Assembly: GCA_902780635.1 (NCBI GenBank) | Contig: CACZGH010000023.1 | Span: forward strand, 1 to 64,000 | DNA: 64,000 bases | DNA from: an uncultured Prevotellaceae bacterium | Lineage (GTDB): Bacteria > Bacteroidota > Bacteroidia > Bacteroidales > Bacteroidaceae | Direction: 5' to 3' | Part shown: positions 1-64,000 of the stretch, piece after piece | Layout: every line of letters begins with the position of its first letter | How positions within the stretch are numbered: the stretch's first letter is position 1 | Translations under genes and position numbers: made by a program | The notes under the pieces: model-generated | What the model was told of the DNA's origin: nothing | Seen by the model: the letters and a program-made list of their open reading frames with translations, nothing else | The model's database searches: none

Positions 1-119
1 TCATCTTCCTTCACATTTACGGCAGGTGCTGTAGTGTTGGCACGAGGCATAAGATCATTGTCCAGGAATTCATTAAACAGTGTTGGGAACCATTCATTTC
101 TAAACATTACTGGTAACAT
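1..119 (-). CDS. Small heat-shock protein (Hsp20/alpha-crystallin), 5' part only
   Basis: The minus strand opens at 119 with ATG, preceded by GGAGG 8 bases upstream, and runs off the left edge after about 39 codons. The peptide begins MLPVMFRNEWFPTLFNEFLD and continues through PRANTTAPAVNVKED. This is the typical N-terminus of Bacteroidales Hsp20 proteins: a short hydrophobic arm with WxPxLFNxF, then an Asn-Thr-rich linker to the alpha-crystallin domain. Hsp20 proteins are ATP-independent holdase chaperones that bind unfolding proteins in the cytoplasm. The alpha-crystallin domain itself lies outside the window. The upstream DNA carries a sigma-54-like promoter and two palindromes, described separately. 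Confidence 0.85.
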   Translation of the reverse strand, partial: MLPVMFRNEWFPTLFNEFLDNDLMPRANTTAPAVNVKED

Positions 120-204
120 AATCTTTACCTCCAAATTATATTTTTAGTTATACGATGTTGTTTGAGATAACCTTGGATAACTCCTTGGCTCTCAACCTAC
201 TTGT

Positions 205-220
205 TGCAACAAGTATGCCA
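205..220 (-). promoter_or_regulatory. Sigma-54-type -24/-12 promoter for the Hsp20 gene
   Basis: On the minus strand this reads TGGCATACTTGTTGCA. It has the invariant GG of the -24 element and GC of the -12 element separated by exactly 10 bases, which fits the RpoN consensus (TGGCAc-N5-TTGCa). Transcription would start near 195, giving a leader of about 75 bases before the ATG at 119. No TAnnTTTG -7 box is obvious in the same interval. The match is direct; use by RpoN is inferred. Confidence 0.6.
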
Positions 221-231
221 TTGCGCTTGAA

Positions 232-267
232 GTGACAATATGTCACCTTTCGTTGACATATTGTCAA
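232..267. promoter_or_regulatory. Two palindromes 21 bp apart (candidate enhancer-binding-protein sites)
   Basis: Two 15-bp palindromes, GTGACA-ATA-TGTCAC (232-246) and TTGACA-TAT-TGTCAA (253-267), share a TGACA-N3-TGTCA core. Their centres are 21 bp apart, about two helical turns. They lie just upstream of the sigma-54-like promoter, at roughly -44 and -65, which suggests binding of a dimeric activator to the same DNA face. This is closer than the usual -80 to -150 range for NtrC-family activators, so a repressor role is also possible. Confidence 0.5.
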
Positions 268-341
268 TGAGACAATTTTAAAAATCAGCGAAAACGCTTT
301 CATCACATAACCGACTTCAATAATAGCTAATCCTATGAACC

Positions 342-896
342 TTAGACATTTATATCCTTTCTAAAGACAAACATTTCATCTTCCTCGCTCCAGTTCCCAT
401 TTTCTTCTTCGGGCACTGCAGGCCCATGATGGTGTCTGTTCCAGAACTCAACGATGTGAAATCCGCAGCAGTTGACATAGAAATGAATGTTACGTTTTTC
501 AAAATAAGGTGTAATGGTTTCCCATGTATGGATTTCTGGATGTAATTTCTCCACGGCCTTCCATGCGGCTTTTCCAATGCCCTTACTATGGGATTCTGGC
601 AATACGAAAAGTAATTCCAGTTCGCCCTTTCCCGCTTTTTTGTCAATGCTCAATACGATGCCTCCCACATGCTTCCCTTTTTGCACAATACGATATGTTT
701 CTGCATTCTCTCCATCGATGCATTGCTCTATCGTGCTTCGAGAGATTACTTCAGAACCCTCTTCTGTGCGGTCATCACGCATGCCAAATTCAATTTGTGC
801 ACCATATCTGAATGCCCATTGATTGTCTTTGATGAATTGTTCCCTGTCATCCTCTTGTAAGAAAGAAAGGGATACTTCTGGTTTATTATCGCTCAT
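342..896 (-). CDS. GNAT family N-acetyltransferase
   Basis: A 184-residue cytoplasmic protein with no signal peptide. The central part has the acetyl-CoA-binding pattern of GNAT enzymes: a strand ending in ELELLFVLPESHSKGIGKAA, where beta4 is followed by a Q/RxxGxG/A-like loop (here SKGIGKA) and helix alpha3. A later FYVNCCGFHIVEF segment matches the family's beta5-beta7 region. The acceptor substrate cannot be predicted; small molecules and protein N-termini are both possible. It is monocistronic between the Hsp20 gene and the PUL, with a TACCTTTG -7 box 30 bases upstream. Confidence 0.8.
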   Translation of the reverse strand: MSDNKPEVSLSFLQEDDREQFIKDNQWAFRYGAQIEFGMRDDRTEEGSEVISRSTIEQCIDGENAETYRIVQKGKHVGGIVLSIDKKAGKGELELLFVLPESHSKGIGKAAWKAVEKLHPEIHTWETITPYFEKRNIHFYVNCCGFHIVEFWNRHHHGPAVPEEENGNWSEEDEMFVFRKDINV

Positions 897-926
897 GTAA
901 ATCCCGATTTATTTGCCTTAACCATG

Positions 927-934
927 CAAAGGTA
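927..934 (-). promoter_or_regulatory. -7 promoter box for the GNAT gene
   Basis: The minus strand reads TACCTTTG, an exact match to the Bacteroidales -7 consensus TAnnTTTG. The start would be near 920, about 24 bases before the ATG at 896. No clear -33 TTTG is present. Confidence 0.5.
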
Positions 935-975
935 ACACCTTTTTTCGAAGTATCCGCTCGGAGGAACACACATTT

Positions 976-997
976 GTTTCTGGCACATCATCTTTCT
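976..997. repeat. Dispersed 22-bp repeat, copy 1
   Basis: This 22-bp stretch (containing TTTCTGGCACATCA and CTTTCT) recurs at 40142-40163 with one mismatch, and both copies are followed by TCCGCT within a few bases. Each lies 40-50 bp upstream of a minus-strand -7 box, for the GNAT gene here and for uxaA at the other copy. It may be a regulator site or a relic of a dispersed element. Confidence 0.45.
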
Positions 998-1072
998 TGT
1001 ATTCCGCTACTGCACAACCATAGTGTGGATGGAATTAGTTTGCCCAACTACTGTTCAAATAACTATTGTGGC

Positions 1073-3154
1073 TCAATATCTGGGATAAACGAACTTGCGT
1101 CCATGTTGGATATAGATGCCGCGACTGAGCCGTTCTACGCGCTGTCCTAGAAGATTATAAACAGGTGATGTGCGCTGGGTAGGGGTGGGTATAACCAGTG
1201 GCGTACTCTTATCCAGAGGCATCAGGTCGTTGTAGACCAACTTCCAGTCGAACACACGGTAGAAGAAGGGACGATAGTAGTCGGCCGAACCTGGGTCGTT
1301 GAAGTTTTTCCAAAAGTCATCGGGGTCACTGTTGGTTGAGAACACCAGTTCGCCCTGACGTGAGAGGGCAGGGTGGAGGTTGACCATGTAGAGCCAGTGG
1401 TATTGCTGAGGGCCAATCTTGTCGAGATGGTCGGGCAGACGGAATAACAGCTTGCGGTCGTCGAAAGGTCCGTAGGGACTCTTGGAGCGATAGATATAGA
1501 CATCAGGTGAGAAGATGGGCGCCTGTGAGGTCATAAAGTACCAGTCGCCCTCCTTGAATATCCAGGGCAGCATGATGGCATAGTCCTTAGAGGCCATGAT
1601 GTTGGAGCGTTTGCGGGTGGCCTCGTCAGGATATTCGTCCTGCCATGCCCAGGTGCCGTCAGTCTTCTTGACATAGTACTGCCAGGGGCTGTAGAGATCG
1701 TGGGTCTGCGACCGTCCCACTACAGTACCCATGTTCTCCACGGCATAGAGGTAGGTATGTCCATCCTCATCCTCGAAGAGGGTGGAGCCGTAGGCACATG
1801 GACCAATCTGCTTGTTGGGTGTATGGCTCTCGCGGTAGAGATAGTCGCCTTTCAGAGGCAGATAGTCGGGAATGCTCGAGAGATAATGGCCATCAGGCAC
1901 CTCGCCATCGAGGCTATAGGTAGCCAGCGCTGCATCGAGGTTGAGCAGCTCAGCCGACTCTACGCCCACCCATATCATCTGCAGCTTACCATTGTAGACG
2001 GTTCCGTCGCCCGACCAGTATACCTTGCCTTGGTCGATGTCGCCTCTGGCTATCTCAGCTGCGGTTTTCTCACCACCGGGGTGGCGGAGATGTGTACGTG
2101 CATGGAAATAACGGTCGCGATCGGGGTTTGTCCAGTTGACATAGTCGGCCAGCCACACCAGGTCATTGTCGGTCTCTCCCAATACGCCGTCGTGGGCCCT
2201 TTGCACCATGACGCTGTTGCGTGGGAAGCTGCAGCTGCCGCGCGCACGGTTGTTGCCATTGACAACGCCGTAGAAGCTGTCGTTGAACGTCCAGAAGACA
2301 TCGCCGTTAGGCAAGCCCACAGTGAAGACTCCGTCACCACCGTTCCATCCTCGTGTCCGCGTGAAGAGCCTGTTGTACTTCAGGTCCTTGTAAGCCCTTG
2401 CAGTCCCCCCTATGGTAGCACTGGGCATGGCTTCGAGCTCCCATTCCTCGGGGGTGGCCCATAGCTCGTCGCCCACCTCGTCCATGGAACCGTCGTGGTT
2501 GGTGACACGGATGCTGGTATTGGTGATGTAGACCTGTGTGATATGGTCGCTGGCGAAGGTCGCTGTCCGCGTTAGCCAGTCGCGGTCAGCGGTGGCCAGC
2601 TGGCTCCTCTTGTCGTGGTCCACCTGTCCTGCCACGTAGTCGAGGTAATATATGCCTGTATGCTCGGGGCTGGTGGCTATGGTGTAGCTGACATAGATGC
2701 TGTCTACGCGTTTGTCGGGGTCCTCGCCGCTGAGCAGGCTCTTGAAGTCGCTCTCCGTGACGAAGCCGAGCCAGGTATATCCCTTGCGTGGATATTCGTG
2801 GTTGAGCAGGTCAGTGTACTCCTCTGAGGGAATGAGGTTGCGTTTGATGGTCTGGTTATACTCGGGGTCGCCCACATCGGTAGTTGACTTGGCCACCTGC
2901 GTCATCACAATCTTACCATCGATCTCCCAACCTTCGGGCACCCTAATGCCGAAAAGACCGTATACGTGGTATACACCACCGGCAGTGTTGCCTGTGGACA
3001 CTACTGAAACTTTGCCGTTGAACACATTGCCTCGGACGACACTATGTGCCTGCTGGACATAGTTTATCTTGTAGCACGAAATGAAAACGACCACTGCGAG
3101 AACAGTAGCAGGTACGAGTGATGCCAGTATTCTGCTTATGCTTTTTAACTTCAT
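1073..3154 (-). CDS. Secreted lipoprotein with DUF4961-like N-domain and DUF5005/DUF4185-type beta-propeller
   Basis: A 693-residue protein with a signal peptide ending at a possible lipidated Cys27 (VVFISC). Residues about 30-230 resemble the N-terminal half of the DUF4961 protein encoded at 15504-16586: same VVF-SC lipobox region, and FGIRVPEGWE against FAMLVPRDWE. Residues about 250-640 look like a propeller related to DUF5005/DUF4185 and GH43/GH32-like folds (NGDVFWTFNDSFYG, YKDLKYNRLFTR). The C-terminus, YNLLGQRVERLSRGIYIQ then HGRKFV, is the Prevotella-type tail found on many exported proteins. It is the last gene of the PUL and probably acts at the cell surface. A glycan-binding or glycosidase role is plausible but catalysis is not shown. 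Confidence 0.65.
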   Translation of the reverse strand: MKLKSISRILASLVPATVLAVVVFISCYKINYVQQAHSVVRGNVFNGKVSVVSTGNTAGGVYHVYGLFGIRVPEGWEIDGKIVMTQVAKSTTDVGDPEYNQTIKRNLIPSEEYTDLLNHEYPRKGYTWLGFVTESDFKSLLSGEDPDKRVDSIYVSYTIATSPEHTGIYYLDYVAGQVDHDKRSQLATADRDWLTRTATFASDHITQVYITNTSIRVTNHDGSMDEVGDELWATPEEWELEAMPSATIGGTARAYKDLKYNRLFTRTRGWNGGDGVFTVGLPNGDVFWTFNDSFYGVVNGNNRARGSCSFPRNSVMVQRAHDGVLGETDNDLVWLADYVNWTNPDRDRYFHARTHLRHPGGEKTAAEIARGDIDQGKVYWSGDGTVYNGKLQMIWVGVESAELLNLDAALATYSLDGEVPDGHYLSSIPDYLPLKGDYLYRESHTPNKQIGPCAYGSTLFEDEDGHTYLYAVENMGTVVGRSQTHDLYSPWQYYVKKTDGTWAWQDEYPDEATRKRSNIMASKDYAIMLPWIFKEGDWYFMTSQAPIFSPDVYIYRSKSPYGPFDDRKLLFRLPDHLDKIGPQQYHWLYMVNLHPALSRQGELVFSTNSDPDDFWKNFNDPGSADYYRPFFYRVFDWKLVYNDLMPLDKSTPLVIPTPTQRTSPVYNLLGQRVERLSRGIYIQHGRKFVYPRY

Positions 3155-3280
3155 GCTTTTGTGTGGTTATTGGTTTCTATGGAAACATTTCTGAAAGAAC
3201 AAAACCTTTGCCGACTCGGGCACTACGACGGTCACCTCAATCTATCGGTTCATGGTAGCCTGTACTCCAGGTAAGAGCCT

Positions 3281-3324
3281 ACATGTCCTGTCTGGCACGC
3301 CAGGGCGGCCAAACAGGACAATGT
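3281..3324 (-). promoter_or_regulatory. Long intergenic hairpin upstream of the DUF5005 gene
   Basis: ACATGTCCTGTCTGGC at 3281 pairs with GCCAAACAGGACAATGT at 3308. This gives a stem of about 16 bp with one bulge and one wobble around an 11-base loop. It lies about 125 bases upstream of the 3154 start codon and about 165 bases after the SGNH gene. On the minus strand no T-run follows, so a simple intrinsic terminator is less likely than a processing site, mRNA stabiliser or leader element. Confidence 0.45.
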
Positions 3325-3339
3325 AAACTACTAACGTCT

Positions 3340-3480
3340 TACCATAACGATTTAATTGTACTAACAACTAATAACTAACAACTAATTACAAAAACAAACT
3401 AACTACTATAAAAAAAACTACTGATTAAGCTATTCTCATACCTCCCACCTCTATCAACTGGAGCTCGCGAAAGTTGAGTT
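3340..3480. repeat. A/T-rich low-complexity spacer with hairpin remnant
   Basis: Together with the hairpin this accounts for the 335-base gap 3155-3489, which holds no gene. Short iterations of AACTAAT/AACTAAC run from about 3362 to 3412. The segment 3455-3480 ends in GCGAAAGTTGAGTT, a 14-mer also present at 62335-62348, where it forms half of a GNRA-loop hairpin. It looks like an intergenic repeat mosaic. Confidence 0.4.
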
Positions 3481-3489
3481 GCTAAACTA

Positions 3490-4875
3490 TTATTTGACTG
3501 GGGTGAGGGTAATCTTGCGGACCTGCGGCTTGTTGATCTGGTAGATGCGCTCGACTATCATGTCCATTTGTCGGATGTACATGTCTCGCACCTCCTTGTG
3601 TATCATCTTGTCGTAGAGTCCGCGCTTGGCTGCCACCCAGGCGTCGTCCTGTCCCATACGGAAGGTGCGTGCGGCCTGCTCGTCGTTCTGCTCGAGCATA
3701 CCTTTTTTCCTGAAGAAATTATACTGCAGCCAGGTGTAGTCTCGGAACTGGCGCTCTATCTCCCAGCGGTTCTCGTTGAGCTCCATGATGATCTTGGCTT
3801 GTACGTACTGTGGCGTGTGTCTGTAGGTGGCCAGGTTGATGCCCTTACCCAGCTGGTCGGCAGTGAAGGTGTCGATGAGCTGTCCGTCAATGAGCAGCTG
3901 GTAGGTGCCCTTGAGTCCTGTCACACTGAAGGCCTCATTGTCCATCTCTTCCATGAACTGAGGGATGACCTTCAGTGCTGCAGCCTGCTGACGATGGTAC
4001 TCCCAACCACGGGGGATGGTGTCAAGGGGGTAGGGCAGTGAGTGGGCGAGATAGTCGAAGGTGAGCACACCGCTACGGTTCTCAACATTGCTGATGTCGC
4101 AGTTCTCGCTGCGTAGCACCTGCCTGGTGCGGGCATTTACCTGCACGTCGGCCACTTTCTTACCAGCCATGCCTTGAGCCTTCAGGAAGAGGTAGGCCAT
4201 GACCAGATGGCCGTCATTGTCAGGGTGGACGCGGTCGTTACCACAGATGGTGAACTTAGGGTCGGTCTTCTGCTGTTCCTCATTGATACGTGTCATGGGA
4301 GCCCAGAAGTCGACGAACTCCCAGTTGTTGGCCTTGGCAGCTGAGTCCTGAAAGGCAACAATCTTGCCCATGGTGTTGTTCTTGTTGCGGAAGATATTGT
4401 CATTGAAGGTAGAGGTCTGGTCGTAAGGTGAGGTTCCAATCATGATCATGCGGGTCTCAGGACGGGCCTTCAGGCGCTTCTCTATCTCAAGGAAATACTT
4501 ACGCGACTGTGCCAGTTTGGCAGCGGCAAACTTCTCGGGTTCGTCACCATTGTACTCAAAATAGCCACTGTCGTTCATACCGAAGGTGAGTGTAAGTACG
4601 GTGGGCCGCTTGGCAAAGACATCGCCGTCGAGACGGTTGAGAATCTCCAGGCTGGTGTCACCCCCTACGCCACAGTTGGCCATCCACATCTCTTCGTAGG
4701 GGAAATGTGTCATATAGTAGAGCCAAATGTACGAGTGATAATGTCCGCCATCCGTGATGCTGTTTCCAACAAAGGTTACCCGGTCGCCCTTCTTGAAGGG
4801 GGCCACCTGCTGTGCACTGATGTCAAGGGTCATCAGCAGTGCTGCCAACAAGGCAAATATTGCTATTTTCTTCAT
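3490..4875 (-). CDS. SGNH/GDSL-family hydrolase (probable carbohydrate esterase)
   Basis: The ATG at 4875 is chosen because AAGGAG lies 8 bases upstream; an in-frame GTG at 4884 overlaps that site. The 461-residue product has a signal peptide (MKKIAIFALLAALLM...ISAQQ) and all SGNH blocks: GNSIT with Ser39, a block II glycine near CGVGGD (68-73), GMND with Asn101, and DRVHP with Asp214 and His217. SGNH enzymes in PULs usually remove acetyl or other acyl groups from glycans. About 220 residues follow the catalytic domain with no fold I recognise. It sits downstream of the ECF sigma gene (50-base gap) and probably shares its transcript. Confidence 0.8.
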   Translation of the reverse strand: MKKIAIFALLAALLMTLDISAQQVAPFKKGDRVTFVGNSITDGGHYHSYIWLYYMTHFPYEEMWMANCGVGGDTSLEILNRLDGDVFAKRPTVLTLTFGMNDSGYFEYNGDEPEKFAAAKLAQSRKYFLEIEKRLKARPETRMIMIGTSPYDQTSTFNDNIFRNKNNTMGKIVAFQDSAAKANNWEFVDFWAPMTRINEEQQKTDPKFTICGNDRVHPDNDGHLVMAYLFLKAQGMAGKKVADVQVNARTRQVLRSENCDISNVENRSGVLTFDYLAHSLPYPLDTIPRGWEYHRQQAAALKVIPQFMEEMDNEAFSVTGLKGTYQLLIDGQLIDTFTADQLGKGINLATYRHTPQYVQAKIIMELNENRWEIERQFRDYTWLQYNFFRKKGMLEQNDEQAARTFRMGQDDAWVAAKRGLYDKMIHKEVRDMYIRQMDMIVERIYQINKPQVRKITLTPVK

Positions 4876-4925
4876 GTATTTCACTCCTTATGTTATTATT
4901 ATAAGATAATTGTAACACTACTTCA

Positions 4926-5417
4926 TCACGACACCCTTAGGTTCGAACGCAAGCGGTTCAAGGCGGCCGTCATGTGGCACTCTACCGTGTTGACTGCTAT
5001 GCCGAGCTCGCTGGCTATCTCGGCATGGCGTTTGCCTTCGTATCGGCTCAGGGTGAAAACCATACGGCACCGCTGCGGCAACTGCTGTACGACACGCTCG
5101 ACACGCTGTTCTAGTTCGTGGTACTCGGTCATGGTGGCAGGGGTCTCCAATTCACAGGCCAGATGTATGGCTGCCCATAGACTGCGCTGTTGCTCACGGA
5201 CGTAGGTAAGGTGCTTCAGTCTGTCTATGCACTGATGGCGCACAGCAGCAAGGGCATAGCTATATGGATCGTGAACGAACACCAACGTGTCGCGCCGCTC
5301 CCAGAAGCGTACCAGTACATCCTGGACGATATCCTCGGCATCTTCGCGCGAGTTCCAGATACTGGCTATCTGCACCAAGCGATTGAAACAAGTTGAGTAG
5401 AATTCGTGAAAATCCAT
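4926..5417 (-). CDS. ECF-type RNA polymerase sigma-70 factor
   Basis: A 163-residue sigma factor with region 2 (FYSTCFNRLVQIASIWNSRE, then DAEDIVQDVLVRFWERRD) and region 4 (LPQRCRMVFTLSRYEGKRHAEIASELGIAVNTVE). Bacteroidales ECF factors of this class usually sit beside a FecR-like anti-sigma factor and a SusC-type receptor with an N-terminal signalling domain. No anti-sigma gene is present here, and neither SusC in this locus has the extra STN/signalling domain. It has its own promoter with candidate HTCS sites, so expression rather than sequestration may control it. Its targets are unknown; PUL genes are the natural guess. Confidence 0.9.
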   Translation of the reverse strand: MDFHEFYSTCFNRLVQIASIWNSREDAEDIVQDVLVRFWERRDTLVFVHDPYSYALAAVRHQCIDRLKHLTYVREQQRSLWAAIHLACELETPATMTEYHELEQRVERVVQQLPQRCRMVFTLSRYEGKRHAEIASELGIAVNTVECHMTAALNRLRSNLRVS

Positions 5418-5448
5418 TATTTTTGGTTTGACTTTTAGGTTTGTGGTG

Positions 5449-5456
5449 CAAATTTA
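5449..5456 (-). promoter_or_regulatory. -7 promoter box for the ECF sigma gene
   Basis: The minus strand reads TAAATTTG (TAnnTTTG consensus), with TTGG 16 bases further upstream as a partial -33 element. The start would be near 5442, about 25 bases before the 5417 ATG. This promoter makes the sigma factor, SGNH and DUF5005 genes a separately startable unit at the 3' end of the PUL. Confidence 0.6.
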
Positions 5457-5485
5457 GAAAAACTGCATCTGCCCAACCATAAAAA

Positions 5486-5514
5486 TCAAACCAAAAAAAG
5501 TAAAAAATGAACCA
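5486..5514 (-). promoter_or_regulatory. Paired GAACCA-type repeats, candidate HTCS site 2
   Basis: TCAAACCA (5486-5493) and ATGAACCA (5507-5514) are direct repeats 21 bp apart. The proximal one begins 30 bases from the end of the -7 box. The same two distances (30 and 51 bases) and the same AACCA/GAAC core occur at the promoter at 31854. Matching geometry at two PUL promoters suggests one AraC-type activator, presumably the HTCS. Confidence 0.5.
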
Positions 5515-5533
5515 ATCGCCTTCTCAGATATAA

Positions 5534-7663
5534 TTATTTACGGCGGATTCGCATCGTGGCCTCGTTGCCCTGTTGCCAATCGGAATAGTAGACCTTTCCG
5601 CCCACAAGTTGCCCGATGCGCAGCCATCGGGCCGGTTGCGAGCGCTGACCGTCGGTCTTTTTCAGGGTCAGACGGATCATCTTGCCCTCGGCAGCAGCTT
5701 CTATCTGGTGGCAGGCATAGTTGCCTGTGCGATAGCTGAAGCCATCGCCGTCATCCTCGTACAGAAGTCCATTGGCGTGCCCCTCGGCATTGAGATTGAC
5801 CAGGACGGTGAGCGAGTCGGTGCGATAGGTGTCGGTGTTCTGATAGAGGTTGGCTAGTGGTAGCACAGCACCTTCGCGCAAGGACAGTGTGGCCTGATAG
5901 CCATCATCTTTTCCCTCCTCCATCGTGAAGGCGGCCCATCGTCCCTTCGGCAGTACGGGGTTCTTGGCCCAGCGTGGCACTATGAGCAGGTCGGCCCCTA
6001 GCAAAAATGCCTGCTGCTCGGAGCGTAGTGACACGTCAGATGGGTCGGTCATGAACACCGGACGCATCACCGGCAGTCCCGTCAGCGAGGTCTCTCTGAA
6101 GAGGGTGTAGATGTAGGGTAGCAGGCGGTAGCGCCGGTTGATGGCCGTGCGGCACACCTGCTCCACTTCAGGACCGAATGCCCAGGGCTCCTGCTGCACC
6201 TCTTCCAGGCTGCAGTGGTTGCGCACGAAGGGGAAATAGACGCCGATGGCCGTCCACTGAGCCAGCAGTTCGGCATTGCAGTTGTAGGCAAAACCGCCGA
6301 TGTCAGGTCCGTTGAAAGGCTGTCCCGTCAGTCCCATGTTGAGCGTCATGGGTATACTGGCCTTCATGTGGGTTTCCGTCGAGGCATTGTCGCCAGTCCA
6401 TGTGGCGGCATAGCGCTGTCCGCCGAGGAAGTTGGCCCGCGATAGCACGAAGGGTCGTTTCTGCGGGTTGGCCATCAGCATTCCGTCTCGTGTGGCCTTC
6501 ACCATGTGGTAGCCATAGACATTATGATAGCGCAGGTGCGACGCCTCCTTTATTGGGGTGTTGCTGGAGGTGATGCCATGTACGTTGTCCTCGGGCATCG
6601 AGCCGTCGGGACCTCCGAAGACAGACGGTTCGTTCATGTCGTTCCAGATACCATCGATGCCAGTAGCCATGAAGTCCTTGTAGAGCGTGGCCCACCACAG
6701 CTGCACGTCGGGGCGGGTGAAGTCAGGGAAGTGGCAGTCGCCGGGCCACACCCTGCCCTCGAAGGGCTGCCCGTCACGCGTTTTGACATAATAGTCACCC
6801 TTCATGCCCTGCTGGTCAACGAAGTAGTCGGGATCCACTTTCACTCCTGGGTCTATCATAAACACCGACTTGAAATGGCGCTCGTGCAGATAGTCATTGA
6901 AACGCTTGGGGTCAGGCATCTGCTCGGGTGAGAAGGTGAAGATGCGGAACCCGTCCATGTAGAGGATGTCGAGCCAGATGACGTCACAGGGAATCTTCTT
7001 CTTGCGGAACGTGTCGGCTATGTCCATAGCCCAGGTGTCGGGCACATAGCTGTGCTTGCACTGGTGATAGCCCAGCGACCAAAGGGGTGGCAGACTGATG
7101 GTGCCACTGAGTCGAGCCAGCTCGCGCAGCACCTCGTCAGGCGACTGTCGCTCGATGACCACCACACGGAAGGCAGGACCCTCGCTCTCGAAGCGCACCT
7201 CCCTGTCGGTGGTCACCTTCATCTTCCATGTGTTGTCGGCTATCAGGCCGAAGGCCGTTCCATCCTTGCGCACGCCGAGCACCCAGGGATGCGACTGGTA
7301 GAGTCGCTTGCCTCCATCGGTCATGTACATGCCATTGTCTTTGTTCCAAAGTCCCACGGTCTCACCATTGCGGCGCAGGTCGCCATACACCTCACCGCAG
7401 CCGTAGAGGTCGGCATCACCCACGCTGAAGGTGGCCGTGCTCCGCCCCTGCGCTGCGCTGAATAGCGGTCGCAGCTGCCAGGAGGAGGGCACCTGCCCCG
7501 TGGGTACCAGCTCGTGGATAAAGATGGGCGAAGGCAAGTGCTGTCTTGCATCGTAGTTCTCAGGATAGAACGCAGCCACTCGGTCGCCCACCATTGTGGA
7601 CACTTGGGCAGGGACACTGCGTCCCACTATGGCCATGAGGGCCAGTAAAAAGATTCTTTTCAT
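5534..7663 (-). CDS. GH31 family alpha-glucosidase-like enzyme
   Basis: A 709-residue secreted protein with signal peptide (MKRIFLLALMAIVGRSVPAQ). The N-terminal beta-sandwich spans about 20-185 and the TIM barrel about 190-540, followed by C-terminal sandwiches. The GH31 nucleophile motif WNDMNEP gives Asp342, and WTGDN gives the acid/base Asp425. DILYMDGFRIFTFSPEQMPDP at the barrel start is also typical; the stretch is named here by its DGFR core. GH31 enzymes remove alpha-linked glucose, xylose or galactose from non-reducing ends. The DMNEP form is most frequent in alpha-glucosidases, so alpha-glucoside specificity is likely but unproven. It is last in the tightly packed part of the PUL, 90 bases after susC. 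Confidence 0.9.
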   Translation of the reverse strand: MKRIFLLALMAIVGRSVPAQVSTMVGDRVAAFYPENYDARQHLPSPIFIHELVPTGQVPSSWQLRPLFSAAQGRSTATFSVGDADLYGCGEVYGDLRRNGETVGLWNKDNGMYMTDGGKRLYQSHPWVLGVRKDGTAFGLIADNTWKMKVTTDREVRFESEGPAFRVVVIERQSPDEVLRELARLSGTISLPPLWSLGYHQCKHSYVPDTWAMDIADTFRKKKIPCDVIWLDILYMDGFRIFTFSPEQMPDPKRFNDYLHERHFKSVFMIDPGVKVDPDYFVDQQGMKGDYYVKTRDGQPFEGRVWPGDCHFPDFTRPDVQLWWATLYKDFMATGIDGIWNDMNEPSVFGGPDGSMPEDNVHGITSSNTPIKEASHLRYHNVYGYHMVKATRDGMLMANPQKRPFVLSRANFLGGQRYAATWTGDNASTETHMKASIPMTLNMGLTGQPFNGPDIGGFAYNCNAELLAQWTAIGVYFPFVRNHCSLEEVQQEPWAFGPEVEQVCRTAINRRYRLLPYIYTLFRETSLTGLPVMRPVFMTDPSDVSLRSEQQAFLLGADLLIVPRWAKNPVLPKGRWAAFTMEEGKDDGYQATLSLREGAVLPLANLYQNTDTYRTDSLTVLVNLNAEGHANGLLYEDDGDGFSYRTGNYACHQIEAAAEGKMIRLTLKKTDGQRSQPARWLRIGQLVGGKVYYSDWQQGNEATMRIRRK

Positions 7664-7753
7664 ATCTGCAGTCTATATTTCACATTCTTGACTTTTTCCG
7701 AGTCTTTGTCCTGACGGGTGTCGACAAACTTCATAATGCTTAATGCATCATTA

Positions 7754-10700
7754 TTAGAATGTTACCGACACACCAAAGTTCAAGACGCGCTGGTTCATGT
7801 AGGCATCGCCAGCCGAGTTTGTCTGTATCTCAGGATCCTGCTGGTACTTGTCGTAGCTGGTCCAGGTGAAGAGATTATAGGCGTTCATGTAGAGTCGCAG
7901 ACTACTGAGGAAACGGGGAGTCCACTTCTTTGGGAAGTCATACGACAGGTCGATCGTCTTCAGCCTGATGTACCATGCATCGATGAGCCAGAAGTCCGAC
8001 ATGTATGCAGAGGCACTGTTCACTGTCGATGGATTGCTGGTGAGTCGTGGGAAGTTGATGGATTCATGGGCGTCATAGCGCTCCCGTGTCCACCGCTCTT
8101 GGTGGAGAGGCTGGAACTGGCTCTTGAAGGGCTCAATACCCGTACCCACCACACTGAAGCTGTAGTTGAACGAGCCCTGTAGGAGCACGCTCAGTGTCAG
8201 TCCCTTCCAGTTGCCGCCTACTGTCCATCCCAATGTGGTGTTTGGCAGGTTAGGCCGTCCGATGGCGCTCTTGTCATAGTCGTCGATGACGCCATCACCA
8301 TTCAGGTCTTTATACTTCAGGTCGCCGGCCTGCACGGGGATGTCGGTATTGGGCACAGCAGGTGCCCCCTCGGCCTTGGCCTCTATCAGGGCGATATCCT
8401 CGGGCGTATAATAGCCGTTCCAGGTATAGCCAAACTGTTGGCCGATAGAGTGTCCTGTCTGTGCCAGCCAGGGATACATCTGCTGCGCCTCAGCCATATA
8501 CACTATCTTGTTCTTCGCATACGAGAAGACCAGGTTTGTGTTGAATCCCCAGTCGCCCCAGTGGTTGCGGTAGCCCACTTGTCCGTCGAAACCGTGGTTG
8601 GTGGTCCTTGCTATGTTGATGGGCGACGTGCCCACACCGAGCATCAGAGGGATGTCGTTGCGATAGACCAGCTGGTCGTAGCGTTTGTCATAGAAATAGT
8701 CGAGTGTGATAGACACCGAGTTCCAGAGGTTGATATCGAGACCGATGTCAAACTTCTTGGCCTTCTCCCATGTCACATGGTCGTTGCCCAATGCTCCCTC
8801 GCGATAGCCAGGGAAGTGCTCCTCTTCATATTCTGCAAAGAAATACTCACGTCCCACTTCGTAGACCTGATTGTAGAGGTAGCGGTTGCCCATCGCCACG
8901 TCGCTTCCTACCAGACCATAACTGGAACGAATTTTCAGCAGGTCGACACCTTTGACGGCCTTCTGGAACCAGGGCTCCTCTGAGATAGCCCAGCCAGCAC
9001 CTACTGCCGGGAACCAACCGAAGCGGTGATCCTTGCCGAAGCGGTCGCTGCCATTGTATGCAGTGTTGAAATCCAGCAAGTAACGGTTCTTATACTTATA
9101 GCTGAGCTTCAGCGTGGTGCCCATAAATTTCTCAGGCACTTTGGGTTCTCCCACCCATCCGGGGGTGTTGAGCTCAGTAGTGGTGCTCTCGCGGTTGTAG
9201 AACAACATAGCCTCTACGTCGTGAGCATCATCGAAGACGCGGTGATAGTTCAGCGAAGCCATGAGGTTCATGTCCTTGATGGCTGTACGCGGGTCGACGG
9301 TAATGGCTGGCACACCCTTTGTGAACACGTTGTTGGGATTGATGGTATAGGTATCGGTAGCCGAGTTATAGTGCCATGTGGGGAAGTCATTGCCATCGCG
9401 CCACGCCGCACGCGCATTTTCATCGATGGTAGAATAGGCCAGTCGCACATTCGACGACAATCCCTTCGTCAGGAATCCCATATCCCAGTTAGCCTGATAG
9501 AGCAGGTTGTTGTCGTTACGACGTGAGCGCACATAGCCCTCGTTGGCCAGGCGGGCATTCAGCGTAGGCCGGCGTGAGTCAGTGTCATAGTAATAGGCAT
9601 ATGTCCCATTAGGGTTCATCACTGGTGCCGAATAGGGATGCATGGCTGAGAAGTTGTATATCTCGCCTGTGGCATTGATGCCTCGCGGCTCGTTGATATT
9701 CATGAAGCGCGAGGTGATGTCGAGCCTCATCGACAGGTTTTTCGTCACCTGGAAGTCCAGGTTCGTACGGAAGTTGAAGCGACGATAGCGATAATTGCTA
9801 TTCAGCTCGTCTCCCGAGTCGAAGTCGCGCACCAGTCCATTCTGGCTGAAGTAGCCTACTGAAACGAAGTACTTCAGGCGGTCGGATCCTCCTGACACGT
9901 CGACATTGACGTTCGACTGCTGCGCCGTTTTCTTGAATATCTCGTCATACCAGTTCACGTCGGGATAGCCATAGGGGTCGTCACCAGTGCGGAAGTGTTC
10001 CAGGTCGACATCGTTGAAGCGAGGTTGCAGGCCGTCATTGGCCCTGGCCTCGTTGACCAGCATGGCCGTCTCATAGCTGCCCAGGAACTTAGGGGTACGC
10101 ACAGGCATCTGCAGGCCAGTCTCCATACGCACATTGATCTTCGGTGCACCACTCTCACCGCGCCGCGTCTTGACCACCAACACGCCGTTGGCGCCCTTGA
10201 TACCATAGATAGCCGTTGTTGAGGCATCCTTCAGGATAGAGATGCTTTCTATCTCGTTGACGTTGATCTGCGAAAGCTGGTCGTAGGTGTATTCCACATC
10301 GTCGACCACGATGAGGGGCTTGTTGCCGTCACTGTTCAGTGAGCTCACACCACGTATGAAGAAATCGGAGGCGTCCTTGCCCGGCTGTCCGCTGCGCTGC
10401 TGTGAGAAGAAGCCAGGCAGCTTGCCCGCCAGCGTGTTCTGAACGCTGCTCACAGGTACCTTCTGCAGCTCCTTTCCCTGAATGGCACTCACCGCTCCAG
10501 TCATGGTGATGCGCTTCACCTGGCCGTAGCCCACCACGACGAGTTCTTCCAGCGAGGTGTTGTCAGTCTGCATCGCCACGTTGAGCACTGCGCCACTGGG
10601 CACAGTCGAATATTCGCGAAAGCCGATATATGTAAACGTCAGGCGTTCGCCCTCGCCGACAGTGAGCGAGTAACGGCCGTCGTAGTCGGTCACGGTGCCG

Positions 10701-10849
10701 TTGTTCGTGCCCTTCACCTTGATGCTCACACCGATGAGCGCCTCACCATCGTCGGCCGAGGTGACCACGCCGCTTACTGTTCTTGTCTGGCCATGTGCGG
10801 CCACCATGTATGCACACAGGCATAGCATTATATAAATGACTCGTTTCAT
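7754..10849 (-). CDS. SusC/RagA-family TonB-dependent outer-membrane transporter (with carboxypeptidase-D-like domain)
   Basis: A 1031-residue protein with signal peptide (MKRVIYIMLCLCAYMVAAHG). It has a carboxypeptidase-regulatory-like domain at about 24-100 (TVSGVVTSADDGEALIGVSI), the TonB-box-like stretch LEELVVVGYG near 105-115, a plug with the SusC signature (FFIRGVSSLNSDGNKPLIVV, then DDVEY), and a large beta-barrel ending in VSVTF with the terminal aromatic expected for barrel assembly. SusC proteins import oligosaccharides together with a SusD lid. It follows a susD by 3 bases, so gene order here is D then C. Which SusD it pairs with is not certain. Confidence 0.95.
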   Translation of the reverse strand: MKRVIYIMLCLCAYMVAAHGQTRTVSGVVTSADDGEALIGVSIKVKGTNNGTVTDYDGRYSLTVGEGERLTFTYIGFREYSTVPSGAVLNVAMQTDNTSLEELVVVGYGQVKRITMTGAVSAIQGKELQKVPVSSVQNTLAGKLPGFFSQQRSGQPGKDASDFFIRGVSSLNSDGNKPLIVVDDVEYTYDQLSQINVNEIESISILKDASTTAIYGIKGANGVLVVKTRRGESGAPKINVRMETGLQMPVRTPKFLGSYETAMLVNEARANDGLQPRFNDVDLEHFRTGDDPYGYPDVNWYDEIFKKTAQQSNVNVDVSGGSDRLKYFVSVGYFSQNGLVRDFDSGDELNSNYRYRRFNFRTNLDFQVTKNLSMRLDITSRFMNINEPRGINATGEIYNFSAMHPYSAPVMNPNGTYAYYYDTDSRRPTLNARLANEGYVRSRRNDNNLLYQANWDMGFLTKGLSSNVRLAYSTIDENARAAWRDGNDFPTWHYNSATDTYTINPNNVFTKGVPAITVDPRTAIKDMNLMASLNYHRVFDDAHDVEAMLFYNRESTTTELNTPGWVGEPKVPEKFMGTTLKLSYKYKNRYLLDFNTAYNGSDRFGKDHRFGWFPAVGAGWAISEEPWFQKAVKGVDLLKIRSSYGLVGSDVAMGNRYLYNQVYEVGREYFFAEYEEEHFPGYREGALGNDHVTWEKAKKFDIGLDINLWNSVSITLDYFYDKRYDQLVYRNDIPLMLGVGTSPINIARTTNHGFDGQVGYRNHWGDWGFNTNLVFSYAKNKIVYMAEAQQMYPWLAQTGHSIGQQFGYTWNGYYTPEDIALIEAKAEGAPAVPNTDIPVQAGDLKYKDLNGDGVIDDYDKSAIGRPNLPNTTLGWTVGGNWKGLTLSVLLQGSFNYSFSVVGTGIEPFKSQFQPLHQERWTRERYDAHESINFPRLTSNPSTVNSASAYMSDFWLIDAWYIRLKTIDLSYDFPKKWTPRFLSSLRLYMNAYNLFTWTSYDKYQQDPEIQTNSAGDAYMNQRVLNFGVSVTF

Positions 10850-10852
10850 AGC

Positions 10853-12625
10853 TTAATTCCAATTGGGGTTCTGAACCATGTTCCTGTTCTTGATCACTTC
10901 GCTATAGGGAATGGGGTAGAGGTAGTTGCGCGGTTGGAAGTCAATCTTCAGCACGTCAATGCGTGAATAAGTCGTGTTGCCACCCGACCCCTCTACGATG
11001 TGCATGCCCTGCAGCGGTTGGGCAAACACTTGTTCGGCAATGCGCCAGCGACGAATGTCGTAGAAGCGGTGCTCTTCGAATGCCAACTCGATACGCCGCT
11101 CATTACGTATGACGGTGCGCATCTCGTCCTGCGTCATGTCCTGCTTCAGGCCATATCGATAGCCCGCCACGTTGCCACGCTTTATCCCGGCCCGTTCGCG
11201 CAGCTTGTAGAGCGCATCATAGACCTCAGACGTGGGCCCTGCCGCCTCGTTCTCAGCCTCAGCAAAGTTGAGCAGCGTCTCGGCATAGCGGAACATCACC
11301 CACACATGGTGCACCGACGAATACTCACTGGCGTTCTGGAATTTCCCCATGAACTTACACATGAAGTAGCTGGTCAGCGAGTAGTCGGCTCCGTTGGCCG
11401 GGTTGTTGGCACCTCCCTGCCAGGTGGCGAGCGTTGTTCCTAGCCACTGCGATCCATTATGCAGGATGGTCTTGTCCAGGCGTGGGTCGCGGTGGGCATA
11501 GGGGTCGGCATCTGTGTAGCTGTAGGTAGGGCTGTCGCCGGGCATGCGGCCATCAGCCATGGGAAAGGCATCCACCAGATTCTGGGTGGGACAGGTGCGC
11601 CCGTTGCCCAGTCGGCTGCCCGTAAAACCCAGTGGACCGTTATTGTTCTCCACACTGGTACCGTCGCCGCCTTGTCGGAAGAATATCAACTCGGGGTTGG
11701 CACCATAGTCATAGAAATTGAGGAAGACATCACGCACATCCTCGGTCAGGGTGACGCTGTCCTTGCCCAAATGACCTTCGCCCGTCATCAATTCCCGTGC
11801 TGCATCGGCTGCCAGCCGCCAGCGGTTTGCATCATAGTTGGCATAGCCCACCAGCTCGTTGCCCTCCATGAGCGTTTTGCCATTGAAGAGTGGCGAGGCA
11901 GCATAGAGCAGCACACGCGACTTCAAGGCCTGGCAGGCCTGTTTCGTAGGTGCATGGGCAAATTCTGCCACGTTGCTCATGGTGCCCACGCTGCGCAACG
12001 AGTCCTTGATGTCGTCCAGCTCATTGACGATATAGTCCACACACTCAGCAAAGGTGTTGCGCGGCAATTCAATGTCGTCGTCGAGTTCAAAAACCTTGTC
12101 GCGCACTAGTGGCACACCTCCATAACGGCGCAGCAGCTGGAAGTAGAACCATGCTCTCAGGAAACGGGCCTCGGCACGAAACGACACTCCCAGCGGGCGT
12201 GTCTGGCCCAGGGCGTTGCGATAGGTGTCACGATAGGGCACCTTGTCTATGCCGGAAAGCAGAATGTTCACCTTGCGTATACCTGTGTAGTACTGCCCCC
12301 AGCGCATATCGCTCGAAACGCTGTTGCTGGCAGTGAACCGCCCTGTGGCGATGCGGAGCACATCGGGTTCGCCGTCCATATCGATACAGATGGCATCGTC
12401 AGAGGCGGCATCGAGATAGTATCCACCCACACGGTTATGACCATTCTCCATGATGTCATAGATGGAATTTAGATACTGTCGTGCCTGTTTGCCCAGAGAG
12501 TCGGTCGTAGAGAACAGATACTCGGTAGTGAACTCGTCGGCAGGCAGCGACTCGTAGTTGTCCATACAGGCTGTGAGGGCCAGCGATGACACTACTGAAA
12601 GAAATATATATTTGATAGCTTTCAT
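10853..12625 (-). CDS. SusD/RagB-family nutrient-binding outer-membrane lipoprotein
   Basis: A 590-residue lipoprotein with lipobox SLALTAC (Cys20). The TPR-rich SusD fold is visible from RAEARFLRAWFYFQLLRRYG, followed by GGVPLV, near 155-180. A canonical C-terminal SusD_RagB part follows (IRNERRIELAFEEHRFYDIR near 495-515, and YLYPIPYSEV near the end). It caps a SusC barrel on the cell surface and binds the glycan. It lies 15 bases after the susC at 12641-15478 and 3 bases before the susC at 7754-10849, so both could be partners; the preceding susC is the conventional one. Confidence 0.95.
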   Translation of the reverse strand: MKAIKYIFLSVVSSLALTACMDNYESLPADEFTTEYLFSTTDSLGKQARQYLNSIYDIMENGHNRVGGYYLDAASDDAICIDMDGEPDVLRIATGRFTASNSVSSDMRWGQYYTGIRKVNILLSGIDKVPYRDTYRNALGQTRPLGVSFRAEARFLRAWFYFQLLRRYGGVPLVRDKVFELDDDIELPRNTFAECVDYIVNELDDIKDSLRSVGTMSNVAEFAHAPTKQACQALKSRVLLYAASPLFNGKTLMEGNELVGYANYDANRWRLAADAARELMTGEGHLGKDSVTLTEDVRDVFLNFYDYGANPELIFFRQGGDGTSVENNNGPLGFTGSRLGNGRTCPTQNLVDAFPMADGRMPGDSPTYSYTDADPYAHRDPRLDKTILHNGSQWLGTTLATWQGGANNPANGADYSLTSYFMCKFMGKFQNASEYSSVHHVWVMFRYAETLLNFAEAENEAAGPTSEVYDALYKLRERAGIKRGNVAGYRYGLKQDMTQDEMRTVIRNERRIELAFEEHRFYDIRRWRIAEQVFAQPLQGMHIVEGSGGNTTYSRIDVLKIDFQPRNYLYPIPYSEVIKNRNMVQNPNWN

Positions 12626-12640
12626 ACCTTCGTCATGTAT

Positions 12641-15478
12641 TTAGAAATTGAGATTGATACCTGTGAAGAAGCAGCGCTGCAAGGGAGAGGAGGTGAAGCT
12701 GACCTCTGGGTCCACCAGGTCGCAGGCGGAGAAGGTCAGTGCATTCTGTGCATTGACGAACAGTTTCACGCGTATACCCCCGAGATGGTTACGGCAGAGC
12801 TGCTCTGGCAGGTTGTAGGCCAGCTGCACATTCTTAAGGCGTATGAAGTTGCCCTTGTGCATCCAGAGCGACGAGCCGTAGTAGCCACCGTAGTTATAGG
12901 TGTTGCCACCGGCCGACAGCCGTGGATAGGTGGCCGTGGCTGCCGTTTCGGGTGTCCATCGGCCCACGATATTCCGGTAGGCCTGACCATAGCTGTTGCC
13001 AATGCTCTGGAACCCCTCGACAAGGGTACGGTCGTTGACATAAAGGTCGCGGTTATATACGCCCTGCCATAGCATGCTCAGTTCGAAACCCTTGAAACTG
13101 AGGCCCAGGTCAAGCCCAAAGTAATGCAGCGGTTTGTCACCGCCTATCACCGTCCGGTCATACTCATCTATGATGTTGTCGTTGTTCAGGTCGGCATATT
13201 TCACGTCGCCCGGCTGCACCTTCACACCCTGCATCACAGGATAACCGCTGGCAATGTCGGCAGCTGACAGGAAGCCGATGGCCTGCAGGCCGTAGACTAC
13301 ACCCAGCGGGCGCCCCGTTTGCCGCAGGTAGTTGTAGGGCTGTTCCTGCTCGTCCATGAACAGCAGTTTTGTCTTCTCCAAGCTCCAGTTGCCTGCCACA
13401 TAGTAGCCCACCGCTCCTATATGGTCACGCCATGCCAGTGACAGCTCGATGCCCTGCCTACGCGACCTGCCGATGTTCTCTGTCGGATAGGTGGCACCTA
13501 TCAACTCGATGCTCTTGCCACGCGTCTGTAGCAGGTCTAGATACTTGTCATTGTAGTATTCCACCACGGCCTCCAAGCGGTTGCCCAGCAAGGTGCCCTC
13601 CACACCGATGTTCAGCTTGTGAGCCTTCTCATAGGTAATGAAGGCATTGGCCAGAGGCATGGTCTCGGTGGTGAAGATGCCGCCATTGGTGCTCTGCGAA
13701 GTGCCCTGTGGGTAGGCTGCTGTGGCATTCTGCGAGAACCGCTGTCGATACTGGTAGTAGCCTGAGTTGTCAATACCATTGCCTGTGTGTCCATAGGTGG
13801 CACGCAGTTTCAGCTGGTTCACCCAAGTCACAGGCTGCATGAACTGCTCACGACTGATGTCCCACGCAGCACCCACAGCAAAGAACTGTCCCCAGCGGTT
13901 GTCGGGTGCATAGCGGTTGAAGTAGCTCTGCGTCATAGCTGCCTCCAGGTAGTAGCGACGATTGTAGTCATAGCTTACGCTCTCCATGATGTCCGATGGT
14001 ATCATGGGCAGGTCATACTGCACCACCTCATGACGGGTGTCGCCCATGACGCTGGCCTTCATATGATGCATCCCCCACTGGCGTTCATAGTCCAGCGAGA
14101 GCCTTCCATAGAGGTTCTGGTATGACGAAACTGCCCTGAAACTGTTGCCTTGTGACACAGAGTTGCCATAAAGCAGGTAGGTGGGCTGTCCGTCCACAAT
14201 GCTATAGTTATAGACGGGGTTCTGCTTGGTGCGTACAATGGCCGTGCGCGTCTGGTGTGTCACGCTCCCCGTCAGGTTGGCTGACAGGCCCCTCACCAGC
14301 TTGTTGAAATCATATTTAAGCGAGAGGGTTGCCATGATGTCACGCATATTGTCGTTGATATAGCCCGACTCCCAAGCCTGTGCCGCCAGGTTGTTGGTAT
14401 GTGCCATGCTGCCGCCCCACGTGCCATTGGGGTTATGCACCGGGTAGGCGTTGTTGGGCGTTTGCCAGATGTTCAGCAACAGATCGCTGTAGCCTGAGCC
14501 CGAACCGCCTGGCTGGTTGCCCTCTATCACACGCCCTATGGCCGACATCGTGGCGGTGAAGTCGTCCGTCACGTTGATGTTCACCTTCGAGGAAATGGCG
14601 TATCGGTTGAAGTCGAGGTTGGTGTTGTAGCCGTTGTTATCGTTGGTCTTGAAGAGTCCCTGCTCGTTGATATAGCCTAGCGAAACAAAGAACTGCGCCA
14701 CCCGGCCGCCACCACTGACGTTCAGATTGTACGACTGCGACAGTGCGTTTTTCTTCATGAGCTCGTCGTACCAGTTTACGTCTGGATGTGTGAAGGGCTG
14801 GGACTGTGATTGATAGGCATCGCGGTCGGCAGCATCATAGATGGCCGAGCGTCCGTCGTTCTGCAGGGCTTCGTTCAGCAGGTAGGCATATTGTGCGGCA
14901 CCCAGCGGCTTCTGCTCGAAGGTGTTGCTGTGGATACCCCACTTGGCGGTGAAACCAAAGTGCAGGCGGTCGTGCGTCGGCGTCTTTGTGGTGATGACAA
15001 GTGCACCGCGTGAGCTCTTCATGCCGAGAAACATCGACGAGAGGGCATCGCGTTTCAGCTTGACGCTCTCTATGGCCTCAGGGTCGAGCGACACCATGTC
15101 GCGCTCCACACCGTCGACAATGATGACTGGCGCCATACCACGGGCGCTCAGAGAGAAACGCGTGTTGTCGCCAAATGGCACCTGACCGTAGGATGCAGGA
15201 CGGTTGCCTATCAGGTCGCCCGTGGTGTTCACCGATATACGGGGTAGGTCACTGCCACGGTACTGCCCAATGTTGAAACCAGCCATGCGTCCCTGAAGCG
15301 ACGTCAGAATGTCGGTAGAGAGATATTTCTCCATGTCGTGGCCGCTGACCGCCGTCTGTGAACCTGAGGCATAGCCGGCAGCCACAGTGTCGGGCAGCTG
15401 GTCGGTCTGGCCATAGCCTCGGGTGCCCAAAGCCACCAAAGCTGTGACCATAAGTATAGTGCGGGTAGTTGCTTTCAT
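12641..15478 (-). CDS. SusC-like TonB-dependent transporter lacking the N-terminal carboxypeptidase-D-like domain
   Basis: The start is placed at the ATG at 15478, where the signal peptide (MKATTRTILMVTALVALGTR...YGQ) begins; the frame continues upstream to 15517 only by overlapping the preceding gene. The 945-residue protein goes almost directly from the signal peptide to the plug (EKYLSTDILTSLQGRMAGFN and VIIVDGVERDMVSLDPEAIE). The usual CarboxypepD_reg-like domain and clear TonB-box segment of SusC are missing. The barrel is complete (YDELMKKNALSQSYNLNVSG, terminal LNF). Short SusC variants of this kind occur in some PULs that also have DUF4961 and DUF5004 genes, which are the two genes just upstream here. 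Confidence 0.9.
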   Translation of the reverse strand: MKATTRTILMVTALVALGTRGYGQTDQLPDTVAAGYASGSQTAVSGHDMEKYLSTDILTSLQGRMAGFNIGQYRGSDLPRISVNTTGDLIGNRPASYGQVPFGDNTRFSLSARGMAPVIIVDGVERDMVSLDPEAIESVKLKRDALSSMFLGMKSSRGALVITTKTPTHDRLHFGFTAKWGIHSNTFEQKPLGAAQYAYLLNEALQNDGRSAIYDAADRDAYQSQSQPFTHPDVNWYDELMKKNALSQSYNLNVSGGGRVAQFFVSLGYINEQGLFKTNDNNGYNTNLDFNRYAISSKVNINVTDDFTATMSAIGRVIEGNQPGGSGSGYSDLLLNIWQTPNNAYPVHNPNGTWGGSMAHTNNLAAQAWESGYINDNMRDIMATLSLKYDFNKLVRGLSANLTGSVTHQTRTAIVRTKQNPVYNYSIVDGQPTYLLYGNSVSQGNSFRAVSSYQNLYGRLSLDYERQWGMHHMKASVMGDTRHEVVQYDLPMIPSDIMESVSYDYNRRYYLEAAMTQSYFNRYAPDNRWGQFFAVGAAWDISREQFMQPVTWVNQLKLRATYGHTGNGIDNSGYYQYRQRFSQNATAAYPQGTSQSTNGGIFTTETMPLANAFITYEKAHKLNIGVEGTLLGNRLEAVVEYYNDKYLDLLQTRGKSIELIGATYPTENIGRSRRQGIELSLAWRDHIGAVGYYVAGNWSLEKTKLLFMDEQEQPYNYLRQTGRPLGVVYGLQAIGFLSAADIASGYPVMQGVKVQPGDVKYADLNNDNIIDEYDRTVIGGDKPLHYFGLDLGLSFKGFELSMLWQGVYNRDLYVNDRTLVEGFQSIGNSYGQAYRNIVGRWTPETAATATYPRLSAGGNTYNYGGYYGSSLWMHKGNFIRLKNVQLAYNLPEQLCRNHLGGIRVKLFVNAQNALTFSACDLVDPEVSFTSSPLQRCFFTGINLNF

Positions 15479-15503
15479 ACTTCTGCTATTGTTTTTTGAG
15501 AGG

Positions 15504-16586
15504 TTATTCACATTCAAACTTCAGGTTAAAGGGCTCGTCGTCGCTGACAGACGATCCTAACTGTATGCGGTCATCGACCGACTGGTTGACAATGGCACTG
15601 CCATCGGCATTAGAGAAATAGTAGTCCATATACTCTATCTGCTCGCTGGAAGGCACGCCGAAGAAACCTGCCGGCCAGATAGTCAGGTTGAAACAACGTC
15701 CCAATGACTCCTGCAGGTTCATCCGTGTCTCAGGGCCTATGGGCGGAGCATTGTACACCTTCCCTTCGGTGGTGACAGCCTTGCCGCGCAGATAGACGTC
15801 GGCAGTCTCGGCTAGCGGATTGTTCTCCACAGACGGATCCAAATCGGCCTGATAGCTGATGGTTATATAGTCATCCTGCAATGCCGTGAGAGGCGACACA
15901 CGATTGAAATGGCGGTTGCAGAAGTCTATGGTCATACCCTTGCCTCCTATCACCTCGAAACATTCCGAGGCAAAGACCACCTTCTTGTGGTCGGTGCCGC
16001 CTGAGAAGCCATCGTCGGTATGGTTCACAAAGAAGCCCAGTTTGCACCTCAGGTTGCGACGGCCTGTCTTCGTGCGTACAATGATTTGATAGGTGGGGTC
16101 TTGGTTGTTGCGGATGTTCCAGGTGATATCGGTCTGATAGACCACCCACTCCATGTCGTCCAGTACATTCGGCCCCACGCCGTAGGTTGACACCAGGCAC
16201 TGCACCCATGTGCGGCCCTCGCCCCATTTGGGCAGCTGTGTGTCGGGAATGACCGACATGGACATCTCCTGGTTGCGGTCATCGGCCAGGTCGCACTTAT
16301 AAGTCACCACGCCGTTTTTGGCCATCTCCCAGTCACGGGGCACCAGCATGGCGAAAACAAACTTTGTCGTCACACCGTCATTGTCGGTGGTGCGGCACTC
16401 TATGTGGCCTCGCATTGAAAAGGTCACACCGCTGTTGGCCTTCGCCCAGTACACCTCGTTCCCGTTCTCGTCAGTCTGGGCGATGGTGTAGCTGTCTATA
16501 TACACACAGCTGAAGACTACCAGCGACACGACACAGGCTAGTGCGGCCGCTATTATAAGGTTGTTGGTTCTTTTCATCATCTTCAT
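15504..16586 (-). CDS. DUF4961-type PUL lipoprotein
   Basis: The start at 16586 (MKMMKRTNN...) precedes a lipoprotein signal with Cys27 (SLVVFSC); the longer open frame upstream overlaps the DUF5004 gene. The 360-residue product has a mostly beta-sheet composition with motifs such as FVFAMLVPRDWE and GGKGMTIDFCNRHF. I place it in the DUF4961 family from its size, its position between DUF5004 and susC, and its resemblance to the N-terminus of the DUF5005-type protein at 1073-3154. It is probably a surface glycan-binding protein, but no function is established. It lies 22 bases after the DUF5004 gene and 25 bases before susC. Confidence 0.6.
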   Translation of the reverse strand: MKMMKRTNNLIIAAALACVVSLVVFSCVYIDSYTIAQTDENGNEVYWAKANSGVTFSMRGHIECRTTDNDGVTTKFVFAMLVPRDWEMAKNGVVTYKCDLADDRNQEMSMSVIPDTQLPKWGEGRTWVQCLVSTYGVGPNVLDDMEWVVYQTDITWNIRNNQDPTYQIIVRTKTGRRNLRCKLGFFVNHTDDGFSGGTDHKKVVFASECFEVIGGKGMTIDFCNRHFNRVSPLTALQDDYITISYQADLDPSVENNPLAETADVYLRGKAVTTEGKVYNAPPIGPETRMNLQESLGRCFNLTIWPAGFFGVPSSEQIEYMDYYFSNADGSAIVNQSVDDRIQLGSSVSDDEPFNLKFECE

Positions 16587-16608
16587 AAAAATACAATGAA
16601 CGTCTCGG

Positions 16609-17061
16609 TTATTGTTCTTTTTCAAGCTTATACGTATAGACATTGCTGGCACAGCCAGGCGAGAGGGACAGCTGCAAAGCGCGCTGGCCGTTGACAACGG
16701 GGATGTTGAAATCAACGCTGACACCTGTCTCCGAACCGCTCTCGACAAACGACAGGCGGAAGGGATAGCGTGGGTCGTCGGTCATCCACTTCCCGTCTTT
16801 CTCCACTACAAACGGCAGGTAGTTCTCTATGTGATAAGTTCCGTCGGTGTTCATGTGGAGGGCAAACTTGCTGAAGTCCATGTCCGACGTGATGTCAATG
16901 TTGTTGCGGGTCACCGTCTTCAGCTTCCACACACCACTCAAGCCCTTCTCCGACTCGGCAAAGTCGTAGGGATTGGTGTCGTCGCTGAACTGCGAACAGC
17001 CAGTGAGGGCCATCAGCCAGCATCCACATGCAAAGAGGCTAAATAATAATCGATGTTTCAT
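16609..17061 (-). CDS. DUF5004-type small lipoprotein
   Basis: A 150-residue lipoprotein with lipobox ALTGC (Cys22), followed by SQFSDD, an acidic stretch like the surface-export signal of Bacteroidetes lipoproteins. The mature part begins GLSGVWKLKTVTRNNIDITS and contains a pattern of beta-strands resembling small lipocalin-like lipoproteins (GxW, then a repeated F/Y-containing strand pattern). Family placement as DUF5004 rests on size, lipobox and gene context. It may be an accessory glycan-binding protein of the transporter complex. It sits between susD (22-base gap) and the DUF4961 gene. Confidence 0.6.
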   Translation of the reverse strand: MKHRLLFSLFACGCWLMALTGCSQFSDDTNPYDFAESEKGLSGVWKLKTVTRNNIDITSDMDFSKFALHMNTDGTYHIENYLPFVVEKDGKWMTDDPRYPFRLSFVESGSETGVSVDFNIPVVNGQRALQLSLSPGCASNVYTYKLEKEQ

Positions 17062-17082
17062 ATTCTCTTCTGTTTTTTTGTT

Positions 17083-18933
17083 TTACTCGTAGTAGGGATT
17101 CTGTTTCAGCGCAGGCGTCTTCACAGTCTCGGCATAGGGGATAGGCCAGAAATACATGGCCTTGCGGAATACGTGGTTGCGCACCACAAACTCACGGGGT
17201 ACATAGGTGGTTTTGCCTTCGCTGTTGACCTGACGGGTGATCTCCATACCATGCATAGGAGCGTTCTCCGTCTGCTCGGCAATCATCCAACGGCGAACGT
17301 CGAAGAAACGGAAACCCTCGAAGGCCAGCTCAATGCGGCGCTCCAGACGGATGGCCTCGCGCATCTCTTCCTGTGTCATGTTGGCTTTCAGTCCATACAT
17401 GCCGTCATTACCTGGCATAATGCCTGCACGCCGGCGTATCAGTTTCAGCACCTCCAGCGGACCATAAGTGTTGCCATCAGACAGTGTCTCTTCGAAGTTG
17501 GGACCCTTGTATTCATTGGCTGCTTCGGCATAACTTAGCATCACCTCGGCAAAGCGGATGAGCGGACGCGACTGCGGGGGTTCTATCCACCAGTTGCCCG
17601 AGGCTGCGCGGGGCAGCATCTTGCGGGTGTAGAGGCCTGTGGGCGTGCCGGCATAGATGGCATCCTGAGTAGAGTTTTCACCCTGGAAAGTGTAGACGGT
17701 ATACGAATAGTTGGTCTGGTTGCATATCTTGCTGCCGTTATAGACTATCGACACGTCGAAGCGCGGGTCGCGGTTGGTGGCAGGTTGAAGCGGGTTGTAT
17801 TCATAGGCACTCTCGCCAATGGGCTTGCCGTCGGCCATGGGGAAGGCCTTTGCCAAGTCGTAGTAAGCATAGCCTGCCGAGCCATTGCCGCCACAGGAGG
17901 GAGGGTCGAGCATCTGGCAAGTGCTGATTCTTATCTCCTGTTTCTTCATCAGGATAATCTCCTGATAGGCAGCGTAAGGATAGGAGAAAGAGCCACGTGA
18001 GGTCTCGTCGGTAGTGACATTGACAAACTCACCAGGCGACTGCACGGCATAAAAGCCCCAACCTGGCTCCGGACCGTCGTCTGGGAACTTGTGGCGGGTA
18101 TGACACTCAAAGAGCCGGTAGTCGCCCTGCATCTGCATGGCGCGTTTCGCGGCCTCGTAGGCTCGGCCCCATCGTTCGGGATCTGCATCGGCATAGCCCA
18201 AGAGCAGTTTCGTCTCCTCAGTGCCAAAGCCAGACCCGTTGTGCAGCGGAGAGGCTGCGTCAAGGGTGACACGCATGATGAGCGAATAGCATGCCGCCTG
18301 ACTGATACGCCCGTTGCTGCGACCCGAATTGCGCGGGCGCAGCACGTTCTCGTTCAAGATGGCGTTGCACTCATCAATGATGTAGTTTACGCAGGTCTCA
18401 TAGCTCTGCCGTGTAGCATCGATTTCATCATCAGCTCCATAGATGGTGTCGTAGACGATGGGCACACCACCATAGTGGCGCAGCAGGATGTAGTAGTACC
18501 AGGCGCGGAGAAACCGCGCTTCGGCCTTATACTGCTGTTTGGTGGCCTGGTTCATGGGAGCGCGGTCAATGAGTTGCATAAACTTGTTGCAACTGCGGAT
18601 GTCGGTGTAGCACTTGCTCCACACGTCGTTGGTGACGATGACGGGGTTGACGGTACCCGTAGCGAAAGCCAGGCCTGTCGAGATGCTCGATGAGGCACGG
18701 GGTTCCGACTCGTCAGTGGCGCACTGCAGTCCACCCTCTCCAAACCGGTTGAGGTCTGTGTCGAAGCCAATGTCTGCGTAGATGTTGGTTAGGAATCCGG
18801 CAGCATAGGCACTGTCGGCAAACACAGTCTCCTCGTTCAGGTCGGTGGTGGCAGTCTGGTCGAGGAAATCGTCATTGCATGCTACTGTTACCAACAAAAA
18901 CAGTAACAACATAAACTTTACTTTTTTCTTCAT
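17083..18933 (-). CDS. SusD/RagB-family nutrient-binding outer-membrane lipoprotein
   Basis: The start at 18933 gives MKKKVKFMLLLFLLVTVAC with the lipid-acceptor Cys19, followed by NDDF, an acidic surface-export signal. The 616-residue protein has SusD hallmarks: KAEARFLRAWYYYILLRHYG then GGVPIV, a long loop-rich centre, and the C-terminal IRLERRIELAFEGFRFFDVR with YFWPIPYAE near the end. It is the first of the transporter genes and precedes DUF5004, DUF4961 and susC, an inversion of the usual susC-susD order. It starts 66 bases after the GH78 gene. Confidence 0.95.
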   Translation of the reverse strand: MKKKVKFMLLLFLLVTVACNDDFLDQTATTDLNEETVFADSAYAAGFLTNIYADIGFDTDLNRFGEGGLQCATDESEPRASSSISTGLAFATGTVNPVIVTNDVWSKCYTDIRSCNKFMQLIDRAPMNQATKQQYKAEARFLRAWYYYILLRHYGGVPIVYDTIYGADDEIDATRQSYETCVNYIIDECNAILNENVLRPRNSGRSNGRISQAACYSLIMRVTLDAASPLHNGSGFGTEETKLLLGYADADPERWGRAYEAAKRAMQMQGDYRLFECHTRHKFPDDGPEPGWGFYAVQSPGEFVNVTTDETSRGSFSYPYAAYQEIILMKKQEIRISTCQMLDPPSCGGNGSAGYAYYDLAKAFPMADGKPIGESAYEYNPLQPATNRDPRFDVSIVYNGSKICNQTNYSYTVYTFQGENSTQDAIYAGTPTGLYTRKMLPRAASGNWWIEPPQSRPLIRFAEVMLSYAEAANEYKGPNFEETLSDGNTYGPLEVLKLIRRRAGIMPGNDGMYGLKANMTQEEMREAIRLERRIELAFEGFRFFDVRRWMIAEQTENAPMHGMEITRQVNSEGKTTYVPREFVVRNHVFRKAMYFWPIPYAETVKTPALKQNPYYE

Positions 18934-18999
18934 ATTTCTTAGTGGATTACAATATTTTCTCACATTCTATATATATCACGACTGAATGGTGCGGCCCCA

Positions 19000-21768
19000 C
19001 TAGTTACCATGCGTTTTTTGCAGTTCCCGCAAGTTTGTCGATAGCCGGTGATGCCCTGAGCCCACCAGCCATAACTGGCAGCCGTCAGCATAGCCCAGAC
19101 AGCTCACACCTTCCACCTGCGTGGCGGACACATCGCCGTCGTAAATCTGTGCGTCGGCAGCAGCAGGCACACTGACCGTGGCTGTCATGCCTACGGGCAG
19201 GTCAACGCTCAGCACCGATGCATTCCATCGCACAGTCATCTTGCCATAAGGCGTGTGTCGCGATGCCTCCACCCATGTTATGCCCTGCGGACGTTGTGGC
19301 TTGATGGTACAGTGGCGGTAGCCAGGCTCCCCGGTGTCGGGTAGAATGCCTGCCAGAGCCTGATAGAACCAGGTGCCGATGCCGTTATAGCAGTTGTGCA
19401 CACGGCTGCGCTCCCCGTTCCAGTATTCCCAGGTGGTGGTGGCCCCGTTGGCTATCATGTACAGATAGCCAGGATAGTCGGGCTGTTTCAAGATGCCCAG
19501 CATCAGGTCGGCAGCCTGATTGCGTATGGCCCACTCTGTGAAGACGGGCACGCCGACAAGGCCTGTTGCTATATGGTTTTTATAGACCGTACGCGACCGA
19601 CTGATGAGCTGGTTCCGCACCACGTCTTGGAGTGATGCAGGCACCGCACCTACCAGCATGGGGTAGGCCATGTCCAGTGGTGAGCCGGTACCGTAGGTCT
19701 GTGTGTCTGCATGATAGAAAGCCTCATGGATGCGCTTGTTGAGCGCTTCCCGCCGGCTGTCATACCTGGTGGCATCGCGTCCCAGCACTTTGGCCATAGC
19801 ACTCATGCTGCCCAGACACTCGCTGACGAAGCAGTTGTTCACCAGCAGCGGCGACTGACCGCCAACGTCTACGCCGTTGGGGGCTAGCCAGTCGCCCAGG
19901 AACCACATTCGGTTGGATGTGTCGGGCCAAGGCTGCAACAGACCGTCTTTCGTATATTTGTCCACATACGCCAGCCACTGCTCCATCTTGTCGAAGAGAC
20001 GCTCCATGGGACGACGGTCGCCATAGTTCAGAAAGGTGCGCCAAGGAGCCTGGATGATGAAGCCGCTCCAGTAGGGACCGCCACCTCCGCCTCCTGCCGG
20101 GGCTACGTAGGGCAGCGAGCCGTCAGCCTCTATCACGTCGCCCCACGCTGTCAGCCAGTTCAGGAACGTAGGCGACACATTGTACATCGTCTGCAGCGTC
20201 ATCGTCGAAGAGTTGCCGTCGCCTCCATAACCCATGCGCTCTAGGTGGGGGCAGTCCACCATATAGCCACTGAAGGTGAGACAGCGTATGGTGTAGTTGA
20301 TCATATCGTGAATGGCATTGATATCTGAGTCGGAACAGGCAAACGTCGATGACTCATCGCTGGTGCCCGTCAATTGGAGGCCATATGCCTCTGGTTCGCC
20401 CAACGCTGGTGCGATGGTGTGCGGCAGCGCCTCATGGCCATTAGCAATGCTCATCACACTGATGCGAACATAGCGGTAGGCATGGTGGTTGAATTTGTTG
20501 CAGAACACCTCGTCGCTGCGCCCCGAACCGATATACACATCACTCTCTCCTTGACTCTCGAACTGTCCGCCAAGGGGGATATAGTCGGTATATTCCATCC
20601 GGACCTCCTGTCCGCGCTGCAGTCCTGGCACCCGCAGCTCGAGCCATCCTGTAAGTACGCGTCCCATGTCGACCAACCATGTGGCTGCAGGCTGGGTGCC
20701 CCCTTCTGTCTCACCCGAAGGTGGCGGGCTGGCTGTCTTGGTGACCGACAGCGGTGCCAGACGGCTGATGATGCGGTTGCCTGCAAACATCTGGGGAGTA
20801 GCAGACATGCCTGTGACATCTACAACCTCTACTGGCGACCATGCGCGCCCGTCGAGCGTAGCCGTCGACAGGTCGGCAGGCACCTCACGTCCATCCAAAC
20901 GTTCACCGCCGAACTGCAGGGGCTGCCAGCTGCCCGTGTCGCCATAGCCGCTAGCCGAGGCCTGCCAAGCAGCGTCGGTCGTGGCCACAATCTGCCAGTG
21001 TCCATCCAGCAGATTGTCAATCTCGGCCTTCACCAGCGGCCCCTTGTGTTGTGCCTGGAAGGTGTGGCCTTTATACCAGCCCTGTCCTGCCCAGATGACA
21101 ATATCGTTCTTTCCGTCCACCACATAGGGAGTGATGTCGTAGGTCACTATCAGCGAGTGCTTGTTGAGCTGCGACACGGCAGGCTGCAGCACCTGCTCGC
21201 CTATCCTGTGTCCGTTGACATAGAGCTCATGATAACCTAATGAGTTGACATGGACAAAGGTTGTCCGTCCTGCTGCCAGTTGCACCTGTTGGCGCAACAG
21301 TGGTGCGCGCACATCACCGTCCTTGGTGTTCATGCCTATATAGTGGCCTGTCACACCACTGAGCAGACCGATGCTGAAACGGGCAGTGGCGCTCCATGGC
21401 GAAGGCTGACCATGGCCATCCCACACACGGACACGCCAGTAGCACAGCTGACGTTCGTGCAGGGCCTTGCCGCCATAGGGCACCATCACCTGGTCGGCAC
21501 TCGTCACGCGTCCCGTAGACCAGAGGTCGGCCTCGCCACGCTCCAAGGCTGAGGCATCGGTCGCCACCTGCAGCTCGTAGGCCGTCTGACGAGCTCCTGT
21601 CTCCTCCGATGCTGTCTGCCAACTGAAATGCGGGTGCACGTTGTCAATGCCCAATGGCTGCATGAGGTTCTCACAGAGCAGTCGCTCCACGTGGAGCGAC
21701 GACGCTCCATAAGAAGCAGTCACCATCAGCAGGCTTAGGAAGGATGCAAAATGTCTCATCGGTTTCAT
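19000..21768 (-). CDS. GH78 family alpha-L-rhamnosidase
   Basis: A 922-residue secreted enzyme with signal peptide (MKPMRHFASFLSLLMVTASY). The N-terminal Fn3-like and Bac_rhamnosid_N domains include LLCENLMQPLGIDNVHPHFS and YHELYVNGHRIGEQVL. The catalytic (alpha/alpha)6 barrel holds DCPHLERMGYGGDGNSS near 490-505, the GH78 general-acid region, and GATTTWEYWNG near 775-785. GH78 enzymes release terminal alpha-L-rhamnose with inversion. Its gene lies 2 bases after the GH2 gene. A proline-rich insertion near residues 345-358 coincides with a palindromic DNA element (20693-20733). Confidence 0.9.
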   Translation of the reverse strand: MKPMRHFASFLSLLMVTASYGASSLHVERLLCENLMQPLGIDNVHPHFSWQTASEETGARQTAYELQVATDASALERGEADLWSTGRVTSADQVMVPYGGKALHERQLCYWRVRVWDGHGQPSPWSATARFSIGLLSGVTGHYIGMNTKDGDVRAPLLRQQVQLAAGRTTFVHVNSLGYHELYVNGHRIGEQVLQPAVSQLNKHSLIVTYDITPYVVDGKNDIVIWAGQGWYKGHTFQAQHKGPLVKAEIDNLLDGHWQIVATTDAAWQASASGYGDTGSWQPLQFGGERLDGREVPADLSTATLDGRAWSPVEVVDVTGMSATPQMFAGNRIISRLAPLSVTKTASPPPSGETEGGTQPAATWLVDMGRVLTGWLELRVPGLQRGQEVRMEYTDYIPLGGQFESQGESDVYIGSGRSDEVFCNKFNHHAYRYVRISVMSIANGHEALPHTIAPALGEPEAYGLQLTGTSDESSTFACSDSDINAIHDMINYTIRCLTFSGYMVDCPHLERMGYGGDGNSSTMTLQTMYNVSPTFLNWLTAWGDVIEADGSLPYVAPAGGGGGGPYWSGFIIQAPWRTFLNYGDRRPMERLFDKMEQWLAYVDKYTKDGLLQPWPDTSNRMWFLGDWLAPNGVDVGGQSPLLVNNCFVSECLGSMSAMAKVLGRDATRYDSRREALNKRIHEAFYHADTQTYGTGSPLDMAYPMLVGAVPASLQDVVRNQLISRSRTVYKNHIATGLVGVPVFTEWAIRNQAADLMLGILKQPDYPGYLYMIANGATTTWEYWNGERSRVHNCYNGIGTWFYQALAGILPDTGEPGYRHCTIKPQRPQGITWVEASRHTPYGKMTVRWNASVLSVDLPVGMTATVSVPAAADAQIYDGDVSATQVEGVSCLGYADGCQLWLVGSGHHRLSTNLRELQKTHGN
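20693..20733. repeat. In-frame palindromic GC-rich element in the GH78 gene
   Basis: The segment encodes ASPPPSGETEGGTQP in a linker just before the domain beginning WLVDMG. At DNA level CACCCGAAGGTGG forms a small hairpin flanked by C-rich and G-rich arms. It resembles the elements in the GH92 gene in position (surface linker), composition and charged, proline-rich coding output. Confidence 0.45.
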
Positions 21769-21770
21769 AT

Positions 21771-24362
21771 CTATTTTAATTTCAATAGTCGGCGTTCCTT
21801 ATGGCCGAAGGGCTTGACGAGCAGGGTGGCGGCACGCCCGTCGTCCTCGGTCTCAAATGTGATGACACGCTGCTCGCCTGGCATCAGTGTCACATAATTG
21901 TCGCTCCAGATGACGGGCAGCAGGCGCTCGCCTGTCTTGGCATCGACCAGTCGCAGACGGTTGGCAAAGGCCACCTGCTTGGTAGGGTTCTTCAGCAACA
22001 GGGCATGCTGCCCAGCGCGCTCTACTGTCAAGCGGACCTCTGGCAATTGGGTCAGTGGAGTATAGTCCAGATCCTTCTGGGTGTTGGTCCAATACATATT
22101 CTCAGAAAGGAGTTGGCCGTCAGACGTTGTCAGTTGTAGGCGGATGAACAGCATGCCCGCAGGCAGGGCATCGAGCACGAAGGCTTCCCTGATGTTGCTG
22201 GGCTCCACGCTGATCATGGCTTGACGCTGGGCCAGTTGCTGCCCGCTAAGGTCGAAGACCGTGGCACGGGCCTGGACACGGGTCAGGGGCTTTGATGTGG
22301 TGTTGACGACCTTCACGCTGCCCGTTAGACAGTTCCATTGTATATGCTGTGGTTCACAGGCCTTACGGGCTCCCCAGTAGCAGCCCGTCGGGTCGTAGTA
22401 GTAATCGTAGGTCTGCCATACGAACGAGGGGTAGGCGGGATGGCTCATCCAGATGAGCAAGCCCGAGGCATCGTGCCACATCTTGTCCTGCCAGGCTTCG
22501 TACATGCCTCGCATATCCTCGAGGTTGATGAGTTGGGCTTTCTCGCAAAACTCCTCCAGCGACTGCGATGTGCCGTAACGCTCTTCGATGGAGCGGCGAT
22601 AGTCCACAGGACCGGCATTTGACGCCTCCTTGCCGAAGAAATGATGGTTCCACACATTGTCGTCCTCCTCCTTCAGCTGTTCATCGGTGGGCAGGGGCCA
22701 TAGCTTGTCGGCAGGGATGAAGAGCTTGACGCTCTCGTATTGGGGGAAAGTGGCCATGCCTATCTCCGAGCGCATGCCGTAGCCATAGGTGCGCCCATAG
22801 GGATAGGCCGGTTTGTTGAACGCCAGGTTGCTGGCTGAGGTCTCGAAATGATGGCGTGGGGGCAGGTCCTTCCACCAGCCGCTGCCGGTCAAGGCATCCT
22901 GATTGGAGCATGACTTATAGAGGCGGTCGTTGCCGTCTTCCTCCATCACTATCATGCGCAGGGCCTGGTCTATCGTGGGGGCAGGATGGGTCTCGTTGGC
23001 TCCGCACCACAGGGCTATGCAGGGATGGTTGCGCAGACGGCGCACTTTGTCGCGGGCATTACGTATGAAGGCATCTGGCTCGGCCACATCGTTGAAAGCC
23101 ACATAGAGCCAGAAGTCATTCCACACCATGATGCCCTGCTCGTCGCAGTAGTCGTAGAACTCATCGTCGGTGACACAACCTGTCCATAGGCGGATCATGT
23201 TGTAGTTCAGGTCACGGTGCAGCCGTATCTTCGTCTCGTACTCCTTGCCATGACAGCGCAGCAGATACTCGCTCATGCCCCAGTTGCCGCCCTTCACGAA
23301 GATGCGCTGACCGTTGACATAGAACTGGAAGACGGGGTAACCCACGTCGTTGGTCTCTATGCGGTAGTCATAGCGGCGGATGCCGAAGCGGATGTTACGG
23401 CAGTCACTGACCTGATCGCCTACCCGGCATACCACTTGACAGTCATAGAGACAGGGATCGCCATAGCCGTTGGGCCACCACAGACGGGGATGGCTAACAA
23501 CGAGGCTCTCCACCTCCTTGCTGTCTATGCGCACATGGGCAGTGTCGTCGCCATCGACCCACAACTGACGGGTGAAGTGGATATTCCCTGGCTGGATGGT
23601 ACCATCGAGGGTCACCAGCTGGCGGGCTGAGGTGTGGTTGGCCACATCCGAGGTGAAGGTCAGCTCTGCCTGTTCGGTTGAGGGCAGGAAACTGCGCACC
23701 CATGGGTCCACGAGGCTCACCCCGCCAGTGACCTCTACACGGGCATGACCGGTGATGCCTGCCAAACGGCCTGGCACATAGGGCATCCAGTCCCAGCCGG
23801 CACCTGCCAGATAACTGGGACTACAGGCCACACCATAGGGGCCCTCGGCCTTGCGCGTCTTCTTTTGGTCAGTATCGTAAATCTTCACCTCTATTATATT
23901 AGTACGGTCCTCCTGATAAAGGGAGGTGACGTCTAAGCGCGTGCGCAACATGTGGCCGCTGACATCCTTCACTGAGGTGGCAGTGCCAGAGACCTTCTCT
24001 CCGTTGAACCAGAAATCGGCATAGCGGTTGGTATTGTCGAAGCAGAGCCACACGCGCTGGCCAGCCTGCAGGGGCTGGGGAAGGCGGAACTCGCCGCGAT
24101 ACCAGAAGGGACGGCTATACCAGCTCTCGTCCACCTTATAGATGTTGCTATCATATTCTGGACAGGCTTCGCGCCCTGCCTCGACATAGGCTGTGAACAC
24201 TGTACCAGGCACCACGGCAGGCACGGCATCGGCCATGCTGCGTTCAGGGCTGAGCGTCCATTTTGCAAACGTCTCGCTAGTGTCCAATGAATAGCTGTGC
24301 AGCTGTGCCTGTGTGGTCAGTACTGCCATCAGCATCAGGGCATCCAATAGTAATCGTTTCAT
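21771..24362 (-). CDS. GH2 family enzyme (beta-mannosidase / exo-beta-glucosaminidase-like)
   Basis: An 863-residue secreted enzyme with signal peptide (MKRLLLDALMLMAVLTTQAQ). It shows the GH2 order: jelly-roll sugar-binding domain (SWYSRPFWYRGEFRLP near 79-94, WFNGEKV near 118-124), immunoglobulin-like domain, then TIM barrel from about 345. WCGANETH gives acid/base Glu457, and MRSEIGM gives nucleophile Glu533. VKGGNWGMSEYLLRCHGKEY and RDLNYNMIRLWTG resemble beta-mannosidases and exo-beta-D-glucosaminidases more than beta-galactosidases. With GH92 and a GH38-like gene alongside, beta-mannoside hydrolysis is the likelier role. The gene overlaps no neighbour: 12 bases after GH92 and 2 before GH78. 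Confidence 0.85.
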   Translation of the reverse strand: MKRLLLDALMLMAVLTTQAQLHSYSLDTSETFAKWTLSPERSMADAVPAVVPGTVFTAYVEAGREACPEYDSNIYKVDESWYSRPFWYRGEFRLPQPLQAGQRVWLCFDNTNRYADFWFNGEKVSGTATSVKDVSGHMLRTRLDVTSLYQEDRTNIIEVKIYDTDQKKTRKAEGPYGVACSPSYLAGAGWDWMPYVPGRLAGITGHARVEVTGGVSLVDPWVRSFLPSTEQAELTFTSDVANHTSARQLVTLDGTIQPGNIHFTRQLWVDGDDTAHVRIDSKEVESLVVSHPRLWWPNGYGDPCLYDCQVVCRVGDQVSDCRNIRFGIRRYDYRIETNDVGYPVFQFYVNGQRIFVKGGNWGMSEYLLRCHGKEYETKIRLHRDLNYNMIRLWTGCVTDDEFYDYCDEQGIMVWNDFWLYVAFNDVAEPDAFIRNARDKVRRLRNHPCIALWCGANETHPAPTIDQALRMIVMEEDGNDRLYKSCSNQDALTGSGWWKDLPPRHHFETSASNLAFNKPAYPYGRTYGYGMRSEIGMATFPQYESVKLFIPADKLWPLPTDEQLKEEDDNVWNHHFFGKEASNAGPVDYRRSIEERYGTSQSLEEFCEKAQLINLEDMRGMYEAWQDKMWHDASGLLIWMSHPAYPSFVWQTYDYYYDPTGCYWGARKACEPQHIQWNCLTGSVKVVNTTSKPLTRVQARATVFDLSGQQLAQRQAMISVEPSNIREAFVLDALPAGMLFIRLQLTTSDGQLLSENMYWTNTQKDLDYTPLTQLPEVRLTVERAGQHALLLKNPTKQVAFANRLRLVDAKTGERLLPVIWSDNYVTLMPGEQRVITFETEDDGRAATLLVKPFGHKERRLLKLK

Positions 24363-24374
24363 ATCGGTCTGTGT

Positions 24375-26717
24375 CTATTCCATTTCAAGTTCAAGTGTGC
24401 CGCCCCGCATCACCTCACTGTAGTCGATGCACAACTCGTCCAATGGTTTTCCATTCAGTCGAGATGAACCGATGTAGATATGCTCAGGACTGTTGTTGTG
24501 AGCCAATATGGTGAAGGTCTTGCCGTTAGGCAGATGGTAGATGACCTTCGAGAAGACTGGACTGGTCAGTTCGAAGCGGGTGTCGCCAGGACAGTACTGG
24601 TGCAGACCCGAGGCTGCCAGCACATACCATGCCGACATCTGCCCGACGTCCTCATTGCCTACCAGCCCGTCCACACGGTTATGATAACCGTTGGCACAAA
24701 TAGTGCGTGTCCATTTCTGCGTCTTTCGAGGTTCGCCCAGCCGGTTGTAGAGGAAGGGCACGAAGTGTACGGGTTCGTTGGCATGGTTGTAATAGACATT
24801 CCAAAACAGGTCGCGTGGTGTGGCGGCAAACATGCTGTCGAGGGTGGCAATAACCTTCTCGCGGCCTCCCATCAGCTCAACCATGCCGTCGACATCATGT
24901 GGAACAAACCAACCCTGCTGCAGGGGATTACACTCTATGCAGCCGTACCACTCCTTTAGGATGCCCTCTTGTGGCCAGGGTTGCCAACTTCCGTCAGCCT
25001 CGCGTGGACGGAACCAGCCGTGCTCACTGTCGAAGATGTTGCGATAGGCCTGTGCCTTCTGCTCATAGATGGCGGCTTCTTCATCTTTGCCCAGCATACG
25101 TGCCAGTTGGGCTATGCACCAGTCGGTATAGGCATATTCCAGGGTATAGGAGATGGACAGTGAGCCAGGGGTGTAGCCCAGCGCATCGTTGCCAAAGCGG
25201 GCCGAACTGTTCTTGGCATACTTGTAGGCCTTCTGCACATCATAGTCTCGTATGCCCTTGGCATAGGCATCGGCGAGTACCGAAAGGGCAGGATTGCCCA
25301 GCATGCAACCACTATAAGCATTGAGTAGTTCCCAGCGCTCGTAGTATTCCTTGCCGCTCTGCTCTGCCATCGTGGTGAGCGAGGCGATGAGGTCGTTGAC
25401 CAGTGAAGGATTGATGATGGTCTGTAGGGGCATCTGACTGCGGAACACATCCCAGCCACTGAAGACAGTACGCTTGGTGAAGCCTCTTCCTTCTCCTTCG
25501 GGGAGGGGTCGGGGGTGGGGTTTATAGTCTCCGCCCACATACCTTCCGTCCACATCCTGATGGATGCGAGGGTCAATCATCGTGTGGTAGAGAGCGGTAT
25601 AGAAGACGATACGTTCCTCCTCCGTGCCGCCTTCCACCTCGATGCAGCCCAGGGCATCGTTCCAGGCGTCGCGGGCCTTCTGGTGCACTTCATCGAAAGT
25701 GCTGTGAGCTATCTCGGTGTCGTAGTTGCGGCGGGCACCATCCAGGTCAACATACGAGATACCAATCTTCAGCGTCACCTGTTGGTCTTTCTTGGTAGGA
25801 AACTCTGTAAAGAACCCAATATGTGTGCCCTCAATGGCTCTCCCCTCATTGGAAGAGTCGTTGAAAGAGTGGCTTATGATTTCAGCCTGTGCCACCCGCT
25901 GTTGGTATTCATCACTGGTGACATTCTCCAGTTTGCGGGGCTCGTCGGCGCTGATGTCGGCCTTCCAGAAACCATAGTTTTTCAAAGGTTCACTGAGCAC
26001 AGCATGGAAAAAAATGGTGTAGCGGGCGTTGCCTTCGCCATTGCCCCAGCCGCCACCTTCAGGCAGACATTGCACCCAACCTTCCAGCGTACTGTCGTTC
26101 ACCACATTAATGTATTCGCGTGATGCAGTACCGCCCACACGACGGGCCAGGTCTATCTGGATGCGTGACTGCTGGTGCTCAGGAAATGTAAAGCGCAGGG
26201 CACCGCAGCGTGTTGTAGCACTGGTTTCTACCTGGATATGATAGTCGGTCAGCAGCACACTGTAGTAGCCTGCCTTTGCCGTTTCACTCTCTTTGTCGTA
26301 GTGCGACCGCCAACCCTTCAACTCCTTCCTCTCCTTCGGAGATGAATCGGGGTTGGAACCTGCAATAGTGTGCATCTTGCCAGTGGTAGGCATTACGGTG
26401 ATATTGCCCATGTCGCCATTCCAGCCTATGCCGCTCATCTGGGTCATCGAGAAGCCTTCGATGGTGGTGTGTTCATAGCTGTAGCCTGAGCCGTTGTCAC
26501 CACCCGTAATGGTCTGTGGACTGACCTGCACCATGCCGAAGGGTGTGGTGGCACCAGGGAAGGTCTTGCCAAGTCCGTGGTAGGCACCGGCAGCATCCAC
26601 GTTAGTACTGGCTCCGATGAAGGGGTTCACCAGGTCGGCTGGTGCCACAGTGGGCGTTTTCGACTGGCAAGCAGCCAACGCCACCGCCAAACAAAAGATG
26701 GTTGTCTTAACTTTCAT
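24375..26717 (-). CDS. GH92 family alpha-mannosidase
   Basis: The ATG at 26717 is preferred over a TTG at 26732 because it begins a clean lipoprotein signal (MKVKTTIFCLAVALAAC, Cys17). The 780-residue product carries the GH92 hallmarks: GGDNGSGYSYEHTTIEGFSM, then MTQMSGIGW, in the N-terminal sandwich; TVFSGWDVFRSQMP in the (alpha/alpha)6 barrel; CIECNPLQQGWFVPHD; and GNEDVGQMSAWYVLAASGLH. These are Ca2+-dependent exo-alpha-mannosidases, commonly alpha-1,2, acting on N-glycans, fungal mannan or other mannosides. Two foreign-looking insertions (HPRPLPEGEGRG, and NPDSSPKERKELKG) map to palindromic DNA elements. Its start follows the stop of the GH38-like gene by 4 bases. Confidence 0.95.
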   Translation of the reverse strand: MKVKTTIFCLAVALAACQSKTPTVAPADLVNPFIGASTNVDAAGAYHGLGKTFPGATTPFGMVQVSPQTITGGDNGSGYSYEHTTIEGFSMTQMSGIGWNGDMGNITVMPTTGKMHTIAGSNPDSSPKERKELKGWRSHYDKESETAKAGYYSVLLTDYHIQVETSATTRCGALRFTFPEHQQSRIQIDLARRVGGTASREYINVVNDSTLEGWVQCLPEGGGWGNGEGNARYTIFFHAVLSEPLKNYGFWKADISADEPRKLENVTSDEYQQRVAQAEIISHSFNDSSNEGRAIEGTHIGFFTEFPTKKDQQVTLKIGISYVDLDGARRNYDTEIAHSTFDEVHQKARDAWNDALGCIEVEGGTEEERIVFYTALYHTMIDPRIHQDVDGRYVGGDYKPHPRPLPEGEGRGFTKRTVFSGWDVFRSQMPLQTIINPSLVNDLIASLTTMAEQSGKEYYERWELLNAYSGCMLGNPALSVLADAYAKGIRDYDVQKAYKYAKNSSARFGNDALGYTPGSLSISYTLEYAYTDWCIAQLARMLGKDEEAAIYEQKAQAYRNIFDSEHGWFRPREADGSWQPWPQEGILKEWYGCIECNPLQQGWFVPHDVDGMVELMGGREKVIATLDSMFAATPRDLFWNVYYNHANEPVHFVPFLYNRLGEPRKTQKWTRTICANGYHNRVDGLVGNEDVGQMSAWYVLAASGLHQYCPGDTRFELTSPVFSKVIYHLPNGKTFTILAHNNSPEHIYIGSSRLNGKPLDELCIDYSEVMRGGTLELEME
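25482..25521. repeat. In-frame palindromic element in the GH92 gene, copy B
   Basis: The element encodes KPHPRPLPEGEGRGF, placed where GH92 proteins normally go from the GGD turn directly to GFTxxTVFSGWD. The DNA centre CCTTCTCC-TTC-GGGGAGGG folds into an 8-bp stem allowing wobble pairs. It aligns with copy A at 26311-26357 over about 35 bases (CCCCGA...CTCCCCGAAGGAG), read in a different frame. Confidence 0.6.
26311..26357. repeat. In-frame palindromic element in the GH92 gene, copy A
   Basis: The element encodes GSNPDSSPKERKELKGW in the N-terminal sandwich. The DNA centre TCTCCGAAGGAGA is a palindrome (TCTCC-GAA-GGAGA), with GGGGTT and AACCC at the flanks forming outer arms. Same family as copy B in this gene, but translated in another frame, which gives the SPKER rather than LPEGEG version. 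Confidence 0.6.
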
Positions 26718-26721
26718 ATTT

Positions 26722-29106
26722 TCAATGCTCAATTTTCAATTTAAGGTTTTTGATGCCAAAGGGTCTCATGGGTAGTCTGACCGTACCGTCGCTACCGACC
26801 TCATACTGACGGAGTATGTTGCCGTTGAGATAGGTTTCCGTAAGGACACTCACAGGCACCTTCAGCCGCAGCACCGTCTCATGGTTGTTGGGGCTGTTGT
26901 TGAAAAGGCGCAGGGTCATTGTGCCATCGGGATGCAGTACGGTGGCACTGACCTGACAGTCGCACTCCAGTAAGGAGAACCATGGTTCGCCTGTACCTTT
27001 CTTGGCAGGCATCCCACTGATGAGGAGCGGGTTCTGCCAGTCTTCCACCAGTCGGGGCAGTTGGGCATCGTCCCAACGTCCCTGATGGGGCACCAGCGCA
27101 TAGCTGATGTCGGTGGGCCCGTCGATGGGATAGTTGCGCCACCATAGTCCTGGACCTGCATATTGCACGGTAAGCGACAGTGGCTCATCGTGGCCATAGG
27201 TATAACTGGTGGTATGGTCGCTCAACAATGCCAGTCCTTGATGCGATGGTGCCGAGCCCTCGCTGAGGTCCACCCAGTTGAGCATGATGTTATGCTGAAT
27301 GCTGTCCCAGCGGTTGAAATAGGTGTCTGCGAGCCGGCTCTCGCACACATCGAAGGGTGCGTCCTTGCTGAGAGCAGGGGCATCGAGACTGGCAGGGAAG
27401 AAAAGGCGCAGCATGAAACGGGTGTCGTAGAACGGGGCGCGACGTGCATTGCGACGATAGTGTATACGTTCACCGACAGCCATGTCTTGAGTCCAGTCGA
27501 TGTGTAGCTGACAGTCTATGCGTTGTTGACCCTTAGTCAAGGTGATGGTCTGCGAAAAGGGTACGCCAGCCACCTCCCCGTTCAGACGCACCTGTTGGCG
27601 CAGGGGGTGGCGTAGGAGCCATGTCAGGCGGGCCGGCTGCTCCGTAGACGAGCGGAAGCCGCCATGCTGGGGGAAATGCCCGCACAGTTCCAAGAACCGG
27701 CGTTCGGCCTTCGTGTCCACCAGTTCGCGACCAGTAGTCTTGTCTATGAGACTGCTGATGATGCCGCCATGTTCCAGGTCGAAGGTGATGCGATAGCGGT
27801 CGTTCTCCATCAATGGTGCATTACTACTCGATGATGACGAGAACGAAAGCTCGTTCTGTTTACTCAGTCGCATGTAGCCGAAGGCGGGCACATCGACCTC
27901 AGTCAACCGGCCATCGACCTCTATCACTTCGTGACGGGGATGCCCCGTGGTGTTATAGACTACCTTCGTATCGCCGTCGACAGCTGTCTGCTGCCTGACG
28001 AAGCGGAGCGTTTGGTCAGTCCACAGGTGGATGGCATCGGCCCAAGTGCCGTAGTCCTTCAGACGGTTGTAGGGCACTATCCATGAGTCGTGGTGCTGGG
28101 CAAGCATCAGCGTGCGCCATGCCTCGTCATGGGCGGCCTGCGGCAGGGGCTGCCCCTTGATGGCAGCCAGTTTCTCGGCCTGCACTAGGCGGTTCTCGGC
28201 CTCACGCACCTGCCGTCCTATGCGCTGCAGCACCTGCGAGCCCCACATCAAGGCGGGGTGTAGGTCCTCCTGCGTCATGTGCCAGATGTCGGTGGTGTGG
28301 CCAGGGGTGTGATTCTCTATATAGTCGGTCCAGCGCACATATCGTGTGCTGCCTTTTTCCTGTCGTAGCCAAGGGCCGAAGGTCCAGCCCGCATCTTGAT
28401 AGCACATGCCCACAGGATGTTTGATACCCGCTTGTCGGCAGGCGTCGAAGAATGTGGTATTGTTGTTCCAGGCGATGGTCTGCCACACACTGCCTTCCTG
28501 CAGAGCCTCACAGGCATAGCGGGGCACGGTGAGTAGCATAGTACCGTCAGGTCCCACCCAGTTGACCAGCTGTCCGCCGTAGGCACCGGCATAGCCGCCC
28601 CAACAGGTGTCGGGACATTTCAGCGAGGCATACTTGAAGCCCAGCAGACTGAGCAGCTGAGGCAGCTGACTGGTGAAGCAGGGCTCCTCGCTGCTGTAAG
28701 TGGTGAAGGTGATGCCTGGGAAGTGGTGGCGCAGTTTCTGAATACCGTACTGGAACTGTCGGATGATGCTCTCGCCACTGATGTTATAGAGGTAGGGCTG
28801 GGCGTATGTAGGATTGGTCACCTCCACCCGCGGCCCGGTGACATACTGCTTGAAACGCTGGTAGGCCTGGGGCGTGTGCACCAGCACTGAGTCCCAGGTC
28901 TCGGGTTCTATCTCCAGTCCTATGCACCAGTCGGGATGCCGTTCCAGTTGGTCCACCATGAACTGGGTGTAAGTGTCCAAAGGATAATGGCCATAGACAC
29001 CACCGTGGAACCCGTCTACGAAGAAGGTCTCTTCGCTGCCAGGTTGTTGGGCCAAACCTTGCAGAGTGCATAGCACTCCCATTGCTATCGTCACTATCCA
29101 CTTCAT
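26722..29106 (-). CDS. Divergent GH38-like secreted protein (alpha-mannosidase superfamily)
   Basis: A 794-residue protein with signal peptide (MKWIVTIAMGVLCTLQGLAQ). The layout follows GH38: an N-terminal (alpha/beta)7-like domain with VTGPRVEVTNPTYAQPYLYN, NISGESIIRQFQYGIQKLRH and LPQLLSLLGFKYAS, then a C-terminal sandwich with GLALLSDHTTSYTYG and YALVPHQGRW. The catalytic positions differ from classical GH38. The HxHxD zinc motif is replaced by DGFHGGVYGHYP (31-42), and the nucleophile region reads TYSSEEPCFTSQLP (136-149) with two glutamates and no QxDPFG-type Asp. It may use other residues, have another specificity, or be a non-catalytic binding protein. It lies 3 bases after the DUF4105 gene and just before GH92. 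Confidence 0.65.
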   Translation of the reverse strand: MKWIVTIAMGVLCTLQGLAQQPGSEETFFVDGFHGGVYGHYPLDTYTQFMVDQLERHPDWCIGLEIEPETWDSVLVHTPQAYQRFKQYVTGPRVEVTNPTYAQPYLYNISGESIIRQFQYGIQKLRHHFPGITFTTYSSEEPCFTSQLPQLLSLLGFKYASLKCPDTCWGGYAGAYGGQLVNWVGPDGTMLLTVPRYACEALQEGSVWQTIAWNNNTTFFDACRQAGIKHPVGMCYQDAGWTFGPWLRQEKGSTRYVRWTDYIENHTPGHTTDIWHMTQEDLHPALMWGSQVLQRIGRQVREAENRLVQAEKLAAIKGQPLPQAAHDEAWRTLMLAQHHDSWIVPYNRLKDYGTWADAIHLWTDQTLRFVRQQTAVDGDTKVVYNTTGHPRHEVIEVDGRLTEVDVPAFGYMRLSKQNELSFSSSSSSNAPLMENDRYRITFDLEHGGIISSLIDKTTGRELVDTKAERRFLELCGHFPQHGGFRSSTEQPARLTWLLRHPLRQQVRLNGEVAGVPFSQTITLTKGQQRIDCQLHIDWTQDMAVGERIHYRRNARRAPFYDTRFMLRLFFPASLDAPALSKDAPFDVCESRLADTYFNRWDSIQHNIMLNWVDLSEGSAPSHQGLALLSDHTTSYTYGHDEPLSLTVQYAGPGLWWRNYPIDGPTDISYALVPHQGRWDDAQLPRLVEDWQNPLLISGMPAKKGTGEPWFSLLECDCQVSATVLHPDGTMTLRLFNNSPNNHETVLRLKVPVSVLTETYLNGNILRQYEVGSDGTVRLPMRPFGIKNLKLKIEH

Positions 29107-29109
29107 ATC

Positions 29110-30348
29110 TTATATCATATTGACGGAACCGCTGTGTACGCTTTTGATTTCTACATTTTTACATTTAGCAAGGCAACGCACTGCCATCACGGCGACCAAT
29201 AGGCTGTGAGGGAGGTCTATTTGTTCGACGAAGGGTGTCAGGGCAATGAAAATGGCCAGCACCACGGTATAGAATAGGTAGACCCGTTGGAAGCCTTTCT
29301 TGTGGTGGAACAGCAGCCAGAGGAGGAGGGGTAGAGGATTAAAGGGTATTACGTACCAGTTGCCTGATGCACCATACAGAATGGAGAAGAATGCCATGTA
29401 GCAGATGAACAGTCCCACCAACGTCTGCCCTGCCAACAACAGGATGTCCACTACGTTGCCCACACGGCGTAGATGCCCTCGCCACTCCGCCACCGTCAGC
29501 AGGATGGCGAGCGCCAACAGCAGGGCAAAGAAGAGCGTCGGCGTGAACCATGTGGTCTTCTTGCCGTCGTCTCCCTGGATGAGAAGTTGACCTTCGTTCA
29601 CAATCATCGGGCGGCTGCTGCCTAACGAGTCTTTCAGCACGGCATGTTGCCAAGCCTCTACCAGCAGCTCGGGCGAGAGCTTGTCTTCTATTTGCCCTAT
29701 CTCCTCACCTGCACTGCCTAACAGTGACTGCCAGAAGAAGTTCACCCAAGGACGGAGCTCCGAGATATGGCGCACAAACTGGCGGTAGGTGCCATTGAGT
29801 ACTGGGGGCAGTGACTGGTAGATGAACTGATCGCCATCCAGTGCACGGTTGATGGCCTGGACGCACATTGACGAGCAGTTGGTCTGTAGGTAGTTGTACA
29901 GGCGGAAGTTGCCCCCGGATATCTCGCTATCGAGCAGTTCCCACAGGTGGCGCTTCTCGTTAAGGCTCAGGTTCAGTTCGTATTCATACACCTGTCGCCC
30001 TTCGCTGGTATACTCCTTCAAGTAGTCGTCGGTATGGTAGGCTGAGTAGGTGCCCTGACCGTTACCCACAAAGAAGGCCATGCGGTTCTCGGGTGTGTCG
30101 TCGAGGCCATAGGTGAACGAGATGTCGAGTCCTGCCGAAGGACATTGCAGCCTTAGCGCACAGTGTCCGTGGGCGGTATAGGCGGTATAGCCTGGAGCTA
30201 CGCTGATGAGTGTCACGGTGATGTCGGTGGCCAACCCATTCTCGTCGACATTGCTCTCCTGCTGTGCAAAAGCACCTGTAGGCGACAGTATGAAGACTGC
30301 CAGCACACAGGCAAAAAGTTGCAAAATGTATATTCTAAATTTCTTCAT
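29110..30348 (-). CDS. DUF4105 / Lnb N-terminal-domain membrane protein
   Basis: The start at 30348 (MKKFRIYILQLFACVLAVFI) opens a signal peptide or first membrane segment; the longer frame runs into the preceding gene. In the 412-residue product a periplasmic domain of about 220 residues contains YTAHGHCALRLQ and NCSSMCVQAINRAL, the conserved His and Cys expected of the NlpC/P60-like fold of DUF4105. Five membrane helices follow, for example LFFALLLALAILLTV and VLAIFIALTPFV. Databases now associate this domain with lipoprotein N-acylation (Lnb), but activity of this member is unknown. Its place inside the PUL operon, 3 bases before the GH38-like gene, is unusual for an envelope maintenance gene. 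Confidence 0.75.
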   Translation of the reverse strand: MKKFRIYILQLFACVLAVFILSPTGAFAQQESNVDENGLATDITVTLISVAPGYTAYTAHGHCALRLQCPSAGLDISFTYGLDDTPENRMAFFVGNGQGTYSAYHTDDYLKEYTSEGRQVYEYELNLSLNEKRHLWELLDSEISGGNFRLYNYLQTNCSSMCVQAINRALDGDQFIYQSLPPVLNGTYRQFVRHISELRPWVNFFWQSLLGSAGEEIGQIEDKLSPELLVEAWQHAVLKDSLGSSRPMIVNEGQLLIQGDDGKKTTWFTPTLFFALLLALAILLTVAEWRGHLRRVGNVVDILLLAGQTLVGLFICYMAFFSILYGASGNWYVIPFNPLPLLLWLLFHHKKGFQRVYLFYTVVLAIFIALTPFVEQIDLPHSLLVAVMAVRCLAKCKNVEIKSVHSGSVNMI

Positions 30349-30401
30349 CTTCTTCGTCCATCCACGCAGAATGGTTTTGGCGTAACAACACTCGGTGGCG
30401 G

Positions 30402-31025
30402 TCACTTCCTCATCTGGAGGATTTTTTTGCCATTACTGATAACGAGGCCGCGAAAGCGTTTGTCCACTCTTTGTCCGGAGAGATTGTATTGAGGTGAACG
30501 TGTGGTGGTGGCTGGCTGACCGTCTTCTGTTTTAGGGGTAAGGATGCCCTCTCCGGAAACAGGGCGGAAGACAGCATAATACTGATATACATCAACAAAT
30601 TCATCCGACCAGTGTTCCTGAGCCTCGCTATAACTTTGGCCATCAAAAACGTACATCGGATCAAAATGGAATGCTACTTCCGTTGGCGAGGTGGTGCCAA
30701 AGAAATCCTCTGGTTCATACTCGTCTTTCAAAATCTTGGTAAAGCCCACTAATTCCCAGCCTGGTATGGGGTCGGCCAACAACCTGCAATAATAATCGTT
30801 CATGCCTTTGATAGTGATCTTCTCATCGATAGACGCTGCCGGTATTGTGGTGACTGAATCCTTATCACTGATATTATAGTTGAGATAGACCACCCCTTTA
30901 CCCGTAGGGACGGCTTCCATCTTGAGACGGAAATTCTTGTAGGCTGAATCAGCTTGTACGTCTATCGCTATTATGGTAAGCAACAGGAGGCAATTGTACT
31001 TGAAGAGATTAAGTCTGTTGTCCAT
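30402..31025 (-). CDS. Secreted protein of unknown function with InlB-repeat-like core and C-terminal sorting-like tail (paralogue 2)
   Basis: A 207-residue protein with a signal peptide (MDNRLNLFKYNCLLLLTIIA...VQA). The mature part begins NFRLKMEAVPTGKGVVYLNY and includes PIPGWELVGFTK and YYAVFRPVSG. That pattern (P-G-x-G-x-V, GW-LxGF, AVF-P) recalls InlB B-repeat/Flg_new modules. It ends YNLSGQRVDKRFRGLVIS with NGKKI, the Prevotella-type tail. It is a clear paralogue of the neighbour at 31084-31818. The pair heads the PUL operon, so they may be abundant surface proteins; no function is known. It starts 58 bases after the neighbour's stop, across a strong hairpin. Confidence 0.65.
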   Translation of the reverse strand: MDNRLNLFKYNCLLLLTIIAIDVQADSAYKNFRLKMEAVPTGKGVVYLNYNISDKDSVTTIPAASIDEKITIKGMNDYYCRLLADPIPGWELVGFTKILKDEYEPEDFFGTTSPTEVAFHFDPMYVFDGQSYSEAQEHWSDEFVDVYQYYAVFRPVSGEGILTPKTEDGQPATTTRSPQYNLSGQRVDKRFRGLVISNGKKILQMRK

Positions 31026-31038
31026 AATATTAGTTAAT

Positions 31039-31072
31039 AAAGGCTTTCATGGCCGAAGCCATGAGAGCCTTT
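31039..31072 (-). terminator. UUCG-tetraloop hairpin between the first two PUL operon genes
   Basis: On the minus strand AAAGGCT-C-TCATGGC-TTCG-GCCATGA-A-AGCCTTT forms a 14-bp stem with one A-C mismatch and a C(UUCG)G loop, then TATTAACT. It sits 12 bases after the stop of the first gene and 14 bases before the next start codon. It would act as a partial terminator or 3'-end stabiliser, so the first gene would be made in excess over the downstream PUL. Confidence 0.7.
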
Positions 31073-31083
31073 TATTTAAGTGG

Positions 31084-31818
31084 TTACTTACGCACGACCT
31101 TCTTGCCGTCGAGGATGACGATTCCGCGATAGGCAGCCGAGGCTTTTTGGCCAGTGAGGGTATAGGCTTGTCCAGCATTGACAACACACTGTGTGCTCTT
31201 GATGCCCTCTGTGTCACCTTCAGGAAGAATGGTGCCTGCGGGTATGAAGACAGCGTAGATCACGTGGTCGGGCTCTTCGCTCCAGTTGTCTTTGGCACGG
31301 GCAATCTCCCGAGCATTGTCACCATCGACATCGGTCTTGGCATCTACCTCATGGGGGCAGTTAGCATTGAAGATAAACTCATAGCCTTCGTCTACCTTGT
31401 CAGCGGCATAAGGGTCGTCAAAGTTTCCGTTGTCAGTGTAGGTGGAAACGAGGAGGTCAGCCTTCGTGTACTCTCCGTCTGCCTTCTTCGCCAGACTGAA
31501 GCCTGCCAGTTCGAAGCCGTCCTCGGGTTCGCCATAGAGCCAGATCATGTAAAGACCACGCAGAGGATCATCCTCACTACGGTTGATGTCGTTGCCATTC
31601 TCACCAATGGTGGCCTTCAATGTAGCCGTCTCGCCTTTACGGGTCTGCAGGTTTGAGGGATCTTCGGTACGGATGTACACCTTGCCACGTCCCGACTCGT
31701 TGACATTTAGCTGCACGTGGATGTTCTTAAAAGGAGTTGCCGATGCATTGGCTGCCACCAAGCAGACTACCAGCACGGCCAGCAATCTGCGAACATGATT
31801 GAAGTAAAATTTTACCAT
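31084..31818 (-). CDS. Secreted protein of unknown function with InlB-repeat-like core and C-terminal tail (paralogue 1)
   Basis: A 244-residue protein with a signal peptide (MVKFYFNHVRRLLAVLVVCL...ASA). The mature part begins FKNIHVQLNVNESGRGKVYI, matching the neighbour's NFRLKMEAVPTGKGVVYLNY, and includes DGFELAGFSLAKKADGEYTK and VIYAVFIPAG. The end, YTLTGQKASAAYRGIVILDG with KKVVRK, is the same tail type. It is the first gene after the candidate HTCS-controlled promoter at 31854, and a strong hairpin follows it. Its position suggests high expression and a surface or glycan-related role, but I recognise no characterised family. Confidence 0.65.
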   Translation of the reverse strand: MVKFYFNHVRRLLAVLVVCLVAANASATPFKNIHVQLNVNESGRGKVYIRTEDPSNLQTRKGETATLKATIGENGNDINRSEDDPLRGLYMIWLYGEPEDGFELAGFSLAKKADGEYTKADLLVSTYTDNGNFDDPYAADKVDEGYEFIFNANCPHEVDAKTDVDGDNAREIARAKDNWSEEPDHVIYAVFIPAGTILPEGDTEGIKSTQCVVNAGQAYTLTGQKASAAYRGIVILDGKKVVRK

Positions 31819-31853
31819 AAAGCTTTAGTTTTTTTAATTAAAAAATTACAATG

Positions 31854-31861
31854 CAAAACTA
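31854..31861 (-). promoter_or_regulatory. -7 promoter box of the main PUL operon
   Basis: The minus strand reads TAGTTTTG (TAnnTTTG). Predicted start is near 31847, about 29 bases before the 31818 ATG. No -33 TTTG is found at 19-20 bases; instead a 12-bp palindrome AACTAATTAGTT (31864-31875) abuts the box. Absence of a -33 element fits an activator-dependent promoter. It would drive the 26-kb operon from 31818 to 5534. Confidence 0.6.
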
Positions 31862-31890
31862 AGAACTAATTAGTTGGCAGACTATCAATA

Positions 31891-31919
31891 TCGAACACAA
31901 AGCCGTTAAAATCGAACCA
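31891..31919 (-). promoter_or_regulatory. Paired GAACCA-type repeats, candidate HTCS site 1
   Basis: TCGAACAC (31891-31898) and TCGAACCA (31912-31919) are direct repeats 21 bp apart, starting 30 and 51 bases from the end of the -7 box. AraC-type domains of HTCS regulators are known to bind direct repeats just upstream of PUL promoters. The HTCS gene ends 13 bases away, and the ECF promoter at 5449 has the same arrangement. Confidence 0.55.
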
Positions 31920-31932
31920 AAATGCCATTATT

Positions 31933-34900
31933 TTATACATTCTGCTGTTCAATAAAGTCTTTGGGGAGCAAGCCGAACTGTTTCTGGAAGCACTGGGTGA
32001 AGTAGCTAGGCGAGCTGAATCCTACCATGTAGCACACCTCGTTGATGCGTGAGTTGCCCTGCTTGAGTAGCTGGGCTGCACGTTTTAGTCTTTCCACCTT
32101 AATGTAATTGTTTGGTGTGAGGTTGAAAAGTCCTCGCATCTTGCGATTCAGGTTGGTGCGGCTCATGAACAACAGGCGCGCCATCTCGTTGATGTCGAAG
32201 TCGCTGTCAGTAAGATGGTCGGCCATGACCTCATCCAGGCGTTGCATAAACTCCTTGTCGGTCTTGCTGATGGAGACGGTCTCCTGTAGAAGGAAGGGGG
32301 AGGTGGCGTAGGCTTGCTTGATGCTCTGCCGTGAGCGCAGCAGGTTTTGTATGACGCTCAGCAGATAGTCCATGGAGAACGGTTTTTCGATGTAGCTGTC
32401 GGCACCGCTTTCCATGCCCTGCACCTTGGCTGTGTCGAGGGTGAGGGCAGTGAGCAGGATGAAGGGGATATGGCTGGTGTTTACGTCTTCCTTCACCTGT
32501 CGGCAAAGCTCAAAACCGTCTATGGGTTCCATCATGATGTCAGAGACGATGATGTCCACCTCGTTGCTGGCAAGAACTTGCAGAGCCTGTTGCCCATTGT
32601 CGGCAGTAATCACACGGTAATGACGTGACAGTTGCTTCTTCTCATAGGCTTTGAGGGAGGGGTTGTCTTCAACGATGAGCACCTGGAAGCCTTCCTCTGT
32701 ACCCTCTGAAGATTGGAGGTCCTCGTACTCGTTGCCGTAGTCGTCAGCTGATGGGAAGAACTCCTTCTGTTCGATGGGCAGGGTCAGACAGAACACGTTG
32801 AGAGTGTCGTCGTCGAGAATGTCTAGTTGTCCGCTGTGTAGCTCGGCCAGCGAGCGTGCCAGTGCCATGCCGATGCCAGTGCCGGTTTGGCCTTCAGCAG
32901 TCTCGGCACGATAGAATGGCAAGAATATCTGCTTACGCAGGGTGGGAGGGATCAGAGGGCCGTCATTACGGGTGATAAGCATCATTTGCTCGTCGTGCCG
33001 GGTGAGTTCTACCTGTATGATGTGGTCACAGTATTTGGTGGCATTGGTCATCAGGTTGCTCACAATCTTGGTGAAGGCCTCTCTGTCTACGTAGGCTTGC
33101 AGGGGTTGTTCAGGCAGGGTGATAGTGGCAGTGATGCCCCGCTGCTGTATGATGGGCTTGAAGCGCACGTAGACATCGTTGACCAGCTGGCCGATATTGC
33201 ATCGCTGGAAACTGAGTCGGAGTCCGTTGCGTTCTATCTTACGGAAGTCGAGTAGCTGGTTGGTGAGGTTGAGGAGTCGCGTCACGTTCTGGTCCATGAT
33301 GTGCAGGTTCTCGCGATCGTTCTCGTCGCTGATATCCTTTTGGAGAATATCGGTCAGAGGACCCTTGATGAGTGTCAGGGGAGTACGTATCTCGTGAGCT
33401 ACGTTGGTGAAGAAATTGATTTTGCTCTGATAGAGCTCCTGTTGTTGCTCGTGCTCAAACTGCTCCATAGCCAGACGCCTGTTCAGCCGTGAGCGCTGGG
33501 TGAGATAGCGATAGGCCATCAGCACGGTCCCTGCAGCCGCCAAGAGGTAGATGAGCCAGGCCCACCACGTATTATACCATGGTTGGCGGATGGTGATGTC
33601 GATGGTCAGGGGAGTGGCAGTCTTCTCATTGTTGGTCACGTCGCAGACACGCAACACGTAGTCACCAGGCGGCAGGTTCGTATAACGGATATAGTTGTCG
33701 CTGTAGAGGTGCTGCCACTGGCTGTCGAAACCTTCGAGCATGTACTTGATTTGGCGTGTCTGTGCATCGCGATAGGACAACACGGCTATCTTGATGGCCA
33801 GCGAGTTTTGGTCATAGGGCAGCTCTAAGCGGCGAGTGGCAGTGATGCTCTGCTTCAAGGGCGAGTCAGCGGCGTTGTAGTCGACCATTCGTCCCTGAAC
33901 CATCAATTCAGTAGCAACGATGGCAGGTGCAGACGACAGACCAAGGAAACTCTCTGGAGAGAAAGTCACTAGACCTGCCTGGCTACCTATGTATATGAGA
34001 CCGGTACTGCTGCATAGGGCGGAGTGACGTGAGAAATTGTTGTTCAGCAAACCATTGTCGGTGGTGTAGATGCGTGTGGATGCATTCTCTGGGTTATAGC
34101 ATATCAAACCTTCGTTGCTAGTCAACCACAGCAGTCCTTCGCCATCTTCAACCATCCCTTGCAGCACTCGCTTAGGCTGATAACTGGGGATAGATACGGT
34201 GATGAAACGCTGGTGCTCGGCATCGTAGCGATAGGCTCCGTTGCCATCAGTGATGGCCCACACGTCACCGCGTGATGTCTCGTAGAGCCCCACCACATTG
34301 TTGCTGGGGAGTCTCACTCTGCCTTTTCCATGAGGGGGGGGAGCATCATCAAAGCACTGCCACTGGCTGCTGCCTACACGGCGCATGTAGATGCCGTGGT
34401 CATAGACAGCCACCCAAAGGTTGTGGGCATGGTCCTCCATGATGTCATAGACAATATGTTGGGGCAGCTCTTTCAATTGGAAGAACTGATCTGTCGATGG
34501 CTCGTAGTGATAGATGCCTCCTAAAGTGCCCACATAGACACTGCCATCAGCCGTCTGAGCTATAGAGAAAATGTTGTTGTCATTCAACTGCCCCTCCTTG
34601 CCATCACCTTGCTGATAGTTGCGCAGCAGCCGGCCTGTGGCAGCGTCGAGGACCTTTAGTCCATGAGCGAAGGTACCCACCCACAATTGGTCGCCTATCA
34701 TGCACAGACTCTGTACATTGAGGAATGAGGCACTAGCATCGACAAAGGTGAAATGATGGGTCGTCGGCGAGAAACGGTTCAGTCCGCCATCCTCCGTACC
34801 CACCCAGATCGTACCGTCGGGAGCCTCCACCATCTGGCCTACCCGGCGGCCACTGAGCGAGCCAGGACGGTCCACGCGGGGGATGTAGTAGCTGAAGGCG

Positions 34901-35937
34901 TAGGACATGCGCGGAGCATAGTTGACGCCGCCAAAGTAGGAACCTACCCAGATGCCTCCGTCCTTGTCGCGAAATACGGTCTGGAGCGATTTGTCTGACA
35001 AAGAGAAGGGGTCGGTGGCCTCGTACGTGTAATGGCTGAAGCTTCGTTCGTTGAGACTGTAGGCATAGAGACCATCCTCTGTGGCTATCAGCAATTCGTC
35101 GTCACTCTCTATCATGTCGTGGGCATAGATACGTGCGCCGTCGGAAGGGGATATGAGCGGGGTGATGACTTTATTGTTGATGTTTAGCTCCGACAGGCCC
35201 GACGTTGCTGAACATAGATATAGCAGACCCTTCTCCGTGGGCACCATGCCTGTGATGGTTTGGTTGCGGAGCATGTTCTGACCACTAGCATCCTTGAATA
35301 CTACAATGGTGTTGAACAAGTTGCGGGTATAGGCCAGTCCTCCTTCGTATAAGCCTATCCATATCGTCTTACCAGCATCGATGCAGATGCTTGATATGGT
35401 AGGATAGCCCTGCAGAGGGTGGTGAGCCAGCTGCTGGCTATGTAGGTCATAAACATAGACACCGTCGCCGATGCAGCCAATGATTATGTGGTCGGTATCG
35501 CCTGTGATGACATGCACCTGACCAGTAACCCGCCCACCATCTGAAGCCTGAACATCGAAGCGACGGAACGAGTCAGTAGCAGGAGAGTAGATATACACCC
35601 CATGCTCCGTGCCCACCCACAACTGTTGGTCAGGATCCTGGTGGATTGCCCCAATGCGGTTGTTGCCCAGGCCATGTGGAAGCATACTTTTGTGATAAAC
35701 CTTGAATGAATGGCCGTCAAATCGGTTCAGCCCGTCATGCGTGCCAAACCACATGAATCCCATACAGTCCTGGGCAATGGCCAGCACTGAGTTGTGAGAC
35801 AAACCCTGTTGAGTATCGTAATGGTGGAACTGGTAACTGCCCCCCATAGCCATACTTCCGCTCGCTGCCAACAGCAGAGCCCATACGACTATACAATAGC
35901 GGCAGAACAACCGTATCTTGTTTGTTCGTCTTATCAT
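31933..35937 (-). CDS. Hybrid two-component system sensor/regulator (HTCS)
   Basis: The start at 35937 (MIRRTNKIRLFCRYCIVVWA) opens a signal/anchor sequence. The 1334-residue protein has a periplasmic double propeller built of Reg_prop repeats (for example GFMWFGTHDGLNRFDG, IWVGTEDGGLNRFSP) to about 700. A Y_Y_Y domain (YMLEGFDSQWQHL...YTNLPPGDYVLRVCD) and a membrane helix (WWAWLIYLLAAAGTVLMAYR) follow. Next come a histidine kinase (His848 in HEIRTPL, ATPase GTGIGMALA), a receiver from 1084 (phospho-acceptor Asp1133 in VSDIMM), and a C-terminal AraC-type helix-turn-helix (EVCYMVGFSSPSYFTQCFQK). HTCS proteins bind an oligosaccharide in the periplasm and activate their PUL, here the genes immediately downstream on the same strand. 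Confidence 0.95.
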   Translation of the reverse strand: MIRRTNKIRLFCRYCIVVWALLLAASGSMAMGGSYQFHHYDTQQGLSHNSVLAIAQDCMGFMWFGTHDGLNRFDGHSFKVYHKSMLPHGLGNNRIGAIHQDPDQQLWVGTEHGVYIYSPATDSFRRFDVQASDGGRVTGQVHVITGDTDHIIIGCIGDGVYVYDLHSQQLAHHPLQGYPTISSICIDAGKTIWIGLYEGGLAYTRNLFNTIVVFKDASGQNMLRNQTITGMVPTEKGLLYLCSATSGLSELNINNKVITPLISPSDGARIYAHDMIESDDELLIATEDGLYAYSLNERSFSHYTYEATDPFSLSDKSLQTVFRDKDGGIWVGSYFGGVNYAPRMSYAFSYYIPRVDRPGSLSGRRVGQMVEAPDGTIWVGTEDGGLNRFSPTTHHFTFVDASASFLNVQSLCMIGDQLWVGTFAHGLKVLDAATGRLLRNYQQGDGKEGQLNDNNIFSIAQTADGSVYVGTLGGIYHYEPSTDQFFQLKELPQHIVYDIMEDHAHNLWVAVYDHGIYMRRVGSSQWQCFDDAPPPHGKGRVRLPSNNVVGLYETSRGDVWAITDGNGAYRYDAEHQRFITVSIPSYQPKRVLQGMVEDGEGLLWLTSNEGLICYNPENASTRIYTTDNGLLNNNFSRHSALCSSTGLIYIGSQAGLVTFSPESFLGLSSAPAIVATELMVQGRMVDYNAADSPLKQSITATRRLELPYDQNSLAIKIAVLSYRDAQTRQIKYMLEGFDSQWQHLYSDNYIRYTNLPPGDYVLRVCDVTNNEKTATPLTIDITIRQPWYNTWWAWLIYLLAAAGTVLMAYRYLTQRSRLNRRLAMEQFEHEQQQELYQSKINFFTNVAHEIRTPLTLIKGPLTDILQKDISDENDRENLHIMDQNVTRLLNLTNQLLDFRKIERNGLRLSFQRCNIGQLVNDVYVRFKPIIQQRGITATITLPEQPLQAYVDREAFTKIVSNLMTNATKYCDHIIQVELTRHDEQMMLITRNDGPLIPPTLRKQIFLPFYRAETAEGQTGTGIGMALARSLAELHSGQLDILDDDTLNVFCLTLPIEQKEFFPSADDYGNEYEDLQSSEGTEEGFQVLIVEDNPSLKAYEKKQLSRHYRVITADNGQQALQVLASNEVDIIVSDIMMEPIDGFELCRQVKEDVNTSHIPFILLTALTLDTAKVQGMESGADSYIEKPFSMDYLLSVIQNLLRSRQSIKQAYATSPFLLQETVSISKTDKEFMQRLDEVMADHLTDSDFDINEMARLLFMSRTNLNRKMRGLFNLTPNNYIKVERLKRAAQLLKQGNSRINEVCYMVGFSSPSYFTQCFQKQFGLLPKDFIEQQNV
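34306..34348. repeat. Possible palindromic-element insertion in the HTCS propeller
   Basis: The segment encodes DDAPPPHGKGRVRLPS between two Reg_prop blades. Its C8 run followed by TCATGGAAAAGGC and the Pro-rich/Gly-Lys-Arg output resemble the elements in the GH92 and GH78 genes. The palindrome is weaker, so this copy is less certain. Confidence 0.3.
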
Positions 35938-36088
35938 GTTGCGATAATGATTCTTTATAAGAATAGTAGACCATGACAGCTGAAACAACTAATTGGTATT
36001 GTCAGTCTTAACAATCTTTAACAATATGGGTGTGTTTCATCAATTCAGGAGTTATGATTGTATTTTCTAATAAATTCAAAATTGATCT

Positions 36089-36622
36089 CTATAGTCCATC
36101 CGGTTTGATGATTAGATACATTTTTGAATGTGGATAATCAATGATGGCTTGATGCCTTTCAAGGAAATCAGTACCCAGAACACCCCCAACCTGTCTGCCC
36201 TTGGTTTTTCTGAATTCGGTATTGAGATAGGATATATCCATCATGAAGAGGTCACCAGATTTGAATTTCTTTCCGTTGACTTGAAGGACGGCAGATGTCC
36301 TGACCAACGAACTGACGGAGCCGATGCCGGCTGCATAGTCACGTTTCCCTGCTGCTTCAAGGCCATATTCGCTTTTTTTGGACATATCTATCAATGTGCC
36401 GCCACCACCCGTGTCAACCAAGAACACGCATGGTTTGCCGTTGACTTTGAACGTGGCCGTAATATGTCCCGTCTTCATTTTATGCAGTTCCACTACATCA
36501 TACCCGTTGGCCACCATGATGCTGTCATTCAAGTCAACAACAGCGACATTGTCTTCCTTGCCGTTATGACCGGAACAAGCAAACACAATTGCCATAGTGA
36601 ATATGACTATAAACTGTTTCAT
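36089..36622 (-). CDS. Retropepsin-like aspartyl protease family lipoprotein
   Basis: The start at 36622 gives MKQFIVIFTMAIVFACSGHN, a lipoprotein signal with Cys16; the open frame extends further upstream only by overlapping the DUF2284 gene. The 177-residue product has one clan AA-type half: an active-site-like FLVDTGGGGTLIDMS (Asp-Thr-Gly) and GGVLGTDFLERHQAIIDYPH, the flap and dimer-interface region of single-domain aspartyl proteases. Such proteins act as homodimers. Anchoring in the envelope is expected, and the substrate is unknown. It is 86 bases from the DUF2284 gene, and no functional link is evident. Confidence 0.75.
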   Translation of the reverse strand: MKQFIVIFTMAIVFACSGHNGKEDNVAVVDLNDSIMVANGYDVVELHKMKTGHITATFKVNGKPCVFLVDTGGGGTLIDMSKKSEYGLEAAGKRDYAAGIGSVSSLVRTSAVLQVNGKKFKSGDLFMMDISYLNTEFRKTKGRQVGGVLGTDFLERHQAIIDYPHSKMYLIIKPDGL

Positions 36623-36708
36623 ATGTTGGGGATTGATGGTCGTTTTCTTCAGTTTTCCACTCACAGCGTGGATTTTCATAATTAGATGAAAAATAAGATA
36701 AAAGAAAC

Positions 36709-37266
36709 TCAGACGGGGCTTTTTGTACGGTAAAAAATTCCACATACCAAGGTAAGATATTCAGGAATCAATAGGCCCTTGCTCCATTTGATTTCAAGTC
36801 CAAGCACTTCCTTGGCAGTCTTGCCTATGTCAAAGCCGAATGCCTCAAGCGAAGGCCGCACCTTGTCGGGATGCTTGCATGGCTTCCCCTCAATCCGTGC
36901 GCATGGGGCTCCACCGCAATAGGGACAGAAACCGACAAACCCAAAACTTATGCCGCCCAATGATTTCTCCATTTCCAGAAGTTCCTTGTTCAACTCGTTG
37001 GTCACAGGTTCCATCAATTCGTTTGCTGCTTCCAATGGCCATGTTTTGTCATTGGGAATAATCTTCACGCCAATGATGCGCACTTTGTCGAATGGCTCAA
37101 TGACCGATAGCGGGTCATCATCGAATGGAGGACATCCATACCTGCGGCCATAGTTACCACATTGTTGGCAGAACTTGATGAAATAGTCTGCATCATGGAA
37201 GCCCTCTATGTATGCGGCAGCGTCCATTTCTGCCGTATATCTCTCTATCGTGTAAGCACCAAACAT
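36709..37266 (-). CDS. DUF2284 predicted metal-binding protein
   Basis: A 185-residue cytoplasmic protein with Cys motifs typical of DUF2284: CQQCGNYGRRYGCPPF near 34-49, FCPYCGGAPCARIEGKPCKH near 114-133, and a late Cys near the C-terminus. The cysteine pattern suggests an iron-sulfur cluster or zinc. The family has no firmly assigned reaction. It starts 19 bases after the GH43 gene, possibly in the same transcript. The start codon is placed directly after AAGGA, so a start at the later Met (MDAAAYIEGF) cannot be excluded. Confidence 0.75.
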   Translation of the reverse strand: MFGAYTIERYTAEMDAAAYIEGFHDADYFIKFCQQCGNYGRRYGCPPFDDDPLSVIEPFDKVRIIGVKIIPNDKTWPLEAANELMEPVTNELNKELLEMEKSLGGISFGFVGFCPYCGGAPCARIEGKPCKHPDKVRPSLEAFGFDIGKTAKEVLGLEIKWSKGLLIPEYLTLVCGIFYRTKSPV

Positions 37267-37285
37267 TCCTTATGCAGATTAGCCT

Positions 37286-38311
37286 TCATTCTATGGATGG
37301 AGAGTTGCTGTTCGATGACGGTTCGCTTCCTGCAACCACCGGCCAACCATCTATCCACTCCACTTTGTCCATAAACACCTGCCGCCCAGCATCAGGGTCA
37401 ATCTTTAGGTAACCATGATAAAGCATCCAGGTCTGTCCCTTGTCGTCTGTGATGAATTCAGCGTTGTGCCCTGGTCCCGCCACTTTCTCATTGCCATGCA
37501 ACAGCACGTTGTAGTGGCCTTCAAGCATAGGCTGGCCCTCTTTCGTCATATAAGGGCCAAAAAGGTCCTTGGAACGACCGTATACGACCTGATAGGTGCT
37601 GCTGGCACCCTCGCAACACGAGCCGTTAGACCCTATCAGATAGTAATAATCACCTCTTTTGTGGATATAGGTGCCCTCCATCTGGTTGCCCGCTATAGGC
37701 ACGGGGGTAGAGCCCGGTTTGACAGCAAGTCCATCGTCAGTCAGTTCTATGCCGTAAATGCCGTGAAACGACCCCCAGAAAACATATTTTTTCCCACCGT
37801 CTTCTATATAAAACGGGTCGATGCTGTTTCTCACACCGATATCCTCACTGATAAACAACGCCCCACGGTCGGTAAAGGGTCCTTCCGGCGAAACGGCTGT
37901 GGCCACTCCAATGCCACAAGTCCACTCACCTCCCCAGACAGACTTGGAATAATAGAGCACATATTGTCCGCCGAAGAAATTGATGTCGGGAGCCCATATT
38001 CTTCCATTGGGATTCCATTTGGGCCGGCTCACATCGTCAAAGGCAGTCCCGACATAATCCCAGTCAACAAGATTGTCAGAACGATAGATGGGCAGGTTGC
38101 GGATGTTTTCGGTTGCATACAGATAGAAATGGCCGTCGTGCGCCTTGATGACAGAAGGGTCGGGCAACGACACACGAATAATCGGATTCTGGTATTCCCC
38201 AGATTGTTCTATCGTTTGTCCAACTTGAAGTTGTTCTCCGTCGTTTGGCGACGAGACACTTGTCATTGGAATCAAACTCATAATAAAACTGACGATAGAT
38301 AGGATTGCCAT
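37286..38311 (-). CDS. GH43 family enzyme (arabinanase / arabinofuranosidase-like)
   Basis: The ATG at 38311 is preferred to a TTG at 38335; it opens a signal peptide (MAILSIVSFIMSLIPMTSVS). The 341-residue single-domain five-bladed propeller carries the GH43 triad: base Asp51 (SLPDPSVI), Asp165 (NSIDPFYI) and acid Glu212 (MEGTYIHK). AGPGHNAEFITDDKG, followed by WMLYHG, is typical of arabinan-active GH43 members. It probably cleaves alpha-1,5-arabinan or related arabinosides in the periplasm or at the surface. A promoter with near-consensus -33 and -7 boxes lies 44 bases upstream. Confidence 0.85.
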   Translation of the reverse strand: MAILSIVSFIMSLIPMTSVSSPNDGEQLQVGQTIEQSGEYQNPIIRVSLPDPSVIKAHDGHFYLYATENIRNLPIYRSDNLVDWDYVGTAFDDVSRPKWNPNGRIWAPDINFFGGQYVLYYSKSVWGGEWTCGIGVATAVSPEGPFTDRGALFISEDIGVRNSIDPFYIEDGGKKYVFWGSFHGIYGIELTDDGLAVKPGSTPVPIAGNQMEGTYIHKRGDYYYLIGSNGSCCEGASSTYQVVYGRSKDLFGPYMTKEGQPMLEGHYNVLLHGNEKVAGPGHNAEFITDDKGQTWMLYHGYLKIDPDAGRQVFMDKVEWIDGWPVVAGSEPSSNSNSPSIE

Positions 38312-38354
38312 GAGGGTTGTATCTTTATGTATCAATATTGTGTAGAGAGGTCTA

Positions 38355-38386
38355 CAAAGGTAATGATACTAATCGGTGCCGCCAAA
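38355..38386 (-). promoter_or_regulatory. Promoter of the GH43-DUF2284 unit (-33 TTTG, -7 TACCTTTG)
   Basis: TACCTTTG (38355-38362) and TTTG (38383-38386) on the minus strand are separated by 20 bases, close to the Bacteroidales consensus TTTG-N19-TAnnTTTG. The start would be near 38348, about 37 bases before the ATG. This is one of the best promoter matches in the window. Confidence 0.65.
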
Positions 38387-38541
38387 TCTTATTGCAGAAA
38401 AATGCAGACAAGTATGAAAATGCAAAACCAATCAATGGTTTGTCTGTACGTCAATTGTCAACGCATATGTCATGAGCCGGATGAAGATATCCGACAAAGG
38501 CAAGTGATTCCCTTTACGTGCTTTTAGTCATGAGAATGGAG

Positions 38542-40050
38542 TCATACGAATCTGCAAACGTGGTCGACAGCGATATCGGAGAAGCCGAAGGCCTCGGCCT
38601 TCGTCATCCGGCCATTGGCTATCTCGGCAACGGTATCGACGAGTCGCATGCCCATCTGCTGGATGGTCTTTTCTCCTCTCAGAACAGCGCTGAGGTCAAC
38701 GTCCATGTTGTCCTCCATCATGTGGAATGTCCGCTCGTTGGCCGTCACCTTCAGCACGGGGGCGATGGCATTGCCCGTTGGTGTACCGCGGCCAGTGGTG
38801 AATACTACCATCTGACAGCCGGAAGCCACCATTGAAGTGACCGATGCGATATCGAAACCAGCGGTGTCCATCACGACGGCTCCTTTCTCTGTAGGTCGTA
38901 CCGCCTGTAGGAGAACCTCCTGGATAGGGCGTGTACCGCCTTTCCTGATACATCCAAGACTTTTTTCCTCAAGAGTGGAAAGTCCGCCGGCCTTGTTGCC
39001 TGGCGTTGGTTGTCCTGCACGGCAGTCCTGTCCGGCTGCGGAGAGATGCGCCTCGTATTCTCGGCACACCTCTATGATCTTATTGTGAATCTCGGGCGTT
39101 GCAGCACGCTTGGCCAGGATGTGCTCACCGCCAATCCATTCTATCGACTCGCTCATCACCGTTGTGGCACCCATGTCCACCAGGATGTCGCTCATCTCAC
39201 CCACCGACGGATTGCTGGCGATGCCCGACGTGGCATCCGAGCCTCCACATTCAATGCCGATATAGAGTTGCGAAGCGTCGAACAGTTCCTTTTGCTGCAT
39301 GCCAGCCTCCTGAGCCATCTGGCGGGCAGCACGGGTGGCTTTCTCTATCGTCTTCAGCGTACCGCCTTCCTCTTGGATGCCGAAGGAAACGACGGGTTTC
39401 CGTGTCAGTAGACCGATTTTCTCTTTCAATTTTCGATGGGGCACGGTCTCGCATCCCAGTCCGATGATCACCACCCCGTAGATGTTAGGATGGCAGGCAA
39501 GTCCCGTCAGAATCTTCTGACTCATGTCGGTGTTGGCTTGTACGTCAGAGCAGCCTGTGTTGAAGACGATGTTCACGGCACCACGAATTTGACTGGCTAC
39601 GATTCGGCAGCTCTCGCTGGCACAGACACATGTCGGCAAGATCAAGATGTGGTTACGGATGCCAGGACGCCCCTCCGTGCGGCGGTATCCCCAAAACTGG
39701 AATGGCTTCGGCTGTTGGCCTTCAGACTGTGCGGCACACATCTGCCAGTCGGCTCCCACCAGTTCACTGTCGTAGTCACGAAGTTCACTCTTCAAATTCA
39801 TGTCGTTCACCCAGCCTCCTTTGTCCACCAACTGCACCAGACGGCCAAGGCTTTCCCCATATTTAATCACTTCACAGCCCACCGACAAATCCTCTAGAGC
39901 CACCTTGTGGCAATAAGGGATGTCCTCCACGGCTTTGAGAACAATACATGCGCTGCCCTTCGTATAGCAGACATCTTCTCCCTTGGCAATCTCTGTGACA
40001 GTGGTCACCACGTTGTCAGCAGCATTCATTAAAAGTGCATTTATTTTCAT
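38542..40050 (-). CDS. uxaA: Altronate dehydratase / UxaA-family hydro-lyase
   Basis: The start at 40050 (MKINALLMNAADNVVTTVTE) gives 502 residues, close to the 495 of E. coli UxaA; the frame extends 34 codons further but passes its own promoter. The N-terminal SAF domain (about 1-95) precedes the dehydratase domain, with FWGYRRTEGRPGIRNHILIL, GCSDVQAN and GIECGGSDATSGIASNPSVG. QPTPGNKAGGLSTLEEKSLG is characteristic of the family. UxaA converts D-altronate to 2-keto-3-deoxygluconate in galacturonate catabolism; galactarate dehydratases are close relatives. No uxaB or uxaC is adjacent. Its promoter block is shared with two other genes. Confidence 0.9.
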   Translation of the reverse strand: MKINALLMNAADNVVTTVTEIAKGEDVCYTKGSACIVLKAVEDIPYCHKVALEDLSVGCEVIKYGESLGRLVQLVDKGGWVNDMNLKSELRDYDSELVGADWQMCAAQSEGQQPKPFQFWGYRRTEGRPGIRNHILILPTCVCASESCRIVASQIRGAVNIVFNTGCSDVQANTDMSQKILTGLACHPNIYGVVIIGLGCETVPHRKLKEKIGLLTRKPVVSFGIQEEGGTLKTIEKATRAARQMAQEAGMQQKELFDASQLYIGIECGGSDATSGIASNPSVGEMSDILVDMGATTVMSESIEWIGGEHILAKRAATPEIHNKIIEVCREYEAHLSAAGQDCRAGQPTPGNKAGGLSTLEEKSLGCIRKGGTRPIQEVLLQAVRPTEKGAVVMDTAGFDIASVTSMVASGCQMVVFTTGRGTPTGNAIAPVLKVTANERTFHMMEDNMDVDLSAVLRGEKTIQQMGMRLVDTVAEIANGRMTKAEAFGFSDIAVDHVCRFV

Positions 40051-40082
40051 AGTCAAAAAGGCGATTTTTTCAGTTGTTGCTA

Positions 40083-40126
40083 CAAATTTAGAAAAAAAAT
40101 CGGATTTTAAGCCTATAAAGATAAAG
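40083..40126 (-). promoter_or_regulatory. Shared extended promoter block, uxaA copy
   Basis: On the minus strand: CTTTATC, then TATAGGCTTAAAATCCGATT, then TAAATTTG as -7 box, 44 bp in all. The same block, 44-45 bp with conserved CTTTAT, A/T-rich TTATAA/TTAAAA-TCC, GATTTTT and -7 box, lies upstream of the patatin gene (46011-46054) and a lipoprotein gene (51935-51979). No -33 TTTG is present in any of them. Confidence 0.55.
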
Positions 40127-40141
40127 AATTTATTTTCTTTC

Positions 40142-40163
40142 GTTTCTGGCACATCAGCTTTCT
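40142..40163. repeat. Dispersed 22-bp repeat, copy 2
   Basis: Matches 976-997 in 21 of 22 bases (TTTCTGGCACATCA core). It lies between the uxaA promoter block and the stop codon of the beta-helix protein gene. Confidence 0.45.
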
Positions 40164-40174
40164 AGGCTCCGCTC

Positions 40175-41590
40175 TCACTCGTTCGTCATTGGTTTACCTG
40201 CCACAAACAATCGATGTCCATTTGTTTTGATAAGTGAGGTGTCACCCTCCAATGATGTGATGGATGTGTCGGCCGTTAAAGTCCAGGTGCAGTCATTGCC
40301 CAAGGTCACATGCACTGTTCCTGTCTCTGTGGAGATGCTTTCTCCAGCCGCGTTGGTGATGTTGCCGCCTATATAGCCGCTGAAAGTGGAACCATCTGTC
40401 AATTTCAGAGTCAGTTCCGAGTCACTGCCTACCAGGATAGTGCCCTCCAACTGCTGTCGGCTCACGTTGAGCGTAGCTTTGTTTGTTGCACCCTGCCATC
40501 CGTCAGCACACACAGACAGCAACACCTTTGCAGGATCGTTATTCACCAGTTTCACATCGTTCAGCGTGATGATGGCGTTGGTGTTGGTCACATGAAAGAG
40601 GTGTCCCCGATGGTTGGTCAGCGAGCCACCGTTCATGGTAAAATGTGAGTTGCCACTGTCGGCATCGCCAGAAAATGACTGGTAAATCATAATGGCATCG
40701 AGGAACTGGGCATGACCGTTGCGCTGTGTGTTGTTCACCGTCATCTGGCAATTGTTCAACGTAATACTATTCTTGCCCTCAATGCACACACCCTCCGACT
40801 TGTTGGATGTAAGCGTGGCATCCGACACAGTGACATCGGCGGTGGAGTAGATGACTGGGGAGCCCAGTCCGTTGCTCGTATAGCTGCCGCCCTCCACGGT
40901 CACAACACCTCCTCCACGGTCGGTGCGTATGGGAGCTGATGACCTTCCGCTGGTGTTTACCGTCAGGTTCTTGGCCTTCATCACACCGCCACCCGTGGTC
41001 ATGATACCTCCAGAACCATCGCCTGTGGTAGTGATTTTGCTGTCCTCGATGATGACAGTGGTGCCATCACCTTGTCCGCCATTATGTCCGCCATTGCCTC
41101 CGTATGAGAATACACCATTAGCACCCGTGCCATCGCTGGTTATCACACCACCCTTGATGGTCGTGGTGCTCCCGCCCTTGACAAGCAAGGCGGCATTCAC
41201 ACCGTAAAAACTGCAGTTATCACCACCGTCCGAGTTGCCTGTCTTGTTGATGGTGGGGTGGGAGAGGGTCACCGCCTCTTTGGTGGATATCAACAGTGCA
41301 CTTTCATCCGCTTTGTCACTTTGGTAGGTCTTTCCCGTTTCAGAAGCTTGAGAGGTCAGTTCTACAGCCCCGGAATAGTTGATGTCCACTTGGCGGGAAC
41401 CCATTCCACCAGGTTTTCCCATCCCATCAGGTCTTCTTGGTTTACCATCGTGCGGTGGGCGTCCAGGCACTTCCCCACGAGGTTGTAAGTCCTGAGGCTG
41501 TTGTGTGTCAACTTGTGCTGCAACATACTGCAAAGAAACAAATGCCAATAGGCAAACTAAAACTATCTTTCTCATTGTTATCTTTCTCAT
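40175..41590 (-). CDS. Secreted beta-helix adhesin-like protein
   Basis: A 471-residue protein with a signal peptide near MRKIVLVCLLAFVSLQYVAA. A Pro/Gly/Arg-rich segment (about 30-68, PGRPPHDGKPRRPDGMGKPG) precedes a long repetitive beta-rich domain full of Gly, Thr, Ser and Asn, as in right-handed beta-helix polysaccharide-binding or autotransporter-like proteins. It has no barrel or sorting tail that I recognise. It follows the Cthe_2159-like gene by 30 bases and is probably co-transcribed with it. Two in-frame ATG codons at 41590 and 41575 arise from a 15-bp tandem duplication. A role in binding acidic polysaccharide is suggested only by the neighbour. Confidence 0.6.
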   Translation of the reverse strand: MRKITMRKIVLVCLLAFVSLQYVAAQVDTQQPQDLQPRGEVPGRPPHDGKPRRPDGMGKPGGMGSRQVDINYSGAVELTSQASETGKTYQSDKADESALLISTKEAVTLSHPTINKTGNSDGGDNCSFYGVNAALLVKGGSTTTIKGGVITSDGTGANGVFSYGGNGGHNGGQGDGTTVIIEDSKITTTGDGSGGIMTTGGGVMKAKNLTVNTSGRSSAPIRTDRGGGVVTVEGGSYTSNGLGSPVIYSTADVTVSDATLTSNKSEGVCIEGKNSITLNNCQMTVNNTQRNGHAQFLDAIMIYQSFSGDADSGNSHFTMNGGSLTNHRGHLFHVTNTNAIITLNDVKLVNNDPAKVLLSVCADGWQGATNKATLNVSRQQLEGTILVGSDSELTLKLTDGSTFSGYIGGNITNAAGESISTETGTVHVTLGNDCTWTLTADTSITSLEGDTSLIKTNGHRLFVAGKPMTNE

Positions 41591-41594
41591 TGTT
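41565..41594 (-). repeat. 15-bp tandem duplication of the translation start region
   Basis: AACAATGAGAAAGAT occurs twice in direct succession, giving two in-frame ATG codons five residues apart (MRKITMRKI). The copies are identical, which suggests a recent duplication. Either start yields a functional signal peptide. Confidence 0.7.
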
Positions 41595-41620
41595 ACTATA
41601 TTATAATCGTGATTAATCTA

Positions 41621-43390
41621 TTATCTCCATCCACCTGGACGGCCTCCCATTCCATTACCACCCGTGTAAGTGGACAGACTGACGTTGGATCCGCTACTGA
41701 CCGAGCCGTTTGCAATGGCAAGGCCACCGAAATAGGAAGTGCCACCGCTTACATTGATACCTGACTGGAGTGTTGGCTGAGATGTACAGGAGACAACGAG
41801 ACCGGAGCCGCCACTTGAAGGAGTCTTGAATGAGAAGGTGCTGTCGCCGAAAGTCAGTGCATATACGGAGTTAGCCGACCATGAAGCGGATTGGTAGCAC
41901 GACTGTGAGAGTTGTGAGCCATTCTCCAGGCCGCCTATTGCAACCACAGTACCACCGGTGAGATAGAGTTTGTAGCCGCCTTCGGTGTTGGCATCGATGG
42001 CCACTTCGGGAGAACCCGAGCAGATAGCATAAATTGTACCGCCTTTGATGTAGCAGTTACCGTTGGTGTCGATGCCGTCGTTGTGCTGACCGTGTGCATA
42101 GACATAGCCGCCGCTGATGGTCATGTTGCCCTTGGAGTTGATGGCATCGTCGTATGCATAAGACGCTACCTCACCGCCTGTGATGTTCAGTTCCTTTTTC
42201 GTTTCTATGCCCTCGCCGTTGTAGCCGCTGGTGCGCACCCATATCCTGCCTCCGCTCACGTTAATGTTGCCGTCTACCTTGATGCCTTTGGGCGATGCGG
42301 TGTCGTTGTTGCTCTTATACTGTCCGCCCGTGGTCACGACATAGACGTTGCCACCGTTAAAGTTCGCCTCCATATCCACATTGATGCCCTTGCCGCCAGA
42401 GCCTGTGCTCTTCAGCCATAGTTCGCCACCATTGACGGTCAACGTTGAGTCAGCCTTGATACACGCTGCGCCTTTGGTCTCCTTGTCATCGGTGTCGTAG
42501 CTGCCGTTGCCGGTAGTCAGTACGGTGGTACGCCCGCCGTTGACAATGATGTGGCCCTCACTGTTGATGCCCTTGGCTGCAGCAGCTGACACCTCAACGT
42601 TCAGGATGCCGCCATTGATGAAGATGCCGTCGTTGGCCTTGATGCCATGACCGGCCGTTGACTTCACATGGATATTGTTGCCTTTGCGTAACACGATATA
42701 GTCAGCTGAATGGATGCCGTTGTTGGTGTTTCCCATGACGGAGAGTGAACCATTGCCATTGAAGAGCAGTTTGCCCTTGCAGTAGAGCGCACCTTTATGG
42801 CTGCCGCCTGTTCCATCGGCCAATGTGTTGCTGGTGCCCTCGGCCAGGATGATGTAGGCGCGTTTGCCACTCAGCAGGTTCAGTGAAGCCGAATCGGGAT
42901 TGGTGATGCTCACACCATTGAGTTTGACCGCATACTTCTTGTCACCCACTACTGTCAGAGACCCATTGCTAGTTGCTCCGCTCACCACGTAACAAATACC
43001 TTTGGCAGAACCGTGGTTGACTGTCACATGACCACCATTGACTATCACCTCCACCCCGTTCTCTGTCTTTGCGACCGGGTTGGAGAGGTCTATCGCCACC
43101 TCGGTTGAGAAGGAATTGTTCTCCAAGGCGTCTTCCTCTTCGGGGAAATACTCCGTTGCTGTCTCTGTCGGTTCAGCAGAGGATTTGTCTATGGAAATGT
43201 CAAAGGAGGCCAGTTCACCTGTTGTGGCCGAACTGCCGTTGCCTCCTGTTATGTTTCCGCTGTTGTTCCAGCCATTATTGTCATTGTTAATGAATTCCTC
43301 AAACGGGTCTTCTGCCGAACAGCATGCCAGCAGAGAAACTGATGCCACAAGCATCATAAAGAGCATTACTTTCTTCATATAATGTTTCAT
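41621..43390 (-). CDS. Carbohydrate-binding beta-helix lipoprotein (Cthe_2159-like)
   Basis: A 589-residue protein with a lipoprotein signal (MKKVMLFMMLVASVSLLACC) and a low-complexity acidic/Gly-Asn linker to about residue 105. A right-handed beta-helix follows, with repeated turns such as GHGIKANDGIFINGG, GKGINVDMEANFNGGNV, GEGIETKKELNITGGEV and NDGIDTNGNCYIKGGTI. This D/N-G-I-x-x-x-x-x-x-x-I-x-G-G pattern is that of the Cthe_2159 family, Ca2+-containing proteins that bind cellulose or polygalacturonate. The C-terminus is GGNGMGGRPGGWR. It is transcribed from a TAATTTTG promoter just upstream and is followed 30 bases later by the second beta-helix gene. Confidence 0.75.
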   Translation of the reverse strand: MKHYMKKVMLFMMLVASVSLLACCSAEDPFEEFINNDNNGWNNSGNITGGNGSSATTGELASFDISIDKSSAEPTETATEYFPEEEDALENNSFSTEVAIDLSNPVAKTENGVEVIVNGGHVTVNHGSAKGICYVVSGATSNGSLTVVGDKKYAVKLNGVSITNPDSASLNLLSGKRAYIILAEGTSNTLADGTGGSHKGALYCKGKLLFNGNGSLSVMGNTNNGIHSADYIVLRKGNNIHVKSTAGHGIKANDGIFINGGILNVEVSAAAAKGINSEGHIIVNGGRTTVLTTGNGSYDTDDKETKGAACIKADSTLTVNGGELWLKSTGSGGKGINVDMEANFNGGNVYVVTTGGQYKSNNDTASPKGIKVDGNINVSGGRIWVRTSGYNGEGIETKKELNITGGEVASYAYDDAINSKGNMTISGGYVYAHGQHNDGIDTNGNCYIKGGTIYAICSGSPEVAIDANTEGGYKLYLTGGTVVAIGGLENGSQLSQSCYQSASWSANSVYALTFGDSTFSFKTPSSGGSGLVVSCTSQPTLQSGINVSGGTSYFGGLAIANGSVSSGSNVSLSTYTGGNGMGGRPGGWR

Positions 43391-43406
43391 TTTGTTCTTT
43401 TCGATG

Positions 43407-43414
43407 CAAAATTA
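43407..43414 (-). promoter_or_regulatory. -7 promoter box for the beta-helix gene pair
   Basis: The minus strand reads TAATTTTG (TAnnTTTG), 16 bases before the 43390 ATG, so the leader would be only about 10 bases. No -33 TTTG is seen. Confidence 0.5.
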
Positions 43415-43562
43415 GGCAGAAGAATCATTTTATATAAATATATTCAGCGAACAGCTTGATTTGTTCAATGAAACCGAAGTAGGGGATATATAAAATTAGG
43501 AAATATACCCGAATAATGGGGACTATTATATCTGCTCGGGACTGTTGAAGAAGTAGTGAAAT

Positions 43563-43605
43563 AAAGGGGTGGCTTTCCTCTATTTGATAGGAAAATCACC
43601 CCTTT
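43563..43605. terminator. Hairpin terminator after the patatin gene
   Basis: AAAGGGGTG pairs with CACCCCTTT, with an inner CTTTCCT/AGGAAA stem, making a long imperfect hairpin. On the minus strand it is followed by ATTTCAC, a weak T-run. It lies about 100 bases after the patatin stop codon (43703) and would separate it from the beta-helix unit. The rest of the 312-base gap 43391-43702 shows no gene. Confidence 0.6.
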
Positions 43606-43702
43606 AATGTTGGAGGAAGCCAATCTTTATTTCATCAAAATGAAACCAATGAAGCGGTATGCTGTCTCGGCTAATTGGGTGAGATTGGTGCTGGAAGCAT
43701 GC

Positions 43703-45940
43703 TCAAAAGACATATCCAACATTAAAATAGAAATATAGTTTGTCAGTCACATTGCTATATCCTAAGGACATGCCTATAGGTCCTACAGGTGCATTATAAT
43801 AATAACTCAATGAGGAGCCAAGCATCGTCTTCCTTTTGAGGACTTCGCGGTAAGTGTCTCCATCCTGGGCAGTGGCAAACCTGAACAAGATGAGGTTGTT
43901 GGTGGTCACCGCATATTGCGCCTGTATCTGTGCGGCAAAGAATTTGTCCCACTGAAGTTCTATGTTTCCCACTCCGGCAAAGGGCATTTGCTGATCAATG
44001 TAATGTCCAAACCATTCTCCACCCATGATGTTGCATAAGATAATGGGCGAGTCTTTAGAACGGAGAATTCGGCCATAGAGCATCGGTTGGATGGTCAGGT
44101 GCTTGCTGAGGGAAAAATTGGTCCGCCACATCGCACTCAGTGCGTGCACGCCAATCTCGTCGTTCAATGTGATAAAATTGTCGGTGTAATAACCATATCG
44201 TGCGTTGAATTTACTTCCGCGTGTGGGGAAATACCAATTGTTCTCGCTGCTGTAGCCTACTTTTGCGAAGTATCTGATGAAATGCTCATGCTTAGGCATC
44301 TCTATATAGTGTTCCTGCACTTGGTCAAGCAACAGATTGTAATTGAAATAATAGTCAACAGCGCTTCCCATGCTGATATGGAAATTGCGCACGATGAAAG
44401 TCAGAGGGGCAACCACGGCATGCAGGCGGTTGTAAGTTAGATTATAACTCTTTGAGCCATACTCGTAAAGGTTGATTTCGTTGCGGAGAAAAGCCAGCGT
44501 AATGGAGGGATGGAGGAAGTTGGTGGGGTGTATTTCCCAGTTGCCTTCCGCCAGGATGCGTTTTCCCAAACGGAAGGTGAAATCAAGTTGCATAGGTATC
44601 CGCTTGCGGATGGGGAAGGCGATATTGGTCTGCAGCGCCAAGATCTCCTCGTTGTCGAAACGGATACCTGCACTAATCTTGTTGGTCTTCTGCTCTCCGG
44701 CGATAAAATTGATTCTCGCTGCTTTAGTGCCGTCGGGCATGTCGATAACGTTGCGTTCGACATGGAAGTCGGCACTTTGATAGAACAGGTCAAGACGGAT
44801 GGAGATGGTGATGAGGTTGGCGCGTTCGTTATCAATGCTGTCACCTTCTTTCAACTTGAATTTAGTGCGGATGAAAGCTTCATCGCTTGGGGTCATATTC
44901 ACAAATGTCAATTCTCCAATCCTGAAAGACGGGTTGTCCGACAAAGGCTCTTGGGTGGCCTGGAGCCGTGGCTTGACTTCAAGTGGAGAAAGTTTTTCCC
45001 TGAGGGCCACAATCTCATCCCAGTGAGCCATCGCGGCATCCTCACCCCGCTGGATCAACGTGTCGATGGCTGATGAGGAGAAAGAAGCCGTACTGTAGCC
45101 TTCTGTGTTGACCAAGATGGGGATGTCGGTGATGGCCATATTCTCATCATACTTGTTCTTACAGTTGAAATCTACGATTTGCATCAGAATGTCTCCCGTT
45201 GTACTCAACTTTTCGGCTGTCCGCTGTTTGCTGGCCACCGACACGCCGATGATGTAGTCGGCCCCCATTTCTTTGGCGATGTCGGCAGGATAATTGTTTC
45301 GCAGTCCGCCGTCAACAAGCACCTGTTTGCCTTTCCTCACGGGGGCGAAAGCCCCGGGTATCGACATACTCGCTCTCATGGCCTCACTGACCACGCCACG
45401 ATGAAAAACGATCTCGCTGTTGTCCACCACATCAGTTGCGACACAAGCAAATCGTATGGGGAGGGTGTCGAAATCGATAGAGTCATTGTAGGGATAGGTG
45501 AAAGTGCGCAAGAGTTTGCCGATGTTCTTGCCGATGATGATGCCGCCACCGATTGTACTTTTCTTTTTGTTCCACCTCAAACTGGATGAGATGGCATACG
45601 TGTTGTGCTGCTCACGCTCTTTCAGACTTTGGTATTTCAGGTTGTCCCTGTCCGACAGCACGACCGACCAGTCTTGTGACCGCACGATGGAGTCGAGTCG
45701 CATGGCGTCATTTCCACAGGCATAGAGCCCCCCCACGATGCTTCCCATACTGGTGCCAGTGATGATGTCGATAGGGATGCCGGCTTTTTCAAGCACCTTC
45801 AGCACCCCGATGTGGGCCACACCTTTGGCTCCACCGCCACTGAGCACAAGGGCAACTTTCTTTCGAGGCTGTGTTTCCTGGCTTACTGCTGGCTGCACGA
45901 TACCAAGAATAGCAAATAGGATGATGATGATATGTTTCAT
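43703..45940 (-). CDS. Patatin-like phospholipase with Omp85-type barrel (PlpD-like, type Vd)
   Basis: A 745-residue protein with signal peptide (MKHIIIILFAILGIVQPAVS). The patatin domain spans about 28-310, with oxyanion loop SGGGAKG (34-40), nucleophile Ser64 in GTSMG and the dyad Asp210 in VDGGLRNN. A POTRA-like segment follows (about 340-420, FRIGELTFVNMTPSDEAFIR) and then a C-terminal surface-antigen/BamA-like barrel ending YFNVGYVF. This domain order matches PlpD-type autotransporters, which carry a lipase to the cell surface. It has the shared extended promoter block, and an independent terminator follows. Confidence 0.9.
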   Translation of the reverse strand: MKHIIIILFAILGIVQPAVSQETQPRKKVALVLSGGGAKGVAHIGVLKVLEKAGIPIDIITGTSMGSIVGGLYACGNDAMRLDSIVRSQDWSVVLSDRDNLKYQSLKEREQHNTYAISSSLRWNKKKSTIGGGIIIGKNIGKLLRTFTYPYNDSIDFDTLPIRFACVATDVVDNSEIVFHRGVVSEAMRASMSIPGAFAPVRKGKQVLVDGGLRNNYPADIAKEMGADYIIGVSVASKQRTAEKLSTTGDILMQIVDFNCKNKYDENMAITDIPILVNTEGYSTASFSSSAIDTLIQRGEDAAMAHWDEIVALREKLSPLEVKPRLQATQEPLSDNPSFRIGELTFVNMTPSDEAFIRTKFKLKEGDSIDNERANLITISIRLDLFYQSADFHVERNVIDMPDGTKAARINFIAGEQKTNKISAGIRFDNEEILALQTNIAFPIRKRIPMQLDFTFRLGKRILAEGNWEIHPTNFLHPSITLAFLRNEINLYEYGSKSYNLTYNRLHAVVAPLTFIVRNFHISMGSAVDYYFNYNLLLDQVQEHYIEMPKHEHFIRYFAKVGYSSENNWYFPTRGSKFNARYGYYTDNFITLNDEIGVHALSAMWRTNFSLSKHLTIQPMLYGRILRSKDSPIILCNIMGGEWFGHYIDQQMPFAGVGNIELQWDKFFAAQIQAQYAVTTNNLILFRFATAQDGDTYREVLKRKTMLGSSLSYYYNAPVGPIGMSLGYSNVTDKLYFYFNVGYVF

Positions 45941-46010
45941 GTTCTCTAGTCGTGATATACTTTCAAATGCGAAGGCCTGCCTTGCCCCATATTACCTTGT
46001 ATAATGCCTA

Positions 46011-46054
46011 CAAATATAAATAAAAATCGTGAATTATAAACTAGTCCAATAAAG
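46011..46054 (-). promoter_or_regulatory. Shared extended promoter block, patatin copy
   Basis: On the minus strand: CTTTATT, GGACTAGTTTATAATTC, GATTTTTATT, then -7 box TATATTTG. It aligns with the uxaA and 51935 copies over 44 bp. The predicted start is near 46004, about 64 bases before the ATG. Confidence 0.55.
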
Positions 46055-46135
46055 AATTTTTCTTTTCTTGATAAGAAATCTATCATAACTCACAGAAGAT
46101 TCTCTGCCATATCTTTGACCACATCTCTTATAAGC

Positions 46136-46183
46136 CTCCATTTTATGGAGCTATGTTTAGGAGGTCGGGCCTCCGAGCCCGAC
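46136..46183. repeat. Two adjacent palindromes in the patatin/esterase divergent region
   Basis: CTCCAT-TTT-ATGGAG (46136-46150) is followed 13 bases later by GTCGGGC-CTCCGA-GCCCGAC (46164-46183). Both are perfect. The flanking genes diverge, so neither hairpin can be their terminator. They look like a REP-type intergenic element or the remnant of a lost gene's terminator. The remainder of 45941-46334 shows only the two promoters. Confidence 0.5.
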
Positions 46184-46272
46184 AAATGAATGGATTCCGA
46201 AAAGACTAAAAATGCGAATACTTTCTTTTTAAAAATAGGATATTTTTTTTGTCTATTATAGCAGCTTTTTTG

Positions 46273-46280
46273 TATTTTTG
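46273..46280 (+). promoter_or_regulatory. -7 promoter box for the carboxylesterase gene
   Basis: TATTTTTG matches TAnnTTTG, with TTTG 21 bases upstream. A second candidate, TAACTTTG, follows at 46284-46291. The leader would be 40-50 bases. Confidence 0.5.
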
Positions 46281-46334
46281 CACTAACTTTGCGAAAAGGA
46301 GTCGTAGCTCAGAATCTAATAAATAAACAACATT

Positions 46335-47990
46335 ATGTCTAGGAATCATGTATTTGCGATGATCGTCATCGCTTGTGTGGCTGTTCTTGGCAGTTGCACT
46401 CAGAAGGGGACGGAAGTCACCCTTGAAGTAAAAACCCAGTATGGAGTCCTCCAAGGTTTCGAGGAAGACGGTGTGAAGAAGTTCCTGGGTGTACCTTTCG
46501 CTCAGGCTCCAGTGGGCGAACTGCGTTGGAAGGCTCCTCAGCCTGTTCAAGCTTGGGAGGGAGTGCGTTCGGCCAAGCAGTTTGCCGACGACCCCATGCA
46601 ACCTAATATTTTCGGTGACATGTCGTTCAGAGGTTCGGGGCGTAGCGAAGACTGTCTCTATCTGAACATTTGGACCACTGCAGCCACAACAGCCGACGCC
46701 ATGCCAGTGCTCATCTATTTCAATGGTGGCGGACTGATGGCTGGTTCTGGCAGCGAGCCCCGTTATGATGGTTCTTCCATCGCCAAGGAAGGCGTGATAG
46801 GTGTCACGGCCAACTATCGCGAGGGTGTGTTCGGCTTCTTTGCCCATCCTGACCTCACGGCATCTTCCGAGTATAAGGGAAGCGGCAACTACGGCTTCCT
46901 CGACCAAGTGGCTGCTATCAAGTGGGTGAAAGAGAATATCTCTGCCTTTGGTGGCGACCCTGACAAAATCACCATCGTAGGCGAATCGGCAGGTTCCTTC
47001 TCTGTATCACTCCTGATGTGCTCTCCTCTCTCCAAGGACCTCATTGCTGGCGCCATGCTTTCGTCGGGTGCCGAGGTGTTACCTTTTCAGCCCTCTTCCC
47101 AAGCCGATGCCGATGCTGCTGGTGCAGAACTTTTGAAACAGGCAGGCATCTCAAGTCTGGCCGATGCGATGGCATTGAACGCTGATTCTCTTCAAAAGCT
47201 CCTTCCCCCAAGAGGGATGGCCAACGTGGTGCTCGATGGCTACTTCATGACCGAGAGCGCAGACGAGGTGTTTGAGAAGGGGCAGCAAGCACAGGTGCCT
47301 CTGCTCGCAGGATGGAATTCACTGGAGGGGTCGCCCATGCAGGCACTGAGGAATCAGGCGCCTACACTCACAAACTACAAAAACGCCATGAAGGCGCAGT
47401 TTGGCGACATGACAGACGAGATTTTCAAGGCTTACGGACTCGAGACGGATGAAGACGTAATGAGCCAGAAGGGCCTCGACCTTGCCTCTGATCTTTTCAC
47501 CGGCTTCCCCACATGGAAGGCCTGCGACTTTCACGCGAAGTCTGGTCTACCCGTTTATCGTTATCACTATATGCACCCCCGTCCTCAGGTGTCGGCGAAA
47601 ATGGGCGACAAGGTAGGTGCCCTTGCTGGTGGTGTGCGTGAGAAGACGAAGGAAGAAAAGAAGTCTGAGGCTCAGCAACCTGCGATTGCTCCAGGTGCCG
47701 TCCATTCAGCAGACATAGAATATGCCATGGGAACCCTCGACACCAATGAGTATTACGATTGGAATGAGGATGACTACGCCATTTCGAAGCTCTTCCTCAC
47801 CTATTATGCCAATTTCTGCAAGACGGGCAATCCCAATGGCAAAGACTTGCCTCAGTGGACGGCCATCACCAAGGACAATCTCGATGCCGCTCCTGTCATG
47901 AAAATTGATGTGGAATCTAAGGTGGTTGCCTCACCAGAAAAGGAAAATGCCTATCGCACCCTCGAAAAATTCTACAGAAGCAAGAAATAG
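46335..47990 (+). CDS. Carboxylesterase/lipase family lipoprotein (type B esterase)
   Basis: A 551-residue protein with lipoprotein signal (VIACVAVLGSC, Cys21). It is an alpha/beta-hydrolase of the COesterase family: EDCLYLNIW near 105-113, oxyanion FNGGG (129-133), NYGFLDQVAAIKWVKENISA, and nucleophile Ser218 in GESAGS. The C-terminal part, ITKDNLDAAPVMKI...YRTLEKFYRS, is also family-typical. A charged segment near 430-450 (GVREKTKEEKKSEAQQ) is a low-complexity insertion. Likely substrates are carboxylic esters of plant cell-wall or lipid origin. It lies divergently from the patatin gene and 72 bases before hrpB. Confidence 0.9.
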   Translation: MSRNHVFAMIVIACVAVLGSCTQKGTEVTLEVKTQYGVLQGFEEDGVKKFLGVPFAQAPVGELRWKAPQPVQAWEGVRSAKQFADDPMQPNIFGDMSFRGSGRSEDCLYLNIWTTAATTADAMPVLIYFNGGGLMAGSGSEPRYDGSSIAKEGVIGVTANYREGVFGFFAHPDLTASSEYKGSGNYGFLDQVAAIKWVKENISAFGGDPDKITIVGESAGSFSVSLLMCSPLSKDLIAGAMLSSGAEVLPFQPSSQADADAAGAELLKQAGISSLADAMALNADSLQKLLPPRGMANVVLDGYFMTESADEVFEKGQQAQVPLLAGWNSLEGSPMQALRNQAPTLTNYKNAMKAQFGDMTDEIFKAYGLETDEDVMSQKGLDLASDLFTGFPTWKACDFHAKSGLPVYRYHYMHPRPQVSAKMGDKVGALAGGVREKTKEEKKSEAQQPAIAPGAVHSADIEYAMGTLDTNEYYDWNEDDYAISKLFLTYYANFCKTGNPNGKDLPQWTAITKDNLDAAPVMKIDVESKVVASPEKENAYRTLEKFYRSKK

Positions 47991-48062
47991 GCTGTCAGAG
48001 AGGAACAGTTGCCAGAAGCAGTAGATGGGTGTATGGCGACTGTTCTTCCTTTACCATGAAGG

Positions 48063-50573
48063 ATGAAGTTCACAAAAACAGCATTGACTGAACGACTACA
48101 AAGAGAACTGGAAACCCTGCCAGTGGCAGCATTGGTGACACCGCTGAATGAGACCCTGCAGAGGGAGACGGCGGTGATTGTGACGGCAGCACCCGGTGCC
48201 GGCAAGTCTACCGTGCTGCCATTGACCATGCTTGCCGGGCTGCAGCAATGCACAGGTAAGATGGTCGTGCTGGAGCCAAGACGTGTGGCGGCACGGCAAA
48301 TCGCCTCACGCATGGCGTGGCTTCTGGGCGAGTCGGTTGGCGAGACCGTGGGTTATCGCATCCGGTTTGAGAGCAAGGTCTCGCCGCAGACGCGCATTGA
48401 GGTAGTGACTGAAGGGGTGCTCACGCGAATGCTCTTGGATGATCCGGCACTGGAAGACGTGGCGGTGGTAGTCTTCGACGAGTTTCATGAGCGGAGCCTG
48501 AATACCGACGAGGCGTTTGCGCTGGTCAGGCAGTGCCAGGATGTTCTGCGCGAGGACTTGCGCATCGTGGTCATGTCGGCAACGATAGACACCAATGCTC
48601 TGTCGGCCGCATTGCACTGTCCTGTGCTGACGAGTGAGGGGAGGATGTTTCCTGTCGAGGTCATCCACTGCGAGGAGGATGCCGATGTGTTCAACGTGTC
48701 TCAGATGGTGGCCCAGACCATCCTGCAGGCCCATCGTTCACACGAGGGCGACATCTTGGCATTCTTGCCTGGCGAAGGGGAGATACGGCGTGTTCAGGAA
48801 CTGCTCTCTTCGGGCGGACTTGGCGAAACGAAGATCTTTACCCTATATGGTATGCTGTCCAATGACGAGCAGGCGAGGGCCATTGCGCCGACTCCCGCGG
48901 GCGAACGTAAAGTGGTGCTGGCGACACCTATCGCAGAGACCTCGCTGACGGTCGAGGGCGTGCGTGTCGTTGTCGATAGTGGCCTCTGTCGGAAGATGGT
49001 GTTCGATGCGCGCAGCGGACTGAACCATTTGGAGACGGTGCGGATTTCATTGGATATGGCTACACAACGTACAGGACGTGCAGGGCGTGTGGCTCCCGGC
49101 GTGTGTTATAGGTTGTGGACTGCCGCCACAGAGTCGCGCATGCCCGCCGTACGCATACCCGAGATCTTGGAGGCCGACCTTAGCTCGTTGGTGCTCGATG
49201 CCGCCATCTGGGGCGAGCACGACGTGGAGAGGCTGCCATGGCTGACTCCTCCGGTGAAGTCGGCCGTAGCTCAAGCCCGCCGGCTGCTGACGTCGCTTGG
49301 TGCGACAGACGAATCGGGCCGTGCGACGGAGTGGGGGCACAGACTCTCAAAACTACCTTGCCATCCACGTATCGCCCGCATGCTGCTGATGGCAGACACA
49401 AAGCTACGGCAAGCCCTTGCAGCCGACATCGCCTCGCTGATAGAGGAGAAAGATCCTATGGCTGGCGAGGGCGACGTAGCGATGGACCGCCGCTTGGATG
49501 CACTCCGTCGGGAGCGCAGTAGCGGAAAGCTTGGCCCATGGAGACGCATGGAGAGAATCGCCCGTCAATATGCCGACATGATACACTGCAAGGTGGACAA
49601 TACCGCCGTCAACCCCTACGAGGTGGGTGCGCTGCTGGCTTCGGCCTATCCTGAGCGTATCGGCAAGGCGTGGCGAGAGGGGGTCGGTGTGTTCCAGTTG
49701 CCGGGTGGTGAACTGGTAGCGGTGGATGCATCGGATGCCATGTCTGGTGCAGAATGGCTTTCTATCGCTTCCATGCATCAGAAAGCAGGTGGCGTTGGAA
49801 AAGTCTTTTTGGCCAGTGTCGTCGACCCTGCCGATTTAAAAGCGTATGCCCATGAGCGCGACAACATCTTTTGGGATCACAAGGTTGGGTCAGTGGTAGC
49901 CAGGAGAGAGACCCGCATCGGCGCCATTCTGCTGGCTTCGAAGCCATTGGCAAATTGTTCTCGCGAGAAGATGCTGCAGGTCATCTGTGATGCAATCGGC
50001 AAAGACGGACCGTCGATGCTGGATTTCTCCGATCAGGTGCGCAATATGCAGCAGAGGATAGCTTTTGTAGCTACCCGTCATCCAGAACTGTCTCTTCCGT
50101 CCGTCGACATGGAGACCCTCTGCAAGAGCGCAGTAGAGTGGGGGCCTCTCTTTATTGGCAAGGCAACAACAACGAGTGAACTGAAGAAGATCGACCTTTG
50201 CGAGGTCATTTGGAGCCGCCTCACCTATGAGCAACAAGGCATGGTGGAGCGGTTGGCTCCTACTCATATTGTTGTCCCCACAGGGAGCCGAATAAGGCTC
50301 GACTACCGTATGGGAGCCGAAGCGCCGGTCTTACGGGTGCGATTGCAAGAGTGCTTCGGCCTTCTGGATACTCCAATGGTCGACGGCTCACCTGTATTGA
50401 TGGAGCTGTTGTCTCCTGGTTTCAAACCCGTACAGCTCACCACCGACCTTCACAGCTTTTGGCAGTCCACTTATTTTGAGGTGCGCAAAGAGTTGCGCCG
50501 TCGTTATCCGAAGCATTCATGGCCCGACCATCCCATGGAGGCCGCCCCTGTAAGAGGTGTGAAGAAGAAGTGA
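48063..50573 (+). CDS. hrpB: ATP-dependent helicase HrpB
   Basis: An 836-residue DEAH/RHA-type helicase of normal HrpB length (E. coli 809). It has Walker A APGAGKST (43-50), DEFH (139-142), motif III SAT in VVMSATIDTNA, the helicase C domain with ATPIAETSLTVEGVRVVVDS and TQRTGRAGRVAPGVCYRLW, the HA2 domain, and the HrpB-specific C-terminal region ending PMEAAPVRG. It is cytoplasmic; its cellular role is poorly defined, with RNA metabolism assumed. The start at 48063 is the first in-frame ATG. It follows the esterase on the same strand. Confidence 0.92.
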   Translation: MKFTKTALTERLQRELETLPVAALVTPLNETLQRETAVIVTAAPGAGKSTVLPLTMLAGLQQCTGKMVVLEPRRVAARQIASRMAWLLGESVGETVGYRIRFESKVSPQTRIEVVTEGVLTRMLLDDPALEDVAVVVFDEFHERSLNTDEAFALVRQCQDVLREDLRIVVMSATIDTNALSAALHCPVLTSEGRMFPVEVIHCEEDADVFNVSQMVAQTILQAHRSHEGDILAFLPGEGEIRRVQELLSSGGLGETKIFTLYGMLSNDEQARAIAPTPAGERKVVLATPIAETSLTVEGVRVVVDSGLCRKMVFDARSGLNHLETVRISLDMATQRTGRAGRVAPGVCYRLWTAATESRMPAVRIPEILEADLSSLVLDAAIWGEHDVERLPWLTPPVKSAVAQARRLLTSLGATDESGRATEWGHRLSKLPCHPRIARMLLMADTKLRQALAADIASLIEEKDPMAGEGDVAMDRRLDALRRERSSGKLGPWRRMERIARQYADMIHCKVDNTAVNPYEVGALLASAYPERIGKAWREGVGVFQLPGGELVAVDASDAMSGAEWLSIASMHQKAGGVGKVFLASVVDPADLKAYAHERDNIFWDHKVGSVVARRETRIGAILLASKPLANCSREKMLQVICDAIGKDGPSMLDFSDQVRNMQQRIAFVATRHPELSLPSVDMETLCKSAVEWGPLFIGKATTTSELKKIDLCEVIWSRLTYEQQGMVERLAPTHIVVPTGSRIRLDYRMGAEAPVLRVRLQECFGLLDTPMVDGSPVLMELLSPGFKPVQLTTDLHSFWQSTYFEVRKELRRRYPKHSWPDHPMEAAPVRGVKKK

Positions 50574-50589
50574 GCGCCAGTGTTCTATA

Positions 50590-50964
50590 TTATCCAAGTC
50601 TTGACATAAATTTCTCTCTCTCCACAATAAATCTCAGATGCGTACCCTCTCCCAGCAGGGTGTCACCAGCGTACGCAGCCACCTTAAACTCTATCTTCTT
50701 GCCATCTACCTTTGTTACCTCAGCTTCGGCTCTTACCATATCACCAATCTTCGACGGTTTCAGGTGGGAAGATTCAATGTGGCCGCCAACAGTAGTACAA
50801 CCTTCAGGAAGTTCATTTTTGACTGCGAGCATGGCTGCATTTTCCATCAAAGCCATCATCATAGGAGTTGCCAGAACTGGCATGTCGCCAGATCCTACTT
50901 GGATAGCGGTTATTGCATCTGTAACGGTCAATTCACTGGTATGTTTCAGTCCAATCTCAATCAT
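50590..50964 (-). CDS. Hotdog-fold thioesterase (FlK-like)
   Basis: A 124-residue single-domain protein. MIEIGLKHTSELTVTDAITA at the N-terminus, ATPMMMALMENAAMLAVKNE in the central helix and TTVGGHIESSHLKPSKIGDM in the following strands match the fluoroacetyl-CoA-thioesterase-like family of hotdog proteins. The conserved Thr, Glu and His positions (TPMMMALMENA and GGHIE) are present. It hydrolyses an acyl-CoA, whose identity is unknown. It converges with hrpB (16-base gap) and follows the lipoprotein gene. Confidence 0.85.
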   Translation of the reverse strand: MIEIGLKHTSELTVTDAITAIQVGSGDMPVLATPMMMALMENAAMLAVKNELPEGCTTVGGHIESSHLKPSKIGDMVRAEAEVTKVDGKKIEFKVAAYAGDTLLGEGTHLRFIVEREKFMSRLG

Positions 50965-50992
50965 TCTTCAACTTCATTTTCAAGTTTCTTAA

Positions 50993-51910
50993 TCAATTTG
51001 GCTGGGACTTAACCATGTAATTGAAGGTCTCCAATCCTTGGGCGGGGAAATGGTACATGTAATTCACCAATTCGGGTTTTTTCTTGAGCACTGCATCCAC
51101 AATCATTGCGATTTGCTCATCACTGAGTTTTTTTAGGTCGAGTCGATAAGAATCAGAGCCATCTTCTACTGTCATTGCCACGCTCTTGTTGAAACTGAGG
51201 GAGACTTGTGCTTCTGTATCATCGACGATGATGCCTTCATTCTGGTCATTGATCAGATAACTGTCAATATAGTAAGCGTACGGCGTGACCACGACACCGT
51301 CAATCAGCACGCCCACCTGGAGGGTCTCACCTTCAAGATCGTTATACTCGTCGATAAAAACTACGTCCTTGTATTTGCCGTCCTTCATTACCCGGCACTT
51401 GAAGTAGTTGTCTTCCGCTTCCAGTATGTCAGCCGTGATGGGTGCGATTTCGATGTCCTCGACACAGGCTTTGGGGATGTAAGCACTCTCAATATCACAC
51501 CAATTGCTAAGGACACATACTTTATAGAACTTGCCTTCCTCACCGAGCACAGGAAAAATTTTGTCTTCGGAAGTTAAAATATCTGTGCTTAATTCGAATC
51601 CCGCTTTGTCGGGCTGGTCAGACCACTGGTAGGCTATCTCGCAAAAGTCACTCTCGCAGTTTGCCTCATCCCATCTCACCAAGGTAGGACTGTTAAAATC
51701 CGCATTCTTATAGAGCCCTTCTTCAGGAGTGGTCACCACTACGAATTTCTGGAATGGCGGAAGGGGCAGCTTGATCACACTTTCTGTATTCGTCGTTGTC
51801 TCAGCCGTTTCAACTTTCTCAACATTTTTCTTTTCACTGCAATTGATTGTCAGCATGGGAATCAGCAATCCCCAGAGCACAATGGATAGTCGGGTCTTAA
51901 ATGTTTTCAT
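50993..51910 (-). CDS. Lipoprotein of unknown function
   Basis: The start at 51910 (MKTFKTRLSIVLWGLLIPML) leads to a lipobox-like PMLTINC with Cys24; an upstream in-frame Met overlaps the promoter. The 305-residue product has a Thr/Glu linker (VEKVETAETTTNTESV) and a mixed domain with FYKVCVLSNWCDIESAYIPK, resembling an SH3-like wall-associated fold, and a C-terminal half with FNKSVAMTVEDGSDSYRLDL. No known family is assigned. It is probably anchored in the envelope. It lies 28 bases before the thioesterase gene and has the shared promoter block. Confidence 0.6.
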   Translation of the reverse strand: MKTFKTRLSIVLWGLLIPMLTINCSEKKNVEKVETAETTTNTESVIKLPLPPFQKFVVVTTPEEGLYKNADFNSPTLVRWDEANCESDFCEIAYQWSDQPDKAGFELSTDILTSEDKIFPVLGEEGKFYKVCVLSNWCDIESAYIPKACVEDIEIAPITADILEAEDNYFKCRVMKDGKYKDVVFIDEYNDLEGETLQVGVLIDGVVVTPYAYYIDSYLINDQNEGIIVDDTEAQVSLSFNKSVAMTVEDGSDSYRLDLKKLSDEQIAMIVDAVLKKKPELVNYMYHFPAQGLETFNYMVKSQPN

Positions 51911-51934
51911 AATAGTTAATAGAATTGTTCCCTG

Positions 51935-51979
51935 CAAATATAGATAAAAAATTGGATTTATAAGCTAGTCGAGATAAAG
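51935..51979 (-). promoter_or_regulatory. Shared extended promoter block, lipoprotein copy
   Basis: On the minus strand: CTTTATC, TCGACTAGCTTATAAATCC, AATTTTTTATC, then -7 box TATATTTG. It aligns with the uxaA and patatin copies over 44-45 bp. The start would be near 51928, giving a leader of about 18 bases. Confidence 0.55.
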
Positions 51980-52038
51980 AAATTACTTTTTTTTGAGTCG
52001 TGCAAAGCCAAGTGCAAAAACAACGGCCCTTCAGCTCC

Positions 52039-52449
52039 CTATGGCTTCTTGATTTCCAAGATACCATCCACCTCATGCTCGACGAACGGACCCTCCTTGC
52101 ATTCCAAGAGAATGCTCGGCTCCAGACACTCCACTCCGTGCCAAGTGTTCTTGGGGATGTTGACCCCATAAATGCCCTCCTCCTGGCAGACAACACAGGT
52201 TTGTGTCACCTCGCCATCATCATTGTAGATGGTCACTCTGACCTTGCCTTTCAGGATGACGAAGGTCTCGTCTTTGGTTGGATGGTGATGCACCGGAATC
52301 AGTGTGCCAGGTTCCAATGCATTAAGGAAACGGTGGCATTTGTCCTCAAGGCTCTTGTGAAAGTTGTAATTCATCCGCAGCCTTGGTGATTTCCTTGCCT
52401 CGTCCGCCACTTTCTTGATCAGTTTTTCGTCTATGATTTCCATATTCAT
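52039..52449 (-). CDS. WbuC-family cupin protein
   Basis: A 136-residue cytoplasmic cupin. The N-terminal part (LIKKVADEARKSPRLRMNYN) and the metal-site segment IPVHHHPTKDETFVILKGKV, with IPKNTWHGVECLEPSILLEC further on, are characteristic of WbuC proteins. These occur in some O-antigen clusters, but their reaction is not settled. Here it stands alone, without polysaccharide-synthesis neighbours. Its upstream region is the 66-bp repeat array, so array-derived regulation is possible. The start may be Met1 or Met3. Confidence 0.85.
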   Translation of the reverse strand: MNMEIIDEKLIKKVADEARKSPRLRMNYNFHKSLEDKCHRFLNALEPGTLIPVHHHPTKDETFVILKGKVRVTIYNDDGEVTQTCVVCQEEGIYGVNIPKNTWHGVECLEPSILLECKEGPFVEHEVDGILEIKKP

Positions 52450-52480
52450 ATACGTTTATTTTTATGTTTTGTCTTACGTT

Positions 52481-52900
52481 TTATACCTTTGTCCTCCATC
52501 ACCCCCGTCCGTTCCGTATGCTGCTATATCATAGCAGCCATTGTCTTATACCTCTGTCCTCCATCACCCCCCGTCCGTTCCGTATGCTGCTATATCATAG
52601 CAGCCATTGTCTTATACCTTTGTCCTACCTCACCCCACCACCGTTCCGTATGCTGCTATATCATAGCAGCCATAGTTTTATACCTTTGTCCTACCTCACC
52701 CCCCGTCCGTTCCGTATGCTGCTATATCATAGCAGCCATTGTCTTATACCTTTGTCCTACCTCATCCCCCGTCCGTTCCGTATGCTGCTATATCATAGCA
52801 GCCATTGTCTTATACCTTTGCCCTACCTCACCCCCCGTCCGTTCCGTATGCTGCTATATCATAGCAGCCATTGTTTTTATGCTTTGTCCTCCATCACCCC
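52481..52900. repeat. 66-bp tandem repeat array with a perfectly conserved palindrome
   Basis: Six full units and two partial ends fill the divergent wbuC/DUF418 spacer. The core CGTATGCTGCTATATCATAG starts at 52515, 52581, 52647, 52713, 52779 and 52845, a period of exactly 66. Each unit contains GCTGCTAT-ATC-ATAGCAGC, an 8-bp stem with a 3-base loop. About 32 bases around the palindrome (CCGTTCC to AGCAGCCAT) are identical in all six, while changes are confined to the rest, which contains TACCTTTG in most units and a C-rich tract. Two plus-strand frames remain open across the array only because 66 is a multiple of three; no credible coding signal is seen. The rest of the 738-base spacer (52901-53160) is A/T-rich and shows nothing further. 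Confidence 0.9.
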
Positions 52901-53161
52901 ACAACAATATACTGTATTGTGCTTATTTTTAGGTATTTATAATATACTGTTCGCATATGAAGTGGTTGAAAATGTCTTTTGATTTAACAAAAATACTAAA
53001 AAAAATCTAGTTGCAATGGGGTTGATCTTGTTTTTTTCTCTATTGCGCCCCAAATATGAGTTATGTTTGAATATTACTTACGTACGCTATGCATGTAGTA
53101 AAATGGTTTACATGTCAGAACAAATCATGTCTCCTTTTGCCATATTTCGGACAAAAGTATG

Positions 53162-53169
53162 TATTTTTG
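53162..53169 (+). promoter_or_regulatory. -7 promoter box for the DUF418 gene
   Basis: TATTTTTG matches TAnnTTTG, with TTTG 22 bases upstream (53136-53139). The start would be near 53176, about 12 bases before the 53188 ATG, which supports that start codon over upstream in-frame Mets. Confidence 0.6.
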
Positions 53170-53187
53170 CAAAATAAGGCATTACCC

Positions 53188-54405
53188 ATGAATTCATTTG
53201 AAAATCAAACCATTAAAGGACCTACCGCTGAACGCGAGCGTTATATCATACTTGATGCCCTGCGTGGAATGGCCTTGTTGGGTATTGCCATGGCCAATTT
53301 TCCTGAGTTTGCGCTCTGGACCTTTCTCTCGCCAGAGGAGCAGGCCGCCATGCCTACGGCTGGTGTTGATGAGGTGGTGAAATACCTGCAATACTTGTTG
53401 ATTGACGGCAAGTTCTACTCCATCTTCTCTATGCTGTTCGGCATTGGATTCTCTCTGATTCTTGCCCGCCACAGCGTATCGCTTTTCTTGAGGCGTATGG
53501 TGATTCTCGCTGTGATAGGATTATGCCATATGATGTTCCTCTGGAGCGGTGACATCCTGTTCTTATATGCCGTTGGTGGTATGCTGCTGCTATTGTTCAT
53601 CAAATTGAGCGACAAGGCTTTGCTTTGCGTTGCCACCATCCTGATCTTCATTCCTGTCGGTCTGGATGCCCTCATAGAATTCTGTGGGATAGATTTCGTT
53701 GTTCCTTTCTACAATGCCTGGTGGGCGAAAGCTGCCGAGCAGGGCATTACGGAGGAGAACTTTGCCTCATGGCTCCGCGATGCAGACAGCTATCCACAGA
53801 TGTTTGCTTTTCTGTTGCAGGGAGCATACGAGCGGATGTGGGAGTTTGTCAGCGGCCATCGCTTGCCAAAAGTGGTGGGCTTGTTCATTCTCGGCCATCT
53901 GATAGGGAAGCACCGTTTCTATGCGCGGCTCGATTCGTTGCCGTTGAAGCGATTCTTTTGCTGGACCCTTGCGTTGGGCCTCCCCACTTCTCTCATCTAT
54001 GCATGGAGCGCAGTTAGGGGCAACCCATGGGGCCTGACCTGCTATTCTATGCTTTATGCGGTGAGTGTCATTCCTTTGACCTTTGCCTATATCTCTGGCC
54101 TTTGTCTGCTATACTGCCGCTATGCAAAGAAGATGATGCCTGCCCTTAAACTTTTTGCCGCATCGGGGCGTATGGCTTTGACCAACTATATCTCACAGTC
54201 GTTGATGGGCATGTTGCTGTTCTATGGCATCGGAATGGGGTGGGGCACGTCAGTAGGACTTGTCACTATCGAGTTCATAGCCATAGGTGCTTTTTTCCTG
54301 TCCGTATTGTTTAGCAAACTATGGCTCCGCTATTTCCTATTCGGACCTCTCGAATGGATTTGGCGCATCCTGACTTACGGCCGTTTTTTCAAGATGTTGA
54401 GGTGA
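53188..54405 (+). CDS. DUF418 domain-containing membrane protein
   Basis: A 405-residue polytopic inner-membrane protein. ERYIILDALRGMALLGIAMA at the N-terminus is the DUF418 opening, in the broader acyltransferase-3-like group. Hydrophobic helices follow (SIFSMLFGIGFSLILARHSV, ILFLYAVGGMLLLLFI), and the C-terminal DUF418 motif includes GRMALTNYISQSLMGMLLFY and YFLFGPLEWIWRILTYGRF. Its function is unknown; transport or membrane-modification roles have been proposed for relatives. The start at 53188 is supported by the promoter just upstream. It is divergent from wbuC and convergent with hsdR. Confidence 0.88.
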   Translation: MNSFENQTIKGPTAERERYIILDALRGMALLGIAMANFPEFALWTFLSPEEQAAMPTAGVDEVVKYLQYLLIDGKFYSIFSMLFGIGFSLILARHSVSLFLRRMVILAVIGLCHMMFLWSGDILFLYAVGGMLLLLFIKLSDKALLCVATILIFIPVGLDALIEFCGIDFVVPFYNAWWAKAAEQGITEENFASWLRDADSYPQMFAFLLQGAYERMWEFVSGHRLPKVVGLFILGHLIGKHRFYARLDSLPLKRFFCWTLALGLPTSLIYAWSAVRGNPWGLTCYSMLYAVSVIPLTFAYISGLCLLYCRYAKKMMPALKLFAASGRMALTNYISQSLMGMLLFYGIGMGWGTSVGLVTIEFIAIGAFFLSVLFSKLWLRYFLFGPLEWIWRILTYGRFFKMLR

Positions 54406-54474
54406 CGCATTGCTATCAATGTGGCCCATATAAATATGACTGACTATTGTTTTATTTGTTGGGTTAGCAAAGTT

Positions 54475-56910
54475 CTAAGCTCGATACAATCTCCGTTGCA
54501 ACTCAAAGTAATGAGCTCGTATATCGGCCACAGACATTTGCAATCTTTCCTTGGCATCACTCATGGAGTTAAACTTGATGGAGATATAGGTTTTCAAGTT
54601 GTCTGAACCAAGCTCTTTGAAGCCGTTGTTGACATAGTATTGCAGGATAAGGTTGTCGAAATCTCGTTGCTCCTTGTTTAAAGCATCTACATACTGTTTC
54701 TTCACAAGTTCTACTCGCTTTGCCCTCTCGATAGGTGTCGAGTTATAAGCGATGTATTCAAGCACATCGAGCAAGTCGCATTTCTGCATTTTTAGCATGT
54801 TTTTCAAGAGATTCAGTTTGTCCTCTGCAAAACCTGCCTCATCCAGTGTTGTCAGCAGTTGCTCACGGGTTTCTGGGTTAGACCATTTTTCTCTGAGGTC
54901 ATCCGCGCCAGAGAAGAAATCAGGTATTCTGCCAAAGAGCTTCTTGACATATTCATCAAGGCTGATGAACTCGTCACCAAAAAATATCTTCTGCTCCCAT
55001 GTCGTTTCAAGAGACAACCTTCTTCCTGTAGACAACTTAATGTCTATCAGATTTGTTTTCGGGCCTTCACAGGTACACGGGAGATGTCCGCATATTGGAC
55101 ATGGTTCTGGTTCGCTGGCGGTATCGGGATTATCGTCTGGAATTACATAAGGCCTATTTTTCTTGCAAGAGCAAGGCCAGTTGCCACATATAGGGCAGTA
55201 TGTGTCACCATCCCAATCGGGGTCTTTGAACATTTCGCTTGCCCCAACAAAGTCATAGATAGTGAAATAATATTTCTTGTCAAACAAACGTGTGCCACGG
55301 CCTATGATTTGCTTAAACTCCACGATATTCCGGACAGGTCGCATCAATACGATGTTGCGCACATTGCGAGCATCAACACCAGTACTCAACTTATATGAGG
55401 TTGTCAGGACAGTGGGCAACAACTTTTCGTTGTCCTGGAAGGCTCTTAAAGTTGCTTCTCCCACTTCGCCATCATCGGCAGTCACTCGCTCACAATAGTT
55501 GCTGGCAGGGCGCTTTTTGTGTTTGTTGACCATGTCACGCACGATCATGGCATGCTTCTGAGTGGCACAGAAGATGATTGTCTTTTCGTCAGGATCAATC
55601 TTGTTGAGAAACTCTTGCACACGATGCTCATCACGCTCCTTAATCTGGATTCTGCCATTATAGAAATCCGACTCTGTATAGATCTTTTCCGGGTCTATTT
55701 CTCCACTTTTCACGATGTCGCCTACTGCAAACTGATAGTCATCAATATTGCTAGTAGAGATGTCAACACGGAAAGGAACAAGGAAACCATCCTCGATACC
55801 TTGTTTCAGCGAGTATGTGTAAACAGGCTCTCCGAAGTAGGCATAGGTATTGGCATTGTCCTTTCTTCTTGGTGTGGCGGTCATACCGAGTTGATAAGCG
55901 CTGTCAAAGTATTCCATCAATTTTCTCCACTCGCTTTCATCATTGGCTCCACCACGATGGCATTCGTCAATGATGATGAAGTCGAAGAAGTTGCGCTCAT
56001 ATTGCATATAGTAAGGCTGGTCGTTTGAGCCTTCTACCAACTTGATACCCTGCTCCTCTGCCTTTTGCGCATTGGGAGAAGTCATCATCGTCTGGAAAAT
56101 GGTGAAATAAAGATTGCGGGCTGTGGGAACTTTGTAATTGTTCTTCCTCAATTCCTTGGGCGTGATACGGCACATGGCGTCTTCGGGGAACTGGTCGAAG
56201 TCGTTAATTGCTTGATTGGCAAGGATGTTTCTGTCAGCGATAAACAGGATTCTTGGAGCGCGGTCAACGCCCTTTGTGCACCACTTCGTCTGTGTCAGTT
56301 TCCAGCATATTTGGAAAGCGGTATAGGTCTTTCCAGTACCTGTTGCCATAGTCAGCAAGATGCGGTTTTTCTGCTTTGCCACCGCTTCAAGCACATTCTT
56401 GATGGCTATTTCCTGATAGTAGCGAGGCTGACGGCCACCACTGCGATTGAGCGCGCAAAGATTGAACTTATCTCGCCAAGGGTTCTGTTCAGGGAAGGTC
56501 ATCTTCCACAAGTCCTGTGGCGAAGGGAATTTGTCTATATCATATTCCTTGCTGGGGATGATGTATTCCCCTTTGCTATTCTTGATACCCATGTCGATGA
56601 ACCATATTTCATCGCCATTGGTGCTATAGGTGTAGCGAATCCTCAGAGCATCGGCATAGAGTTTGGCTTGTCCCACACCTTCAGAAACGTCTTTCTCGTC
56701 GCTTTTGGCCTCTATCACGGCAAGTTTTATTCCCTTGTATTCAAGGATATAGTCTGCCTTCTTGGGGTTCTTATTCCCTGTGGTTGTGATACGTCCAGGC
56801 GCAATGTAGGCACTCTGCTCCACAAGAATCTTACTTCCTGGAGCAATACCCCAGCCAGCATCCCTTAGCTTAGGGTCTATCTTGTTAAACCGTGTCTGAG
56901 CTTCGTTCAT
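54475..56910 (-). CDS. hsdR: Type I restriction endonuclease subunit R (HsdR)
   Basis: An 811-residue motor/nuclease subunit. The N-terminal nuclease shows Asp53 and Glu67-x-Lys69 (VIEAKS) of the PD-(D/E)xK site. Walker A is ATGTGKT (189-195), DECH 315-318, motif III TATPRR, and motif VI QIIGRGTRLF. The length and C-terminal EcoEI_R_C-like part place it in the shorter R-subunit class. After the helicase it has two tandem CPICG-x3-CxC sites (Cys572/575/580/582 and Cys604/607/612/614), likely zinc-binding, in an insertion. It cuts unmethylated DNA at sites defined by HsdS. It is separated from hsdS by a toxin-antitoxin pair. Confidence 0.92.
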   Translation of the reverse strand: MNEAQTRFNKIDPKLRDAGWGIAPGSKILVEQSAYIAPGRITTTGNKNPKKADYILEYKGIKLAVIEAKSDEKDVSEGVGQAKLYADALRIRYTYSTNGDEIWFIDMGIKNSKGEYIIPSKEYDIDKFPSPQDLWKMTFPEQNPWRDKFNLCALNRSGGRQPRYYQEIAIKNVLEAVAKQKNRILLTMATGTGKTYTAFQICWKLTQTKWCTKGVDRAPRILFIADRNILANQAINDFDQFPEDAMCRITPKELRKNNYKVPTARNLYFTIFQTMMTSPNAQKAEEQGIKLVEGSNDQPYYMQYERNFFDFIIIDECHRGGANDESEWRKLMEYFDSAYQLGMTATPRRKDNANTYAYFGEPVYTYSLKQGIEDGFLVPFRVDISTSNIDDYQFAVGDIVKSGEIDPEKIYTESDFYNGRIQIKERDEHRVQEFLNKIDPDEKTIIFCATQKHAMIVRDMVNKHKKRPASNYCERVTADDGEVGEATLRAFQDNEKLLPTVLTTSYKLSTGVDARNVRNIVLMRPVRNIVEFKQIIGRGTRLFDKKYYFTIYDFVGASEMFKDPDWDGDTYCPICGNWPCSCKKNRPYVIPDDNPDTASEPEPCPICGHLPCTCEGPKTNLIDIKLSTGRRLSLETTWEQKIFFGDEFISLDEYVKKLFGRIPDFFSGADDLREKWSNPETREQLLTTLDEAGFAEDKLNLLKNMLKMQKCDLLDVLEYIAYNSTPIERAKRVELVKKQYVDALNKEQRDFDNLILQYYVNNGFKELGSDNLKTYISIKFNSMSDAKERLQMSVADIRAHYFELQRRLYRA

Positions 56911-56959
56911 ATATCTTAAGTTTTTCAGTATTTTATTTTGCAGTTTCAGTTTTTATCCT

Positions 56960-56991
56960 TATTTTTGCATGAAAATATGATAATCGATTAT
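56960..56991 (+). promoter_or_regulatory. Promoter and operator-like palindrome of the toxin-antitoxin pair
   Basis: TATTTTTG (56960-56967) is a TAnnTTTG -7 box; transcription would start near 56974. The perfect 12-bp palindrome ATAATCGATTAT (56980-56991) lies between the start point and the 56994 ATG. That position suits repression by the antitoxin or the toxin-antitoxin complex, as in YefM-YoeB systems. Confidence 0.6.
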
Positions 56992-56993
56992 TT

Positions 56994-57233
56994 ATGACAT
57001 CACTACAAATGCAACTTAATGCCGAACTGTTTGGAGCTCTCAAAATCATTTCGGAAGACGAGGGCCTAATGAAAAAAGCCGTTAGGTCGCTCAAACGCAT
57101 TGCCTCACAGAAACAGGCTAAGGACGCTGATGTCATGTCTTTAGCAGAGCTGGAGGACATTGTTAGCCAAGGAGAAAAGGATATTGCAGAAGGCAACTTC
57201 CAACCCGTAGCTATTGACGACTTATGGAAGTAG
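56994..57233 (+). CDS. Antitoxin of a YoeB-type toxin-antitoxin pair
   Basis: A 79-residue protein. It begins MTSLQMQLNAELFGALKIIS, a helix-rich N-terminus, and ends ADVMSLAELEDIVSQGEKDI...DDLWK, an acidic C-terminal tail as expected for the toxin-binding part. It is not an obvious PHD/YefM sequence, so the antitoxin class is uncertain; the call rests on coupling to the toxin, whose ATG lies 10 bases before this stop codon. It would neutralise the toxin and repress the shared promoter. Confidence 0.7.
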   Translation: MTSLQMQLNAELFGALKIISEDEGLMKKAVRSLKRIASQKQAKDADVMSLAELEDIVSQGEKDIAEGNFQPVAIDDLWK

Positions 57234-57490
57234 TTCTTCTCAAGAAAGCCCAAAAAGACCGTGACTACTGGAAGCAGACAGGTAATGATAAAATTATGAA
57301 ACGCATTACCGCTCTGCTCAAGGATATTGAGTTGCATCCGTTCACAGGTCTTGGCAAGCCCGAGCCTCTGAAAGGCAATCTTCAGGGCAAATGGAGTCGC
57401 CGCATTACTGATGAGCACCGCATGGTCTACTCCATCAGCAGTGGACGTATATATGTCTATGTATTCTCGATGAAAGGCCATTATTTTTGA
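57224..57490 (+). CDS. YoeB/Txe-family mRNA interferase toxin
   Basis: An 88-residue RelE-superfamily toxin that resembles YoeB through its whole length. KPEPLKGNLQGKWSRRITDE, followed by HRMVY, and the C-terminal KGHYF are diagnostic. Catalytic positions corresponding to E. coli YoeB Glu46, Arg65, His83 and Tyr84 are Glu47, Arg66, His86 and Tyr87, so the toxin looks intact. YoeB binds the ribosome and cleaves mRNA at the A site. The start overlaps the antitoxin gene by 10 bases. The gene converges with hsdS, with 8 bases between stops. Confidence 0.92.
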   Translation: MEVVLLKKAQKDRDYWKQTGNDKIMKRITALLKDIELHPFTGLGKPEPLKGNLQGKWSRRITDEHRMVYSISSGRIYVYVFSMKGHYF

Positions 57491-57498
57491 TTCTCTGC

Positions 57499-58620
57499 TT
57501 ATTCAAATACTTGTCGTAATATGGCTTGTTTCAATGCGACACACTCTTGAGAAATCTTATCGTAGTTGGCTTGGAGGCGGTCAACCTTGGGTTTGAGAGC
57601 GTCAAGGGTGGTGACGATAGATTGTTGCTCTTGTATTGATGGATAAGAAATAATAATATTTCTCAAATCCTTTATATTTAACTGTTTCAGAGTAGAACCT
57701 GTTGTCTTCTCTGCGAATACTGATTGCATAGCAGGAGATAACATCTCATAGAATATGAAATCTCTGCAAATTGTATCTTTAAAGTACAAAGGTACTATAC
57801 CCCTGTTAACATTGCACCCTTTCAATTCTATAGTTGCTAGTCCAACTATTCCTGTTGTTCCTCGAACACCAAGCAATATTTCATCACCTCGAAGAATTGT
57901 TCGTTTATATGATGAAGATATAGATTGGGTTGTACATTTTAGATTGTCTACCGTAATATATTTCTTATTCAAATCTACTGGTCGTACTACAGGTATTCCT
58001 CCTTCAACATGATCACCTTGCTGAACAATTCCATAAGATATAGGGCAATTTGAATGAACAATATCTTTTAAATCGTTCTCCTCCCATCCCTCTTTTGGTT
58101 CGAACATTTCTTTGAGTGATGCTTGAAAGAGGACTTTGGCTTCATTGAGGGCCTTTTCTGCATTAACCTTCATCGCATCTATCTTAGCAAAAGCAGAGTC
58201 AAGAAATTCAACGATGGATTGCTGCTCGGAGAGAGGGGGGACAGGGATATACTTTTCTTTTAGCAATTTATAATGCCTTGCATAACCTAAATCTCTCAAT
58301 TTAATTGATTTCAGAGCATAATAGAAATATTTAGGGATTATATCATTTTTAGTGCTTAAAATATGAGTTCCATCGGCGCCAACTACGAAATTAAAATCAA
58401 TGTATTTAATGTTCTTTGTGTGATCACCAAATATAACAACAGGGTCTTGGTGGTTATATACTATACTATCATCATCCCAATAGCCACTAATTAATTCAGC
58501 CTCTTGAGATACAATAGGGTACTTCCCTTCTTTTTTATAATCTTTCGATTTTACTTGAACTTGTTTTGACACTTTTACCAAACATGATTCAAATATCCTA
58601 TACTCCCACCCTTCTTTCAT
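57499..58620 (-). CDS. hsdS: Type I restriction specificity subunit (HsdS)
   Basis: A 373-residue protein with the two-fold HsdS plan: target-recognition domain 1 (from MKEGWEYRIFESCLVKVS), a first conserved helix (PPLSEQQSIVEFLDSAFAKI), domain 2 (from KEGWEENDLKDIVHSNCP), and a second helix (SIQEQQSIVTTLDALKPKVD). The two halves repeat the KEGWE start and the EQQSIV helix. The domains determine the bipartite DNA sequence recognised by the methylase and nuclease. It overlaps hsdM by 4 bases (ATGA). Confidence 0.92.
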   Translation of the reverse strand: MKEGWEYRIFESCLVKVSKQVQVKSKDYKKEGKYPIVSQEAELISGYWDDDSIVYNHQDPVVIFGDHTKNIKYIDFNFVVGADGTHILSTKNDIIPKYFYYALKSIKLRDLGYARHYKLLKEKYIPVPPLSEQQSIVEFLDSAFAKIDAMKVNAEKALNEAKVLFQASLKEMFEPKEGWEENDLKDIVHSNCPISYGIVQQGDHVEGGIPVVRPVDLNKKYITVDNLKCTTQSISSSYKRTILRGDEILLGVRGTTGIVGLATIELKGCNVNRGIVPLYFKDTICRDFIFYEMLSPAMQSVFAEKTTGSTLKQLNIKDLRNIIISYPSIQEQQSIVTTLDALKPKVDRLQANYDKISQECVALKQAILRQVFE

Positions 58621-60074
58621 TTTACCATCTCCATTATTTCATCAATAAGAGTCTGATTCTCCCTATTAAGGGCATAGATACTTTCAGCTATCTCTCTTGG
58701 TGTACGCTCATCAACCTCTTCTACCTTGTTAGGGTTCTTTACGCTGAGATCGCAAGCGTCATCGAGGGTGCTCACATCGAGCGTCCATGAATGCTCACTT
58801 TCTGCTTTTGTTTTCTGCAAAGTAAGGAACTCCTGCATATCAGCCTCGGTTAGTGGCTGAGTTTTAGTGAAATGCTTATCTACCTGATAGTACCAAATCT
58901 TTTCAGTTGGTTCGCCCTTAGTGAAGAACAATACTACTGTCTTCACACCAGCACCAGTGAACACACCCGAAGGAAGGTCAAGGATGGTATGCAGGTTGCA
59001 ATTCTCCAAGAGCATTTTTCTGATGGCGCTTGCATCGCCATTGCTGAGAAAGGTGTTTTTGATGACAATACCGGCGCGACCGCCAGCCTTCAGCATCTTG
59101 ATGAAATGTTGCATGAACATATAAGCTGTTTCCGAAGTGCGAATCTCAAAGTTCTGCAAAACCTCACCACGCTCATTGCCACCAAAGGGAGGATTGGCAA
59201 GGATGACGTTCTTACGGTCGCTCTCCTGTATCTGGCTGAGGTTCATGGCCAATGTGTTGCCATGAGTGATGTTGGGTGCTGATACGCCGTGGAATATCAT
59301 ATTCATGTTGGCGATAATATACGGCAGTCCTTTTTTCTCCTTGCCAAAGAAAGTGTCTTTCTGCAAGGTCTCATGATCTTTCACGCTCTTTATCTTCTCC
59401 TTCATGTAGAGGAAGGCTTCGCAGAGGAAACCAGCGGAACCACATGCAGGGTCATAGACGGTCTCGCCTATCTTCGGGTCAACCACCTTGATGATGCTGC
59501 GAATCAATGGACGTGGCGTATAATACTCACCACCATTGCGCCCGGCATTACCCATGCGCTGAATATTGCTCTCATAGAGCACCGTCATTTCGTGCTTGTC
59601 CTCAGCACTCTGGAAGTGGAGTTCATCAATCATGTTGATAATCTCACGCATATTGAATCCAGAGCGAATCTTGTTATGAAGCTCGCCGAAGATTTCGCCT
59701 ATCTTATATTCAAGGCTGTCCGTTTGAGTGGCGGAATTCTGGAAGTCTTTAAGGTATGGGAAGAGTTTTTGGTCAACAAACTCCACCAGGTCATCACCAC
59801 TCATGGCATTGACAGTGTCCAAGACCATCTTGCCTGTCTGAGGGTCTTTCCTTTTAGGCGTTGCCCATTGGCTCCAACGATAGTAACCAGTCACAAGTCG
59901 TTGATACGTCTTGCCTTCCAGTTCGGCTTCTTCCTCGCGTTCGGTTTCAAGATCATCAAGGTATTTCAGGAACAGCATCCATGATTTCTGCTCCAGATAG
60001 TCCAGCTCACTACCGCATCCCTGCTCTTTCCACAGAATTTGGTCTATTGCTTTGAATGTATTTTCGTATTTCAT
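58617..60074 (-). CDS. hsdM: Type I restriction modification methylase subunit (HsdM)
   Basis: The ATG at 60074 is chosen because a -7 box at 60111 puts the transcript start near 60104, where an alternative TTG start would fall. The 485-residue product has the HsdM N-terminal helical domain (FKAIDQILWKEQGCGSELDY), the N6-adenine methylase motifs DPACGSAGF (AdoMet binding) and NPPFGG (catalysis), and GGEYYTPRPLIRSIIKVVDP. It methylates adenine in the sequence set by HsdS and protects host DNA. First gene of the RM transcript. Confidence 0.93.
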   Translation of the reverse strand: MKYENTFKAIDQILWKEQGCGSELDYLEQKSWMLFLKYLDDLETEREEEAELEGKTYQRLVTGYYRWSQWATPKRKDPQTGKMVLDTVNAMSGDDLVEFVDQKLFPYLKDFQNSATQTDSLEYKIGEIFGELHNKIRSGFNMREIINMIDELHFQSAEDKHEMTVLYESNIQRMGNAGRNGGEYYTPRPLIRSIIKVVDPKIGETVYDPACGSAGFLCEAFLYMKEKIKSVKDHETLQKDTFFGKEKKGLPYIIANMNMIFHGVSAPNITHGNTLAMNLSQIQESDRKNVILANPPFGGNERGEVLQNFEIRTSETAYMFMQHFIKMLKAGGRAGIVIKNTFLSNGDASAIRKMLLENCNLHTILDLPSGVFTGAGVKTVVLFFTKGEPTEKIWYYQVDKHFTKTQPLTEADMQEFLTLQKTKAESEHSWTLDVSTLDDACDLSVKNPNKVEEVDERTPREIAESIYALNRENQTLIDEIMEMVK

Positions 60075-60110
60075 GTTTTCTATTGACTTTTGTATTTCAG
60101 TCAAGTCTCA

Positions 60111-60118
60111 CAAAGATA
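60111..60118 (-). promoter_or_regulatory. -7 promoter box for hsdM
   Basis: The minus strand reads TATCTTTG (TAnnTTTG), predicted start near 60104 and leader about 30 bases. No -33 TTTG was found at the usual spacing. Confidence 0.55.
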
Positions 60119-60204
60119 CATAAAATTTGCGGAACACATTGATTCTGAGAAAACTTTTTAATAATATTTTCAAGTTTTGGAAGTTAACTCCCAAATTTTT
60201 CTTA

Positions 60205-60395
60205 CTTACAAGAAAAAAACCAAAATGCCACAATAGATTTTGTGACCCTCATTAAGTAGCAACCTTATAATATGGTGGTTTGCGAAATATGTAAAATATT
60301 TGCCATCAAGAACGTTACTTGGTGATAAAGTCACTCTACCGACCTTAGGGCTTGAGGGAGGAGTCGTTAAGGTCCCTTTTGGTGATGTTCTTTTC
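60205..60395. other. Spacer between hsdM and GH43 with a degenerate element
   Basis: The 321-base gap 60075-60395 has no convincing gene. Around 60340-60390 the sequence CCTTAGGGCTTGAGGGAGGA and its surroundings resemble a decayed copy of the GC-rich elements found inside the GH92 gene; on the minus strand it would encode TTPPSSPKVGRVTLSP. The rest is A/T-rich. Confidence 0.3.
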
Positions 60396-62015
60396 TTACT
60401 TGTATTCAAACCAATCGATGTCCACATACCCATTGGTGGATTCTTGGCTGCATTGTGCAAAGAGCCCAAGCATGACACCAGTGAAGCCACCGATGGTCTC
60501 TGTGCTGAGAAAGCGGTATTCCATCTTGGCTAATGGAGTGAAATGGAGGCCATCAGAGGAGGCCATCATATAGTAGAAATCCTTGTCGGAAGTGATGCGC
60601 AGGTAAGCGAGGTGGCCAGTGAGCGGGATCTCTTTTTCTACGTGACAGGTCTGCCCCAGTCTCACGTTCGACTTGATGACGAGTTTACCATCTTTCCGCT
60701 CGGCTATCACATCATAGTGGTTCAAAGGGGCGGCATAGGCAGTGATGCCGGCTTGCATCCCCTCGCTGAGGTGAGAGAGGTCGAATAGGGCAGTTGCAGA
60801 GAATGTCAGTTCGGTCTGTCTGCGGGCAATGAAAGTGGGCGATGCCGTTTCGCTCAATTGGGTGGTGCTTGGATAGAGCCTGAGCCAGCCTTTGCGGTCC
60901 GTCAGGGAATATTTAGTGTAGTCGGGATTGCATAGGCTCATCCATCCCATGGGCAGTCCTATGGAGTGGTAACTGTCATTGGGGGCACTGCGCTTGATGT
61001 GATTGAATTCTTCTTTTACAGGGTCCTGGGCCAGTGGCACTAACGGAAGGGTCTGGCATTTCATGTCCGTCTGCAACGTGCCGTCTCCGTTTACCACAGG
61101 CCAACCACCTTTCTCCCACTGCACGGGGGCAAGCATCGTCTCGCGACCCATCACATGCTGCAGATAGCCACTGGTCCTGTATCCCAGGCAGATCATCCAC
61201 CACGATGAGTCGGGGGCTTGCACCAGGTCGGCATGGCCAAGCCCCTGTATCGGGCTGTTCTGCATCTTCATGTTGAAATGCGAGAGGATTGGGTTGGCAG
61301 GGTTGGACTCATAGGGACCAAAAAGACTCTTGCTGCGCAGGATGTTCACATGATGTCCATGCTCTGTGCCTCCCTCGGCCAACAGCAGATAGTAGTAGCC
61401 GTCTTTCTTGTAGATATGCGGCCCTTCCGGGTAGCGTCCGCCAAGCCCAGTCCCCAAATGGTGAATCTCACCCAGCTGTTTGCCCGTCTCCACATCTATC
61501 TCACAGATCTTGATGTCACCCTCTTTCCATAGGAAATAGCATTTGCCTTCGTCGAAGAAGAGGGTAGGGTCGCAACTGCCGATGGCAAAGTCTATCACGA
61601 TGGGGGCTGACCATTCGCCGGCAGGATGGTCTGCCCAGACATAGAAATGACGGCGCGAAGGAAACACCGTTGTCACCATATAGAAACGTCCGTTGTGATA
61701 GCGGATGGTGGGTGCGTAGATGCCACTATTGCCATCTGTCTCTTTCAAATCTACCTGTGAAGGTCTGGTCAGACAATGGCCTATCTGTTCCCAGTTCACC
61801 AAATCTTTGCTGTGGAATACGGGCACACCGGGGAAATACTGGAACGTGCTGTTGACAAGATAGAAATCATTGCCAGCCCGACAGACACTTGGATCTGCGT
61901 GAAATCCAGGAAGCACGGGATTTTTGTATCCTTGTGCCCTTCCCTCTGTCGTATGCATGGCCATTGTCATAGAAAGGACAAGAACCCAAAGACTGGATTT
62001 GAAAAACGTCCTCAT
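60396..62015 (-). CDS. GH43 family beta-xylosidase/arabinofuranosidase with C-terminal sandwich
   Basis: The start at 62015 (MRTFFKSSLWVLVLSMTMAM) opens a signal peptide; Mets at 62039 and 62075 are possible alternatives, and anything above about 62100 precedes the promoter. The 539-residue enzyme has a five-bladed propeller with base Asp41 (PGFHADPSVC), Asp149 (GSCDPTLF) and acid Glu197 (RYPEGPHIY), then a C-terminal beta-sandwich (about 330-539, GH43_C2-like) ending VDIDWFEYK. This two-domain layout is that of xylan- and arabinoxylan-active exo-enzymes. No transporter is adjacent. Confidence 0.9.
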   Translation of the reverse strand: MRTFFKSSLWVLVLSMTMAMHTTEGRAQGYKNPVLPGFHADPSVCRAGNDFYLVNSTFQYFPGVPVFHSKDLVNWEQIGHCLTRPSQVDLKETDGNSGIYAPTIRYHNGRFYMVTTVFPSRRHFYVWADHPAGEWSAPIVIDFAIGSCDPTLFFDEGKCYFLWKEGDIKICEIDVETGKQLGEIHHLGTGLGGRYPEGPHIYKKDGYYYLLLAEGGTEHGHHVNILRSKSLFGPYESNPANPILSHFNMKMQNSPIQGLGHADLVQAPDSSWWMICLGYRTSGYLQHVMGRETMLAPVQWEKGGWPVVNGDGTLQTDMKCQTLPLVPLAQDPVKEEFNHIKRSAPNDSYHSIGLPMGWMSLCNPDYTKYSLTDRKGWLRLYPSTTQLSETASPTFIARRQTELTFSATALFDLSHLSEGMQAGITAYAAPLNHYDVIAERKDGKLVIKSNVRLGQTCHVEKEIPLTGHLAYLRITSDKDFYYMMASSDGLHFTPLAKMEYRFLSTETIGGFTGVMLGLFAQCSQESTNGYVDIDWFEYK

Positions 62016-62106
62016 TATATGATTGTATTTAATATCCATCACCATCCATTGGTCAACTCTTCTTATGTGTCTCATTGTTGTGCCGTTTTGATAAACATAT
62101 CTTTTG

Positions 62107-62136
62107 CAAAGATACAAAATTTTGTGATGTCACAAA
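62107..62136 (-). promoter_or_regulatory. Promoter with operator-like palindrome for the GH43 gene
   Basis: The minus strand has -33 TTTG and -7 TATCTTTG (62107-62114) with 18 bases between, near consensus. The palindrome TTTGTGATGTCACAAA (62121-62136, 7-bp arms) overlaps the -33 box. A dimer bound there would block polymerase, so this is a candidate repressor operator. Confidence 0.55.
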
Positions 62137-62233
62137 TGCGAAAACTATTTGATTGAGAAAATAATTACTTATTTTAAGTTTCGCAAGTACTCTACTTGCA
62201 GGTAATTAAGGAGTTAAGTAGTTATCGCTTCGC

Positions 62234-62346
62234 TAAGGAGTTAAGCCAACCGAATTGTAGGCTGTCTCTCTTTAGCCATCAGATGTAATGGCTTAACTCC
62301 TTAACTCCTTTAACTTCTTAACTTCTCTCAACTTGCGAAAGTTGAG
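62234..62346. repeat. Intergenic inverted-repeat mosaic
   Basis: A perfect 14-bp inverted repeat, TAAGGAGTTAAGCC (62234-62247) and its complement (62290-62303), flanks a 42-base loop. Further GGAGTTAA/TTAACTCC iterations lie around it. A separate hairpin, CTCAACTT-GCGA-AAGTTGAG (62327-62346), has a GNRA-type loop. It lies between the GH43 promoter and the gene at 62476, so it terminates neither. Part of the hairpin recurs near 3466. Confidence 0.5.
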
Positions 62347-62432
62347 TTACTCATTCCTACCTCCTAATTCCTAATTAAACCAAGGCGTGTAAAAATCCAA
62401 AGAAAAGAGTGATAAACTTCAATAAAAAATAG

Positions 62433-62440
62433 TATATTTG
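62433..62440 (+). promoter_or_regulatory. -7 promoter box for the gene at 62476
   Basis: TATATTTG matches TAnnTTTG; the start would be near 62447, about 29 bases before the ATG. No -33 TTTG is found. Confidence 0.55.
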
Positions 62441-62475
62441 CAACGACATACAATCTCTCCAATAACTATCTGCTT

Positions 62476-62817
62476 ATGGCTACTGTCAATGTCTATCTAC
62501 AATATTTCGCAGCTGAATGTACGTTCAATGGTGTTGAACGCCGTGCTGTCTCGGTGATGTTGGTGGCGATATCCGAGGAAGGACAAATCAAGTATGAGGT
62601 GGCTGTTTCTTTCTTCCCTCATGTGGCTGAGGATGACTTTGCCGTTTCATACGATGCCTATTTCTCCAAAACGCTGTTCGAGGCAAAAGGACGAAGGTCG
62701 AAAAAGCGTGAGCAGCAGTTGATGGAAACAATACAAGAAGAAGCCGACTCATTGGCCAAGGAAGCCAATGGCATCATATATTGGGACAAACCCCTCATAG
62801 AAGCCAGAAGAGGATGA
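62476..62817 (+). CDS. Small cytoplasmic protein of unknown function
   Basis: A 113-residue protein without signal peptide. The first 65 residues alternate as beta-strands (VNVYLQYFAAECTFNGVERR, SVMLVAISEEGQIKYEVAVS), and residues about 68-100 form a charged helix (KRREQQLMETIQEE-like). It is reminiscent of small conserved Bacteroidales proteins, but no family or function can be named. A good -7 box is present 35 bases upstream, so it is likely expressed. Confidence 0.6.
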   Translation: MATVNVYLQYFAAECTFNGVERRAVSVMLVAISEEGQIKYEVAVSFFPHVAEDDFAVSYDAYFSKTLFEAKGRRSKKREQQLMETIQEEADSLAKEANGIIYWDKPLIEARRG

Positions 62818-62854
62818 TTTTGCCACATGCAAAATCATCAAATGTCTTATCTGC

Positions 62855-62923
62855 CTATTTCGCGATACCGGCTAGTTGGTCTGCCATATCCTCATCCACC
62901 ACAATCTCTTTCTTCATTCTCAT
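62855..62923 (-). CDS. Possible very small ORF
   Basis: ATG at 62923 opens 22 codons (MRMKKEIVVDEDMADQLAGI, AK, stop). The acidic short peptide may be a real small protein or the truncated start of a lost gene. No good promoter or ribosome site supports it. The rest of 62818-63199 is A/T-rich and otherwise empty. Confidence 0.15.
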   Translation of the reverse strand: MRMKKEIVVDEDMADQLAGIAK

Positions 62924-63199
62924 AGTCTTGACTGCATAATTTCATTGCCTAAATAGAAAAGTTAGGCGAATAAGCGGCATCTTTTTATAAAAATCACGTT
63001 TTTTTTGCTTTTTCGTGATCTCTTCCGACAATTTTTGATGCTGTTCTCCTTTTATGTCGCTTTTTTCTTTTGTTGTCGGAACGACTTGAGGCAAAATTTG
63101 GCAGAATAATTGTGACTTCGATGAAATTGCTATTCCTTTGCAATGTCAAAACGAAATAAGCAAAAAAAACAATTAATAACAATAAAAAAATAAATGATT

Positions 63200-63916
63200 A
63201 TGAAAAAGAATGTATTTGTATTAGCATTGTTCTGCTGCCTCACATTGATGGCTCAAGCCGAAGTAGCAAAGTATTGTATGTCTTATTCCGATTTCGTGGC
63301 TGGAAACTGGAAGTCTGTAGACGAGTTGACACAAGGCCGCACCAAACGGGTATGCCAACTGAAATCCAATGACAAGCAATGCAGGTTTAAGACAGGTGTC
63401 AAAGAAGTCGACAAAATGTTGAAGAAACAAGCCTTTGCCGTCATGTATGGTGACCATCTTTACGTCAATTGCCGCAATCTGCGTGCCAATGGATATACTC
63501 TCGACATCTCTGGTTACACCCAGGCTGTGCGCTACGACAACGACAAGGTGTGCGTCATGGCATATAAAAACCACGATGCTTCCATTCTCTTAGCAGTAGG
63601 ATTGGATCTGGCTAGTTGTTTTGTCGACAACAAAGCGGTGAGATTGGGTATGGAAGCAGGAGCAGTAGGTTGTTGGATTGGAAATTATTATCTGAGTCAT
63701 GCCGTCTGTTACCTTGTTGATAGCGACGCTGATGAGAAAGGCAGGATTGCCACCACACGCATGAACGACAAGTTTATGGAAAATCTGCTCAGCGACGATG
63801 CCTCCTTGCTGGAACGCTACATGGCTACCAATAGTAAACGTAACCGTCAGGCAGCGGCCAACGTGCTCCCCATCTTGATGGAGAAAGGTCTCGTCGCTTC
63901 GAATGCAATCAACTGA
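63200..63916 (+). CDS. Secreted protein of unknown function (DUF6563-like)
   Basis: A protein of about 238 residues with a signal peptide (MKKNVFVLALFCCLTLMAQA); ATG at 63200 is preferred over the one at 63194. The mature part begins EVAKYCMSYSDFVAGNWKSV, followed by a repeated basic/polar pattern, a mid-part hydrophobic Gly/Ala-rich stretch (RLGMEAGAVGCWIGNYYLSH), and a helical, basic C-terminus (LLERYMATNSKRNRQAAANV). It recalls Bacteroidales DUF6563 proteins in layout, but this placement is tentative. No neighbour suggests a role. Confidence 0.55.
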   Translation: MKKNVFVLALFCCLTLMAQAEVAKYCMSYSDFVAGNWKSVDELTQGRTKRVCQLKSNDKQCRFKTGVKEVDKMLKKQAFAVMYGDHLYVNCRNLRANGYTLDISGYTQAVRYDNDKVCVMAYKNHDASILLAVGLDLASCFVDNKAVRLGMEAGAVGCWIGNYYLSHAVCYLVDSDADEKGRIATTRMNDKFMENLLSDDASLLERYMATNSKRNRQAAANVLPILMEKGLVASNAIN

Positions 63917-63971
63917 TGCGATGATGACGGTATAAAAAACATATTTCTCATCAGTGAGGGGATGCATCTTT

Positions 63972-64000
63972 ATGAAGACTCTCCACACCCTAAAATCAAG
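63972..64000 (+). CDS. Possible 5' end of a further gene
   Basis: ATG at 63972 opens MKTLHTLKS and runs off the window. Nine codons are too few to judge. Confidence 0.2.

Follow-up and report, generated by a model that had tools for sequence, protein, structure and literature searches.

REP elements and their transposases

According to the passages of PMC8266576 covered here, the TnpA_REP transposase of E. coli cuts and rejoins single-stranded REP in vitro, and the copying of REP hairpins is still described as poorly understood. The literature passages covered contain no direct demonstration of REP movement. In subclass 2.4 of these transposases, REP insertions lie within the tnpA_REP genes with the frame kept, generally between the HuH and Y motifs, and some of these REPs are of a 'double foot' form; an in-gene REP is itself already known from this subclass (PMC6006769, in the parts covered). 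Subclass 2.6, mostly from Bacteroidetes, has structures other than GT[AG]G (same parts of PMC6006769).

The window analyzed here is a stretch of 64,000 nucleotides from an uncultured Prevotellaceae genome, and one of its intergenic spacers is largely a tandem repeat. The hairpin of this repeat is scattered over the genome, and a similar one lies inside the gene of a transposase that probably spreads it; the repeat is therefore probably a form of mobile DNA rather than a gene switch. It is a dispersed, structured and mostly intergenic element, and a foot and hairpin of the same type are embedded in frame in one family of RAYT (TnpA_REP) genes. Copies beside RAYT genes share the arms of the in-gene copies, and across species the presence of the element goes together with that of RAYT genes. 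We regard it as likely that the array is a non-autonomous mobile REP-like hairpin of a RAYT family that was multiplied in tandem.

A tandem array between wbuC and a DUF418 gene

The features of the spacer and its neighbors are the following.

52039..52449, minus strand: WbuC-family cupin gene (TIGR04366, 150.6 bits against a cut-off of 42)
52464..52982, plus strand: open frame of 172 codons running through the array, not taken as a gene (ORF call; no Pfam match)
52481..52900, plus strand: tandem array of six 66-bp units (the first of 65) and a partial one (TRF and unit alignment)
52506..52542, plus strand: REP-like element 1, foot GTTCCGTAT at 52511-52519, hairpin at 52520-52538 (covariance model R1, 46.7 bits)
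52572..52608, plus strand: REP-like element 2, hairpin at 52586-52604 (covariance model R1)
52638..52674, plus strand: REP-like element 3, hairpin at 52652-52670 (covariance model R1)
52704..52740, plus strand: REP-like element 4, hairpin at 52718-52736 (covariance model R1)
52770..52806, plus strand: REP-like element 5, hairpin at 52784-52802 (covariance model R1)
52836..52872, plus strand: REP-like element 6, hairpin at 52850-52868 (covariance model R1)
53136..53169, plus strand: presumed Bacteroidetes-type promoter pattern before the DUF418 gene, beyond the array (pattern match)
53188..54405, plus strand: DUF418 gene, start ATG at 53188 (PF04235, 123.8 bits against a cut-off of 23.6)

The initial annotation had placed a six-unit array of period 66 between divergent wbuC and DUF418 genes, and this description holds. 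TRF returns 52481-52900 with period 66, 6.4 copies, 92% matches and a score of 705; the palindrome GCTGCTATATCATAGCAGC starts at 52520, 52586, 52652, 52718, 52784 and 52850; and profiles TIGR04366 and PF04235 identify the two neighbors. All six units have the same palindrome, with substitutions falling outside it, as had also been noted, and the invariant stretch extends to 33 nt to include a 5' foot: 11 of the 66 columns vary across the aligned units (one gap placed in unit 1), all of them outside this core of foot and palindrome. The element is asymmetric, with the foot GTTCCGTAT belonging to it beside the hairpin. Random placement of the variable columns leaves an invariant run of at least 33 nt in 0.4% of trials. 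The corresponding chance figure for the 19-bp palindrome alone is 1.6%, and the evidence for constraint from the array alone is therefore moderate. Elsewhere in the window, 41564-41595 is a perfect two-copy 15-bp tandem repeat, TATCTTTCTCATTGT.

Dispersed copies of the element

The genome (4.07 Mb, 57 contigs) contains 18 forward and 17 reverse matches to the palindrome with at most 3 mismatches, 12 of these 35 being the array counted on both strands, while the reversed-palindrome control has none. Covariance model R1, built from 21 copies, finds 49 matches at E<=1e-3, six of which are the array; being trained on own-genome copies, it widens the set and is no proof of it. Each element has a 5' foot around GTnnnGTnT, whose consensus TGTTCYGTAT is best kept at GT....TnT, and a short hairpin that mostly reads G[CT]TGC-NAT-AYC-ATN-GC[AG]C. 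Among the dispersed copies there are compensatory changes in the stem, position 6 being T-A, A-T or G-C. The palindrome, rightly singled out in the initial annotation as the constrained part, is also preserved genome-wide, with pairing kept.

Elsewhere copies occur singly or 2-4 together with a spacing of 37-44 bp, and one pair, on contig C5, is inverted. When ORFs of at least 110 aa are called crudely, 36 of the 49 copies are intergenic, with 21 between convergent genes, 10 between codirectional genes, none between divergent genes and 5 with a neighbor out of view. The other 13 lie inside ORFs: six in the spurious frame of the array, one in a RAYT gene, and six in ORFs with possibly overlong starts. 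The array, lying between divergent genes, is an exception among intergenic copies. A second tandem cluster occurs on contig C8 (35397-35544), with four matches at 37-bp spacing, one of them weak (E 0.003), and GTGGC arms in the three copies read. The window has a further weak match to the element model at 39280-39310 (15.6 bits, E 0.005).

The element shares with REPs a short hairpin, many mostly intergenic copies and compensatory changes in the stem, but its foot is mostly GTAT, GTCT, GTTT or CTAT and not GT[AG]G. It would work like a REP and would be an outlier among REPs by its foot.

The suggestion to seek the repeat in other Prevotellaceae genomes proved worthwhile. In the genus, 94 of 276 genomes, this one included, have model matches at E<=1e-4. 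A nearer sample has copies in 10 of 40 genomes, again including this one, and two of the ten belong to different genera of the order, where a single weak match was obtained in each. Hairpin counts from the large scan are lower bounds, with 24 candidates per genome scored (26 in this genome, versus 49 by the full model search). In one relative, G001, the arms are more diverse (GTGGC/GCCAC, GCGGC/GCCGC and GCAGC/GCTGC), while foot and loop are alike. On contig C20 of that relative, a family hairpin lies within the end of an ORF (locus L103, 5740-5758) that we take from its sequence to be riboflavin synthase-like.

A RAYT family with the hairpin in frame

Long RAYT-like proteins occur in 133 of the 276 genomes, as many as 11 matches being found in one genome, and the ORFs of some genes of this family include the hairpin. 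A single gene of this kind is present in this genome, on contig C6 (locus L067); it encodes 339 aa, has gttccgtatGTTGCTGTATTACAGCAACaaac inside it and is 65% identical to that of Prevotella sp. Tb.RUG.131. Prevotella communis E15-14 and Xylanibacter brevis ATCC 19188 also have relatives of the C6 RAYT. As in a REPtron, a HUH-Y1 RAYT gene and a related hairpin are present in the same genome. The RAYTs on contigs C1 and C16 (L027, L127) were rejected as partners of the array, since they belong to other clades and have no family hairpin near.

A set of 104 distinct RAYT genes was compared (L067, L186-L188, L191, L207-L316), superseding an earlier narrow-regex parse that covered 38 of 80 RAYT loci, 34 with a stem. 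In 95 of the 104 the hairpin lies between the HuH and Y motifs, always in frame (95/95); of the remaining nine, five have another hairpin of at least 7 pairs and four have none. The peptides encoded by the hairpin vary, e.g. SVAVLQQQT, SVALATQQT and SVATQSQQT. Stem pairing averages 7.87 of 8 in the 95 genes, versus 4.09 with random synonymous codons, the first value being slightly raised by the choice of these genes for at least 7 pairs. Since the peptides differ while the DNA pairs above the synonymous-codon expectation, what selection seems to preserve inside the RAYT ORF is the pairing of the DNA (or RNA).

The RAYTs of this family are about 340 aa long with the motifs DH[LF]H (mostly) and YLxDNPRR, and the HUH and Y columns are invariant in 47 aligned rows. 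PF01797 (Y1_Tnp) matches 32 of the 47 members at E<=1, with a best value of 7e-5 and no match for the first member. NF047646, scored on the sister RAYT L027 only, gives 35.8 bits against a curated cut-off of 80, and a PDB sequence search returns only ISDra2 transposase matches (E 0.86-0.90). The C6 RAYT is predicted to be a TnpA_REP HUH-tyrosine core fused to a DprA-like domain, the latter called among the folds ranked by Foldseek (the VIA second look included). In the predicted structure, the stretch encoded by the in-gene hairpin (residues 139-161) is unstructured, with pLDDT under 50.

In other RAYT clades the same insert is occupied by different hairpins or in-frame repeats, namely ENAAGVHG repeats, VVAATDAQ repeats, and CAATCGACCG..CGGTCGATTG with variants (L165-L170, L121, L181, L182, L161-L163, L171-L178). 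Among the fetched loci, none of nine sites of the CAATCGACCG..CGGTCGATTG type lies outside a RAYT gene. Repeats also occur just downstream of the C1-type RAYT gene, both in this genome (L027:2260-2360, contig C1) and in G001 (L119:688-1020, contig C2), where they form an open frame of repeated MAKPLGTVA.

Hairpins beside RAYT genes and across genomes

A like foot is found in three sets: to the left of the in-gene hairpin, to its right as the reverse complement, and at the dispersed copies. Across the three, the starting GT and the final T are firm and the other positions less so. A strict foot-and-hairpin motif, scanned over 80 RAYT loci (747 kb), matches at 70 sites within RAYT genes (63 genes) and at 35 sites outside them; five shuffles per locus have none. 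All but two of the 35 outside sites lie within 140 nt of the RAYT gene, 23 downstream and 10 upstream, at 29 of the 80 loci, and by this motif copies flank the gene on both sides at three loci (L241, L263 and L267). The copies beside and inside the gene have the same 8-nt arm in 23 of 24 comparisons, whereas permutation gives a mean of 11.6 and 0 of 20,000 runs as high, with kinship ignored. From one RAYT gene to another, the arms of the adjoining copies change along with the gene: locus L239 has a rare GTCGC arm in both its inside and beside copies, and L212 has a half-changed GCTGC/GCAAC copy.

With kinship again ignored, a RAYT match at E<=1e-40 is present in 55 of the 63 genomes with at least three hairpins versus 57 of the 213 others, a cut-off that admits sister clades and a count in which an in-gene copy can itself be a hairpin. 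At a stricter cut-off of E<1e-105 the figures are 41/63 versus 32/213, also regardless of kinship. The correspondence is incomplete in both directions: 21 of the 94 hairpin genomes show no RAYT at E<=1e-40, among them four that carry 6 to 13 hairpin copies and one (G262) that has a weaker RAYT match, and 39 of 112 RAYT genomes have no hairpin at the cut-off.

The arms of the array, GCTGCTAT, differ from those of the C6 RAYT, GTTGCTGT, at 2 of 8 positions, and three dispersed copies in this genome share the GTTGCTGT arm. The flanks of the C6 RAYT gene in the 2-kb locus L067, about 0.6 kb on the upstream side and 0.4 kb on the downstream side, contain no copy. On contig C2 (L205, 78793-79116) there is a RAYT remnant of which only part of the DprA-like end is left, shortly after a stem CTATGCTGCGGCA..TGCCGCAGCC of the GCTGC type with an 8-nt loop, seen by eye. 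Since a GCTGC-type stem stands beside this remnant, the GCTGC subfamily of the array may have belonged to a RAYT paralogue that is now broken or lost.

Origin of the array and alternative explanations

The initial annotation had proposed that a switch in copy number tunes wbuC or the DUF418 gene. The array and the first wbuC start codon are 31 nt apart, and the number of tandem repeats can vary, but the array is not seen in the relatives covered. The family hairpin is absent from the 600 nt upstream of wbuC in all of the best 29 loci returned and from upstream of DUF418 at the best 10 of 29 loci, and gene order around the array is not conserved, with no clean empty site. Model R1, run over these 39 loci, has a single clear match, at a distance of 1.3 kb from wbuC in L373; two further matches are weak, at E 0.017 and 0.046. 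The DUF418 gene has its own pattern TTTG..TATTTTTG, which we take to be a Bacteroidetes-type promoter, 18 nt ahead of its start codon and outside the array. Its closest relative (L318, 92% identical) has another upstream gene and no array, yet keeps a stretch like this pattern adjoining the start codon. The box TACCTTTG, annotated as -7-like, is indeed present in five of the six full units (TACCTCTG replaces it in unit 2), but it lacks a TTTG partner: the pattern TTTG-N17-23-TAnnTTTG has no match across the array. Sigma-70-like matches in the array region are no more than chance (2 versus 2.9 expected). A local regulatory array is rejected, because the array was not found at the relatives' loci covered and the promoter pattern lies outside it, and we consider a switch very unlikely. 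The absence of the palindrome from these loci, which the annotation had itself named as evidence against its local reading, tells the same way.

An RNA role, in which the hairpins act as terminator, attenuator or mRNA stabilizer of wbuC or DUF418 transcripts, would fit three observations: both strands fold strongly (z -5.1 and -6.1), there are six terminator-like matches versus 0.4 expected, and many dispersed copies lie between convergent genes. The T tracts are poor in most units, however (CATTGTCTTA in 4/6), a search of 52000-53500 against Rfam gives no match at E<=0.1, and a terminator explains neither the conserved foot nor the in-gene copies, which makes this role quite improbable. A gene for a repetitive protein of 172 residues has next to no probability: the frame 52464-52982 is open across the array, but the period of 66 is divisible by 3, so that any frame without stops carries on from unit to unit, another frame is open as well, and Pfam has no match at E<=0.001. 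Somewhat better placed, though still unlikely, is an array of protein-binding sites, for titration or for anchoring the nucleoid, that selection maintains here. The six identical cores and the invariant 33-nt element speak for it, and passages of PMC2817692 report REPs and BIMEs as sites for several proteins. On the other hand, the array is not found at the wbuC and DUF418 loci of the relatives covered, and the element has copies all over the genome and a link to a transposase gene.

A mobile REP-like hairpin multiplied in tandem thus remains the preferred reading. Most likely one element arrived and was then duplicated in tandem with its neighborhood. If a protein binds the element, a RAYT is the most likely one; it would recognize foot and hairpin as single-stranded DNA and would cut and rejoin them, as E. 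coli TnpA_REP does in vitro, so that copies spread. We infer this cleavage and movement from sequence. One copy would have landed between wbuC and DUF418, and this copy together with about 33 bp beside it would have multiplied by tandem duplication, through slippage or unequal recombination. Homogenization or selection for binding may have kept later changes out of the 33-nt element.

The substrate of the transposase seems to be spelled out by its own gene: similar hairpins with similar feet recur within the ORF, next to it and at dispersed sites of the genome. The inside and beside copies share arms and offer many matched transposase-substrate pairs for tests of binding and cutting. The DprA-like domain on the transposase suggests a tie between the spread of REPs and single-stranded DNA recombination. 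More tentatively, and with the balance of probability against it, a distinct Prevotellaceae RAYT lineage (TnpA_REP core plus DprA-like domain) might carry its own REP in frame as an address label, with the DprA-like domain protecting single-stranded REP intermediates or handing them to recombination, thereby driving hairpin copying and local tandem amplification.

Comparison with known systems

CRISPR arrays also have regular palindromic repeats, but here the part between palindromes repeats too, with period 66, and the element is dispersed over the genome; the initial annotation was right to set them aside. Like BIMEs, the array is a cluster of REP elements between genes. BIMEs alternate in orientation (PMC2817692, passages covered), whereas the array has one orientation and includes neighboring DNA at a 66-bp period.

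REPtrons, as described in the parts of Nunvar 2010 (PMC2817692) and Quentin 2018 (PMC6006769) covered, are alike in the short palindrome with a conserved 5' foot, the many intergenic copies and clusters, and the HUH-Y1 transposase gene with adjoining hairpins of matching arms. They differ in that the foot here is GTHT and not the canonical GT[AG]G, that copies number in the tens (a lower bound) versus the usual >100 per genome, and that the RAYT of this genome has no flanking copy, while copies in relatives are usually on one side. A DprA-like fusion, a GTHT foot and a Prevotellaceae REP family were not found in the covered passages of the open-licence literature, including PMC6006769, PMC3733652, PMC2817692 and PMC8266576.

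Subclass 2.4 (Bertels group 4) resembles this family in the in-frame REP between HuH and Y, the double-foot form, the variable insert and the presence of Bacteroidetes among its hosts (PMC6006769, parts covered). Its own traits, in the same parts of PMC6006769, are a median length of 194 aa, the motifs NH[IFV]H and YIxNNP, and no C-terminal extension domain. The family described here is about 340 aa long, has YLxDNPRR and, in most members, DH[LF]H as motifs, and ends in a predicted DprA-like domain at the C terminus. Because motifs, length, DprA-like tail and foot differ, we do not file it as subclass 2.4.
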